From positions 1 through 46,722 of the forward strand of contig CAMDQJ010000015.1 of the NCBI GenBank assembly GCA_945905835.1: 46,722 nucleotides of DNA, written 5' to 3'. Every line of letters begins with the position of its first letter. Position 1 is the first letter of the stretch. A program made the translations under genes and the position numbers. Shown here piece after piece: positions 1 through 46,722 of the stretch. This DNA is from Asaia bogorensis (GTDB lineage: Bacteria; Pseudomonadota; Alphaproteobacteria; Reyranellales; Reyranellaceae). The notes under the pieces were generated by a model that was not told where the DNA came from, made no database searches, and saw only the letters and a list, made by a program, of their open reading frames with translations.

Positions 1-25
1 GCCACTGGAGTGGCGCGCCCCCAGC
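1..25. repeat. Palindromic dispersed repeat, partial copy
   Basis: These 25 bases are identical to positions 27419-27443, inside the inverted repeat between the Tag-like gene and the racemase pseudogene. The core CGCCACTGGAGTGGCG is a 7-bp perfect hairpin (the first C lies outside the window) followed by CGCCCCCAGC. Three arms of the same element in one window suggest a REP-like dispersed family. The copy is cut by the window edge, so a partner arm may lie upstream. Its presence argues against the GTG at 10 as the start of the next gene. Confidence 0.7.
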
Positions 26-27
26 CC

Positions 28-996
28 ATGAGCACCCTCCTGCAGCTAGACGATCTCGCCGTGCACTTCCTGGTCGGCAGCGCGCTGCGCGGCGGCATCA
101 AGAGACTGAAGGCAGTCGACGGCGTCACCCTCGACGTCAAGCCGGGCGAGTGCCTGGGCCTGGTGGGCGAATCGGGCTGCGGCAAGTCCACGCTGGCGCT
201 CGCCATCATGGGACTGGTGCGGCCGACGCACGGTCGCGTCGTGCTCAACGGCCACGAGCTTTCCGCCCGCGAGCGCATGCTGACGGCGCGCACGGTGCAG
301 ATGGTCTTCCAGGACCCCTATGCCTCGCTCAACCCGCGCCAGACCGTGCGACGGACGCTCGCCGATCCCCTGATGATCCACGGCGTCACCGACAAGGCCG
401 AGATCGAGAGCCGCGTCGCCGACATGATGGCCAAGGTGGGCCTGCGTCCCGACCACGCCGACCGCTACCCGCACGAATTCTCCGGCGGCCAGCGCCAGAG
501 GATCGGCATTGCCCGCGCGCTGATCCTGAAACCCAAGTTGGTGATCTGCGACGAACCGGTCTCGGCGCTCGACGTCTCGATCCGCGCCCAGATCATCAAC
601 CTGCTGCTCGACCTCAAGGACGAGATGGGCCTTTCCTACATCATGATCAGCCACGACCTCGGCGTCGTCGAGCACGTCAGCGACCGCGTCGCGGTGATGT
701 ATCTCGGCCGCATCGTCGAGCAGGGCGAATGGCGGCAGATCTTCGAGGACCCGCGCCATCCCTATACGCGCGCACTGATCGCCGCGATCCCCGACCCGTT
801 CCACCGCGTCGCCATGGCCGCGACCGCCAAGGCCAAGGGCGAGATCGCGAGCGCCCTTGCGCCGCCGCCGGGGTGCCACTTTCATCCGCGCTGCCCGATG
901 AAGGCGGATGTCTGTGTGGCGGACGTGCCGGCACTGGAGGCCGTCGCCGAAGGCCATCGCGCGGCGTGCCATTTCCGCGACAGGACCGCCGCATGA
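28..996 (+). CDS. Oligopeptide/dipeptide ABC transporter ATP-binding protein (OppF/DppF type)
   Basis: This is the cytoplasmic ATPase of a peptide/nickel-type (PepT) ABC importer, 322 residues from the ATG at 28. Visible motifs are Walker A GESGCGKST (about residues 47-55), Q-loop FQDPYASLNP, signature SGGQRQR (about 153) and Walker B LVICDEP (about 172). The C-terminal oligo_HPY extension contains GCHFHPRCPMKADVC, which is typical of OppF/DppF. The in-frame GTG at 10 would add six residues, but it lies inside a dispersed palindromic repeat, so the ATG giving MSTLLQLDDL is preferred. The partner OppD, permeases and binding protein are not in view and may lie upstream. The 3' end overlaps the next gene by 4 bases (ATGA). 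The family is certain; the substrate cannot be told from sequence. Confidence 0.93.
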   Translation: MSTLLQLDDLAVHFLVGSALRGGIKRLKAVDGVTLDVKPGECLGLVGESGCGKSTLALAIMGLVRPTHGRVVLNGHELSARERMLTARTVQMVFQDPYASLNPRQTVRRTLADPLMIHGVTDKAEIESRVADMMAKVGLRPDHADRYPHEFSGGQRQRIGIARALILKPKLVICDEPVSALDVSIRAQIINLLLDLKDEMGLSYIMISHDLGVVEHVSDRVAVMYLGRIVEQGEWRQIFEDPRHPYTRALIAAIPDPFHRVAMAATAKAKGEIASALAPPPGCHFHPRCPMKADVCVADVPALEAVAEGHRAACHFRDRTAA

Positions 997-1682
997 AAAT
1001 CTTCAGCACCATGGCGATCGAAGGCGCGGCCAAGGCGCTGCTACCCCAGTTCGAGAAGCAGAGCGGCTTGCGGCTGGACATCACCTGGAACACCGCGCCG
1101 GCGCTGGTGAAGCGCCTGCAGGGCGGCGAGACCGCCGACGTCCTCATCCTCAACCGCGCCGGCATGGACACCATGATCCGCGACGGCCGCATCCTGCCGG
1201 GCTCGGAGGTTACACTTGCAAGCTCGCCGACCGCTGTTGCGATCAAGGCGGGTGCCGCGCGGCCCGACATCTCGAGCGAAGAGGCGCTGAAACGGACGCT
1301 GCTCGCGGCGCGCGCGATCTCCTACAGCGATCCGGCAGCTGGCGGGGCGAGCGGCATCTACTTCGCCAGGCTGCTGGAGCGCTGGGGGATGGCCGAAGCG
1401 ATCAACGCCAAGACCAGGTTCCCGCCGCACGCCGGCTACTGCGCCGACCTTCTGCTCACCGACGAGGTCGAGCTCGCCATCCAGCAGAAGCCAGAACTGC
1501 TGCACGTTCCCGGCATCGAGATTCTGGGAATGCTGCCGGGCGACCTGCATATGGTCACGGTGTTCGTGGCCGGCATCGAGGCGTCGAGCGCGAAGGCCGC
1601 CGAGGCAAAGGCGCTGATCGACTTCCTGCACACGCGGCCGGCGGTCGAGGTCTTTCGCGCCAAGGGGCTCGATCCGGCCTGA
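993..1682 (+). CDS. Substrate-binding domain protein, ModA-like, without signal peptide
   Basis: The product is a 229-residue type-2 periplasmic-binding-protein fold resembling ModA-like extracellular solute-binding proteins. ADVLILNRAGMDTMIRDGR and the segment around YSDPAAGGASGIYFARLLE are characteristic. The ATG at 993 overlaps the stop of the OppF-type gene (ATGA), so the two are translationally coupled. The protein starts straight into the first strand and helix (MKIFSTMAIEGAAKALLPQF), with no hydrophobic leader or lipobox. It is therefore predicted to stay in the cytoplasm, unlike canonical binding proteins, and may sense a ligand rather than deliver one. Molybdate is only a family association. 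The linkage to an OppF-type ATPase is odd, because OppF systems normally use much larger DppA/OppA binding proteins. Confidence 0.8.
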   Translation: MKIFSTMAIEGAAKALLPQFEKQSGLRLDITWNTAPALVKRLQGGETADVLILNRAGMDTMIRDGRILPGSEVTLASSPTAVAIKAGAARPDISSEEALKRTLLAARAISYSDPAAGGASGIYFARLLERWGMAEAINAKTRFPPHAGYCADLLLTDEVELAIQQKPELLHVPGIEILGMLPGDLHMVTVFVAGIEASSAKAAEAKALIDFLHTRPAVEVFRAKGLDPA

Positions 1683-1747
1683 CGGAGGGCAGCGGGCGCG
1701 GACCCAAAATAGGCACAAATGTGCGCACCCGGCCGAGCGGCCGCTTG

Positions 1748-2284
1748 CTATCGTTGCGCATGGCCGAAGCCTTGGACGTCACGACTCTGCGCGATGCGCT
1801 GGAACCCGAACCCGGCTTTCGCGCCTATCCCCCGCCGCGCCGCAAGCACATGGCCGAGCTTGCGATCGAGCAGGTGCTGGGCGCCATTGCCCGCGGCGCG
1901 GTCCCGCTCGGTTCGTGGGAATTCCATTGCATCGCCGCGGCCATGGTATTGCTGCGCGAGGGGCAATACGACCAGCGCTGCCTGCTCGCGTTCAAGGGCG
2001 GCTTCCAGGGGGCTACAGCGGCCCGCAGAGCATCGGCCAGCGTTGGGGCATGATGGTAGGGGCAGGGGCGGGCGCTGCTTTACGGGCAAATGCGGGGCTG
2101 CCGTGCCGAGCAATTCCCCCGGCACCAGTATTTCGGCTGCGTTATCGGTGTTCCTGATGCGCTTCGGCCAGCGACCTCGACGGGCGCGGGCGGCTGCCGC
2201 GTTGGGGATACGTAGGCCCAGCCGTTGTGCGGCCTGTTGATAGGTCAGCCATTCGGCGGCGGATTGTTTAGGCTCGTCCGACAT
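1748..2284 (-). CDS. Hypothetical HTH-like protein, likely with a spurious or rearranged C-terminus
   Basis: The first ~60 of 178 residues resemble a small helix-turn-helix module common in alphaproteobacteria: EWLTYQQAAQRLGL, a basic stretch RARRGRWPKRI, then AEILVPGELL. From roughly residue 80 onward the translation is low-complexity and runs antisense to the plus-strand hypothetical at 1760-2053, so the native C-terminus is probably lost. In related modules the HTH is usually followed by a coiled-coil or membrane segment, which is absent here. It is likely a decayed gene. Family assignment is by pattern only and no function is claimed. Confidence 0.4.
   Translation of the reverse strand: MSDEPKQSAAEWLTYQQAAQRLGLRIPNAAAARARRGRWPKRIRNTDNAAEILVPGELLGTAAPHLPVKQRPPLPLPSCPNAGRCSAGRCSPLEAALEREQAALVVLPLAQQYHGRGDAMEFPRTERDRAAGNGAQHLLDRKLGHVLAARRGIGAKAGFGFQRIAQSRDVQGFGHAQR
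1760..2053 (+). CDS. Hypothetical protein, probably a 3'-truncated remnant
   Basis: No family is recognised in this 97-codon ORF. The first ~80 residues look protein-like (MAEALDVTTLRDALEPEPG at the start, then a segment with GSWEFHCIAAAMVLL). The last ~15 residues (ATAARRASASVGA) look like out-of-frame sequence. The second half is antisense to the opposed reading frame at 1748-2284, and the gene-like parts of the two do not overlap. The simplest reading is that two genes were truncated and joined tail to tail near 1990-2060. No clear ribosome site is seen upstream of the ATG. A genuine short gene remains possible. Confidence 0.35.
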   Translation: MAEALDVTTLRDALEPEPGFRAYPPPRRKHMAELAIEQVLGAIARGAVPLGSWEFHCIAAAMVLLREGQYDQRCLLAFKGGFQGATAARRASASVGA

Positions 2285-2353
2285 GGGCCGGCAGGATGCG
2301 CGCGGCCGGCCCGAAGTGCCCCAAAACCGGGCGCTCGCCCCGCGGTAAAAAGC

Positions 2354-2383
2354 TTGCGTCCCTTCCTCCCGGCTGCTTACGAT
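2354..2383 (+). promoter_or_regulatory. Possible sigma-70-type promoter of the sugar ABC operon
   Basis: TTGCGT (2354-2359) and TACGAT (2378-2383) are separated by 18 bases and lie 53 bases upstream of the binding-protein start. A GGGAGG ribosome site at about 2424-2430 precedes the ATG at 2437. This is a pattern match only; 1683-2436 otherwise holds just the two doubtful opposed ORFs. Confidence 0.3.
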
Positions 2384-2436
2384 GGTGGGAATAAAGACGC
2401 CGTCCAAAGTGACGGCAGATTCTCGGGAGGGAAATT

Positions 2437-3759
2437 ATGGCCAACAGCAAGCGTCGCTACGTCCTCAAGCTCGCCGGCAGCACCGCCGCCATCGCCAGCA
2501 CCGGCATGGCCGGCATCCTGGCATCGGGCCGCACGCCCGCCTTCGCCCAGGCCAAGACCGTGCACTGGCTGAAGTGGGTCGACTTCGTGCCGGCGACCGA
2601 CGCGATGTTCAAGAAGGAGATGATGCCGGAAGCCGAGAAGGCGCTGGGCATCAAGATCAACCTCGAGACGGTCAACGGCAACGACCTGCAGCCGCGCATC
2701 ACCGCCGGCATCCAGTCGGGCTCGGGCGCCGACCTGATCATGTCGTTCAACAGCTACACCCATCTCTACGCCAACAGCGTCGTCGATCTCAGCGAGCTGG
2801 CCGAGGACGTCGGCAAGCGCGAGGGCGGGCTCTACAAGTACGCCCGCGCCATCTGCAGCGACGGCAAGATGTTCATGGGCATGCCGTGGGCGGTGATCGG
2901 CGGCATGATCGCCTACCGCAAGTCGTGGTTCGACGAGATCGGCGTCACCACCTTCCCCGACACCTGGGAGAAGTACCGCGACGCCGGCAAGAAGCTCAAG
3001 GCCAAGGGCCGACCGCTCGGCCAGACGCTCGGCCATACCTTCGGCGACGCGCCGGGCTTCAGCTATCCCTTCCTGTGGTCGTGGGGCGGCAAGGAGGTCG
3101 AGGCCGACGGCAAGACCGTGGTGCTGAACTCCAAGGAGACGGTCGAGTCGGTGAAGTTCATGCAGGGCTTCTGGAAGGACGCCCATGACGAGGGCGGTCT
3201 CGCCTGGGACGACACCAACAACAACCGCGCCTTCCTGTCGCAGACCGTCTCAGCGACGCTGAACGGTGCCTCGATCTACATCGAATCGCTGCGCAAGCCC
3301 GAGCAGTACACGACGGAAAAGGGCAAGCCGCTCAACACCGACATCCTGCACGCGCCGCTGCCCAAGGGCCCGGCCGGGCAGTTCGGCTTCCATCTGCTGC
3401 AGTCCAACATGCTGATGAAGTATTCCAAGAACCAGGACGCCGCCAAGGCGTTCCTCAAGTGGATGCACACCGAGGCGAACTACGAGAAGTTCTTCCTGTC
3501 GCAGAAGGGCTTCGCCACGCCGTGCACGCCCAAGTGGGAATCCCACAAGCTGTGGGACGTCGATCCGGTGATGACGCCGTACAAGGTCGCGGCCAAGCTC
3601 GGCCAGGCCATCGGCTTCTCCGGGCCGCCCAATGCCAAGGCCCAGGAGGGTCTCTCGAAGTACATCATCACCGACATGTACGCCAAGGCCGTCCAGGGCA
3701 TGGCGGCCGAGCAAGCCGTCAAGTGGGCTGAGGGCGAGCTGAAGAAGATCTACGTCTGA
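2437..3759 (+). CDS. Extracellular solute-binding protein of a CUT1 sugar ABC transporter, Tat-exported
   Basis: A 440-residue family-1 solute-binding protein that captures a carbohydrate-type ligand in the periplasm for the permeases encoded next. The N-terminus is MANSKRRYVLKLAG: a twin-arginine RRYVLK motif, then a hydrophobic stretch and a likely cleavage after AFA (about residue 37), which suggests Tat export of a folded protein. There is no lipobox. Mature-domain features include SGSGADLIMSFNSY and an aromatic-rich hinge around FSYPFLWSWGG. A strong GGGAGG ribosome site sits 7-12 bases upstream. The gene order (binding protein, two permeases, MalK-like ATPase) is the standard complete CUT1 set. 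The substrate (glycerol-3-phosphate, an oligosaccharide or a polyol) cannot be decided from sequence. Confidence 0.92.
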   Translation: MANSKRRYVLKLAGSTAAIASTGMAGILASGRTPAFAQAKTVHWLKWVDFVPATDAMFKKEMMPEAEKALGIKINLETVNGNDLQPRITAGIQSGSGADLIMSFNSYTHLYANSVVDLSELAEDVGKREGGLYKYARAICSDGKMFMGMPWAVIGGMIAYRKSWFDEIGVTTFPDTWEKYRDAGKKLKAKGRPLGQTLGHTFGDAPGFSYPFLWSWGGKEVEADGKTVVLNSKETVESVKFMQGFWKDAHDEGGLAWDDTNNNRAFLSQTVSATLNGASIYIESLRKPEQYTTEKGKPLNTDILHAPLPKGPAGQFGFHLLQSNMLMKYSKNQDAAKAFLKWMHTEANYEKFFLSQKGFATPCTPKWESHKLWDVDPVMTPYKVAAKLGQAIGFSGPPNAKAQEGLSKYIITDMYAKAVQGMAAEQAVKWAEGELKKIYV

Positions 3760-3798
3760 TCCCTTCTTCTCGACCGTAGCGTACAGGGTGAACTTAGC

Positions 3799-4728
3799 AT
3801 GGCGATAACCGCAGTCCCGGGCGTGGAGATCAAACGCCCCACTCCGAGACTGCGGCTGCTCGAGGACGAGCGGTGGCTGGCCTTCACCCTGCTGGTGCCG
3901 ACGGCGGTGCTGCTCGGCCTGTTCATCGCCTATCCCTTCGCCGAGGGCGTGATCCTGTCGTTCAACGACACGCGCGTCGGCATCCCGGGCTCGTTCATCG
4001 GCTTCGACAACTTCGTCAAGCTGTTCAACGACGGCATCTTCCGCACGACCATGTGGAACACCTTCTGGTACACCGGCGTCACGACGGTGTTCAAGCTAGC
4101 ACTCGGATTATGGCTGGCGATCCTGCTCAACCGGCATTTCCGCGGCAAGGCGCTGGTTCGCGCCTTCATCCTGCTGCCCTTCATCATTCCCACGGTGCTC
4201 TCGACCTTCGCCTGGAAATGGATGTTCGACCCGACCTTCAGCGTCATCAACTGGACGCTGTTCCAGCTCGGCATCATCACCACCCGCATCAACTGGCTGG
4301 GCGACCCCGACCTCGCCATGGCCTCGATCATCGTCGTCAACGTCTGGCGCGGCGTGCCGTTCTTCGCCATCAGCCTGCTGGCCGGCCTGCAGACCATCAG
4401 TCCCGAGCTGCACGAGGCCGCCGCCATCGACGGCGCCCGCCCGTGGAACCGCTTCTGGTACGTCACCTGGCCGCTGCTGCTGCCCGTCACCATGGTGGTA
4501 CTGCTGTTTTCCATTGTGCAAACCTTCGCCGATTTCCAGCTCGTCTACGTCATGACCGGCGGCGGACCGGCCAATGCCACGCATCTGTTCGCCACCTATG
4601 CCTATCAGTTGGGCATCGGCACCGGGCTGCTGTCGCAGGGGGCGGCGATATCGCTGGCGATGTTCCCGTTCCTGTTCCTGATTGTCGTGGTCCAGCTGAT
4701 CTATATCCGCCGAGTGGAGACGCGTTGA
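3799..4728 (+). CDS. Sugar ABC transporter permease (MalF/UgpA type)
   Basis: An inner-membrane permease of 309 residues with about six transmembrane helices, e.g. WLAFTLLVPTAVLLGLFIAY near the N-terminus. The EAA cytoplasmic loop that contacts the ATPase is visible as ELHEAAAIDGARPWNRFWYV (about residues 210-229). It follows the binding protein after a 39-base gap and is followed after one base by the second permease, so it is co-transcribed and coupled. It forms a heterodimeric channel with the product of 4730-5581. The family is certain; the transported sugar is unknown. Confidence 0.93.
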   Translation: MAITAVPGVEIKRPTPRLRLLEDERWLAFTLLVPTAVLLGLFIAYPFAEGVILSFNDTRVGIPGSFIGFDNFVKLFNDGIFRTTMWNTFWYTGVTTVFKLALGLWLAILLNRHFRGKALVRAFILLPFIIPTVLSTFAWKWMFDPTFSVINWTLFQLGIITTRINWLGDPDLAMASIIVVNVWRGVPFFAISLLAGLQTISPELHEAAAIDGARPWNRFWYVTWPLLLPVTMVVLLFSIVQTFADFQLVYVMTGGGPANATHLFATYAYQLGIGTGLLSQGAAISLAMFPFLFLIVVVQLIYIRRVETR

Positions 4729-4729
4729 G

Positions 4730-5581
4730 ATGATCGAGGGTGCCCCCTGGAGACGCTGGTTCTTCTACAACATCCCGCTGATCCTCTTCGTCTTCGTGCT
4801 GCTGTTTCCGTTCTACTGGATGATCATCACGACCTTCCGGCCCGACGGCGAACTCTACCGGCCGTGGAACGCCGTCAACTACACGCCGTTCTGGACCAAC
4901 CATCCGACGATCGAGCACATCGTCTATCTGTTCGAGGAGACCTCGTTCGCGCGCTGGATGTTCAACACCATGTTCATCGCCCTGGTCTCGACCGTCATCT
5001 CGCTGTTCTGCGGCGTGCTCGCGGGCTACGCCCTGGCGCGGCTCAATTTCCCTTATGCCGGCGGCCTCGGCACCGCGATCTTCGTCACCTACCTGGTGCC
5101 GCAGACGCTGCTCTTCATCCCGCTGGCCGAGATCATTCGCAATTTCCAGCTCGGCGACACACCGTGGTCGCTGATCCTGACCTATCCGACCTTCCTCATT
5201 CCCTTCTGTACCTGGCTGATGATGGGCTACTTCAAGGCCATCCCGAAGGAGCTCGAGGAATGCGCCCGTATCGACGGCGCCTCGCGCTGGAAGGCGATGA
5301 TCTACATCATCATTCCCGTCGCGGTGCCCGGCATCCTGTCGTCCGGCATCATCGCCTTCACGCTGTCGTGGAACGAGTTCATCTACGCGCTGGTGTTCCT
5401 GTCGTCGCCCGACCAGAAGACCGTGCCGGTCGGCGTCACGTCAGAGCTGATCCGCGGCGACGTCTTCTTCTGGGGACCACTGATGGCGGGCGCCCTGCTG
5501 GGTTCGATCCCGGTGGCGATCGTCTACTCCTTCTTCGTCGAACACTACGTCTCGGGCCTCACCGGCTCGGTCAAGGGATAA
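4730..5581 (+). CDS. Sugar ABC transporter permease (MalG/UgpE type)
   Basis: The second inner-membrane permease (283 residues) of the CUT1 importer. It has six predicted helices and the EAA loop ELEECARIDGASRWKAMIYI (about residues 175-194). The N-terminal helix LILFVFVLLFPFYWMIITTF and the conserved SWNEFIYALVFL segment near residue 220 are typical of MalG-like subunits. The start overlaps the previous region tightly (TGAGATG), implying translational coupling. The ATPase gene begins 6 bases after its stop. Confidence 0.93.
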   Translation: MIEGAPWRRWFFYNIPLILFVFVLLFPFYWMIITTFRPDGELYRPWNAVNYTPFWTNHPTIEHIVYLFEETSFARWMFNTMFIALVSTVISLFCGVLAGYALARLNFPYAGGLGTAIFVTYLVPQTLLFIPLAEIIRNFQLGDTPWSLILTYPTFLIPFCTWLMMGYFKAIPKELEECARIDGASRWKAMIYIIIPVAVPGILSSGIIAFTLSWNEFIYALVFLSSPDQKTVPVGVTSELIRGDVFFWGPLMAGALLGSIPVAIVYSFFVEHYVSGLTGSVKG

Positions 5582-5587
5582 CGCGTC

Positions 5588-6679
5588 ATGGCCGAGGTCA
5601 CCGTCCGCAAGCTCAACAAGAAGTTCGACACCACCCATGTGGTCAAGGACTTCAACCTCGAGATCCGCGACAAAGAGTTCGTGGTCTTCGTCGGCCCCTC
5701 GGGCTGCGGCAAGACCACGACCTTGCGGATGATCGCCGGGCTGGAAGCCGTCACGTCGGGCGAAATCCTGATCGACGACAAGGTGGTCAACGAAGTGCCG
5801 CCGATGGACCGCGACATCGCCATGGTCTTCCAGAACTACGCGCTCTATCCGCACATGAGCGTCGCCGGCAACATGGCGTTCGGCCTCAAGATGCGGAAAT
5901 TCGCCCGCGACGAGATCGACCGGCGCATCAAGCGCGCCGCCGGCATTTTGGGCATCGACGAGCTCCTGCACCGCAAGCCGCGCCAGCTCTCCGGTGGCCA
6001 GCGCCAGCGCGTGGCGCTCGGCCGCGCCATCGTGCGCGATCCCAAGGTCTTCCTGTTCGACGAGCCGCTCTCCAACCTCGACGCCAAGCTGCGCGTGCAG
6101 ATGCGCGTCGAGCTCAAGAAGCTGCACGAGCGGCTGGCCGTCACCTCGATCTACGTCACCCACGACCAGGTCGAAGCCATGACGCTGGGCGACCGCGTCG
6201 TGGTCATGAAGGACGGCTGGGTGCAGCAGGTCGGCGAACCGCTCGAGCTCTACAACACCCCGGCCAACCGATTCGTGGCGGGCTTCATCGGCTCGCCAGC
6301 GATGAACTTCGCCGACGTCACCGTGGTCGACCGCGGCGGCGTGCTGTGGGTCGAAGCCGACGGAATAGCCCTGCGCGTGCCCGACCACCTGCAGGCGCGC
6401 CTGCGGCCCCATGCCGGCCGCGGCGCCACGCTCGGCATCCGCCCCGAGGATCTCCACATCGCGACCGCCGCCGATCCGGCGGATATGACGTTCACCGGCG
6501 AGATCGAGGTGCTCGAGCAGCTCGGCTCGGAGATCCTGCTCGACATGCGGGTCGGCAAGACCACGATGGTGGCGAGCGTCGACCCGACGCTGCGCGCCAG
6601 GGTGCACGACCAGGTGAAGCTCGGGATCAATCCCGCCCGCCTGCACTTCTTCGACGCCACGAACGAAGCGGCGATCTAG
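5588..6679 (+). CDS. Sugar ABC transporter ATP-binding protein (UgpC/MalK/MsmX type)
   Basis: A 363-residue ATPase energising the importer encoded upstream. Walker A is GPSGCGKTT (36-44), the signature LSGGQRQRVALGRA starts near 134, Walker B is VFLFDEPLSNLDAKLR and the switch His is in YVTHDQVEAMTLGDR. The C-terminal ~120 residues form the TOBE/OB regulatory domain of MalK-type subunits (LGIRPEDLHIA is typical). These ATPases often serve several sugar importers, so it may be shared. It is the last gene of the operon: convergent with the phosphatase gene, with a UUCG-loop hairpin between. Confidence 0.94.
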   Translation: MAEVTVRKLNKKFDTTHVVKDFNLEIRDKEFVVFVGPSGCGKTTTLRMIAGLEAVTSGEILIDDKVVNEVPPMDRDIAMVFQNYALYPHMSVAGNMAFGLKMRKFARDEIDRRIKRAAGILGIDELLHRKPRQLSGGQRQRVALGRAIVRDPKVFLFDEPLSNLDAKLRVQMRVELKKLHERLAVTSIYVTHDQVEAMTLGDRVVVMKDGWVQQVGEPLELYNTPANRFVAGFIGSPAMNFADVTVVDRGGVLWVEADGIALRVPDHLQARLRPHAGRGATLGIRPEDLHIATAADPADMTFTGEIEVLEQLGSEILLDMRVGKTTMVASVDPTLRARVHDQVKLGINPARLHFFDATNEAAI

Positions 6680-6695
6680 CCGCCAGGGTCAGGGC

Positions 6696-6714
6696 TAGGG
6701 CTTCGGCCCCTATT
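6696..6714. terminator. Possible bidirectional terminator hairpin between convergent operons
   Basis: GGGCTTCGGCCC (6698-6709) forms a 4-bp GC stem around a TTCG tetraloop, with flanking TA/TA allowing slight extension, followed on the plus strand by TATTT. It lies between the end of the sugar ABC operon and the TAG (6710-6712) of the last nucleoside-operon gene. The stem is short and the T tract weak, so termination is plausible but unproven. Confidence 0.4.
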
Positions 6715-7564
6715 TCGGTCCCGGCCAGCCCTCGAGCGCGTCGTACTTCGCCTTGCGCTGCTCCTCGCGCGACTTCTTGAAGTCGTGGCCGAACGGCGCG
6801 GTGTCGAACGAGCCGTAGGTCGGGTTGGCGATCACCAGCCATTCGCGGCCCCAGCGCGCCCTGTTCTCCTCGAAGGCCTTGTCGCGATCGGCGAGGCTGC
6901 CGCGATAGCGGTCGTCGAAATCGCCGAAGTTGTCGCCGAAATTGAGCAGGATCCGGTAGTCCTTGGCGATGACGGCGCGGCGCGTGCCTTTCTGGCTGCC
7001 CCAGTCCGGCTTCTCGCTTTGCATCAGGAAGGTGTCGACGTTGCCGCCCATGGGAAAGCCCAGCTTCTCCATGTTCTTGCGCGTGTCGTCCTTGGTCTCG
7101 GCGCCGCGGTTGGTGACATAAAACACCTTCACGCCCTTGGAGTCGGCGTACCTGGTGAACTCCACCGCGCCCGGAACCGCCGTCGAGACTCGGGCGGCGC
7201 AGAATTCGTTCCACGTCTTGGTACTGAAGGACTGATTGGCCCGCATCATCCACACCTGGTAGCGGGAATTGTCGAGCACGGTTTCGTCGACATCGAGGAT
7301 GATCGCCGGCGGCAGGTTCTGATAATCGCCCTTCTGCTCGGCCGGTGCAGCCGTCCAGTTCTTGTCGGCCAGCGCCTCGTCGAGGCGGTAACGCGCCAGC
7401 GCGTAAACCGTGAGCGCATTGCCCTTGAACTCGACCGAGCGCTGCGTCCACAGCGTCGCCAGCAGCATGTCGCTGGGCGGCGTCGCGTCCTGGGCCCGCA
7501 CGGCGCCGATCGAGAGAATCGCAGCGAGCGCGCCCAGCATCAGGAATTTCGGTTTCGTGGTCAT
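6710..7564 (-). CDS. Exported HAD-family acid phosphatase / 5'-nucleotidase (lipoprotein e(P4)-like)
   Basis: A 284-residue class-B/C acid phosphatase-type HAD enzyme that dephosphorylates nucleoside monophosphates or other phosphate esters outside the inner membrane. A signal peptide (about residues 1-24, ending AVRA-QD) has no lipobox Cys, so the protein should be soluble and periplasmic, unlike the anchored e(P4) prototype. The catalytic HAD motif ILDVDETVLDN has the nucleophile Asp at 91 and acid/base Asp at 93; VTNR (motif II) and GDNFGDF (metal-binding motif) follow. The ATG at 7564 overlaps the add stop (ATGA) and is preceded by an AGGAGG-like site. As the last gene of a nucleoside uptake and catabolism operon it plausibly generates nucleosides for import; that role is inference. 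Confidence 0.87.
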   Translation of the reverse strand: MTTKPKFLMLGALAAILSIGAVRAQDATPPSDMLLATLWTQRSVEFKGNALTVYALARYRLDEALADKNWTAAPAEQKGDYQNLPPAIILDVDETVLDNSRYQVWMMRANQSFSTKTWNEFCAARVSTAVPGAVEFTRYADSKGVKVFYVTNRGAETKDDTRKNMEKLGFPMGGNVDTFLMQSEKPDWGSQKGTRRAVIAKDYRILLNFGDNFGDFDDRYRGSLADRDKAFEENRARWGREWLVIANPTYGSFDTAPFGHDFKKSREEQRKAKYDALEGWPGPK

Positions 7565-8520
7565 CGTGCGGCCTCCTTGAGCAGTCGCGTTTTCGTCGCC
7601 TCGTCGGCGAAAGATGCCTCGATCGCCGTGCGCGTGATGGCGCGCAATTGCGGTTCCGTGAGCCCCGCCAGGTCGTATTCGCGGCCGAGCGTGGTGTGGA
7701 AGTGCGGTGGGTCGTCGGAGTTGAGGGTGACGCGGACACCGGCGTCGATCAACCGGCGCAGCGGGTGATGGGGGCGATCGGGATACAGACCCAGTGCGAT
7801 GTTGCTGCCGGGGCAGACTTCCAGGACGGTGCCGCGCTTGGCCAGTTCGGCCACCAGCGCCGGGTCCTCGATCGAGCGCACGCCATGCCCGATGCGACTG
7901 ACCGGCAGCGCCTTCAGCGCGGCCCATACGCTCTCCGGCCCGCAGACCTCGCCGGCATGCACGGTGCAGCCGTAACCGTTGTCGGCAGCGATGCGATAGG
8001 CCGGCGCGAAGTCGGCCGGAGTGAACTTGGCCTCGTCGCCGCCCATGCCGAACCCCACGACATGGGGATGCGGCTCGGCCACCATGGACCGCGCCATGGC
8101 CAGCGCTCGGTCGGGTCCGAAATGACGGACGCAGATGACGATGATGCGGCCCTCGATGCCGAAATCGGCACGGGCACGATCGACACCGCCGACAAGGCCG
8201 GCAAGCCAGTCCGCGTAGGACATGCCGCGCGCCGTGGCGCGCTCGGGTGAACAGAAGATCTCGGCATAGACGGCGCCCTCGCGCGCGATCGAGCCGAGGT
8301 AGGAATGGATCACGTCGCCGAAATCGGTCGGGGTCAGGACGGCGAGGCAAACCCGGTCGTAGGAATCGAGGAAACTCAGGAAATCGCGCCAGGCGAAGGT
8401 GCCGGCGGCATCGAACATGTTGGCCGGGAATGTCACGCCGTTGCGCAACGCCAGCTCACGCGCCAGGGCGGGCGAGATCGAACCTTCGAGGTGGCAATGC
8501 AGTTCGGCCTTGGCAATCAC
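7561..8520 (-). CDS. add: Adenosine deaminase
   Basis: A 319-residue metal-dependent deaminase converting adenosine (or deoxyadenosine) to inosine. The zinc site is seen as HCHLEG (His8, His10), the catalytic region as VHAGEVCGPESVW, then RIGHGVRSI, and the last metal Asp in LNSDDPPHF. It starts with GTG at 8520, whose GTGA overlaps the stop of the dioxygenase gene, and ends overlapping the phosphatase start. Length and motifs fit Add; the closely related adenine deaminases share these motifs, so base versus nucleoside preference is not certain. The operon context with PNP and a nucleoside importer favours nucleoside. Confidence 0.9.
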   Translation of the reverse strand: MIAKAELHCHLEGSISPALARELALRNGVTFPANMFDAAGTFAWRDFLSFLDSYDRVCLAVLTPTDFGDVIHSYLGSIAREGAVYAEIFCSPERATARGMSYADWLAGLVGGVDRARADFGIEGRIIVICVRHFGPDRALAMARSMVAEPHPHVVGFGMGGDEAKFTPADFAPAYRIAADNGYGCTVHAGEVCGPESVWAALKALPVSRIGHGVRSIEDPALVAELAKRGTVLEVCPGSNIALGLYPDRPHHPLRRLIDAGVRVTLNSDDPPHFHTTLGREYDLAGLTEPQLRAITRTAIEASFADEATKTRLLKEAAR

Positions 8521-9317
8521 TTAAAACCCCGCAACGGCAGACCCGGACGTTGTAGCCAATTGTCGGCTTCATAGGTAGCCGCCCCGTCGATCAGGTGCAG
8601 GGAATAGGCGTGGCGCGGGCTCGCGGAGCGGTTGGCGACGCTGGCATGCGGCAGCGGGCCGTGCAGGACGACCAGCGTGCCGCGCCGCGCCTCCAACGCC
8701 ACCGGCTCGACCCCCGGCCACGGCGTCGCATCGAGGTCGCGCGTCCTAAGCCGGTCGCCGTCGTAACCGAACCACTTGCGCAACGGCCCGCGATGGGCGC
8801 CCGGCAGGGTCATCAGGCAGCCATTGTCGCGCGTGGCGTCGTCGAGCGCGATCCAGAAGCCCGTGACGCTGGCGGGTACGGTGCGCAGGTAGGTGGCGTC
8901 CTGGTGCCAATCGACCTCGCCGCCGATATGCGGCTGCTTGAACAGGTACATGGACTGTAGCAGCAGCGGTCGAACGATCCCGAGCGCATGGGCGAGCCCG
9001 GCGAACCTTGGATGGCGCGAAACGCGGTCGAACACCGGATCGAGATCGTGCAAAGCGTGGCCGATCTTGTTCAGCGCCAGTGCCGTCGGCTCGGCGGTCG
9101 CTTCCTCCTCGAAGAAGAAGCGGATGGCGCCACCGGACTCGCAAAAATAGGCATCGCGCGCATGCGCCTGATCGCGGCTCGAGAAGGCCGTGCGCAGCGG
9201 CCCGGGATCGAAGCCTGCCACCAACTCCGCCGCCCGCGCCTGCAGGGCATCACAGTCGCCGGGCGGCAGGAAGTCCGGCACCACCAGAAAGCCGTCACGT
9301 TCGAAGGCGGCATTCAC
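8517..9317 (-). CDS. Phytanoyl-CoA dioxygenase (PhyH) family Fe(II)/2-oxoglutarate oxygenase, PHYHD1-like
   Basis: A 266-residue double-stranded beta-helix dioxygenase. The iron facial triad is visible as His138-x-Asp140 in DWHQDATYL and a distal His at about 224 in GPLPHASVANRS; Arg235 is a candidate 2-oxoglutarate ligand. The segments SMYLFKQPHIGGEVDWHQD and LPGAHRGPLRKW recall the PHYHD1 subgroup rather than true phytanoyl-CoA hydroxylase. It starts at GTG 9317 with a 4-base overlap to the deoA stop, and its stop overlaps the add start, so it is tightly embedded in the nucleoside operon. The substrate is unknown; a nucleoside, base or sugar-phosphate derivative is inferred from context only. 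Confidence 0.87.
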   Translation of the reverse strand: MNAAFERDGFLVVPDFLPPGDCDALQARAAELVAGFDPGPLRTAFSSRDQAHARDAYFCESGGAIRFFFEEEATAEPTALALNKIGHALHDLDPVFDRVSRHPRFAGLAHALGIVRPLLLQSMYLFKQPHIGGEVDWHQDATYLRTVPASVTGFWIALDDATRDNGCLMTLPGAHRGPLRKWFGYDGDRLRTRDLDATPWPGVEPVALEARRGTLVVLHGPLPHASVANRSASPRHAYSLHLIDGAATYEADNWLQRPGLPLRGFK

Positions 9318-10636
9318 CGGACGACGCGCTCCATGATCACGGGCCTTTCCGGAGGTGCCGTATCGGCGATGCGGACCGCACGTCGGACAATGTCGATGGC
9401 CTCCTCGGCCCCGGCCTCGGTCGCGGCATGAACGAGGCAAAGCGGCTCGCCGCTCCGGACGCGCTCGCCGACATCGACGAATTCGGTCAGGCCGACCGCG
9501 GGATCGATGGCGGCGTCGGCATGGCTGCGGCCTCCGCCCAGCGCCACCACGGCGATGCCGACCTGACGGGCGTTCATGCCCGCGACATGGCCGGAGCGCT
9601 CGGCCGGGCACGGCACGATCACCGGCGCGTGGCCGAGATAGGCCGACGGCCGCTCGAGGAAATCGTTGGGGCCGCCCAGCGCCGACACCATCTTGGCGAA
9701 CTTTTCCGCCGCGCGGCCGTCCTCAAGCGCCGCCTCGGCGCGGGCCCGGCCAGCGGCCGCGCTGGTTGCCAGACCGCCAAGGGCGACCATCTCGCCCGCC
9801 AGCGCCATCACGACCTCATGCAACCGCGGCTCGCGCACGCCCTCGCCCTTCAGGTAAGCCACCGTCTCGGCGACCTCGACGCCATTGCCGACATCGCGGC
9901 CGAGCACGCGATCCATGTCGGTGATCAGCGCCACCGTCGGCAGGCTGGCCTGGTTGGCGACGGCCACGAGGCTCTTAGCCAGATCGCGCGCCATTTCCTC
10001 GGTGTCGCAGAACGCGCCGGAACCGCACTTCACGTCCATCACCAGCCCGTCGAGCCCCTCGGCGATCTTCTTGGACAGGATCGAGCTCACGATCAGCGGG
10101 ATCGACTCGACGCTGCCTGTGACATCGCGCGTGGCATAGAGCCGCCGGTCGGCCGGGGCGAGATCGTCGGTCTGACCGATCACCGCGCAGCCGACCTCGC
10201 GCACGACACGCCGGAAGGTGGCGATGTCGGGCTGAGTCTCGTAGCCCGAGATCGCCGAAAGCTTGTCGAGCGTGCCACCGGTATGGCCGAGACCGCGACC
10301 GGAAATCATCGGCACGAAAGCGCCGCAGGCCGCCACGATTGGCGCCAGCATCAGGCTCACCTTGTCGCCGACGCCGCCGCTCGAATGCTTGTCGATCACC
10401 GGGCCGGGCAGGCCGAGCGGCTTCCAGTCGAGCTGCGTGCCCGAGCGCACCAGCGCCAGGGTGAAGGCCACGCGCTCCGCCGTGGTCATGCCGCGGAAAA
10501 ACACCGCCATGGCGAAGGCCGCGACCTGACCTTCGCTCAGGCTGCCGTCGGAGATGCCGTGCACGATGGCGGCGATCTCCTCGTCCGACAGCTCCCGGCC
10601 GTCGCGTTTGCGGCGGATGATCTCCTGCGGCAGCAT
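9314..10636 (-). CDS. deoA: Thymidine phosphorylase
   Basis: A 440-residue member of the thymidine/pyrimidine-nucleoside phosphorylase family. It splits thymidine or deoxyuridine with phosphate into base plus 2-deoxyribose-1-phosphate. The family signature SGRGLGHTGGTLDKL is at about residues 114-128, the phosphate-binding KHSSGGVGDK at about 83, and MDVKCGSGAF further on. Length matches E. coli DeoA. It lies between the PNP gene (4-base gap) and the PhyH-type dioxygenase (4-base overlap). No deoB or deoC is present in the window, so handling of the released deoxyribose-1-phosphate must be encoded elsewhere. Confidence 0.94.
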   Translation of the reverse strand: MLPQEIIRRKRDGRELSDEEIAAIVHGISDGSLSEGQVAAFAMAVFFRGMTTAERVAFTLALVRSGTQLDWKPLGLPGPVIDKHSSGGVGDKVSLMLAPIVAACGAFVPMISGRGLGHTGGTLDKLSAISGYETQPDIATFRRVVREVGCAVIGQTDDLAPADRRLYATRDVTGSVESIPLIVSSILSKKIAEGLDGLVMDVKCGSGAFCDTEEMARDLAKSLVAVANQASLPTVALITDMDRVLGRDVGNGVEVAETVAYLKGEGVREPRLHEVVMALAGEMVALGGLATSAAAGRARAEAALEDGRAAEKFAKMVSALGGPNDFLERPSAYLGHAPVIVPCPAERSGHVAGMNARQVGIAVVALGGGRSHADAAIDPAVGLTEFVDVGERVRSGEPLCLVHAATEAGAEEAIDIVRRAVRIADTAPPERPVIMERVVR

Positions 10637-10640
10637 GGGC

Positions 10641-11402
10641 CTAGGAATAGCGCTCGAGGAAAGTGCGCAACAGCCGGCGTACCCGGTCCGCCGACCCCCG
10701 CGCCACGGCCAGAGTCTGCTCGTGGCCGAGCTTTTCCGCGGTCAGGCCGGCCGCGTAGTTGGTCATCAAGGAAAGCGCCGCGACTTTCATTTTGGCGTGG
10801 CGGGCTAAAATGGTTTCGGGCGCCGTCGACATGCCGACGGCATCGGCGCCCAATGCTTTAGCCGCACGGATTTCGGCCGGCGTCTCGAAGCTCGGGCCAC
10901 TGAACCAGATGTAGACGCCCTCGAACACGCCCTCGCCCGCCGCGACCAATTGCGCGCGCAGGCCGGGATCGTAGGCGTCCATCATGTCGACGAAGCGGTT
11001 GTCGCCGGTCTCGCCGAACAGCGGATTGACACCGGTGAAGTTGATGTGGTCGGTCACCGCCATGACGGAACCGGGCGGCATGTCCATGCGCAGGCTGCCG
11101 GCGGCATTGGTCAGCAGCAGAGTCTCACAGCCCGCCGCGGCCAGCGCGCGGATCGCACCCTTCATCTCGTCGGGCCTGCCGCGCTCGTAGTAGTGCGCGC
11201 GGCCCTGCAGCACGGCGACCTTGGTCGGACCGACATGGCCCAGCACCAGGCGGCCGGCATGGCTGCCGACGCCGGTCGGCGGAAAGCCCGGCAGATCGCC
11301 ATAGGAAATCGTGTCGACCGCCTTCACGTCCTCGGCGAAACCGCCGAGGCCCGAGCCCAGGACGACGGCGACCCGGGGCTTGAAGCGGTCGAGCGCCGTC
11401 AC
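10641..11402 (-). CDS. Purine-nucleoside phosphorylase (trimeric type)
   Basis: A 253-residue phosphorylase cleaving inosine or guanosine to base and ribose-1-phosphate. The N-terminal VVLGSGLGG phosphate loop (about 14-22), GRAHYYE, the SGPSFETPAEIRA segment and the purine-site region SLMTNYAAG place it with the low-molecular-mass, human-type PNPs (PunA/XapA like) rather than hexameric DeoD. It starts with GTG at 11402, overlapping the cytidine deaminase stop by 4 bases (GTGA). With add in the same operon it completes adenosine to inosine to hypoxanthine. Confidence 0.92.
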   Translation of the reverse strand: MTALDRFKPRVAVVLGSGLGGFAEDVKAVDTISYGDLPGFPPTGVGSHAGRLVLGHVGPTKVAVLQGRAHYYERGRPDEMKGAIRALAAAGCETLLLTNAAGSLRMDMPPGSVMAVTDHINFTGVNPLFGETGDNRFVDMMDAYDPGLRAQLVAAGEGVFEGVYIWFSGPSFETPAEIRAAKALGADAVGMSTAPETILARHAKMKVAALSLMTNYAAGLTAEKLGHEQTLAVARGSADRVRRLLRTFLERYS

Positions 11403-11809
11403 GCCCCACCGATTTTATGAGGCCCGAGATTATGCGGGCCGAACGACATCGGCAGCAGCGAGCCCAGCGTCACCGTACGGCGCAGGCCGTCGGGATGGCA
11501 GAGATGGATCAGCATGTTGTCGTCGCCAAATTCGCGCAGCTTCTGGCGGCAGCCGCCGCAGGGCGTGACGATCTCCACGCCCGGTCCCATGACCACGCAT
11601 TCCAGGATGCGGCGCTGGCCGGCGCCGACCATGGCGGCAATGGCCGAGACCTCGGCGCACCAGCCTTGCGGATAGGCAGCGTTCTCGACATTGCAGCCGC
11701 CGTGGATCGAGCCGTCGTCGCTCTTCACAACGGCGCCGACATGGAACTTGGAATAGGGCGCATAGGCGCGCGCCATCATGGTGCGCGCAAGGCGGATCAT
11801 GTCCTCCAT
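11399..11809 (-). CDS. cdd: Cytidine deaminase
   Basis: A 136-residue homotetrameric-type enzyme converting cytidine or deoxycytidine to the uridine form. The zinc and catalytic residues are present: CAE (Cys51-Ala-Glu53) and PCGGC (Cys84 and Cys87); GCNVENAAYP is the substrate-binding segment. Residues 52 to 57 read AEVSAI rather than the more common AERVAI, a mild variation. The ATG at 11809 follows the upstream permease stop directly (TGAGATG). A longer upstream reading frame exists but only repeats permease sequence out of frame. Its uridine or deoxyuridine product could feed DeoA. Confidence 0.93.
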   Translation of the reverse strand: MEDMIRLARTMMARAYAPYSKFHVGAVVKSDDGSIHGGCNVENAAYPQGWCAEVSAIAAMVGAGQRRILECVVMGPGVEIVTPCGGCRQKLREFGDDNMLIHLCHPDGLRRTVTLGSLLPMSFGPHNLGPHKIGGA

Positions 11810-11810
11810 C

Positions 11811-12731
11811 TCAGTGTTCTTTCTCGTAAGGGACTCCCACGGCCTTGGGGGCGATCGCCCGGCCGATGAAGCCCGCCAGCAGGAACATGGTGAGAAGATA
11901 GGGCAAGGCCTGGAACAATTGCACCGGCACTTCACCGATCCCCGGCACCGTCACGCCCTGCAGGCGGATGGCGATGGCGTCGAGAAGGCCGAAGATCAGG
12001 CAGGCGCCGAAGGCCGGCCACGGCCGCCACTTGCCGAAGATGATGGCGGCCACCGCGATGAAGCCCTGCCCCGCCGTCATGTCGCGGCTGAAGGCCGCGT
12101 TCTGGGCGATCGCGAGATAGGCGCCGGCCAGGCCGGAGAACAGGCCGCACAGCAGCACCGCGCGATAGCGCAGCCACGACACCGAGATGCCGGCGGCATC
12201 GACGGCGATCGGCATTTCGCCGACGGCGCGCAGGCGCAGGCCGAAGCGCGTGCGCTCGACGATCCACCAGGTGAGCGGCACCGACAGCAGCGCCACGTAG
12301 ACCAGGATGTTGTCGCCGGCGCCGGGCAGGAACAGCGGCATCAGGCGTTGGCCGGCGGCGAGATCGGGAGTCTGGCCGCCGCGCGCGAACCATGCCGTGC
12401 CCAGCACCACCGTGAGCCCGGCGGCAAGAATGTTGATGGCGACGCCGCTCACCACCTGGTTGCCGCGATGGGTGATGCAGGCAAAGCCGTGCAGCAGCGC
12501 CATCGCCTCGGCGGCAAGGATCGCCACCAGGACGCCGAGCCACGGCGAGCCGGTGACCGCCGCGGTCGAGGCGGCAGCGAAGGCCGCCATCAGCATCTTG
12601 CCCTCGAGCCCGACATCGATGATGCCGCTGCGCTCGGAAAACAACCCGCCCATGGCGCACAGCACCAGCGGTGTCGCCACCCGGAAGGTGGCGGCGCCCG
12701 TGGCAAACAGCAGGGTGAGGATTTCGTCCAT
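11811..12731 (-). CDS. Nucleoside ABC transporter permease 2 (BmpC/YufQ-like)
   Basis: An inner-membrane permease of 306 residues of the BPD_transp_2 family with about eight to nine hydrophobic segments. SERSGIIDVGLEGKMLMAAF near residue 32 is the conserved cytoplasmic motif of nucleoside-type permeases, and AGAYLAIAQNAAFSRDMTAG lies further on. Its ATG at 12731 overlaps the stop of the first permease (ATGA). With the products of 12731-15351 and the BMP lipoprotein-like binding protein it forms a PnrA/BmpDEFG-type purine nucleoside importer, as supported by the salvage enzymes downstream. Confidence 0.92.
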   Translation of the reverse strand: MDEILTLLFATGAATFRVATPLVLCAMGGLFSERSGIIDVGLEGKMLMAAFAAASTAAVTGSPWLGVLVAILAAEAMALLHGFACITHRGNQVVSGVAINILAAGLTVVLGTAWFARGGQTPDLAAGQRLMPLFLPGAGDNILVYVALLSVPLTWWIVERTRFGLRLRAVGEMPIAVDAAGISVSWLRYRAVLLCGLFSGLAGAYLAIAQNAAFSRDMTAGQGFIAVAAIIFGKWRPWPAFGACLIFGLLDAIAIRLQGVTVPGIGEVPVQLFQALPYLLTMFLLAGFIGRAIAPKAVGVPYEKEH

Positions 12732-13828
12732 CAGCGCGCGCGGAAGAACAGAGACTGCAGCCACGGTCGTGGCAGGTTGGCGAGGGCGCCGGAGAACAGG
12801 ATGATCAGGCCCTGGATGACCACGACCATCTCGCGCGTCATGGCGGAGATCTCCATCGAAAGCTCGGCGCCGCCCTGCTGCAGCGCGCCGAACAGGAGTG
12901 CGGCCAGCGCAATGCCCAGAGGATGGGAGCGGCCCATCAGCGCCACGGCGATGCCGGCAAAGCCGTAGCCCGCGGGGAAATCGAGCACGATGCGGTGATG
13001 CACGCCTAGAAGCTCGTTGACGCCAACGCCGCCGGCCAGCGCGCCGGAGAGGCACATGCCGAGCATGGTCATGCGCCGGATGTTGACGCCGGCATAGATC
13101 GCGGCGTCGGGGTTCTGGCCCATGGTGCGCAAGGTGTAGCCCCACGAGGTGTGCCAGAGGAACACCCAGACCAGCACGCAGCACAGTGCCGCCAGCACGA
13201 TGGAGAGGTTGAGCGCCGACGGCGCCACTGTGATGCCGATAGCATGCAGCAAGTCGTGCATCGCCGGCAGCTTGCCGGCCTCGCCGAAGCCACGGCTCTG
13301 CGGCGTCATCGAGCCGGGTGCAATCAGCACGTTCACCATCAGGTAGACCATCAATGCCGAGGCCACGAAGTTGAACATGATGGTGGTGATGACGATGTGG
13401 CTGCCGCGCCACGCCTGCAGCCAGGCCGGCACGGCGGCCCAGGCGGCGCCGAACAGCGCCGCGGCCGCTATGGCGATCGGGATCAGCAGCCAGAACGGCA
13501 AGTAGCGGTCGAGCGCCAGCACCGCCAGCCCGCAGCCCAGGCCACCGATATAGGCCTGGCCCTCGCCGCCGATGTTGAACAGGCCGGCATGGAAGGCGAC
13601 GGCGACGGCAAGGCCGGTGAAGGCGAAATTGGTGGCGTAGTAGAGCGTGTAGCCGATCGATTCGGACGAGCCGATCGCGCCCGTCACCAGCAGGCGCAGC
13701 GCAAGCAGAGGATCGACGCCGATCAGGCGCACGATGATGCCGACCGTCAAAAAGGCGAGCGCGATGTTGATCAGCGGCATCAGCGCGATCTCGGCCCAGG
13801 TCGGCAGTGGCCGTCGCGGACCGCTCAT
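12731..13828 (-). CDS. Nucleoside ABC transporter permease 1 (BmpB/YufP-like)
   Basis: An inner-membrane permease of 365 residues, longer at the N-terminus than its partner, as is usual for the YufP-type subunit. The family motif FHAGLFNIGGEGQAYIGGL is at about residues 78-96. Other marks are MVNVLIAPGSMTPQS in the periplasmic insertion and NPDAAIYAGVNIRRMTML. It begins with ATG 13828 overlapping the ATPase stop (ATGA) and ends overlapping the start of permease 2, so all importer genes are translationally coupled. Confidence 0.92.
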   Translation of the reverse strand: MSGPRRPLPTWAEIALMPLINIALAFLTVGIIVRLIGVDPLLALRLLVTGAIGSSESIGYTLYYATNFAFTGLAVAVAFHAGLFNIGGEGQAYIGGLGCGLAVLALDRYLPFWLLIPIAIAAAALFGAAWAAVPAWLQAWRGSHIVITTIMFNFVASALMVYLMVNVLIAPGSMTPQSRGFGEAGKLPAMHDLLHAIGITVAPSALNLSIVLAALCCVLVWVFLWHTSWGYTLRTMGQNPDAAIYAGVNIRRMTMLGMCLSGALAGGVGVNELLGVHHRIVLDFPAGYGFAGIAVALMGRSHPLGIALAALLFGALQQGGAELSMEISAMTREMVVVIQGLIILFSGALANLPRPWLQSLFFRAR

Positions 13829-15351
13829 GCCGCGGCCGCTCCCGCCATCATCAACCCCAGCTTTCGCTCGTCGGCCTCGCCCGCCGCGACTTCGCCGACG
13901 ATGCGGCCGGCGAACATCACCAGGATGCGGTCGGCCAAGGACAAAATCTCGTCGAGCTCGACGGAGACCACGAGCACGGCGCAGCCCTCGTCGCGGCTGT
14001 TGACGAGCTGGCGATGGATGAACTCGATGGCGCCGATGTCGACGCCACGCGTCGGCTGGCCGACCAGCAGCACCTTGGGTTTGCGCGCCATCTCGCGCGC
14101 CAGGATCAGCTTCTGCTGGTTGCCGCCGGAGAAATGCGAGGAGCGCAGGCCGGGCGAGCGCGGACGGACGTCGAAGCGCTCCATCAGCTCGGCGCAATGC
14201 GCGCCGGCGGCGGGATTGTTCAGGATGTAGTTGCGGCTGAACGGCGGGCCGGACTGGTAGCCGAGGATCGAGGTCTCCGAAGCGCGGAACGTGCCCACCA
14301 TGCCCTGGCGCTGGCGGTCTTCCGGGACATGGGCGAGGCCCAGTTCGCGCATTTCGGCGGGGCCGGCGAGATGGCCCGCATCGATCGCCCTGTCGCATAC
14401 GGTGAGCCGCCCTCCGGTCGGCGCGAGGATGCCGGCCAGCACCTGCAGCAGCTCGGTCTGGCCATTGCCCGAGACGCCGGCGATGCCGACGATTTCGCCG
14501 GCGCGCAGTTCCAGATCGACTTCGTCGAGCAGCTTCACGCCGCGCCGGTCGACCAGCGACAGGCGCTCGGCACGGAGCAGCACCTCACCCGGCCGCGGGG
14601 CGACCTTGTCCATCTCCAGCCGCACCTTGCGGCCGACCATCAGCTCGGCCAGATCCTCGGGGTCGGTGTCGGCGGTGCGCCGGTCGGCCACGACCTGGCC
14701 CTGGCGCATGACATAAACCGCGTCGGTAATGGCCATGATCTCGCGCAGCTTGTGGGTGATCAGCACCACGGTGACGCCGCGCTCGCGCAGCGTGCCCAGG
14801 ATGCGAAAGAGCTGGTCGGTCTCCTGCGGCGTCAGCACCGCGCTCGGCTCGTCGAGGATGAGGATGCGCGCGCCGCGGAACAGCACTTTTAGAATCTCGA
14901 CACGCTGCTGCTCACCCACGGAAAGGTCGGCGATTCGCGCGTCAGGGTCGATGGTAAGGCCGTATTCGCGAGCCAGTCGCCCGAGTTCGGTCCGCGCCGC
15001 AGCCAGCCCCTTGGCCAACAGCGGCCCGCCCTCGGAGCCGAGCACGAGATTCTCCAGCACGGTAAAAGTATCGATCAGCATGAAATGCTGGTGGACCATG
15101 CCGATACCGCGCGCGATGGCGTCGCGCGGACTTTCGATCTTCATCAACTCGCCGTCGACCCGGATCTCTCCTGCATCGGCCTGGTAGAGGCCGTACAGGA
15201 TGCTCATCAGCGTCGACTTGCCGGCGCCGTTCTCGCCGACGATGCCGGTGATCGAACCCCTGGCGATGGCCAGCGACACGCCGCGATTGGCGTGGACCGT
15301 GCCGAACGACTTGTCGATGCCTCTGAGTTCGATTGCCGGCGGAGCCGGCAT
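13825..15351 (-). CDS. Nucleoside ABC transporter ATP-binding protein, duplicated ABC domains (YufO/RbsA-like)
   Basis: A 508-residue ATPase made of two fused ABC domains. The first has Walker A GENGAGKST (39-47), signature LSVGEQQR and Walker B ILILDEPSAVLTP. The second has a divergent Walker A (GVSGNGQTEL), signature FSGGNQQK and the segment VLLVGQPTRGVD in place of a canonical Walker B, as usual in this family. The ATG at 15351 overlaps the BMP gene stop (ATGA), matching the pattern across the operon. A GTG at 15363 would add four residues but lies inside the previous coding sequence. Confidence 0.92.
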   Translation of the reverse strand: MPAPPAIELRGIDKSFGTVHANRGVSLAIARGSITGIVGENGAGKSTLMSILYGLYQADAGEIRVDGELMKIESPRDAIARGIGMVHQHFMLIDTFTVLENLVLGSEGGPLLAKGLAAARTELGRLAREYGLTIDPDARIADLSVGEQQRVEILKVLFRGARILILDEPSAVLTPQETDQLFRILGTLRERGVTVVLITHKLREIMAITDAVYVMRQGQVVADRRTADTDPEDLAELMVGRKVRLEMDKVAPRPGEVLLRAERLSLVDRRGVKLLDEVDLELRAGEIVGIAGVSGNGQTELLQVLAGILAPTGGRLTVCDRAIDAGHLAGPAEMRELGLAHVPEDRQRQGMVGTFRASETSILGYQSGPPFSRNYILNNPAAGAHCAELMERFDVRPRSPGLRSSHFSGGNQQKLILAREMARKPKVLLVGQPTRGVDIGAIEFIHRQLVNSRDEGCAVLVVSVELDEILSLADRILVMFAGRIVGEVAAGEADERKLGLMMAGAAAA

Positions 15352-16355
15352 CAGGGCTTGCACGAATTGTTGCTCATATAGTCGTACACGACGATCTTGC
15401 CCGAGACGATGCCGGCCTTGGCCGCGTCGACCTTGGCTTTCATGTCGGCGCTGACCAGCTTCTCGTTGTCCTTGTCGAGCGCCCAGTCGACGCCGCCTTC
15501 CTTGAGGCCGAGCACCGAGACGCCGGCCTTCCAGGTGCCGCCCTGAGCCGCCTTGAAGCTCTGATAGGCCGCGAGATCCACGCGCTTCATCATCGAGGTC
15601 AGCATGGTACCGGGGTGCAGATGATTCTGGTTGGAATCGACGCCGATCGCGTACTTACCGCGATCCTTGGCGGCCTGCAGGACGCCGGTGCCGGTGCTGC
15701 CGGCGGCGGCATAGACGACGTCGACGCCGCGGTCGAACTGGCCCTTGGCGAGCTCGGCGCCACGGCCGGGATCGTTCCACGCGGCTGGCGTCGTGCCGGT
15801 CATGTTGGCGATGAGCTCGGCCTTGGCATTGGCGTACTTGATGCCCTGCTCGTAGCCGCACTGGAAGCGACGGATCAGCGGGATGTCCATGCCGCCGACG
15901 AAGCCCACCTTGCCGGTCTTCGACGCAAGGGCCGCCAGCATGCCGACCAGGAACGAGCCTTCATGCTCCTTGAACACGACCGACTGCACGTTGGGCAGCG
16001 GCACGACCATATCGATCAGGGTGAAGCGGACGGCCGGGAATTCCTTGGCGATCTTCTCCAGCGCCACGGCCTGCGAGAAGCCGACGGCGACGATCGGGTC
16101 CTGGCCACGCTGGGCGAAGCGGCGGTGCGCCTGCTCGAACTGCGTCTCGTTGCTGGGCTCGAACTCGGCGACGTCGATCTTGGTCTCGGCCTTGAACTTC
16201 GCCGCACCCTGGCTTACGCCCTCGTTGAACGATTTGTCGAACTTGCCGGCGGTCGAGTAGACGATGGCGGGCTTGATGGCGGTCTGCGCCTGCACGGCGA
16301 GGCTCACTGCGGTGACGGCGGTGAGCGCGATAAACGATCCGAGAATGCGGTTCAT
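15351..16355 (-). CDS. BMP-family nucleoside-binding protein
   Basis: A 334-residue periplasmic binding protein of the BMP/PnrA family, which bind purine nucleosides for ABC import. The signal peptide is about residues 1-23 (MNRILGSFIALTAVTAVSLA, then VQA-QT). It has no lipobox Cys, so it is soluble rather than the lipoprotein seen in spirochetes and Gram-positives. Family marks are the FDKSFNEG segment (about 38), VGFVGGMDIPLIRRF, and GVDVVYAAAGSTGTG followed by GVDSNQN. It is the first gene of the ten-gene nucleoside operon; an AGGGGA site precedes the ATG. No convincing promoter was found in the 96-base gap to the upstream operon. Confidence 0.92.
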   Translation of the reverse strand: MNRILGSFIALTAVTAVSLAVQAQTAIKPAIVYSTAGKFDKSFNEGVSQGAAKFKAETKIDVAEFEPSNETQFEQAHRRFAQRGQDPIVAVGFSQAVALEKIAKEFPAVRFTLIDMVVPLPNVQSVVFKEHEGSFLVGMLAALASKTGKVGFVGGMDIPLIRRFQCGYEQGIKYANAKAELIANMTGTTPAAWNDPGRGAELAKGQFDRGVDVVYAAAGSTGTGVLQAAKDRGKYAIGVDSNQNHLHPGTMLTSMMKRVDLAAYQSFKAAQGGTWKAGVSVLGLKEGGVDWALDKDNEKLVSADMKAKVDAAKAGIVSGKIVVYDYMSNNSCKP

Positions 16356-16451
16356 GCGGGTCCCCTGGCCCGCTGCCTGCGGACTCTGAGGCCAAGTCTG
16401 ACGCGGCCTGCCGGGCAACGCCAGCCCGTCCGATGCTTAGTCTTTAAGCGC

Positions 16452-17951
16452 TCAATCCTTGAGCACGTACCCGTAGCGCCGGTGGGACGGATCGGCACCG
16501 TTCTTCTCGTACTGGGTCTTGATCGCGGCAAAACGGTCGTCGCGCCACGCCGCTTTCTTGACCTCGTAGCGGTACATCTTGGCCGAGTTCTCGCCGAAGA
16601 TCGCCCGCTTGACAGGCCCGTCGGCCGGACCGAGCTCGGCAAAGCCATATTTGCGGCGCATGTCCTCGGGGATTTCCAGGCGGCGCAGGCCCTCGATCTG
16701 CCATTGCGGCGCACCGGTCCACAGCGCGTCGGTGCCCCACACGACATGATCGACGCCCATGCCCTTGATCAGGGTGCCCATCAGGGCAGTGCACAGGCGC
16801 GGTTCGGTCACGGTCGTCTGGGCGAAGATCTGGCCGAGGTCGGCGTAGACGTTGCTTACACCAAACCTACCCGGAATGTCGGCGAGGTCGCTGGTCCATT
16901 CGACCCGGCCGGTCTTCTCGAACTGGGCATAGCCGTCGACGGCGGCGCCGGGCGCGCCGGTCCAGCGGAAAGCCGAGTGATAGACGACGAAGCGGATCTG
17001 CGGCCAGTCCTTGGCGGCCTTGCCGACGTCGTCGACCGTGGCGTAGGGCGCCAGATGCGGCCAGCGCTTCTCGGTCGAGGGCGGATAGAGGCCCTTGTGG
17101 ACGCAGACGATGTTGTGGCCGGCCTTCACGAGCTTGTCGTAGAACGGATAGATCAGCTTCTCGTCGTCCATGCGCCAGGGATGGCGCGCCAGGTCCTTGT
17201 TGGTGTTGTCGCCGACCGTGTAGCCCTTCCATGAGTCGGGCTTCAGCGTCGCAATGGCACGGTCGACCTCGTCCATCCAGCCGTCATAGCCCGGCACGAA
17301 GATGGCGTGCGACAGGCAGCGCCGTGAACCGGCCGCGTTGTTCACCCGCGTGCGAGCATCGAGCTTCATGTCGTTGGTTAAAAACCAGTCGCGCGGATCT
17401 TCCGACGGCGAGCCGCTGATCAACGCCACCTTGGTGTCGCTGTCGAGATAGATCTCTTTGAACCAGTTCGGATACTTCAAATCCTCGAGGGTCTGGGGCT
17501 TGCCGACCAGCGCCGGATTCCAGCCCGCCTTGCCGACCGCCTCGCGGCCGCGCACGAAACCTTCCAGCCGCGTGTCGTCGCGCAGGAAGTGGGTGTGCAC
17601 GTCCATGATGAACTGGTCTTTGAGTTCCGTGGCGCGCGCCTGAGCCAGATCGACGCTCTTGGCCTCGGCGGGCGAAGCGCCATAGAGCGGACCGTAGACT
17701 TCGTTCATCGCCACGAACGCCGTCGCCATGCCGGCCGCGGTCTGGAAGAAGCGACGCCGCGGCAGGCCGTTCTTCTTGCCGTACTCGTCTCCCAGCGCGT
17801 TCATGCGCGCCTCGACCTGCTTCTGCCGCGCCGTCTGGGCGACCGGCATGAATTCGTCGCTCGAGACGACGTGAGTCGGCACCGGCGTCGGGTTGGCGGT
17901 CAGCTCGGCCGGCGAAAGTTTGGCGTATTCTTCGTCGCTCAACATGCCCAT
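16452..17951 (-). CDS. Amidohydrolase family protein with internal twin-arginine motif
   Basis: A 499-residue TIM-barrel metal-dependent hydrolase of the amidohydrolase-2 type. The metal motif MDVHTHF is at about residue 115; a conserved YHSAF and VVWGTDALW near the C-terminus provide further metal/catalytic candidates. A Tat-like segment (PRRRFFQTAAGMATAFVAMN, from residue 64) sits behind ~60 polar residues rather than at the N-terminus. A start at Met50 (17804) would give a normal Tat leader, but the ATG at 17951 has a GGAAG ribosome site. It is the last gene of the nitrile operon, 16 bases after the LLM gene. Reaction and substrate are unknown; hydrolysis or decarboxylation of an aromatic or cyclic product is typical of the family. 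Confidence 0.82.
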   Translation of the reverse strand: MGMLSDEEYAKLSPAELTANPTPVPTHVVSSDEFMPVAQTARQKQVEARMNALGDEYGKKNGLPRRRFFQTAAGMATAFVAMNEVYGPLYGASPAEAKSVDLAQARATELKDQFIMDVHTHFLRDDTRLEGFVRGREAVGKAGWNPALVGKPQTLEDLKYPNWFKEIYLDSDTKVALISGSPSEDPRDWFLTNDMKLDARTRVNNAAGSRRCLSHAIFVPGYDGWMDEVDRAIATLKPDSWKGYTVGDNTNKDLARHPWRMDDEKLIYPFYDKLVKAGHNIVCVHKGLYPPSTEKRWPHLAPYATVDDVGKAAKDWPQIRFVVYHSAFRWTGAPGAAVDGYAQFEKTGRVEWTSDLADIPGRFGVSNVYADLGQIFAQTTVTEPRLCTALMGTLIKGMGVDHVVWGTDALWTGAPQWQIEGLRRLEIPEDMRRKYGFAELGPADGPVKRAIFGENSAKMYRYEVKKAAWRDDRFAAIKTQYEKNGADPSHRRYGYVLKD

Positions 17952-17967
17952 GACCGACTTCCGGCTC

Positions 17968-19134
17968 TCAGGAATGGAATCGCGGCATCACCTTGGTCCA
18001 GAACTTCTCGATCGACTTCATCAGGACGGGATGCGGCACCAGGCTATTGTAAGTGTAGCAGAAGGTCCAATCCACCGGCTGGCGTTTTTGCGCCGCCTCC
18101 ATGGAGCGCAGCACGGTGTCGACCGTGCCGACATAGGCGTAGCCCGTCGCAATTATCTCCTCGGCGGTGGGGAATTTTCCGGTGACGGGGTCCTGCAGGC
18201 CCTTGCGGAAGCCGAACGGCTCGAACCAGGCGCGACCGGAGAACTGCCCGGAATCGCGCCACAGCGCCATCGCCTCCTCGTCGGTATCGGCGATGATGAC
18301 GTCTCGCAGCACACCCATGCCGACGCCTTTAGGTTTGCCGGAAACCTGCGAATAGACGCTGTAGAGCTTGTCCTCATAGGTCGGGTGCATCGGCGGCAGG
18401 ATCGGCGTGATGCCTTCCTGGGCGCAGAAGCGCACAGTGTTCTCCGAACTGGCGAAAGGCTGAAAGAGCGGCGGGTGCGGCTTCTGCAACGGCTTGGGCA
18501 CGACGCCGACCGACTTCAGGATGCCGTTCTCGACGCCCTTGCCCCACTTCGCCGTCGTGTCGAGATCCCACGGCGTCGGGCCAGCAGGAATCTTCCAGAA
18601 TTTGCCGTCGTAGGTCAGCATCTCCTCGGTCCAGCATTTCTTGACGATGCGGAAGTTCTCCTCGAAGGCCAGGCGATTGGCGTTGTCGATCTCGTCGTGC
18701 TGGTTGGGCAATGCGCCGTGGATGCCGTGCGTCTGCTGCGCCATGACATCGACCCAGCGACGCTGGTAACCGCGGGCAAAGCCGGCATTGGCGCGCCCGC
18801 CCGTCATGTGATCGAGCATGGCGATGTCCTCGGCGACGCGGATCGGGTTGGACGCCGGCAACACGATGCCGAGCTGGCCGACCCTGATGCGCTTGGTCTG
18901 CATCGCGAAGTAGAGGTCGAGCAGCACCGGATTGTTCGAAAGCTCGAAGCCCTCGATATGGAAGTGATGCTCGGTGAAACTCACCGAATCGTAGCCGAGC
19001 TCGTCGCCGAGCTTTATCTGCTCCGTCAGCTCCTTCAGCATGCGCTGGTAGAACAGCGGGTTCATGCCGGCCATGCCGGCCTCGATCTCGGCGCGGCTGC
19101 CGATGCTGGGCAGGTAGAAGAGCGAGGCTTTCAT
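17968..19134 (-). CDS. LLM-class flavin-dependent oxidoreductase (luciferase-like monooxygenase)
   Basis: A 388-residue bacterial-luciferase-fold flavin enzyme, which uses FMNH2 or F420 to oxidise its substrate. Conserved segments are SVSFTEHHFHIEGFELSNNP (about residues 50-69), LGIVLPASNPIRVAEDIAML and FARGYQRRWVDVMAQ; this is the usual LLM N-terminal beta/alpha core. The C-terminal ADTDEEAMALW and a GTPxxV-like YVGTVDTVL are typical. It sits 13 bases downstream of the amidase and 16 upstream of the amidohydrolase, hence is co-transcribed. A role in oxidising the carbon skeleton of the nitrile or amide substrate is plausible but inferred from context. Confidence 0.88.
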   Translation of the reverse strand: MKASLFYLPSIGSRAEIEAGMAGMNPLFYQRMLKELTEQIKLGDELGYDSVSFTEHHFHIEGFELSNNPVLLDLYFAMQTKRIRVGQLGIVLPASNPIRVAEDIAMLDHMTGGRANAGFARGYQRRWVDVMAQQTHGIHGALPNQHDEIDNANRLAFEENFRIVKKCWTEEMLTYDGKFWKIPAGPTPWDLDTTAKWGKGVENGILKSVGVVPKPLQKPHPPLFQPFASSENTVRFCAQEGITPILPPMHPTYEDKLYSVYSQVSGKPKGVGMGVLRDVIIADTDEEAMALWRDSGQFSGRAWFEPFGFRKGLQDPVTGKFPTAEEIIATGYAYVGTVDTVLRSMEAAQKRQPVDWTFCYTYNSLVPHPVLMKSIEKFWTKVMPRFHS

Positions 19135-19147
19135 TGTTTTCTCCCGT

Positions 19148-20599
19148 TTATGCGGAGGATGGTGGCACGGTTCCCGGCTTGGGGTCGATGGGCAGCAGGC
19201 GATCGAGACCCACCATCTTTTCGTACAGCGACGCGGCCTGCAGGAGGGCGGCTTCGCCGCGCGGCTTGCCGACGATCTGCAGACCGACCGGCCGGCCGTG
19301 CCGATCGAAGCCGCAGGGCACGGCGATGGCCGGGCTGCCGCTCACGGTGATGGCCGAGTTGGCCGTCGAACCGCCCATGTAGTTGTCGAGCGTCTGGCCG
19401 CCGATGGTCTCGGGCGCGCGCAAATTGACGTCGAACGCCGCGGTCGGTGCGCCCGGCGTCACGAACAGATCGTACTTCTGGAAGAACACGACCATGCGCC
19501 GGAAAAGGGCTGCCCGCTCGCGCTCGGCCCAGGCCAGCCGGCTGGTGGTCTGTTTCAGCCCGAGCTCGGTGTTCCAGATGATGTCGGGTTTGAGCTTGCC
19601 GCGCTGCTCGAGGAGCTGCAGCTCGCGGTCGACGACGAAGTGCTGGTTGCGCAGCGCCATGAAAACCTCGTCGACCGGACCGAAATCGGGCGACGCCTCC
19701 TCGACGATGCAGCCCAGCTCCTCGAAACGGCGCATCGCCCTGGCGCAGATCTCGCGGACATCGCTGTCGAGTCGCATCGTGCCGTTGAAGTCGACGCTGA
19801 CGGCGATGCGTTTCGGCATCACGGGATTGGCCACCGCGGCGCTGAACGATACGGCAGGGGCGTCGAAGGTCTGCGGATCCTGCGGGCAGAACCCGGCCAT
19901 GGTGTCGAGGAAGAGCGCCAGGTCGGGCACGTTCCTTGCCATGGGGCCCTGCACCGATTGCACCGAATAGAGATTGTTCACCGTGCCGCGCGTCACCCGG
20001 CCGGCCGACGGCCGGATGCCGACCACCGAGCAATAGGTGCCGGGCCGGCGCAGCGAGCCGCCATGGTCGGTGCCCTGCGCCAGCCAGACCTCGCCGGTCG
20101 CGACCGAAACCGCGCCGCCGCCGGTCGACCCTCCACATGTCAGCGAGGTGTTCCACGGATTGCGCGTCTTGCCGAAGACCTCGTTGAAGGTGCTGCCGCC
20201 GGCGCCAAATTCCGGCGTGTTCGACTTGCCGACCACGATGCCACCCTTGCGCTCGATACGCTCGATGAGAGGGTGCGACTTGGCCGGCACGTGATCGGCG
20301 AAGATCAGCGAGCCGTAGGTCGTGCGCACGCCGGCGACGTCGTTCAGGTCCTTGATCGAGACCGGCAGGCCGGCGAGCCAGCCTGCTTCGCCGGAGGCTT
20401 CGCAGGCTGCGCCCGACATGATGCGTTTGGCGTGGTCGCGGGCGCGATCGAAACAGAGGGTCGGCATCGCGTTCACGGTTGGCTCGACCTCGGCGATGCG
20501 CTTCTCGGCGGCGTCAATCAGGTCGAGCGGCGAGATTTCGCGCTTCTTCAGCCGCGCCACCGCCTCCATTGCGGTCAGTTTCCAAAGCTCGTTACTCAT
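19148..20599 (-). CDS. Amidase (amidase-signature family)
   Basis: A 483-residue amidase hydrolysing an amide to carboxylate and ammonia. The catalytic triad is complete: Lys83 in PVSIKDLND, cis-Ser158 in CGGSTGGG and nucleophile Ser182 in GTDHGGSLRRP; the residue after the cis-Ser is Thr instead of the usual Ser. The ATG at 20599 (MSNELWK) has a GGAG site 5 bases upstream and is preferred over an in-frame TTG at 20614. It lies directly after the nitrile hydratase subunit and activator genes, so it most likely hydrolyses the amide made by nitrile hydratase, the standard two-step nitrile pathway. Confidence 0.92.
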   Translation of the reverse strand: MSNELWKLTAMEAVARLKKREISPLDLIDAAEKRIAEVEPTVNAMPTLCFDRARDHAKRIMSGAACEASGEAGWLAGLPVSIKDLNDVAGVRTTYGSLIFADHVPAKSHPLIERIERKGGIVVGKSNTPEFGAGGSTFNEVFGKTRNPWNTSLTCGGSTGGGAVSVATGEVWLAQGTDHGGSLRRPGTYCSVVGIRPSAGRVTRGTVNNLYSVQSVQGPMARNVPDLALFLDTMAGFCPQDPQTFDAPAVSFSAAVANPVMPKRIAVSVDFNGTMRLDSDVREICARAMRRFEELGCIVEEASPDFGPVDEVFMALRNQHFVVDRELQLLEQRGKLKPDIIWNTELGLKQTTSRLAWAERERAALFRRMVVFFQKYDLFVTPGAPTAAFDVNLRAPETIGGQTLDNYMGGSTANSAITVSGSPAIAVPCGFDRHGRPVGLQIVGKPRGEAALLQAASLYEKMVGLDRLLPIDPKPGTVPPSSA

Positions 20600-20624
20600 C
20601 GCCACTCCATCCAAAATCGGACGA

Positions 20625-20966
20625 CTAGGGCAGCTCGACCGGCCGACCGTGCGGCGTCGTGCGATAGGCCTCGGCCCAGGCCCTGACTCGCCCGTCGAGC
20701 GTCGCCAGATCGGTCAGGGACTTGGCGAGGCTCAGCCGTTCGAGCGCCACGAGCCAATGCTCGTAATAGTGCGAGCCGTCGTCCGGTCCTGCCTCGCGCA
20801 GCACGCCCGAAAACGTCTCGACCCATTCGCTCCAGGTGAAGCGACCGGCTTCGCAGAGCTGCAGGGCGAGCGCGAAGGCCTGCGCCTGCCAGGGTTCGGC
20901 AAAGACCGGGCCGTCAGCGTCGCGCGGCAGGCTGGGCAGCGCGTCGAGCCGCTCACGCTGGCTCAA
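20625..20966 (-). CDS. Nitrile hydratase accessory/activator protein (small, P14K-like)
   Basis: A 113-residue protein resembling the small activator that co-operates with Co-type nitrile hydratase and is related to the beta-subunit N-terminal fold. The segment FAEPWQAQAFALALQLCEAG is characteristic, followed by FTWSEWVETF and SHYYEHWLVALERL. These proteins deliver the cobalt-loaded alpha subunit by subunit swapping. The reading frame opens far upstream inside the beta gene, but family similarity begins at [13 protein letters not shown]. The best start is the TTG at 20966, 6 bases after a GGGAGG site and 14 bases inside the end of the beta gene. The TTG start is an inference. Confidence 0.85.
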   Translation of the reverse strand: MSQRERLDALPSLPRDADGPVFAEPWQAQAFALALQLCEAGRFTWSEWVETFSGVLREAGPDDGSHYYEHWLVALERLSLAKSLTDLATLDGRVRAWAEAYRTTPHGRPVELP

Positions 20967-21612
20967 GGTAGTCCTCCCAGAGGTCGAGATAGACCGCGTC
21001 GGCCGGATTGGCGGCCTCGCCCCATAGCTCGCGCGCGGCGAAGCACACGGTGTAGAGGAACTGCGGGTTCTCGCCTTCGAAGCGGGCGTTGGAATCGGGA
21101 AAGACATGGGCGCCGTGATGGCACTCGATCGTGCCTTGCCGTCCGCGCACGTAGCGCGGCAGCCGCGTGTGGCCGGTCGGGTTGATGTCGCGTGCACGCA
21201 CGACGGCGCCGGAAGAGAAGCGCGCCGTGGCCGAGGTCTCGCGAAGCGTCGGACCGCCTCTGTTCAGGCTGGCCAGCACCTTGTCGGCGGTGAGCGGCGG
21301 TGTCGCGACAGGCATCGCCGGATCGCGGCGACCGGTCGCCAGTTCGCGCGGCGTGACGAGGCCGGCCTGAAGCAGCAGCTTGATCGCCGAGGCCAGCCAC
21401 TTCTCGTAGTAGCTCATGCGCAAATAATCGGCGGGCGGCAGCGTCTCGATGGTGTAGCGGCCAGCATCGATGTTCCAGCGCCGCCAGGCGCTGACGGCAC
21501 GGCGTATCGCCAGCACCCGGCCCTCCCACGGCGCATGGAATACCGGCTCGTTGGCCTCCGGCTGGACCGGCCCGAAGCCGTGCATGCCGCCCATGTCGTG
21601 GACGCCGTTCAT
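20953..21612 (-). CDS. Nitrile hydratase subunit beta
   Basis: A 219-residue beta subunit that pairs with alpha to form the active site hydrating nitriles to amides in the cytoplasm. The N-terminus [19 protein letters not shown] is the highly conserved NHase-beta opening. [33 protein letters not shown] and [10 protein letters not shown] are further landmarks; the two Arg in the ARDIN and LPRYVRG segments include those contacting the Cys-sulfenate claw of the alpha subunit. Its ATG overlaps the alpha stop (ATGA), giving the alpha-beta-activator order usual for low-molecular-mass Co-type enzymes. Confidence 0.95.
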
Positions 21613-22232
21613 GGGAGGTTCGCCTTGGTTACGCCGACCATGGCGTCGCGCGTCACCAGCGCCGCCAATGCCTCGGCATCCATGCCGTCGGTGCCGGCCG
21701 GCCGCTCGGGCAGGACGAGATAGCGGATCTCGGCGGTCGAATCCCAGACGCGCACCGCGACATCAGTCGGCAAGGTGACGCCGAACTCAGCCAGCACGCC
21801 GCGCGGGTCGATGACGGCGCGCGAGCGGTAGGCCGAGGATTTGTACCAGACCGGCGGCAGGCCGAGCACCGGCCACGGATAGCAGGAGCACAGCGTGCAG
21901 ACGACGAGGTTGTGAACGGCCGGCGTATTCTCGACCACGATCATGTGCTCGCCCTGCGCGCCGGCATAGCCAACCTCGGCGATGGCGGCAGTCGCGTCCT
22001 TGAGCAGGCGCGCCTTATAGGCGGGATCGGTCCAGGCGCGGGCGATGACGCGGGCGCCGTTGCGCGGGCCGATACGGTTCTCGAAGGCATCGACCATGAC
22101 GTCGAGCGCCGCCGGGTCGACCAGCCCCTTTTCGACCAGAAGCGACTCCAGCGCCTTTACGCGCAGCGCGGTGTCCGACGGGACATCCTGGCCGTGGCCG
22201 TGGTCGTGATCGTGGTCGTGATCCTTGCTCAT
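21609..22232 (-). CDS. Nitrile hydratase subunit alpha, cobalt type, His-rich N-terminus
   Basis: A 207-residue metal-binding subunit of nitrile hydratase. The claw-setting motif is [10 protein letters not shown] (Cys112, Cys115, Cys117); Thr in the CTLCSC version is the mark of cobalt rather than iron enzymes, which have CSLCSC. Cys115 and Cys117 are expected to be oxidised to sulfinate and sulfenate. The first 14 residues ([14 protein letters not shown]) alternate Asp/Gly and His, an unusual tail that could bind cobalt or nickel during maturation. It starts 13 bases after the MFS gene, so the whole cluster from the sulfatase gene down is one operon. Thiocyanate hydrolase gamma subunits are relatives, but the single fused beta favours nitrile hydratase. 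Confidence 0.95.
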
Positions 22233-22245
22233 GGGACCCAGCGTA

Positions 22246-23478
22246 TCACCCGAGGCTTATGCGGGCGAGCGTATGACGGCGCTGGGTGAGATAGAGCGCG
22301 CCGAGCAGCATCAGGTTCAGCAGATTGAAGGCCAGCGCCGCCTGGAATGCCGCGCGATAGGACAGCGTCGCATCGAAGATGGCGCCGCCCAGCCAGCCGC
22401 CGATCGCCATGCCGGCCATGGCGAACAGCATGACGACGCCCAGCCGCCAGCCGGCGATGGTGGGGCCGTAGAGGTGGCGCAGGATCAGGGCATAGCCCTG
22501 GACGAAGGCGATATAGGGAATGCCGTGGATCACCGACAGCGTGTAAATGCCCGACAGGCCCTGCACGAAGACGAAACCGACCAGCGAGGCGATCTGGATG
22601 AGGGCGCAGAGCAGGCTCACCTTGATCGGGCCGATATGGTCGGACAGCCGGCCCATGGCGAAGGTCGAGGCCATGGCGGTCAGCAGGATGAGCGACACCG
22701 CTTCCGAGCCGCGCGCCGCGGCAAAGCCGAGATCGCCGCAGAAGGCCACCATGTGCACGAAGGGAACAGCCATCGCCGTGCAGCAGCAGAAGGCCGCGGC
22801 CGACAAGAGCGTCATCAGCATCGGCGAGGGCATCGGCATGACCGCGAGATTCTCCGGCGGCTTCTTGCCGCCGGCCGCGCGCGCCACCGGCGAGGGCCGG
22901 ATATAGAGGGCGCAGATGAAGAGCAGCACGCCGGCCGTCAGGCCATAGACGACAAGCGTCTGGCGCCAGCCGATGTCGGGCAGCAGCACACGATAGATCT
23001 GCGGCCAGATGAACCCCGAGAGCGCCGGGCCCACCGAGATCAGGGCGACTGCAGCGCTGCGGCGCTTGTCGAACCAGCCCTGGATATTGTTCATGGCCGG
23101 CGTGAAGGTGGCAGAATTGCCCAAAAAGCCGAGCGGCAGGGCGTAGCCGATATAGAGCATCCACTCGCCACCCCCCGGACCACCACGCGACGCCAGCCAG
23201 CCGCCAAGTGCGATGAAGGCGCCAGCAATCAGCAGCGGCACGCGCGGGCTGGTGCGGTCGGCCAGCCAGCCCATCAGCACACCACCCACCCCCATGCCGA
23301 GGAAGCCCAGCATATAGGCCATCGACGGCACCGCACGCTGGTTGCCGAAATCGGCGGCGATTTCCTTGAGCGCGACGACCGGCAGGTAGATAGAGCCGCC
23401 GCCCAGGACGATGCAGAACGTCGACATGAATGCCAGGCGCCAGGCGTAGGCGCTGTCCACTCCGGGAGAAGCACTCAT
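22246..23478 (-). CDS. MFS transporter
   Basis: A 410-residue major facilitator superfamily permease with about 12 transmembrane segments and the loop-2/3 motif [14 protein letters not shown] (about residues 67-80), resembling monocarboxylate/oxalate-type MFS members. A second half-motif [14 protein letters not shown] marks the C-terminal half. The ATG at 23478 overlaps the sulfatase stop (ATGA), and nitrile hydratase alpha follows after 13 bases. It is likely the uptake or export permease for a substrate or product of the operon (nitrile, sulfate ester or acid); which one cannot be told. Confidence 0.9.
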
Positions 23479-25706
23479 TCGCGCGCCAGCACGGCTTCGG
23501 CGGCGGCCTTCGTATCGAGCGCCTGATCGTCGTCCATGGTCACCGTGACCTTGCGCAGCGTGCCGGTGAAGGTAAAGGGCGCGTCGTAGTGCGAGACCGG
23601 ACTGCCGCGGTCGCGGCCGATATCGAGGCCCGACCAAGAGATGAAGCTGATGAAACCGTACTCGGTCTCCAGCGAGCCAGCCGGCGCGCCGTCGATCAGC
23701 AGTGTGCCGGTGCCCTTGCCCTCGTTGCGCCGCATCTGGAAGCCGAGCCTGCAGTTGCCCGCCGGGATCGGCCGGTCCGACGTGAGCACGTGATGCACGC
23801 CGCCGATATTGAGGTCGTGCACCAGCTTTCCGTCCTTCACATAGAGGGAATAGCCGCAGGTCATGTCGCCGTGCGCGATCAGCACTCCCTCTGTGGCCGG
23901 GTCGTCGACCCGCACGTCGGCCTCGATGGTGTAGGTGCGGCTGCGGACATCGGGCGCGACCTCGGTCGGGACGTGGCCCATGCCGGCGTGGAAGACGAAT
24001 TTGCGGCGCGGGCCGTGGAAGCGTTTGGCATTGTCGCCGAAGCGCGGCGCGAAGCGGTCGTCGAGGGGCAGCACCTTGTGGACCTCGGCCTGCTTCCACC
24101 ATTCCTCGATCATGGCCTTCAGCCGCTCGGGCTCATCACTCGCCAGGTCGTCGGTCTCGCTGAAATCGCGATCGAGATGGAAGAGCTCCCACTTGTCGCC
24201 GGCAAAGTCGCTGCCCGGCGGATGGAACGCCACGGCCTTCCAGCCGCCCTGCCACAGGCCGCGATGGCCGAACATCTCGAAGTATTGCGGCCTGGCCTTC
24301 GCCGGCGCCGTGGTGTCGTTGAGGCTTTTGGCAAAGCTCGTGCCCTCGATCGGCATCTGCGCCACGCCGCTGATCGAATCAGGAGGCTGCACACCCACGA
24401 TCTCCAGCAGCGTCGGTGTCAAATCGCTGGCGTGGCAGAACTGGTGGCGCAGCTCGCCGCGCGCCTCGATGCCCCTGGGCCACGACATCACCAGCGGATC
24501 GCGGATGCCGCCGCCATGGGTATTCTGCTTGTAGCGACGCAGCGGCGTGTTGGCCGCCATCGCCCAGCCCAGCGGGAAGTTGGAATGCGTGTCGGGTCCG
24601 CCGATATCGTCGATGCGCGCGATCTTCTCGTCAATCGGCTCGCGGCGAAGATTATAGGGGCCCATGGCGTTGACCATGCCGAGCGGCCCGCCCTCCTGGC
24701 TGGCGCCGTTGTCGGACATGACGATGACAAGCGTGTCGTCGCGCAGGCCCGAGTCATCGAGGAATTTCATCAGCCGCGCCAGATGCCGGTCGGCGTGCTC
24801 GAGCATGGCGGCATAGGCCGCCTGCAGGCGCGTGAAGAGGCGCTTCTCGCCGTCCGGCAAGTCGGCCCACGGCTTCACCAGATCGTTGCGCGGCGGCAGG
24901 CGCGTATCCGGCGGCACGATGCCCGTCTTCTTCTGGCGCGCGATGCGCTGCTCGCGTTCGTCGTCCCATCCGTTGGCAAACTGCTTGTCGTATTTGCGAA
25001 TCAGGTCAAACGGCGCCTGGTGTGGCGCATGGCAGGCACCTAACGCCAGCCACATCAGCCACGGCGTCTCGGCATTGTCGCCGACGTGATCGGCGAGGTA
25101 GCGGATGCCCTGGTCGACGAGGTCGGCGGTGAGGTGATAGCCGCTGGCGAAATCGCCCGGTGGATCGACCGGCGTGTTGTCGCGTACCAACTCGGGCGCG
25201 AACTGGTCGGTCTCGGCATCCATGAAGCCATAGAAGCGGTCGAAGCCGCGGCCGAGCGGCCAGCCGTCGTACGGGCCGGTAGCGCCGCTCTCGGTGAGCG
25301 AGGTGACGTGCCACTTGCCCAGCATGTAGTTGCGATAGCCCACCGGTCGCAGCATTTCGGCGATGGTGCCGGCCTCGTGAGAGATCTTGCCGCGATAGCC
25401 GGGAAAGCCTGAGTCGAAATTGGCGAGACAGCCGACGCCGACGGAATGATGGTTGCGGCCGGTCAAGAGTGCCGCTCGCGTGGTGGAACACATCGCGGTG
25501 GTATGAAAGCCGGTGTAGCGCAGGCCGCCGCCGGCCAGCGCGTCGATGGTCGGCGTGGCAATCGGCGAGCCGTAGCAGCCGAGGTCGGAGAAGCCGACAT
25601 CGTCGAATAGCACGACCAGGATGTTGGGTGCCCCCTTCGGCCTTTTGGCCGCGTCGGGCCAATACGGCTGGGATTCCCCCACCGTCCTGCCGATTTTGCC
25701 GGCCAT
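23475..25706 (-). CDS. Arylsulfatase-type sulfatase with variant active-site motif CSTTR
   Basis: A 743-residue alkaline-phosphatase-fold sulfatase expected to hydrolyse sulfate esters. The metal-binding NILVVLFDDVGFSDLG (28-43) and GKWHVTS are intact. The formylglycine signature, normally C-x-P/A-x-R, reads Cys73-Ser-Thr-Thr-Arg77 followed by AALLTGRNHH. The C-terminal ~200 residues form a beta-rich domain common in long bacterial arylsulfatases. The ATG at 25706 has a strong GGAGGAAA site and is preferred to a start at 25739. There is no signal peptide, so it is cytoplasmic. It is the first gene of the eight-gene minus-strand operon, divergent from the hydrolase at 25764. No sulfatase-maturing enzyme is in the window. 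Confidence 0.9.
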   Translation of the reverse strand: MAGKIGRTVGESQPYWPDAAKRPKGAPNILVVLFDDVGFSDLGCYGSPIATPTIDALAGGGLRYTGFHTTAMCSTTRAALLTGRNHHSVGVGCLANFDSGFPGYRGKISHEAGTIAEMLRPVGYRNYMLGKWHVTSLTESGATGPYDGWPLGRGFDRFYGFMDAETDQFAPELVRDNTPVDPPGDFASGYHLTADLVDQGIRYLADHVGDNAETPWLMWLALGACHAPHQAPFDLIRKYDKQFANGWDDEREQRIARQKKTGIVPPDTRLPPRNDLVKPWADLPDGEKRLFTRLQAAYAAMLEHADRHLARLMKFLDDSGLRDDTLVIVMSDNGASQEGGPLGMVNAMGPYNLRREPIDEKIARIDDIGGPDTHSNFPLGWAMAANTPLRRYKQNTHGGGIRDPLVMSWPRGIEARGELRHQFCHASDLTPTLLEIVGVQPPDSISGVAQMPIEGTSFAKSLNDTTAPAKARPQYFEMFGHRGLWQGGWKAVAFHPPGSDFAGDKWELFHLDRDFSETDDLASDEPERLKAMIEEWWKQAEVHKVLPLDDRFAPRFGDNAKRFHGPRRKFVFHAGMGHVPTEVAPDVRSRTYTIEADVRVDDPATEGVLIAHGDMTCGYSLYVKDGKLVHDLNIGGVHHVLTSDRPIPAGNCRLGFQMRRNEGKGTGTLLIDGAPAGSLETEYGFISFISWSGLDIGRDRGSPVSHYDAPFTFTGTLRKVTVTMDDDQALDTKAAAEAVLARE

Positions 25707-25763
25707 TCGTTTCCTCCGCTTTGCCGTCTCTTCTAACATGAGGCAGTTGTGCTAGGGAAAGAC

Positions 25764-26528
25764 ATGCCTCAGTTCACTTCCGACGGGCTTTCACTCGCCT
25801 ACGACGAATTCGGCGGCAGGGACGCGCGCAATGCCATCGTGCTGGTGCACGGCTTCTCGTCGAACAAATACGAGAACTGGAAGCGCATGGGCTGGTACGA
25901 CGCCGTCGCCGGCAAGGGCATGCGCGGCCTCGCGCTCGACTGCCGCGGCCACGGCGAAAGCGCCAAGCCGCACGATCCCGCCCTCTACGACCGCGAAGCC
26001 ATGGCGCGCGATGTCCTCAACCTGATGAACCACGCCAGCATCGAGCGCGTGCACCTTTTGGGTTTCTCCATGGGCGCCCATATCGCGCTGACGGCGGCGA
26101 TGAGCGACGGCGGGCGCATCGATCATCTCGTGGTCGCCGGCGTCGGCGGCAGGATCTTCGATCCGCCGCGCGAGGAAGGCGCGATGGCCGCGGCGATGGA
26201 AGCGCCCTCGCCCGACACGATCTCCGATCCGATGCTGAAAAGTTTTCGTCACTTCGCCGACGAGCAGAAGGAGGACCGCCTCGCGCTGGCCGCCTGCTCG
26301 CGCGGACCGCGCGCGCCGATTACCAAGGACGCGCTGTTTGCCATCCGCCGTCCGACTCTCGTGATCGCCGGCGCGCGCGATGAGCTGGCCGGCCCGCCGC
26401 AGGGCCTGGCCTCGGCCATCGCCGGCGCCAAGGCGGTGACCTTGCCGGGCTGCGACCACTTCTCGATGATCGCGCACGGGCTGTTCAAGGCCAACGTCTT
26501 CGACTTCTTCGACGGCTGGCTGGAGTAG
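25764..26528 (+). CDS. Alpha/beta hydrolase
   Basis: A 254-residue cytoplasmic serine hydrolase with the alpha/beta fold. The oxyanion segment is LVHGFSSN (about 27-34), the nucleophile elbow GFSMG has Ser102, the acid is the Asp in AGARDELAG and the catalytic His is in GCDHFSMI near the C-terminus. The ATG at 25764 follows an AGGGAAAG ribosome site; an in-frame GTG at 25749 is less likely. It is transcribed divergently from the sulfatase operon (57-base shared upstream region) and closed by the terminator at 26548-26578. It could be an esterase or ring-opening hydrolase; the substrate is unknown. Confidence 0.9.
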   Translation: MPQFTSDGLSLAYDEFGGRDARNAIVLVHGFSSNKYENWKRMGWYDAVAGKGMRGLALDCRGHGESAKPHDPALYDREAMARDVLNLMNHASIERVHLLGFSMGAHIALTAAMSDGGRIDHLVVAGVGGRIFDPPREEGAMAAAMEAPSPDTISDPMLKSFRHFADEQKEDRLALAACSRGPRAPITKDALFAIRRPTLVIAGARDELAGPPQGLASAIAGAKAVTLPGCDHFSMIAHGLFKANVFDFFDGWLE

Positions 26529-26543
26529 AAGATGGTCGCATCC

Positions 26544-26644
26544 CCCGTCGCCCCGGGCGTAGCCGAGGGGCCTTTTTTCGTCCGATGCAAAAAGAGGTCC
26601 CTCCACTGCGCTTCGCTACGCTACGCTTCGGTCGGGGCGACGGG
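26544..26644. repeat. Inverted pair of terminator-like repeat elements
   Basis: CCCGTCGCCCC (26544-26554) and its exact complement GGGGCGACGGG (26634-26644) bound this stretch. Inside, each half carries a GCGTAGC-type segment, a GAGG(G)-CC segment and a run of T (plus strand at 26573-26578) or A (26589-26593, T on the minus strand), so the two halves are degenerate copies in opposite orientation. The ATG at 26585 lies in this repeat and is not a credible gene start. The right-hand copy faces left although no minus-strand gene lies to its right, so it looks like a dispersed element rather than a dedicated terminator. Confidence 0.55.
26548..26578 (+). terminator. Rho-independent terminator after the alpha/beta hydrolase gene
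   Basis: GCCCC (26550-26554) pairs with GGGGC (26567-26571) around a 12-base loop that can itself fold (GGGCGTAGCC), and it is followed by CTTTTTT (26572-26578). It lies about 20 bases after the hydrolase stop. The same design recurs in inverted orientation just downstream (26585-26644). Confidence 0.65.
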
Positions 26645-26647
26645 CTG

Positions 26648-27364
26648 ATGGCGCGCGTTTCCTTCAAATCGATCCGTGCCCGCGCCGAGAAGCGCAAGGG
26701 CGGCGCCAAGGTGCTGGTCTCGCTGATGCCGAAGAAACCCAACAACAAGGCGCTGGCCAAGCTGCCCGACGACCGCGCGCTGTCGGAGATCGCCTGCCGC
26801 GTCTTCTGCGCCGGCTTCGTGTGGGACGTCATCGACAAGAAATGGCCGGGCTTCGAGGAGGCCTTCCTCGGCTTCAATCCCAAGCGGCTGCTGTTCCAGC
26901 CCGCCGAGTTCTGGGAAGCGCTGACCGCCGACAAGCGCATCGTGCGCAACCCGACCAACATCAAGGCGGTGCGCGTCAATGCGAAGTTCGTGAGCGACAT
27001 CGCCGCCGAACACGGCAGCTTCGGCAAATTTCTGGCCAACTGGCCGGCCGACGATCAGGTCGGCCTGCTCGAAGTCCTCGCCAAGCGCGGCTCGCGGCTG
27101 GGTGGCTACAGCGCGCAATACCTGCTGCGCTTCCTCGGCTGGGATGCCTTCGTGCTGTCCGGCGACGTGCTGCTCTGCCTGCGCGATGCGGGTGTGCCGA
27201 TCACCAAGGGCACCTCGAAGAAGGATCTTCGCGCGGTCCAGGCGCAGTTCAACGCCTGGGCCAAGGAAAGCGGCCTGCCGATCACCCACATCTCGCGCAT
27301 CTGCGCGCTCTCGATCGGCGAGAACCACGACGTCGCACGGCTGAAGGAAGTCATGCAGCTTTAG
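26648..27364 (+). CDS. DNA-3-methyladenine glycosylase I (Tag)-like protein, divergent
   Basis: A 238-residue helix-hairpin-helix-type protein resembling Tag. FCAGFVWDVIDKKWPGFEEA (residues about 57-76) aligns by eye with the Tag core, and IVRNPTNIKAVRVNA with its RNxxKI segment. Two Tag hallmarks appear absent: the N- and C-terminal Cys/His zinc ligands, and the glutamate of the CLEGQQAG motif, which is Arg here (ACRVFCAG). It may therefore belong to a non-canonical branch whose base-excision activity is uncertain. The ATG at 26648 was chosen because the earlier ATG lies within a repeat. The gene is flanked on both sides by repeat elements and ends just before the inverted repeat at 27369. 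Confidence 0.75.
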   Translation: MARVSFKSIRARAEKRKGGAKVLVSLMPKKPNNKALAKLPDDRALSEIACRVFCAGFVWDVIDKKWPGFEEAFLGFNPKRLLFQPAEFWEALTADKRIVRNPTNIKAVRVNAKFVSDIAAEHGSFGKFLANWPADDQVGLLEVLAKRGSRLGGYSAQYLLRFLGWDAFVLSGDVLLCLRDAGVPITKGTSKKDLRAVQAQFNAWAKESGLPITHISRICALSIGENHDVARLKEVMQL

Positions 27365-27368
27365 CCCT

Positions 27369-27443
27369 GCTGGGGGCACGCCACTCCAGTGGCGCGATAT
27401 GCGTTCCAGACAAGACGCGCCACTGGAGTGGCGCGCCCCCAGC
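27369..27443. repeat. REP-like inverted repeat (two 28-base arms)
   Basis: Arms 27369-27396 and 27416-27443 are inverted copies matching at 27 of 28 positions, with a 19-base spacer. Each arm contains its own hairpin core, CGCCACTCCAGTGGCG or CGCCACTGGAGTGGCG, flanked by a GGGGG/CCCCC box. The right arm is identical over 25 bases to positions 1-25. This is the layout of paired bacterial REP elements. It lies between the Tag-like gene and a collapsed racemase gene. Confidence 0.8.
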
Positions 27444-27453
27444 GGAAGAGCAA

Positions 27454-27650
27454 ATGACCGAGATTCTCCTCATCAATCCCAACACCACCGCGTCCCGCTG
27501 CTCGACGGCGTGGCCTGCGCCATCGCCATGGCCGAGGGCCTGGCACGGCAGAAGCCCGCCAAGGCGAAGACCGGAACGCTCGCCATGCCGGCGCCCGTCG
27601 ACAGTGTCGGGCTGTCCAGAGGGCTCGCAAAACTGATCGGATCGCCTTAG
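27454..27650 (+). pseudogene. Aspartate/glutamate (hydantoin-type) racemase remnant with internal deletion
   Basis: The first 14 codons read MTEILLINPNTTAS, the hallmark N-terminus of the Asp/Glu/hydantoin racemase family. After about 27492 the frame shifts, and the alternative frame gives VPLLDGVACAIAMAEGLARQ and, to the stop at 27648-27650, the C-terminal helix region ending RGLAKLIGSP, as seen at the end of the same family. Only about 65 codons remain of a protein normally around 220-250 residues, so most of the middle, including the catalytic cysteines, is deleted. The remnant starts 10 bases after the inverted repeat. No function is expected. Confidence 0.75.
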
Positions 27651-27660
27651 GGTCCGCCCC

Positions 27661-28503
27661 ATGCGGTTATTGAGTTTTCGCCATGCGGGCGCAGCCAAAT
27701 TCGGGGCGGCCGTCGAGGGCGGCATTGTCGATCTGTCGGCCCGGCTGGGCGAGCGCTGGCCGTCGTTGCGCGCCGCCATCGCCGGCAAGGCGCTCGACCA
27801 GCTGGCCGCCGCCGCCAAGGGCCAGCGCGCCGATTTCAAGATGGAGGACGTCGAACTCCTGCCGGTGATTCCCGACCCGCAGAAGATCCTCTGCGTCGGC
27901 CTCAACTATTCCAGCCACGTCGGCGAGATGGGCCGCGAACTGCCCAAGGCGCCGAGCGTGTTCGCGCGCCTCACCGACACCCTGCTGCCGCACGGCGGCG
28001 CCATGATCCGCCCCAGCGCCTCGGCCGACTTCGACTTCGAGGGCGAGCTCGCCATCGTGATCGGCGAGGCCTGCCGGCAGGTGTCACGGCCGCGCGCGCT
28101 GTCGGTCGTTGCCGGCTACACCTGCTTCGTCGACGGCTCGGTGCGCGACTTCCAGAAGCACTCGGTGACGGCGGGCAAGAACTTCCCTGGCACGGCGCCG
28201 ATGGGCCCGTGGATGGTGACGGCCGACGTCATCACCGACCCGCAGGCGCTCGAGCTCACGACCCGGCTGAACGGCAACGTCGTGCAGCACGACACCACCG
28301 ACCACATGATCTTCGACGTCGCCACCATCATCGAATACGTCTCGACCTTCACGCCCCTCAACCCCGGCGACATCATCGCCACCGGCACGCCGGACGGCGT
28401 CGGCGCCGGGCGCAAGCCGCCGCTGTGGATGAAGGCCGGCGACAAGCTCGAGGTCGAGATCTCCGGCATCGGCGTCCTGAAGACCCATGTCGTCGACGAG
28501 TGA
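27661..28503 (+). CDS. Fumarylacetoacetate hydrolase (FAH) family protein
   Basis: A 280-residue member of the FAH fold, which hydrolyses or decarboxylates acylpyruvate-like compounds with a divalent metal. The N-terminal cap is followed by KILCVGLNYSSHVGEMGREL (about 79-98); the metal carboxylates are in FDFEGELAIVIG (about 121-132), with FVDGSVRDFQ and GKNFPGTAPMGPW after it. The C-terminal PGDIIATGTPDGVGAGRKPP is diagnostic. It overlaps the following MFS gene by 17 bases, so it is likely co-expressed with a permease for its substrate. The reaction (acylpyruvase, oxaloacetate decarboxylase or ring-cleavage product hydrolase) is not resolved. Confidence 0.92.
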   Translation: MRLLSFRHAGAAKFGAAVEGGIVDLSARLGERWPSLRAAIAGKALDQLAAAAKGQRADFKMEDVELLPVIPDPQKILCVGLNYSSHVGEMGRELPKAPSVFARLTDTLLPHGGAMIRPSASADFDFEGELAIVIGEACRQVSRPRALSVVAGYTCFVDGSVRDFQKHSVTAGKNFPGTAPMGPWMVTADVITDPQALELTTRLNGNVVQHDTTDHMIFDVATIIEYVSTFTPLNPGDIIATGTPDGVGAGRKPPLWMKAGDKLEVEISGIGVLKTHVVDE

Positions 28504-29731
28504 CGCGCTCGCCTCGCCGCCCGTAACGGCCGGCGCCGGCTGGAGCAAGGACGCGCGCGTGATCGCGCTGGTCGCGACGGCGCATTTCGTCAGCCACTTC
28601 CACCTGATGCTGCTGCCGCCGATCTTCGGTCCGGTGCGCGAGGCCTTCGGCGTCGACTATATCCAGATCGGCCTGGCGCTGACCGCCTACAACGTCATCT
28701 CGGCGGCGCTGCAGACGCCGGCCGGCTTCCTCGTCGACCGCATCGGCCCGCGCGTCATGCTGACCTGTGGCCTGCTGATCAGCGCCGGCGCGCTGCTGGT
28801 GGCCGCCCTGCTGCCGGTCTACTGGCTGTTCCTCGTGGCCTATGGCTTCCTCGGCCTCGCCAATACCGTCTATCACCCCGCCGACTATTCCATCCTGTCC
28901 TCGGCCATCGACGGCAAGCGCATCGGCAAGGCCTTCTCGATCCACACCTTCGCAGGCTACCTCGGCTCGGGACTGGCGCCGGCCCTGGTGCTGGGTTGTG
29001 CTGCGATCTGGGGTTGGCAGGGCGCCTTCGTGTTCGCCGCCGTGCTGTCCATCGCCGCCGCCCTGCTGCTGATCGTGGCCGGCAGCGTCCTGCCGAGAAC
29101 CGTGCGGCAGCCCAAGGGCACGGGGAAGTCCGGCGTCGGCCTCGACCTGCTGATGAGCGGGCCGGTGCTGCGCAACCTGCTATTCTTCATCTGCCTCGCC
29201 ATGGCCAACGGCGGCATCCAGACCTTCTCGGTGGTGGCGCTGGGCGTGCTGTGGGACACGCCGGCGTCGACCGCCAATGTGGCACTCTCCGGCTTCCTGC
29301 TGCTCAGCGCCTTCGGCGTTCTCTTGGGCGGCATCATCGCCGACCGCACGGTGCACCACGAACGCGTCGCGGCAGTGGGCTTTGCCTGCACCTCGACCAT
29401 GGCGATGCTTCTGGGCTGGGTGAACCTGCCGACCTTCCTTCTGATCGCGGTGATGTCGGTCGGCGGTCTTCTGAACGGCATCATCCAGCCCTCGCGCGAC
29501 ATGATGGTGCGTGCGGTCACGCCGCCGGGCTCGTTCGGCAAGGTCTTCGGCTTCGTCTCCACGGGATTCAATCTCGGCGGCATGGTCGCCCCGCTGCTCT
29601 ATGGCTGGCTGATGGACCGTGGCCAGCCGCGCATGATCTTCCTGGTCGTCACCATCTTCATTCTTCTGGCGCTCTTCACCGCGATAACGCGCCGCAAGCC
29701 GCAAGGGATCACGCATGGACTCGCTGACTAG
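28487..29731 (+). CDS. MFS transporter ending at an IS boundary
   Basis: A 414-residue major facilitator with about 12 hydrophobic segments, e.g. HFHLMLLPPIFGPVREAF in helix 1 and the loop motif GFLVDRIGPRVML (about 80-92). It resembles permeases often linked to FAH-family enzymes. The ATG at 28487 lies inside the end of the FAH gene. The stop codon TAG (29729-29731) sits exactly at the left end of an IS5-family remnant (CTAG then GGCATGTCC). The last few residues (GITHGLAD) may therefore be native or slightly altered by the insertion, but all membrane segments appear present. Confidence 0.88.
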   Translation: MSSTSDALASPPVTAGAGWSKDARVIALVATAHFVSHFHLMLLPPIFGPVREAFGVDYIQIGLALTAYNVISAALQTPAGFLVDRIGPRVMLTCGLLISAGALLVAALLPVYWLFLVAYGFLGLANTVYHPADYSILSSAIDGKRIGKAFSIHTFAGYLGSGLAPALVLGCAAIWGWQGAFVFAAVLSIAAALLLIVAGSVLPRTVRQPKGTGKSGVGLDLLMSGPVLRNLLFFICLAMANGGIQTFSVVALGVLWDTPASTANVALSGFLLLSAFGVLLGGIIADRTVHHERVAAVGFACTSTMAMLLGWVNLPTFLLIAVMSVGGLLNGIIQPSRDMMVRAVTPPGSFGKVFGFVSTGFNLGGMVAPLLYGWLMDRGQPRMIFLVVTIFILLALFTAITRRKPQGITHGLAD

Positions 29732-30254
29732 GGCATGTCCTCAATTAAGCCAGATTGCAGAGGCGGCGAGGTAGATTGCGGCGAGGAAGTTGCGCGCCGT
29801 TTTGTCGTAGCGTGTTGCGATGGCGCGGAGTTGCTTGAGCTTGCAGAAGAAGTTCTCGATCAGGTGACGAGCCTTGTAGAGTTCTCTGTCGTAGGTGCGA
29901 GGATTCTTGCGATTGCTTTTGGGAGGGATCACGGCGGTTTTTCCAGCCCCTGCCAACCGCTCGATCACCCGCTGGTCGGCATCGAAGGCCTTGTCGGCAA
30001 GCAGCGTATCGGCGGCCATCTGCGGCAACAGCGCATCGGCCCCCGCCAGATCGTGGGCTTGGCCCGGCGTCAGCAGGAACGCCAAGGGATTGCCCAAGGC
30101 ATCGACAAGCGCATGGATCTTCGTGCTCAATCGACCTTTGCTGCGGCCGATCGCTTCGTCCTGGCCGTTTTTTTCGCGCCCCGGCACTGTGCTGATGGGC
30201 GCGAACAATGGTGCTGTCGATCATCGCGTATTCGTTGTCGGCATCGCCGGCCAA
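29732..30254 (-). mobile_element. Truncated IS5-family (IS427-group-like) insertion sequence
   Basis: The left end (GGCATGTCCTCAATTAAG) abuts a CTAG sequence, a typical target for this group. The transposase reads leftward and its C-terminal end lies near this end. The transposase N-terminal domain and the expected matching right end (GAGGACATGCC type) are missing: similarity stops at about GDADNEYAMID near 30250, and the ~200 bases up to eno contain no IS sequence. This is a 5'-truncated, immobile copy. Confidence 0.75.
29741..30254 (-). pseudogene. IS5-family transposase fragment, frameshifted
   Basis: Two frames of a DDE transposase are seen. The upstream frame has DNEYAMIDSTIVRAHQHSAG (first catalytic Asp). 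The downstream frame has RSKGRLSTKIHALVDALGNP, LADKAFDAD (second Asp) and RHLIENFFCKLKQLR (Glu). The frames meet at seven A on the minus strand (30168-30174) and join by a +1 (or -2) shift; with six A they would be continuous. Some IS of this group use frameshifting at A-runs, so the run may be a relic of that or a mutation. The N-terminal third is absent, so the enzyme is not functional. Confidence 0.75.
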
Positions 30255-30387
30255 ATGCTCGCTGTCGCGGAGTGAAGCCGGATTGAACTCGGGCCACGCG
30301 ACCTCTCCGTCGCGATGATCGATCCTGTGCCGTCCGCTCCATGCCGCAAAGACTGGACATCCGCTTCACTCCTCTGGGCACCGTGAC

Positions 30388-31733
<1,346 letters not shown>

Positions 31734-31743
31734 TTGACTACAG

Positions 31744-31757
31744 CAATCAATTGATTG
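31744..31757. promoter_or_regulatory. Perfect palindrome, candidate MarR-type operator
   Basis: CAATCAATTGATTG is a 14-base perfect palindrome in the eno to MarR-GNAT gap, 28 bases before the regulator start. MarR-family proteins usually bind A/T-rich palindromes of this size at their own promoters. The palindrome is seen directly; operator function is inference. Confidence 0.5.
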
Positions 31758-31760
31758 ACG

Positions 31761-31786
31761 ATGGCAACCTTATCGGAGGTTGCCAT
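31761..31786 (+). promoter_or_regulatory. Hairpin overlapping ribosome site and start codon of the MarR-GNAT gene
   Basis: ATGGCAACCT (31761-31770) pairs perfectly with AGGTTGCCAT (31777-31786) around the loop TATCGG. The 3' arm contains most of the GGAGG ribosome site and the first two bases of the ATG at 31785. In mRNA this would hide the start; in DNA it could be a second operator. There is no T tract, so it is not an ordinary eno terminator. Confidence 0.55.
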
Positions 31787-32717
31787 GGCAGGGTCTACCC
31801 TCGAATCCCGCATCGAGGCGGTCCGTCGCTTCTCGCGTTTCTACACCCGGCGTATCGGCGTCCTGGAAGAGACGCTGCTGCACAGTCCCTTCACCCTGCC
31901 CGAGGGGCGGCTGGTCTATGAAATCTCCAACCGCGACGCGCCGACGGCGCAGGAACTCTGTCACGACCTCGGCCTTGATCCCGGCTATGTCAGCCGGCTG
32001 CTGAAGTCGCTCGAGAAACGGGGCTGCATCGCGCGGGAGCGCTCGGCCACCGACAAGCGGGCAACCAGGCTTACGCTGACCGCCAAGGGCCAGAAGCTCT
32101 GGGGCGCAATGAACCAGCAGTCCAAGGAAGACCTCGCCAACCTGCTTTCCGGATTGCCCGCGGCCAAGCAGCAAGAACTGGTCGCGGCGCTGGAGACGGT
32201 CGAGCGTCTGCTCGAGGAACCGGACGAGAAGAGGGCGGCTTACGTGCTGCGCCCGCATCTGCCAGGTGACATGGGCTGGATCATCCGCCGCCAGACCCAA
32301 CTCTACGCCCAGGAGCACGGCTGGAACGGCAGCTTCGAATCGATTCTGGCGGAGATCGCCGGTAAGTTCGTCGCCAACTACGATCCGCGCCGCGAGCGCT
32401 GCTGGATAGCCGAGCGCAACGGCGAGATCGTCGGTTCGGTCTTTCTCGTCAAGGCCGGCAAAGCTACGGGCCAGCTGCGTATGCTCTATGTCGAGCCCTC
32501 GGTGCGCGGTCTCGGAATCGGCGGACGGCTGGTCGGCGAATGCATCGAGGACGCGCGTACCAAGGGGTACCGACGCCTGATCCTGTGGACCAACGATATC
32601 CTGGCGGCGGCGCGCAAGATCTACATCGCTGCCGGCTTCCGTCTCGAAAAGGAAGAGCGCCACCACAGCTTCGGCCAGAAGCTGGTGGGGCAATACTGGT
32701 CGCTGGATCTCAAGTGA
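31785..32717 (+). CDS. MarR-family regulator fused to a GNAT acetyltransferase
   Basis: A 310-residue two-domain protein. Residues ~5-140 form a MarR winged helix (AQELCHDLGLDPGYVSRLL recognition region, then the wing RERSATDKRATRLTLT). Residues ~155-308 form a GNAT N-acetyltransferase with the acetyl-CoA motif VEPSVRGLGIGGRL and an AGFRLEKEERHHSFG end. Such bifunctional proteins are widespread, but their acetyl acceptors are generally unknown. The ATG at 31785 is 5 bases after GGAGG and lies in a hairpin; an in-frame ATG at 31761 is the other arm of that hairpin. A DMT exporter begins 10 bases downstream, a common regulator-efflux pairing. Confidence 0.9.
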   Translation: MAGSTLESRIEAVRRFSRFYTRRIGVLEETLLHSPFTLPEGRLVYEISNRDAPTAQELCHDLGLDPGYVSRLLKSLEKRGCIARERSATDKRATRLTLTAKGQKLWGAMNQQSKEDLANLLSGLPAAKQQELVAALETVERLLEEPDEKRAAYVLRPHLPGDMGWIIRRQTQLYAQEHGWNGSFESILAEIAGKFVANYDPRRERCWIAERNGEIVGSVFLVKAGKATGQLRMLYVEPSVRGLGIGGRLVGECIEDARTKGYRRLILWTNDILAAARKIYIAAGFRLEKEERHHSFGQKLVGQYWSLDLK

Positions 32718-32727
32718 ACGGCCCAAA

Positions 32728-33609
32728 ATGAGCGGGAGGGCGCTGGCGCTGTGGGCGGCGGCCGGCACCGGCTTTCAGGTCGGCGCCTCGATAGTCGCCA
32801 CGCGCTACGTCGTCGATGCCGCTGGGCCGGCGTCGCTTGGGTTCCTGCGTTACGGCATCGGCTTCCTTTGCCTCGTGCCGGTGCTGCTCCTGCAGCCGCG
32901 CATGCCGATCGACCGGCGCGACATACTGCCGATCGGCCTTTTGGGTATTGGACAATTCCGCACCCTGATCGTGCTACTCAATTTTTCCCTGCTGCACATT
33001 CCCTCGGCGCGCGCTTCGCTGCTCTTTGCGACATCCCCGCTGATGACCATGCTGTTGTCGGTCGGCCTGCGGCACGACGTGCTGACGGCGCGCAGAGCCG
33101 CGGGCTCGGCGCTTAGCGTCCTCGGAGTCGCGATCGCTTTGGGCGGGGACGCGCTGGCGCCGGCCCTGGCGGAACAATCACCCTGGCTCGGTGCGCTGGC
33201 GGCACTCGCGGCGGCGTTCTGTGGTGCTGCGTGTTCGGTGGGCTATCCGCCCTATGTCGTGCGCTATTCGGCGCTGCACGTCACCGCGCTTGCCATGCTG
33301 ATCGCCGTCGGCTTTCTCGCGGCGCTGGCGGCGGGCGAGGGGTTCTTCTCGGCCTGGCCGCACTTTTCCGCGATCGAATGGGCGGCGATCGTCTTCATCG
33401 GCGTGTCGAGCGGCATCGGGTTCTTTCTCTGGGTCTATGCCCTCGGCCGCGCGCCGCCGATACTGGTGACGATGTTCCTGGGATTGAGCCCCATCACGGC
33501 GACGCTGGGCGGTACGCTGCTGCTCAGCGAGCCGCTGCCGGTGTCTGCCCTTGTCGGGCTTGCCTGTGTGATTTCAGGTCTGCTGATGGCTCTAAGAGCC
33601 TCGAAATAA
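32728..33609 (+). CDS. DMT superfamily (EamA) transporter
   Basis: A 293-residue inner-membrane protein with about ten hydrophobic helices arranged as two EamA repeats. The first repeat includes ASIVATRYVVDAAGPASLGF and RYGIGFLCLVPVLLL; the second ends with FLGLSPITATLGGTLLLSEP and ALVGLACVISGLLMAL, the usual EamA signature end. Family members export metabolites or amino acids. It starts 10 bases after the MarR-GNAT stop and is likely controlled with it. The transported compound is unknown. Confidence 0.9.
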   Translation: MSGRALALWAAAGTGFQVGASIVATRYVVDAAGPASLGFLRYGIGFLCLVPVLLLQPRMPIDRRDILPIGLLGIGQFRTLIVLLNFSLLHIPSARASLLFATSPLMTMLLSVGLRHDVLTARRAAGSALSVLGVAIALGGDALAPALAEQSPWLGALAALAAAFCGAACSVGYPPYVVRYSALHVTALAMLIAVGFLAALAAGEGFFSAWPHFSAIEWAAIVFIGVSSGIGFFLWVYALGRAPPILVTMFLGLSPITATLGGTLLLSEPLPVSALVGLACVISGLLMALRASK

Positions 33610-33619
33610 ACGAAAATTC

Positions 33620-33649
33620 TTGACTAAAGCCTACAAGATGTTGCTTTAT
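33620..33649 (+). promoter_or_regulatory. Candidate promoter of ftsB
   Basis: TTGACT (33620-33625) and CTTTAT (33644-33649) are separated by 18 bases. If used, transcription would start near 33656, which excludes the ATG at 33648 (inside the -10 box) and supports the ATG at 33669 as the ftsB start. Confidence 0.45.
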
Positions 33650-33668
33650 GTGGCGGGATAGATCGCAT

Positions 33669-33968
33669 ATGTTGTTTTGGCCGAGACAGATCCTGGCGCC
33701 GCTGATGTTCGCGACGGTGTTCGGCTATTTCGGCTACCACCTCGTCAACGGCGATCGCGGCCTGCTCGCCATGGCCCAGCTCCAGCGCGAAGTGCAGATC
33801 GCCGGGCAGAACCTCGCCGAAGCCGAAGCGACGCGGAAGATCTGGGAGCGCCGCGTCGCGGCGCTGCGCAATCAGAGTCTCGACCCCGACATGCTCGACG
33901 AACGCGCTCGCGGGCTGCTCAACTACTCGCGACGCGACGACATCGTGGTCTTCACGCCTACACGCTGA
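33669..33968 (+). CDS. ftsB: Septum formation initiator family protein (FtsB/DivIC)
   Basis: A 99-residue bitopic division protein. An N-terminal membrane segment (LAPLMFATVFGYFGYHLV) is followed by a heptad-like coiled coil (LAMAQLQREVQIAGQNLAEA, then EATRKIWERRVAALR) and the conserved C-terminal DPDMLDERARGLLNYSRRDD segment. FtsB links FtsL and FtsQ in the divisome. The ATG at 33669 is favoured over 33648 because of the promoter placement and a GCGGGA site 10 bases upstream; the longer form would add MWRDRSH. The position after eno and before pdhA is the classic alphaproteobacterial arrangement. Confidence 0.88.
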   Translation: MLFWPRQILAPLMFATVFGYFGYHLVNGDRGLLAMAQLQREVQIAGQNLAEAEATRKIWERRVAALRNQSLDPDMLDERARGLLNYSRRDDIVVFTPTR

Positions 33969-34108
33969 CGCCTCGCTCACCAAACGGGCGATCTGAAATA
34001 AACTATCGGCACACGCCTTCGTTTGCAAACAATCGCTCAATTGCTGCGTCGCACCGCGAGCGGCGCCGATTTTTCCAGCTAGATCAAGCACCTCCGACTG
34101 CGCGATGC

Positions 34109-34114
34109 TATAAG
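34109..34114 (+). promoter_or_regulatory. Possible -10 element of the pdh operon
   Basis: TATAAG lies 32 bases before the pdhA start in the 177-base gap after ftsB. No good -35 box is found at the right spacing, so an activator or another promoter may be involved. A GAGGGG site precedes the pdhA ATG. The rest of the gap (33969-34108) shows only the short palindrome GTTTGCAAAC at 34021-34030. Confidence 0.3.
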
Positions 34115-34145
34115 CCGCAAGGGGCAGTTGTGAGGGGTAATCCCT

Positions 34146-35174
34146 ATGGCGAAGCCGGCCACGAAGCCGAAGGTCGAATCACTTCCCGAGAAATCCAGGC
34201 CCGGCGACAACAGTGTGAGCGCTGAGCAGCTCAAGAAATACTATCGCGACATGCTGCTGATCCGCCGCTTCGAGGAGCGTGCCGGGCAGCTCTACGGCAT
34301 GGGACTGATCGGCGGCTTCTGCCATCTCTATATCGGCCAGGAAGCGGTGGTCGTCGGCATGCAGTCGGCGATCACGCCCCAGGATGCGGTGGTGACCTCG
34401 TATCGCGATCACGGCCATATACTCGCCGCCGGCATGGAAGCGCGCGGGGTTATGGCCGAGCTCACGGGGCGCAGCGGCGGATATTCCAAAGGCAAGGGCG
34501 GCTCGATGCACATGTTCAGCCGCGAGAAAAATTTTTATGGCGGCCACGGCATCGTCGGTGCCCAGGTGCCGATCGGCACCGGTCTCGCCTTCGCCCACAA
34601 GTACAACGGTACAAAGAACGTCTCGCTGACCTATTTCGGCGACGGCAGCGCCAACCAAGGCCAGGTCTACGAGGCCATGAACATGGCCGCCCTGTGGAAG
34701 CTGCCGGTGGTCTACATCATCGAGAACAACCGCTACGCCATGGGCACCTCGGTCGAGCGCTCCTCGGCAACCACCGAGCTTTACCGCCACGGTGACGCCT
34801 TCGGTATTCCCGGCGAGCGCATCGACGGCATGGACGTTCTCGCGGTGAAAGAAGCCGGCGACCGCGCGGTCGAGCATGCTCGCAGCGGGCAGGGGCCCTA
34901 TCTGCTGGAGATGCAGACCTACCGCTATCGCGGCCATTCCATGAGCGACCCGGCCAAGTACCGCAGCAAGGAAGAGGTCGACAAGTTCCGCAACGAGCGC
35001 GATCCGATCGACCATGTCCGCAAGCGCCTGATCGACGGCAAGATGACCGACGAGGCGGCACTCAAGGAAGTCGATGGCGAGATCCGCAAGATCGTCAACG
35101 ACGCCGTCGAATTCGCCCAGCACAGTCCCGAGCCCGATCCGTCGGAGCTGTGGACCGACATTCTGAAGGCCTGA
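34146..35174 (+). CDS. pdhA: Pyruvate dehydrogenase E1 component, alpha subunit
   Basis: A 342-residue thiamin-diphosphate-dependent subunit that decarboxylates pyruvate and, with PdhB, acetylates the lipoyl groups. The ThDP motif GDGSANQGQVYEAMNMAALW (about 162-181) ends at ENNRYAMGTS. Phosphorylation-loop-like YRYRGHSMSDPAKYR and the N-terminal RRFEERAGQLYGMGLIGGF are typical of the alpha2beta2 E1 found in alphaproteobacteria and mitochondria. The ATG is preceded by GAGGGG. pdhB follows after 3 bases. Confidence 0.96.
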   Translation: MAKPATKPKVESLPEKSRPGDNSVSAEQLKKYYRDMLLIRRFEERAGQLYGMGLIGGFCHLYIGQEAVVVGMQSAITPQDAVVTSYRDHGHILAAGMEARGVMAELTGRSGGYSKGKGGSMHMFSREKNFYGGHGIVGAQVPIGTGLAFAHKYNGTKNVSLTYFGDGSANQGQVYEAMNMAALWKLPVVYIIENNRYAMGTSVERSSATTELYRHGDAFGIPGERIDGMDVLAVKEAGDRAVEHARSGQGPYLLEMQTYRYRGHSMSDPAKYRSKEEVDKFRNERDPIDHVRKRLIDGKMTDEAALKEVDGEIRKIVNDAVEFAQHSPEPDPSELWTDILKA

Positions 35175-35177
35175 TCC

Positions 35178-36554
<1,377 letters not shown>

Positions 36555-36572
36555 CGCGCCGGAGACCACGCC

Positions 36573-37859
36573 ATGGCCATCAACATCCTGATGCCCGCGC
36601 TGTCGCCGACGATGACAGAGGGCAAGCTCGCCAAGTGGCACGTCAAGGTGGGCGATAACGTCAAGTCGGGCCAGGTGCTGTGCGAGATTGAGACCGACAA
36701 GGCGACGATGGAAGTCGAAGCCGTCGACGAAGGCAAGATCGGCCAGATCGTCGTGCCCGAAGGCACCGAAGGCGTGGCGGTGAACGCCGTCATCGCCGTG
36801 CTGCTGGAGGAGGGTGAGAAAGCGTCACCGGCTCCTGCGGCGGCCGCAACCGCTCCAGCTTCTGCAGCTGCGCCGAAAGTGGCCGCTCCGGCGCCGACGC
36901 CGGCCGCACCGGCAAAGCCCGCGGCGGCCCCAGCACCGACGCCTGCAGCCAAGCCATCGGGTGACCGCGTTTTCGCGACACCACTCGCGCGCCGCATCGC
37001 CGCCGACAAAGGGCTCGACCTCTCGAAGGTACCTGGTAGCGGACCGAATGGCCGCATCGTCAAGGCCGACGTCGAGGGCGCGAAGTCCGGTGCTGCGCCG
37101 GCTCCGACTCCGGCGGCAGCGCCCAGGGCGGCACCCGCGGCCCAGCCACAGCCGGTTTTCGCCGCGCCCGGCGATACGCGCGCGCCGCACACCGCCATCC
37201 GCAAGGTGATCGCGCGGCGCATGCTCGAGTCCAAGCAGCTCGTGCCGCATTTCTACCTGACCGGTGAATTCGAGATCGACGCGCTGCTGGCGGCGCGCCA
37301 GGCGATCAATGCGGTCGCCGAAAAGAAGAAGGGCGTGAAGGTTTCGGTCAACGACATGGTGATCAAGGCCTGCGCCAAGGCGCTGCGCGATCATCCCGAG
37401 TGCAATGCCTCGTGGACCGAGGACGAGATGATCCAGTACGGCGCGGTTGACATCTCCGTCGCCGTCGCCACCGACCGCGGCCTGATCACGCCGATCGTGC
37501 GGAATGCCGACATGAAGGGCCTGGCCCAGATCGCGTCCGAGATGAAGGACCTCGCGGCCCGCGCCAAGATCGGCAAGCTCAAGCTCGAGGAGTTCCAGGG
37601 CGGCGGCTTCACCATCTCCAACCTCGGCATGTTTGGCGTCACGAGCTTTGCCGCCATCATCAATCCACCTCAGGCGATGATCCTGGCGGTCGGCGTCGGC
37701 GAGGAGCGCGTGGTCGCGCGCAAGGGCGAGATGGTCATCCGCAGCATGATGAATTGCACGCTGGCGGTCGATCATCGCGTCGTCGACGGCGCCATGGGTG
37801 CGCAGTATCTCCAGACGCTGCGCGGCTATATCGAGCAACCCGCGTCGATGCTGGTCTAG
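36573..37859 (+). CDS. pdhC: Pyruvate dehydrogenase E2, dihydrolipoamide acetyltransferase
   Basis: A 428-residue core of the PDH complex. Domains in order: lipoyl domain (1-78, Lys43), Ala/Pro-rich linker, peripheral subunit-binding domain (about 130-168; [17 protein letters not shown] then GRIVKADVE), a second linker, and the catalytic acetyltransferase domain ending with the active-site [15 protein letters not shown]. It transfers acetyl groups from lipoamide to CoA. One lipoyl domain plus the one on PdhB gives two per E1/E2 pair. The gene starts 18 bases after pdhB with a GGAG site. Confidence 0.96.
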
Positions 37860-37868
37860 GAGACGGGC

Positions 37869-39269
37869 ATGGCCGAGACCAGTTTCGACATCATCATCGT
37901 GGGCGGCGGACCGGGCGGCTACGTCGCGGCGATCCGCGCCGCACAGCTCGGGATGAAAACCGCCGTCGTCGAGCGCGAGCACATGGGCGGCATCTGCCTC
38001 AACTGGGGCTGCATTCCGACCAAGGCGCTGCTGCGGACGTCGGAGGTCTACAACCTCTTCAAGCACGCCGAGGATTTCGGCCTGTCGGTGAAGGAGGTTT
38101 CGTTCGACCCGGCCAAGATCGTCGCTCGCTCGCGCAAGGTGGCGAGCCAGCTCAGCAACGGCGTCAAAGGCCTGATGAAGAAGAACAAGGTCACGGTGTT
38201 CGACGGCCACGCCAAGCTGGCGGGCAGCGGCAAGCTCGCGGTGGCACTGAACGACAAGAGCAATGTCACGCTCACCGCCAAGAACATCGTCCTCGCCACC
38301 GGTGCGCGCGCGCGCCAGCTTCCTGGCCTCGAGTCCGACGGCAAGTTGGTGTGGAGCTACAAGGAAGCGATGGTGCCGCCGGCGTTTCCGAAATCGCTGC
38401 TGGTCATCGGCTCGGGCGCCATCGGCATCGAGTTCGCGAGCTTCTATCGCACTATGGGAGCCGAAGTGACGGTCTGCGAAGTGCTCGACCGCATCCTGCC
38501 CGTCGAGGACGAGGAGGTCTCGGCTTTTGCCAAGCGCGCCTTCGAGAAGCAGGGCATGAAGATCCTGACGGGCGCCACGGTCAGCAACCTGAAGAAGGCG
38601 GCCGACAAGGTGACGGCCACGATCACCTCCGGCGGCAAGAGCCAGGAGATCACCGTCGACCGCGTCATCAGCGCTGTGGGAATCGTGGGTAACGTGGAAA
38701 ACCTCGGTCTTGAGGGCACCAAGGTGAAGGTCGAGAAGACCCACATCGTGATCGATCAGTGGGGCTTCACCGGCGAGCCCGGCGTCTATGCCATCGGCGA
38801 CGTCGCGGGTCCGCCCTGGCTCGCGCACAAGGCGATGCACGAGGGCGTGCTGGTCGTCGAGAAGATCGCCGGCGTCAAGGGCGTGCATGCCATGAACACG
38901 GCCAACATCCCGGGCTGCACCTATTGCCAACCCCAGGTCGCCAGCATCGGCATGACCGAGGCGGCCGCCAAGGCCAAAGGCCTGAATGTAAAGATTGGTA
39001 AATTTCCCTTCATCGGCAACGGCAAGGCGATCGCCCTTGGCGAGCCCGAGGGCTTCATCAAGACGATCTTCGACGCCAAGACCGGCGAGCTTTTGGGCGC
39101 CCATATGATCGGCGCCGAAGTCACCGAGCTGATCCAGGGCTACAGCGTCGCGCGTACGCTGGAGACCACCGAAGCCGAGTTGATGGCCACCGTGTTCCCG
39201 CATCCGACGCTGTCGGAAATGATGCACGAGTCGGTACTGGCGGCCTACGGCCGGACGCTCCATATCTAG
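37869..39269 (+). CDS. lpdA: Dihydrolipoyl dehydrogenase (E3 of PDH)
   Basis: A 466-residue flavoprotein that reoxidises dihydrolipoamide with NAD. The FAD motif is VGGGPGGYVAA (11-21), the redox disulfide is in GGICLNWGCIPTKALL (Cys43 and Cys48), the NAD Rossmann motif is VIGSGAIGIEFASFY and the C-terminal His-Glu pair lies in FPHPTLSEMMHE. The GGICLNWGCIPTK version is typical of E3s in alphaproteobacterial PDH operons. It starts 9 bases after pdhC with a GGAGA site and is the last intact pdh gene. Confidence 0.96.
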   Translation: MAETSFDIIIVGGGPGGYVAAIRAAQLGMKTAVVEREHMGGICLNWGCIPTKALLRTSEVYNLFKHAEDFGLSVKEVSFDPAKIVARSRKVASQLSNGVKGLMKKNKVTVFDGHAKLAGSGKLAVALNDKSNVTLTAKNIVLATGARARQLPGLESDGKLVWSYKEAMVPPAFPKSLLVIGSGAIGIEFASFYRTMGAEVTVCEVLDRILPVEDEEVSAFAKRAFEKQGMKILTGATVSNLKKAADKVTATITSGGKSQEITVDRVISAVGIVGNVENLGLEGTKVKVEKTHIVIDQWGFTGEPGVYAIGDVAGPPWLAHKAMHEGVLVVEKIAGVKGVHAMNTANIPGCTYCQPQVASIGMTEAAAKAKGLNVKIGKFPFIGNGKAIALGEPEGFIKTIFDAKTGELLGAHMIGAEVTELIQGYSVARTLETTEAELMATVFPHPTLSEMMHESVLAAYGRTLHI

Positions 39270-39275
39270 GGCGTC

Positions 39276-39769
39276 ATGCGCAGCGACGAAGAAATCCTCT
39301 CCTACATCCTGCGGGCCAGCAGGAGAAAGCCGAGCGCCAGCGCATCAAGGCCGAGCGTCGGGCCGAGGAGCACACGCCCACAAGCAGGTCTTCTTCCAGG
39401 CCTCGCGCGTCGTGCTGGTGAACGGCGTGCTGCCGACCATGGAGCGCTTGCAGCTTCTCTGCGAGCGCGGCAACCTGCGCGGCCCAGATCGTCGACACCG
39501 GCGCCTACTACCTGCCGGGATCGGCGCCCGCCGACATGATGTGCCGCTTCCAGATGCCGATCAGCAGCCGGCCGGTTATTGAGATGCCGCTTGCGGTGTC
39601 ATTCAAGGCGGTGTTTCCGGTCGGCATGGCGGTCTACTTCAGCGACGTCAATGTCGGCCAGGCCGAGGCCAAGGGCGAGGTTGAGGAGTACGACCTGGGC
39701 GAAGTCGGCGTCGATCTGGTCGAGGATCGTGTGCTGCAGGTGCTGGCCAACTACATGCACGAGTCCTGA
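39276..39769 (+). pseudogene. Frameshifted hypothetical gene between lpdA and lipA
   Basis: A single protein can be pieced together only by changing frame three times. MRSDEEILSYILR starts at 39276; then QEKAERQRIKAERRAEEH (about 39320-39373, frame change 1); then HKQVFFQASRVVLVNG through to CERGNLR (from 39379, change 2); then AQIVDTGAYYLPGSAP and onward from 39482 (change 3) to the stop at 39767-39769. The C-terminal part alone (VLQVLANYMHES end) is an open 77-codon frame. The frames suggest a once-cotranscribed gene of about 165 codons. No family was recognised. Local sequencing error could also explain several shifts in so short a span. Confidence 0.6.
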
Positions 39770-39772
39770 GTC

Positions 39773-40732
39773 ATGGACGGGCCGCTGGAAAAACCCGTTC
39801 TGAGCCGCGCCGAGCGTCATCCCGAAAAGGCGCACCGGCCCGACAATCCGATCCGCCGCAAACCCGACTGGATCCGCGTGCGAGCGCCGAATTCGCCGGA
39901 ATACGCCGAGACCAAGCGCGTGATGCGCGAATTCGGCCTGTCGACCGTCTGCGAGGAGGCGGCCTGCCCGAACATCGGTGAGTGCTGGAAGCACAAGCAC
40001 GCCACCTTCATGATCATGGGCGAGGTCTGCACCCGCGCCTGCGCCTTCTGCAACGTCGCCACCGGCAAGCCCGGCGCACTCAATCCTCACGAGCCGGCCA
40101 ACATCGCCGAAGCGGTCGGCAAGCTGGCGTTGGGCCACGTCGTCGTGACGTCGGTCGACCGCGACGATCTTCTAGATGGCGGGGCAGGGCATTTCGCCGA
40201 CGTGATCGGCGCCCTACGCAAGTCGGCGCCGACCACGACAGTCGAAGTCCTGACGCCGGACTTCCTGCGCAAGGACGGCGCGATCGAAACCGTGGTCGCA
40301 GCGCGGCCTGACGTCTTCAACCACAATCTCGAAACGGTGCCGCGGCTCTATCCGACGATCCGGCCCGGCGCGCGCTACTTCACGTCGTTGCGCCTGCTGT
40401 CGCGCGTCAAAGAGATCGACGCCGCGATGTTCACAAAGTCCGGCCTGATGGTGGGTCTCGGCGAAACGCGCGAGGAGATTGCTCAGGTAATGGATGATCT
40501 GCGCGCCGCCGACGTCGATTTCCTGACTGTCGGCCAGTACCTGCAGCCGACGCCCAAGCACGCGCCGATCGGCCGCTTCTGGACGCCGGCCGAATTCGAC
40601 GAGCTGGCCTCGATCGCCCGCGCCAAGGGCTTCCTGATGGTCTCAGCCTCGCCGCTCACGCGCTCGAGCTATCACGCCGGCGAGGACTTCGCGCGCCTCA
40701 GGGCGGCACGCCGCGACAAGCTCGGGAGCTAG
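39773..40732 (+). CDS. lipA: Lipoyl synthase
   Basis: A 319-residue radical-SAM enzyme that inserts two sulfurs into octanoyl-E2 to form lipoyl groups. The auxiliary cluster motif is [12 protein letters not shown] (Cys60, 65, 71) and the radical-SAM cluster is CTRACAFC (Cys86, 90, 93). The C-terminal Ser needed for cluster binding is in [12 protein letters not shown]. It starts 4 bases after the preceding pseudogene. Its place after pdhABC-lpdA supports co-expression with two lipoylated PDH subunits. No lipB is in the window. Confidence 0.96.
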
Positions 40733-40739
40733 CGTTGCC

Positions 40740-41222
40740 GTGACGCGTCACGGCGAGCGCCGGATCGTGGCCTATCTGCCCCAGCAGCTCTTCGCCCTGG
40801 TGGCCGATGTCGAGCGCTACCCCGAATTCCTGCCGTGGTGCCTGGCGGCGCGCGTGCGCAAGCGCGAGGGCAACATCGAGACCGACGAGCTGGTGATCGG
40901 CTTCGGCCCGTTCCACGAAAAATTCGTCTCGCGCGTCATCCTGGCGCCCGATCATGCCAGCGGCCCACGCATCGACACCGAGGGCATCGACGGTCCCTTC
41001 TGCAAGCTTACTAGCCGCTGGATTTTCCGTCCCCATCCCGCGGGAACGCAGATCGAGTTTGAGCTGGAGTTCGAATTCCGTTCGATTCTGCTCCAGCAGA
41101 CCTTGCGCATCCTGTTCGCCGAAGCGGTGAAACGGATGGTTTCGGCGTTCGAAGCGCGCGCTGCGGCGCTCTACGGCAAGCCTAGCGCTCCGCTAGCCGC
41201 GCCAGCATCGTCAACGCGGTGA
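40740..41222 (+). CDS. COQ10/RatA-type START-domain protein (ubiquinone-binding)
   Basis: A 160-residue SRPBCC/START-fold protein. The family pattern is VAYLPQQLFALVADVERYPE (about 10-29), FLPWCLAARV, then GPFCKLTSRWIFRP and the C-terminal helix AFEARAAALYGKP. Alphaproteobacterial and mitochondrial members (COQ10) bind ubiquinone and support respiration; RatA of E. coli is annotated as a ribosome-association toxin, a role that should not be assumed here. It starts with GTG at 40740, 7 bases after lipA. The last 41 bases overlap the end of the convergent cinA gene. Confidence 0.9.
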   Translation: MTRHGERRIVAYLPQQLFALVADVERYPEFLPWCLAARVRKREGNIETDELVIGFGPFHEKFVSRVILAPDHASGPRIDTEGIDGPFCKLTSRWIFRPHPAGTQIEFELEFEFRSILLQQTLRILFAEAVKRMVSAFEARAAALYGKPSAPLAAPASSTR

Positions 41223-41673
41223 TCGCCGACACGCGGCGGATGGCGTCACGGTCGCCCGGAAAGATGTGCTGCTCGGCGACGGGATCGGAGCCGGTGCGTA
41301 CCGCCGCGAAATGCACCAACCCGACTGGCTTGTCGGCCGAGCCGCCGCCGGGGCCGGCGATACCGGTGACCGAAACCGCGATGTCGGCGCCTGAGCGGGC
41401 GAGGGCGCCCGCCGCCATGGCGCGAGCTACCGGGTCGCTGACGGCGCCATGGCCGAGGATGGCATCCCATGGCACGCCCAGCATTTCGCGCTTGGCCTCA
41501 TTGGAATAGGTGACGAAGGCGCGCTCGACGACGTCGGAGGAACCGGCGATCGCCGTCAAGGCGGCCGCCACCAGCCCGCCGGTGCAGGACTCCGCCGTCA
41601 CGACCTTCAGGCCGTTCCTGCGGCACGACAGCAGCACGCGTTCGGCGGCTTCCCTTATTTCATGATCGAACAT
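41182..41673 (-). CDS. CinA-type nicotinamide-nucleotide amidohydrolase (PncC domain)
   Basis: A 163-residue stand-alone C-terminal CinA domain, which deamidates NMN to nicotinate mononucleotide in pyridine nucleotide recycling. Signature segments: VVTAESCTGGLVAAALTAIA (about 24-43), FVTYSNEAKREMLGV, GAVSDPVARAMAAGA and SVTGIAGPGGGSADKPVGLV. The N-terminal MoCF-like domain of full CinA is absent, as is common. The ATG at 41673 lies 14 bases inside the end of ispDF, so it is coupled to it. The 3' end overlaps the convergent COQ10-like gene by 41 bases. Confidence 0.92.
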   Translation of the reverse strand: MFDHEIREAAERVLLSCRRNGLKVVTAESCTGGLVAAALTAIAGSSDVVERAFVTYSNEAKREMLGVPWDAILGHGAVSDPVARAMAAGALARSGADIAVSVTGIAGPGGGSADKPVGLVHFAAVRTGSDPVAEQHIFPGDRDAIRRVSAITALTMLARLAER

Positions 41674-42832
41674 TTGGCAGTTCCACTGTGGCGACGGCGT
41701 TGGCGGCAATGCCCTCCCGACGACCGGTGAAGCCCAGACCTTCGGTGGTCGTGGCCTTGACGCTGACCCGACCTGGATCGACTCCTGCAATGCGCGCGAT
41801 GCTGGCGATCATGGCGTCGCGATGCGGGCCGATGCGCGGCGCTTCGCAGACCAGCGTGAGATCGAGATGAACGATGCGGCCGCCGCGTGCCGCGAGCAGC
41901 TCAACGGCGCGCTTGAGGAAGCGGTCGGACGAGACGCCACGCCACTGCGGGTCCGACGGCGGAAAATGCTTGCCGATGTCGCCGGCGCCGATCGCGCCCA
42001 GCACGGCATCGGTCAGCGCATGCAACGCTACGTCCGCATCAGAATGACCGGCAAGCGTATGGGTGTGTGCAATCGAAACGCCGCCCAGCATGACGGCCTT
42101 GCCCGGGCCGAAGCCGTGCACGTCGAAGCCGAATGCTGTCCGCGTTTCCATCGTCTCCACCCGCTGCAGATCTTCTGCTGTGGTTATTTTGCGGTTTTCC
42201 TCGCTGCCCGCCACCATGACGATCCGCAATCCGGCGCGCTCGGCCACCGCAGCATCGTCGGTCATCGCCGTGGCCTCCGACTCGGCGAGCCCTGACGCGG
42301 CGCGATGAGCTGCCAGCAGTCTGTCGAAGCGGAAGATTTGCGGCGTCTGGGCGCGCCATAGACGGGTGCGCGGCACCGTGGCCTCGATGGCACCGTCTTC
42401 GCCGGCGCGCTTTAGCGTGTCGGCGAGCGGGACGCCCAGCACCGCGCCGTCGACGCCGGTCGCCTGGGCGGCGGCGAGACAGGCCGCGATGTCGTCCGGT
42501 CGAATAAATGGACGGGCTGCGTCGTGGATGGCGACAAAGTCGGGTGGCACATGAGCGAGGGCTTCCAGGCCGTTCAGGACCGAGCGCTGGCGGGTGGCGC
42601 CGCCTTCGACGGGTGGATCGAGACCGAGACCGGCCACGGCGACCTCATAGGTGCTGCGGTCTTCCGTCGCGATGACCACCTGGATGGCCGCGACAGCAGG
42701 GGCCAATCGGAGGGCCTCTATAGTGCGCCTGAGAACCATCTGACTGCCCAAAACCGCGTATTGCTTGGGCAGAGGGCCCCCAAAGCGGGTTCCTCGGCCA
42801 GCGGCGACGATTAGAGCGGTGCAGGTGGTCAC
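41660..42832 (-). CDS. ispDF: Bifunctional IspD/IspF: MEP cytidylyltransferase and MECDP synthase
   Basis: A 390-residue fusion carrying out two steps of the non-mevalonate isoprenoid pathway. IspD domain (~1-225): ALIVAAGRGTRFGGPLPKQY nucleotide loop, IHDAARPFI and TPQIFRFD. IspF domain (~232-390): FGFDVHGFG metal motif, LAGHSDADVALHALTDAVLG and KATTTEGLGFTGRREGI. Fusion of the two enzymes is a known feature of alpha- and epsilonproteobacteria. It starts with GTG at 42832; the divergent dusB-ntrBC operon begins 129 bases away. cinA is coupled downstream. Confidence 0.96.
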   Translation of the reverse strand: MTTCTALIVAAGRGTRFGGPLPKQYAVLGSQMVLRRTIEALRLAPAVAAIQVVIATEDRSTYEVAVAGLGLDPPVEGGATRQRSVLNGLEALAHVPPDFVAIHDAARPFIRPDDIAACLAAAQATGVDGAVLGVPLADTLKRAGEDGAIEATVPRTRLWRAQTPQIFRFDRLLAAHRAASGLAESEATAMTDDAAVAERAGLRIVMVAGSEENRKITTAEDLQRVETMETRTAFGFDVHGFGPGKAVMLGGVSIAHTHTLAGHSDADVALHALTDAVLGAIGAGDIGKHFPPSDPQWRGVSSDRFLKRAVELLAARGGRIVHLDLTLVCEAPRIGPHRDAMIASIARIAGVDPGRVSVKATTTEGLGFTGRREGIAANAVATVELPNVRS

Positions 42833-42916
42833 AGGCTGTTGATAACATTGGGCCGCTTACGATGCACTTGAAGCGCTTGCCTGATTCCGCCGGACCGGCT
42901 ATTTCTCGCTCAATTA

Positions 42917-42931
42917 TTGTGCACTGCACAA
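42917..42931. promoter_or_regulatory. Perfect inverted repeat in the ispDF/dusB divergent region
   Basis: TTGTGCACTGCACAA is a 7-1-7 perfect inverted repeat centred at 42924, 31 bases before the dusB start. It contains TGCA half-sites like those of nitrogen regulator binding sites, but the spacing differs from the classical NtrC operator (half-sites five bases apart). It may be an autoregulatory site of the ntr operon or the site of another dimeric regulator. Confidence 0.45.
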
Positions 42932-42961
42932 GATGCTTAAAAACTAATCAGAGGCAAGAAC

Positions 42962-43963
42962 CTGACACCGCGCCTCAAATCCCTCGATATCGGCCCGGTC
43001 CGCATTGACGACCCTGTCATCCTGGCGCCGATGTCGGGAGTCACCGACATGCCCTTCCGCCGCATGGTGAAGCGGACGGGGGCAGGCCTCGTCGTGTCTG
43101 AAATGATCGCGTCAGTCGCCATGGTTCGCGAGAACCGGAAGACTTTGCTCATGGCCAAGAACTCCGCCGAGGAGTTTCCCATGGCTGTCCAGCTCGCTGG
43201 CTGCGAGCCTGAGGTGATGGCCGATGCCGCCAAGCTGAATGAAGACCGTGGTGCTGCGATCATCGACATCAATTTCGGTTGTCCGGTGAAGAAGGTCGTG
43301 AACGGCCACGCCGGCTCGTCGCTGATGCGCGATGAAGTCCATGCCGCGAAGATCCTCGAAGCCACGGCCAAGGCCGTGAAGCTGCCGGTGACGCTCAAGA
43401 TGCGTACCGGCTGGGACTCGACCAACCGCAATGCCCCCAATCTCGCTCGCATCGCCGAGGAGTGTGGCATCAAGATGCTCACCGTCCACGGTCGCACGCG
43501 CTGCCAGTTCTACGACGGCCGCGCCGACTGGGCATTCGTCCGCGAGGTCAAGGCTGCGACCAAACTACCGGTAATCGTCAACGGCGACATCACGACATTC
43601 GAGGAGGTCGACCAGGCGCTCGATCAGTCCGGCGCCGACGGCGTCATGATCGGGCGTGGCGCCTACGGCCGGCCGTGGTTCATCCAGCAAGTCGTGCACT
43701 ATCTGCGCACCGGCGAGCGCACGCCAGATCCGACACTCGCCGAGCAATACAACGCCGTCCGCGAGCACTACGAGTCGATGCTCGAGCATTACGGCATCGA
43801 GACCGGCTCGCGCATGGCCCGCAAGCATCTCGGCTGGTACTCCAAGGGTCTGGCATCGTCGGCCGAGTTTCGCGCCTCGGTGAACCGCGAGGCCGATCCG
43901 CAGCGCGTGCGCGACATGCTCGCCGCCTTCTTCCTGCCGGCACTCGAACGGCAGGCTGCCTGA
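42962..43963 (+). CDS. dusB: tRNA-dihydrouridine synthase, DusB type, with apparent CTG start
   Basis: A 333-residue FMN enzyme reducing uridines in tRNA; in alphaproteobacteria it precedes ntrBC. The barrel begins with VILAPMSGVTDMPFRRM, then INFGCPVKKVVNGHAGSSLM with the catalytic Cys, LKMRTGWDS, TVHGRTR and GVMIGRGAYGRPW. The first ATG (43031) lies in the middle of the first FMN-binding strand and would remove about 23 residues needed by the family. The frame upstream is open to a TAA at 42938 but contains no ATG, GTG or TTG. A CTG at 42962 sits 7 bases after GAGG (42951-42954), so it is taken as the start. The stop is 1 base before ntrB. Confidence 0.9.
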   Translation: MTPRLKSLDIGPVRIDDPVILAPMSGVTDMPFRRMVKRTGAGLVVSEMIASVAMVRENRKTLLMAKNSAEEFPMAVQLAGCEPEVMADAAKLNEDRGAAIIDINFGCPVKKVVNGHAGSSLMRDEVHAAKILEATAKAVKLPVTLKMRTGWDSTNRNAPNLARIAEECGIKMLTVHGRTRCQFYDGRADWAFVREVKAATKLPVIVNGDITTFEEVDQALDQSGADGVMIGRGAYGRPWFIQQVVHYLRTGERTPDPTLAEQYNAVREHYESMLEHYGIETGSRMARKHLGWYSKGLASSAEFRASVNREADPQRVRDMLAAFFLPALERQAA

Positions 43964-43964
43964 C

Positions 43965-45080
43965 ATGGTGCTGCGTCCGCTGAAGCGCTCCAACGCGATG
44001 AGCGAGTCCTTTCCAACCGCCATCCTCGATTCGCTGTCCGAGGCGATCGTCGTGCTCGACGGCTCTGGCCGCGTCCACTACGCCAACCTCGCAGCCGAAC
44101 ATTTCTTCGGCGTCGGCCGCGCTCGCCTGGTCGGCCATCCGATGACCGAGTTCGTGCCGGAGGACTCTCTGGTGTTCTCGCTGCTCGAGCAGGTCCTGGC
44201 GACCGGCGGCGCCGTCGCCGAGAACGGCGTGACGCTGGTATCGCCACGCATCGGCAACCGCTTTTGTGCGCTCCGCCTGTCGCCGATCGTCGACAGCGAC
44301 GGCATGGTCGTCCTGTCGCTGATCGAGCAGTCGATCGCGCGCAACATCGACCGCCAGATGTCCCATCGCAGCGCCGCACGCTCGGTGAGCGCGCTTGCCG
44401 CAATGCTGGCGCATGAGGTGAAGAATCCGCTGTCGGGAATCCGCGGCGCCGCGCAGCTGCTGGAAAGCTCCATTCCCGACAGCGAACGCGAGCTCACCAG
44501 CCTGATCTGCGAGGAGACCGACCGCATCGTGGCTCTGGTCGACCGCATGGAAGCCTTCGCCGACGGCCGTCCGATCGACCGCAACCCGATCAATATCCAT
44601 CAGGTGCTGAACCACGTGCGCCGTATTGCCGAAAACGGCTTCGGCAAGGGCATGCGTTTTGTCGAGAGCTACGATCCGTCGCTGCCCGACGTCTACGGCG
44701 ACCGCGACCAGCTCATCCAAGTGTTTCTCAACCTGGTGAAGAACGCCTGTGAGGTGCCGGGCGACGGCGAGCGCGAAATCGAGCTGTCGACCGCCTTCCG
44801 TCATGGCCTGCGCCTGGCCGTCCCCGGGCAGCAGGCCCGGGTGAACTTGCCACTGGTCGTGTCTGTGCGAGACAACGGTCGCGGCGTGTCGGATGAAATC
44901 CGCGCCCATTTGTTCGATGCCTTCATCACCAACAAGCCGACCGGGACGGGCCTCGGACTGGCGCTCGTCGCCAAGATCATCAACGACCATGGCGGTGCCA
45001 TCGAGTACGACAGCGAGCCAGGCCGAACCCTGTTTCGCGTCATGCTGCCAATGCAGCAAGCGAGCGGAGCCGGCACATGA
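43965..45080 (+). CDS. ntrB: Nitrogen regulation sensor histidine kinase NtrB (GlnL)
   Basis: A 371-residue cytoplasmic kinase/phosphatase responding to PII. PAS domain at ~14-125 ([20 protein letters not shown]), HisKA with phosphoacceptor His150 in [14 protein letters not shown], and an HATPase domain with N-box [19 protein letters not shown] and G2 box [10 protein letters not shown]. There are no membrane segments, unlike NtrY. It starts after TGAC following dusB, within the same operon. The last codons (ASGAGT) lie in a 17-base tandem duplication shared with the ntrC leader. Confidence 0.95.
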
Positions 45081-45093
45081 GCGGAGCCAGCAC

Positions 45094-45108
<15 letters not shown>
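45062..45108 (+). repeat. 17-base tandem duplication at the ntrB/ntrC junction
   Basis: GAGCGGAGCCGGCACAT (45062-45078) is followed by GAGCGGAGCCAGCACAT (45079-45095) and a third partial unit GAGCGGAGCCACC (45096-45108). The unit is not a multiple of 3, so each copy places an ACATGA (ATG overlapping TGA) in a new frame. The first ATGA couples ntrB to a mini-ORF, the second couples the mini-ORF to ntrC. Confidence 0.85.
45077..45097 (+). other. Six-codon coupled mini-ORF between ntrB and ntrC
   Basis: The ATG at 45077 overlaps the ntrB stop (ATGA) and encodes MSGAST, stopping at 45095-45097 where TGA overlaps the ntrC ATG (45094). It uses the same codons as the ntrC N-terminus (MSGAT) because of the tandem duplication. 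It could re-initiate ribosomes and modulate NtrC yield, or be neutral. Confidence 0.5.
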
Positions 45109-46569
<1,461 letters not shown>

Positions 46570-46573
46570 GTCG

Positions 46574-46722
46574 GTGACAACTGCGCTGGGCGCCACACGT
46601 ATCGGCGATTTCATGAGCACCATCGGGCGCGGCCTGACCGGCCGCGGCTCGGCGGTGTCGCTTGCGTTGCTGGCCATCGTCGCCGGCGGGGCGACCTACG
46701 CCTGGTTCTCGGGGCTCATGCC
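46574..46722 (+). CDS. ntrY: NtrY-like sensor kinase, N-terminus only (cut by window end)
   Basis: The last 149 bases encode an open frame from GTG 46574 with no stop. It begins VTTALGATRIGDFMSTIGRG and then has a hydrophobic stretch SLALLAIVAGGATYAWFSGL, fitting the first membrane segment of NtrY, which normally follows ntrC in alphaproteobacteria. An in-frame ATG at 46613 is an alternative start. Identification rests on gene order and the membrane segment, because no kinase domain is in view. Confidence 0.65.
   Translation, partial: MTTALGATRIGDFMSTIGRGLTGRGSAVSLALLAIVAGGATYAWFSGLM

Follow-up and report, generated by a model that had tools for sequence, protein, structure and literature searches.

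In the window, by which we mean the whole stretch of 46,722 nucleotides that was analysed, ten genes follow one another along the minus strand in the order BMP-type substrate-binding protein, ABC ATPase, two permeases, cdd, pnp, deoA, a dioxygenase gene, add, and a HAD acid phosphatase gene (Table 1). The sequence-only reading of this DNA had described a ten-gene operon for nucleoside import and breakdown, and this description stands because all ten genes are on the minus strand and a Pfam family was found for each. Judged from strand and spacing, the ten genes would be transcribed as a single unit. The products of add, deoA, pnp, and cdd each exceeded the cut-off of at least one NCBIfam model. 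The acid phosphatase, which has a signal-like N-terminus, scored 197.9 bits with TIGR01533, under the cut-off of 216.05 for that model, and it may make nucleosides from nucleotides ahead of import. That the importer is a vitamin B6 ABC transporter was rejected because the NCBIfam models scored far under cut-off, for example, 60.1 against 400 for the BMP protein. A phosphopentomutase gene is absent from the operon (6710-16418), and the deoB-like gene of a relative used as the query found no match in the source genome, a weak result from a search without a positive control. Upstream of the operon and on the same strand (16452-20156) are genes for an amidohydrolase and a luciferase-like monooxygenase and one further gene, and adjoining genes for the beta and alpha subunits of nitrile hydratase are found at 20953-22232, also on the minus strand. 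More PNP_UDP_1 matches are present in the source genome at C45:17745-19358 (L122-L124), one whole and one in two pieces on the opposite strand; the split match is possibly a frameshift or an assembly error.

Table 1. Genes of the nucleoside operon in the window
Feature	Position	Strand	Basis
BMP/PnrA-type substrate-binding protein	15351..16418 (start approximate)	-	PF02608, E 1.3e-64
Importer ABC ATPase	13825..15363	-	PF00005, two stretches
ABC permease 1, BMP-type importer	12731..13819 (start approximate)	-	PF02653
ABC permease 2, BMP-type importer	11811..12740 (start approximate)	-	PF02653
cdd, cytidine deaminase	11399..11815 (start approximate)	-	TIGR01354 over cut-off
pnp, purine-nucleoside phosphorylase	10641..11402	-	NF006054 over cut-off
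deoA, thymidine phosphorylase	9314..10636	-	TIGR02643, E 6e-192, over cut-off
PHYHD1-type Fe(II)/2OG dioxygenase, predicted 2'-O-methylnucleoside demethylase	8517..9317	-	PF05721, PHYHD1 matches, residues
add, adenosine deaminase	7561..8520	-	PF00962, E 2.6e-79; TIGR01430 over cut-off
HAD acid phosphatase, e(P4) 5'-nucleotidase-like	6710..7537 (start approximate)	-	PF03767, E 4e-39

The dioxygenase gene has a GTG start and codes for 266 amino acids followed by a TGA stop. It had been reported to be coupled to deoA on one side and to add on the other by 4-base overlaps, and both overlaps were read as GTGA on the minus strand, the deoA stop with the dioxygenase start at 9314-9317 and the dioxygenase stop with the add start at 8517-8520. 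The protein matches the PhyH family (PF05721) with an E-value of 1.8e-44 and 153 bits against a Pfam cut-off of 22, and it is one of 17 PhyH matches in its own 4-Mb genome, which is a large expansion. Ectoine hydroxylase (18.9 bits), chlorinating enzyme (23.5), and methylphosphonate hydroxylase (28.3) were rejected as identities because all scored far under the NCBIfam cut-offs. By sequence, the best match to a solved structure is human PHYHD1 (2opw/3obz; E 1.5e-54, 188.5 bits, residues 4-257 of 266). Human PHYH (2a1x) has the superfamily fold and the iron site in common with the window protein but is distant from it (E 2.8e-8, 36.7 bits). The same order was obtained with an AlphaFold2 model built from 18 aligned sequences (mean pLDDT 88.1), for which the leading fold matches were 3obz (E 3.4e-27) and 2opw (E 6.6e-27), both at 40% identity, and the third was 2a1x at 19% identity (E 9.4e-15). 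Thus, the term PHYHD1-like that had been given to this protein is borne out by sequence and by fold, and the dioxygenase is a member of the PHYHD1 subgroup, nearer to PHYHD1 than to PHYH or to other solved PhyH enzymes. For the distant relatives L105 and L093, too, PHYHD1 is by far the best solved match (E 1.1e-47 and 1.6e-53, respectively). It had also been stated that phytanoyl-CoA makes no sense as a substrate in this setting, and we agree, since 2a1x is far behind PHYHD1 and the gene is in a nucleoside operon; sequence, fold, and gene context all speak against a phytanoyl-CoA hydroxylase function, which was rejected. In a midpoint-rooted FastTree tree of 38 sequences (the window protein, 21 chosen relatives, and 16 paralogues, without eukaryotic sequences), the window protein and its relatives formed one clade free of paralogues, on a long branch and with a local support of only 0.688.

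The three residues that had been named as iron ligands, His138, Asp140, and His224, are present and are invariant in the 18 aligned sequences and, together with R235, in 86 distinct relatives (86 distinct proteins out of 92 loci). R235 is probably the 2-oxoglutarate arginine. In human PHYHD1, the residues K102, H105, Q139, and W277 are predicted to contact the ribose, a prediction that stems from docking and not from the structure of a complex (PMC12709175). These residues align with K84, H87, Q121, and W254 of the window protein, which are likewise predicted to contact ribose. Among the 86 distinct relatives, K84 and Q121 are found in all 86, whereas H87 and W254 are each found in 85, the exceptions being an Ala in L080 and a Gly in L099, respectively. 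The position equivalent to F161 of PHYHD1, position 143, is Tyr in the window protein and is Tyr in 42, Phe in 42, and Trp in 2 of these relatives. The K/H/Q/W set is absent from all 16 of the remaining PhyH matches of this genome, as far as can be read from an alignment that is uncertain at that distance.

Until late 2025, no physiological substrate was known for the human oxygenase PHYHD1 (PMC12709175). FJS, a bacterial dioxygenase that came from a selection with a soil metagenome, converts 2'-O-methylcytidine to cytidine and formaldehyde in a reaction that depends on 2-oxoglutarate and is enhanced by Fe(II) and ascorbate, and isoform A of human PHYHD1 demethylates 2'-O-methyl nucleosides (PMC12709175). 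Other relatives that demethylate are from animals, fungi, plants, bacteria (Sphingomonas, Poribacteria, and Acidisoma), and one virus, and zebrafish without phyhd1 build up free 2'-O-methyl nucleosides, the rise in 2'-O-methyladenosine not being significant (PMC12709175). Nucleotides, that is, the 5'-phosphates, and 3'-O-methyluridine are not substrates of FJS and human PHYHD1 (PMC12709175).

The gene neighbourhood, to whose conservation the sequence-only reading had tied its proposal, is kept among close relatives and, in the class sample, at roughly half of the distant loci. Close relatives were counted at 34 of 42 loci (L024-L057, 66-77% identity), where only loci with enough flank were included in each count; the titled entries of the 42-locus set include Reyranella soli, Vineibacter terrae, and Enhydrobacter aerosaccus ATCC 27094, as well as many MAGs under other names. 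On the same strand as the dioxygenase gene, add is downstream in 34/34 and deoA is upstream in 32/32, and pnp is found in 29/29, cdd in 28/29, the acid phosphatase gene in 31/31, and the BMP gene in 22/23. The dioxygenase stop reads NTGA in 31 of the 34 loci, as a 4-base overlap with add would require. At two loci (L056 and L114), deoA is about 3-4 kb farther from pnp than usual, an insertion in an otherwise compact operon. Similarly, deoA is upstream and add is downstream in all 15 loci taken from the family and genus (L106-L120), 5 of which encode the same protein as loci of the 42-locus set. Left out of the close-locus counts were L061-L065 (34-36% identity over 144 residues) and L058, L059, and L060, which were viewed separately: there is no recognised nucleoside gene near L058 and L059, while L060 has nucleoside genes nearby and its protein and neighbours are the same as those of L083.

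Beyond the genus, the loci examined were L066-L099, which are all 34 from the class sample, and L100-L105, six further ones from the phylum sample. Nucleoside genes are within about 9 kb of the dioxygenase gene in 18 of the 34 class loci, in 11 of 22 families, and in one of the six phylum loci (L102). Seventeen of these 18 class loci were found by tblastn with add, deoA, pnp, cdd, or the BMP protein of the window, and L093 by its nucleoside hydrolase gene; an enzyme gene is present in 16 of the 17, and L084 has the importer only, on the opposite strand. The arrangements vary. In one, the importer, pnp, deoA, and a gene for a metalloenzyme about as large as a phosphopentomutase (PF01676 in L072, with 11 loci in the same blastp cluster) are followed by the dioxygenase gene and, in some loci, by add. 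In another, the dioxygenase gene is directly upstream of the importer. At L078:8665-11012 (minus strand), it shares one base with an AMP nucleosidase gene (PF10423) and lies ahead of the BMP importer operon, and by blastp cluster L082 has the same neighbours. In L097, the dioxygenase gene and add are followed by a uracil phosphoribosyltransferase gene (PF14681), and deoA and cdd are on the other strand. At L093:8423-10223 (plus strand), in a 1.6-Mb genome of the same class, the dioxygenase gene adjoins, and in the gene calls overlaps, an inosine-uridine nucleoside hydrolase gene (PF01156). A deoB-like gene also lies beside the dioxygenase gene in relatives. An association that is kept in varying orders is stronger evidence than one inherited block.

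No recognised nucleoside gene was found nearby in 16 of the 34 class loci, 5 of which (L074, L075, L088, L091, and L096) have less than 3 kb on one side before the contig ends, and in 5 of the 6 phylum loci. Neighbours scanned in loci of this kind included genes for chorismate synthase, pirin, class II aldolases, HipA, and others. The co-location counts rest on tblastn and on Pfam searches of 30 chosen neighbours because a simple gene caller left the PHYHD gene unmarked in 10 of 47 loci; they may miss nucleoside genes of other families in loci that were scanned lightly or not at all. As a control, the regions around the 16 other PhyH genes of the source genome, at most about 9 kb per side and several of them cut by contig ends, were searched at an E-value of 1e-8, and no match to add, deoA, pnp, cdd, the permease, the phosphatase, or the BMP protein was found. 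The sole matches in these regions, other than to the PhyH proteins, were general ones to ABC ATPases.

The distribution of the dioxygenase was determined with a threshold of E 1e-30 or better and one match per positive genome, in samples that overlap and include the source genome. Of the 61 genomes of the genus, 58 carry the gene, including all 41 with a completeness of 90% or more and a contamination of 5% or less. It was found in 36 of 41 genomes of the family sample, where one genome of the same genus with 93% completeness (G811) is without it, in 38/385 of the class sample, and in 9/398 of the phylum sample. In the class and phylum searches, up to 6 candidates per genome were scored among the matches listed, and among these matches the weakest accepted had E-values of 1.7e-58 (class) and 1.4e-59 (phylum). 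Therefore, in these samples the group is well apart from the next PhyH proteins. The dioxygenase gene and its placement in the operon are not there by chance.

Since the protein belongs to the PHYHD1 subgroup, has the K/H/Q/W residues, and the activity has been published for PHYHD1 and for bacterial relatives (PMC12709175), the window gene most likely codes for a 2'-O-methylnucleoside demethylase. By analogy, we propose with considerable confidence that this PHYHD1-type dioxygenase attacks free nucleosides at the 2'-O-methyl carbon, which it would hydroxylate with the help of Fe(II), O2, and 2-oxoglutarate. The sequence-only reading had left the substrate open and had offered, as an example, the oxidation of methylated nucleosides before phosphorolysis, which is in line with the published activity of PHYHD1 and bacterial enzymes (PMC12709175); our analysis suggests that the substrate can be narrowed to 2'-O-methyl nucleosides. 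The hydroxylated product would be unstable and would lose formaldehyde to leave the unmodified ribonucleoside, and succinate and CO2 would be formed alongside. The steps would then be expected in the order phosphatase outside the cell, import, demethylation, and breakdown by Add and Pnp for purines and by Cdd and DeoA for pyrimidines, where the cargo of the importer and the block that the methyl group would place on the phosphorylases of the operon are both inferred. The placement of the dioxygenase gene behind a phosphatase and an importer fits an enzyme that requires free nucleosides because 5'-phosphates are not substrates of FJS and human PHYHD1 (PMC12709175). The purine arm would be complete, from 2'-O-methyladenosine to adenosine, inosine, and finally hypoxanthine and ribose 1-phosphate. 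For pyrimidines, the route is less clear: DeoA is of the thymidine phosphorylase type (TIGR02643), and for this reason the operon does not account for the fate of uridine from 2'-O-methyluridine. DeoA of E. coli prefers deoxynucleosides.

It could be argued that the dioxygenase has an unmethylated nucleoside as its substrate, such as a deoxynucleoside, whose hydroxylation at C2' would give a ribonucleoside to feed deoA, pnp, and add, since deoA is in the operon and deoB-like and deoC genes adjoin in relatives. DeoA and Pnp accept deoxynucleosides as they are, and hydroxylation would therefore be of no help to phosphorolysis. There is a precedent in PDN2'H, a fungal 2OG nucleoside 2'-hydroxylase cited in PMC12709175, but the residues of the window protein match those of PHYHD1, whose demonstrated substrates are 2'-O-methyl nucleosides (PMC12709175), and this makes C2' hydroxylation very unlikely. 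The adenosine deaminase gene that adjoins within a nucleoside operon could also suggest that the enzyme works on the base, by demethylation or oxidation, of a modified nucleoside such as N6-methyladenosine. This we consider less probable still, as N6,2'-O-dimethyladenosine is converted to N6-methyladenosine with the base methyl retained (PMC12709175, Table 1). Just as improbable is that an acyl-CoA or some unrelated metabolite is the substrate and that the location of the gene in the operon is incidental. The PhyH family name, the broad expansion of the family in the source genome, and the roughly half of the distant relatives that have no recognised nucleoside gene nearby could be taken to favour it. 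However, coupling to add and deoA is kept throughout the close loci and other orders occur elsewhere, the window protein is far nearer to PHYHD1 than to PHYH by sequence and fold, and activity of human PHYH on 2'-O-methyl nucleosides was not detected while FJS gave only a trace with phytanoyl-CoA (PMC12709175).

Demethylation of 2'-O-methyl nucleosides is therefore the reading that we prefer, and the nearest known enzyme is human PHYHD1, which is similar to the window protein in having about 40% identity, the same fold, the iron ligands, and the four predicted ribose-contact residues. The two differ in that the window protein is bacterial and is encoded within an operon for import and breakdown, and in that F161 and S154 of PHYHD1 are replaced by Tyr and Asp. 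The region aligned with the extra helix of PHYHD1 (Q56-L71), which is near the cavity mouth, is present in the window protein and is 4 residues shorter, and the protein is 6 residues shorter after residue 75; the AlphaFold2 model has a helix at 55-60, within a stretch with a pLDDT of about 70. FJS resembles the window protein in being a bacterial member of the PhyH family, and Tyr is the residue found in bacterial demethylases where PHYHD1 has F161, but the lid of FJS differs, with two shorter C-terminal helices near the cavity opening where PHYHD1 has the extra helix (PMC12709175). Going by this published description, FJS may represent another branch. RK9NH (PMC6278475), a 2'-O-methyluridine nucleoside hydrolase from a soil metagenome, likewise breaks down 2'-O-methyl nucleosides, but it is a hydrolase that frees the base (PMC12709175). 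PF01156 had no match in the genome of the window at an E-value of 0.001 while 5 of 14 control genomes were positive, and a nucleoside hydrolase route in this genome was rejected for lack of a match.

The reaction and the family assignment are already in print (PMC12709175), and the published function gains independent backing from the genomic setting. The operon context of PHYHD1 relatives is not discussed in the passages of PMC12709175 used here, the main text of which has the word operon once, for an E. coli pyr strain, and gene cluster once, for the RK9NH cluster; a full-text search of the open-licence literature gave nothing else relevant. It is likely, though less certain than the reaction itself, that nucleoside-feeding operons of many alphaproteobacteria include PHYHD1 as a dedicated step, which unlocks the 2'-O-methylated nucleosides of scavenged RNA debris, which phosphorylases would be unable to cleave. 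If so, the PHYHD1 family would have a catabolic role in bacteria, one that gene order backs independently, pointing to free nucleosides as published for PHYHD1. The reaction would thereby be placed in a pathway of import and breakdown and be extended to a bacterial group that is named only phytanoyl-CoA dioxygenase, for which a correction of the annotation is suggested. An example is a relative on a plasmid of Azospirillum ramasamyi (NZ_CP029836.1:15918-16706), 48% identical over 97% of the protein, whose annotation bears only that family name.
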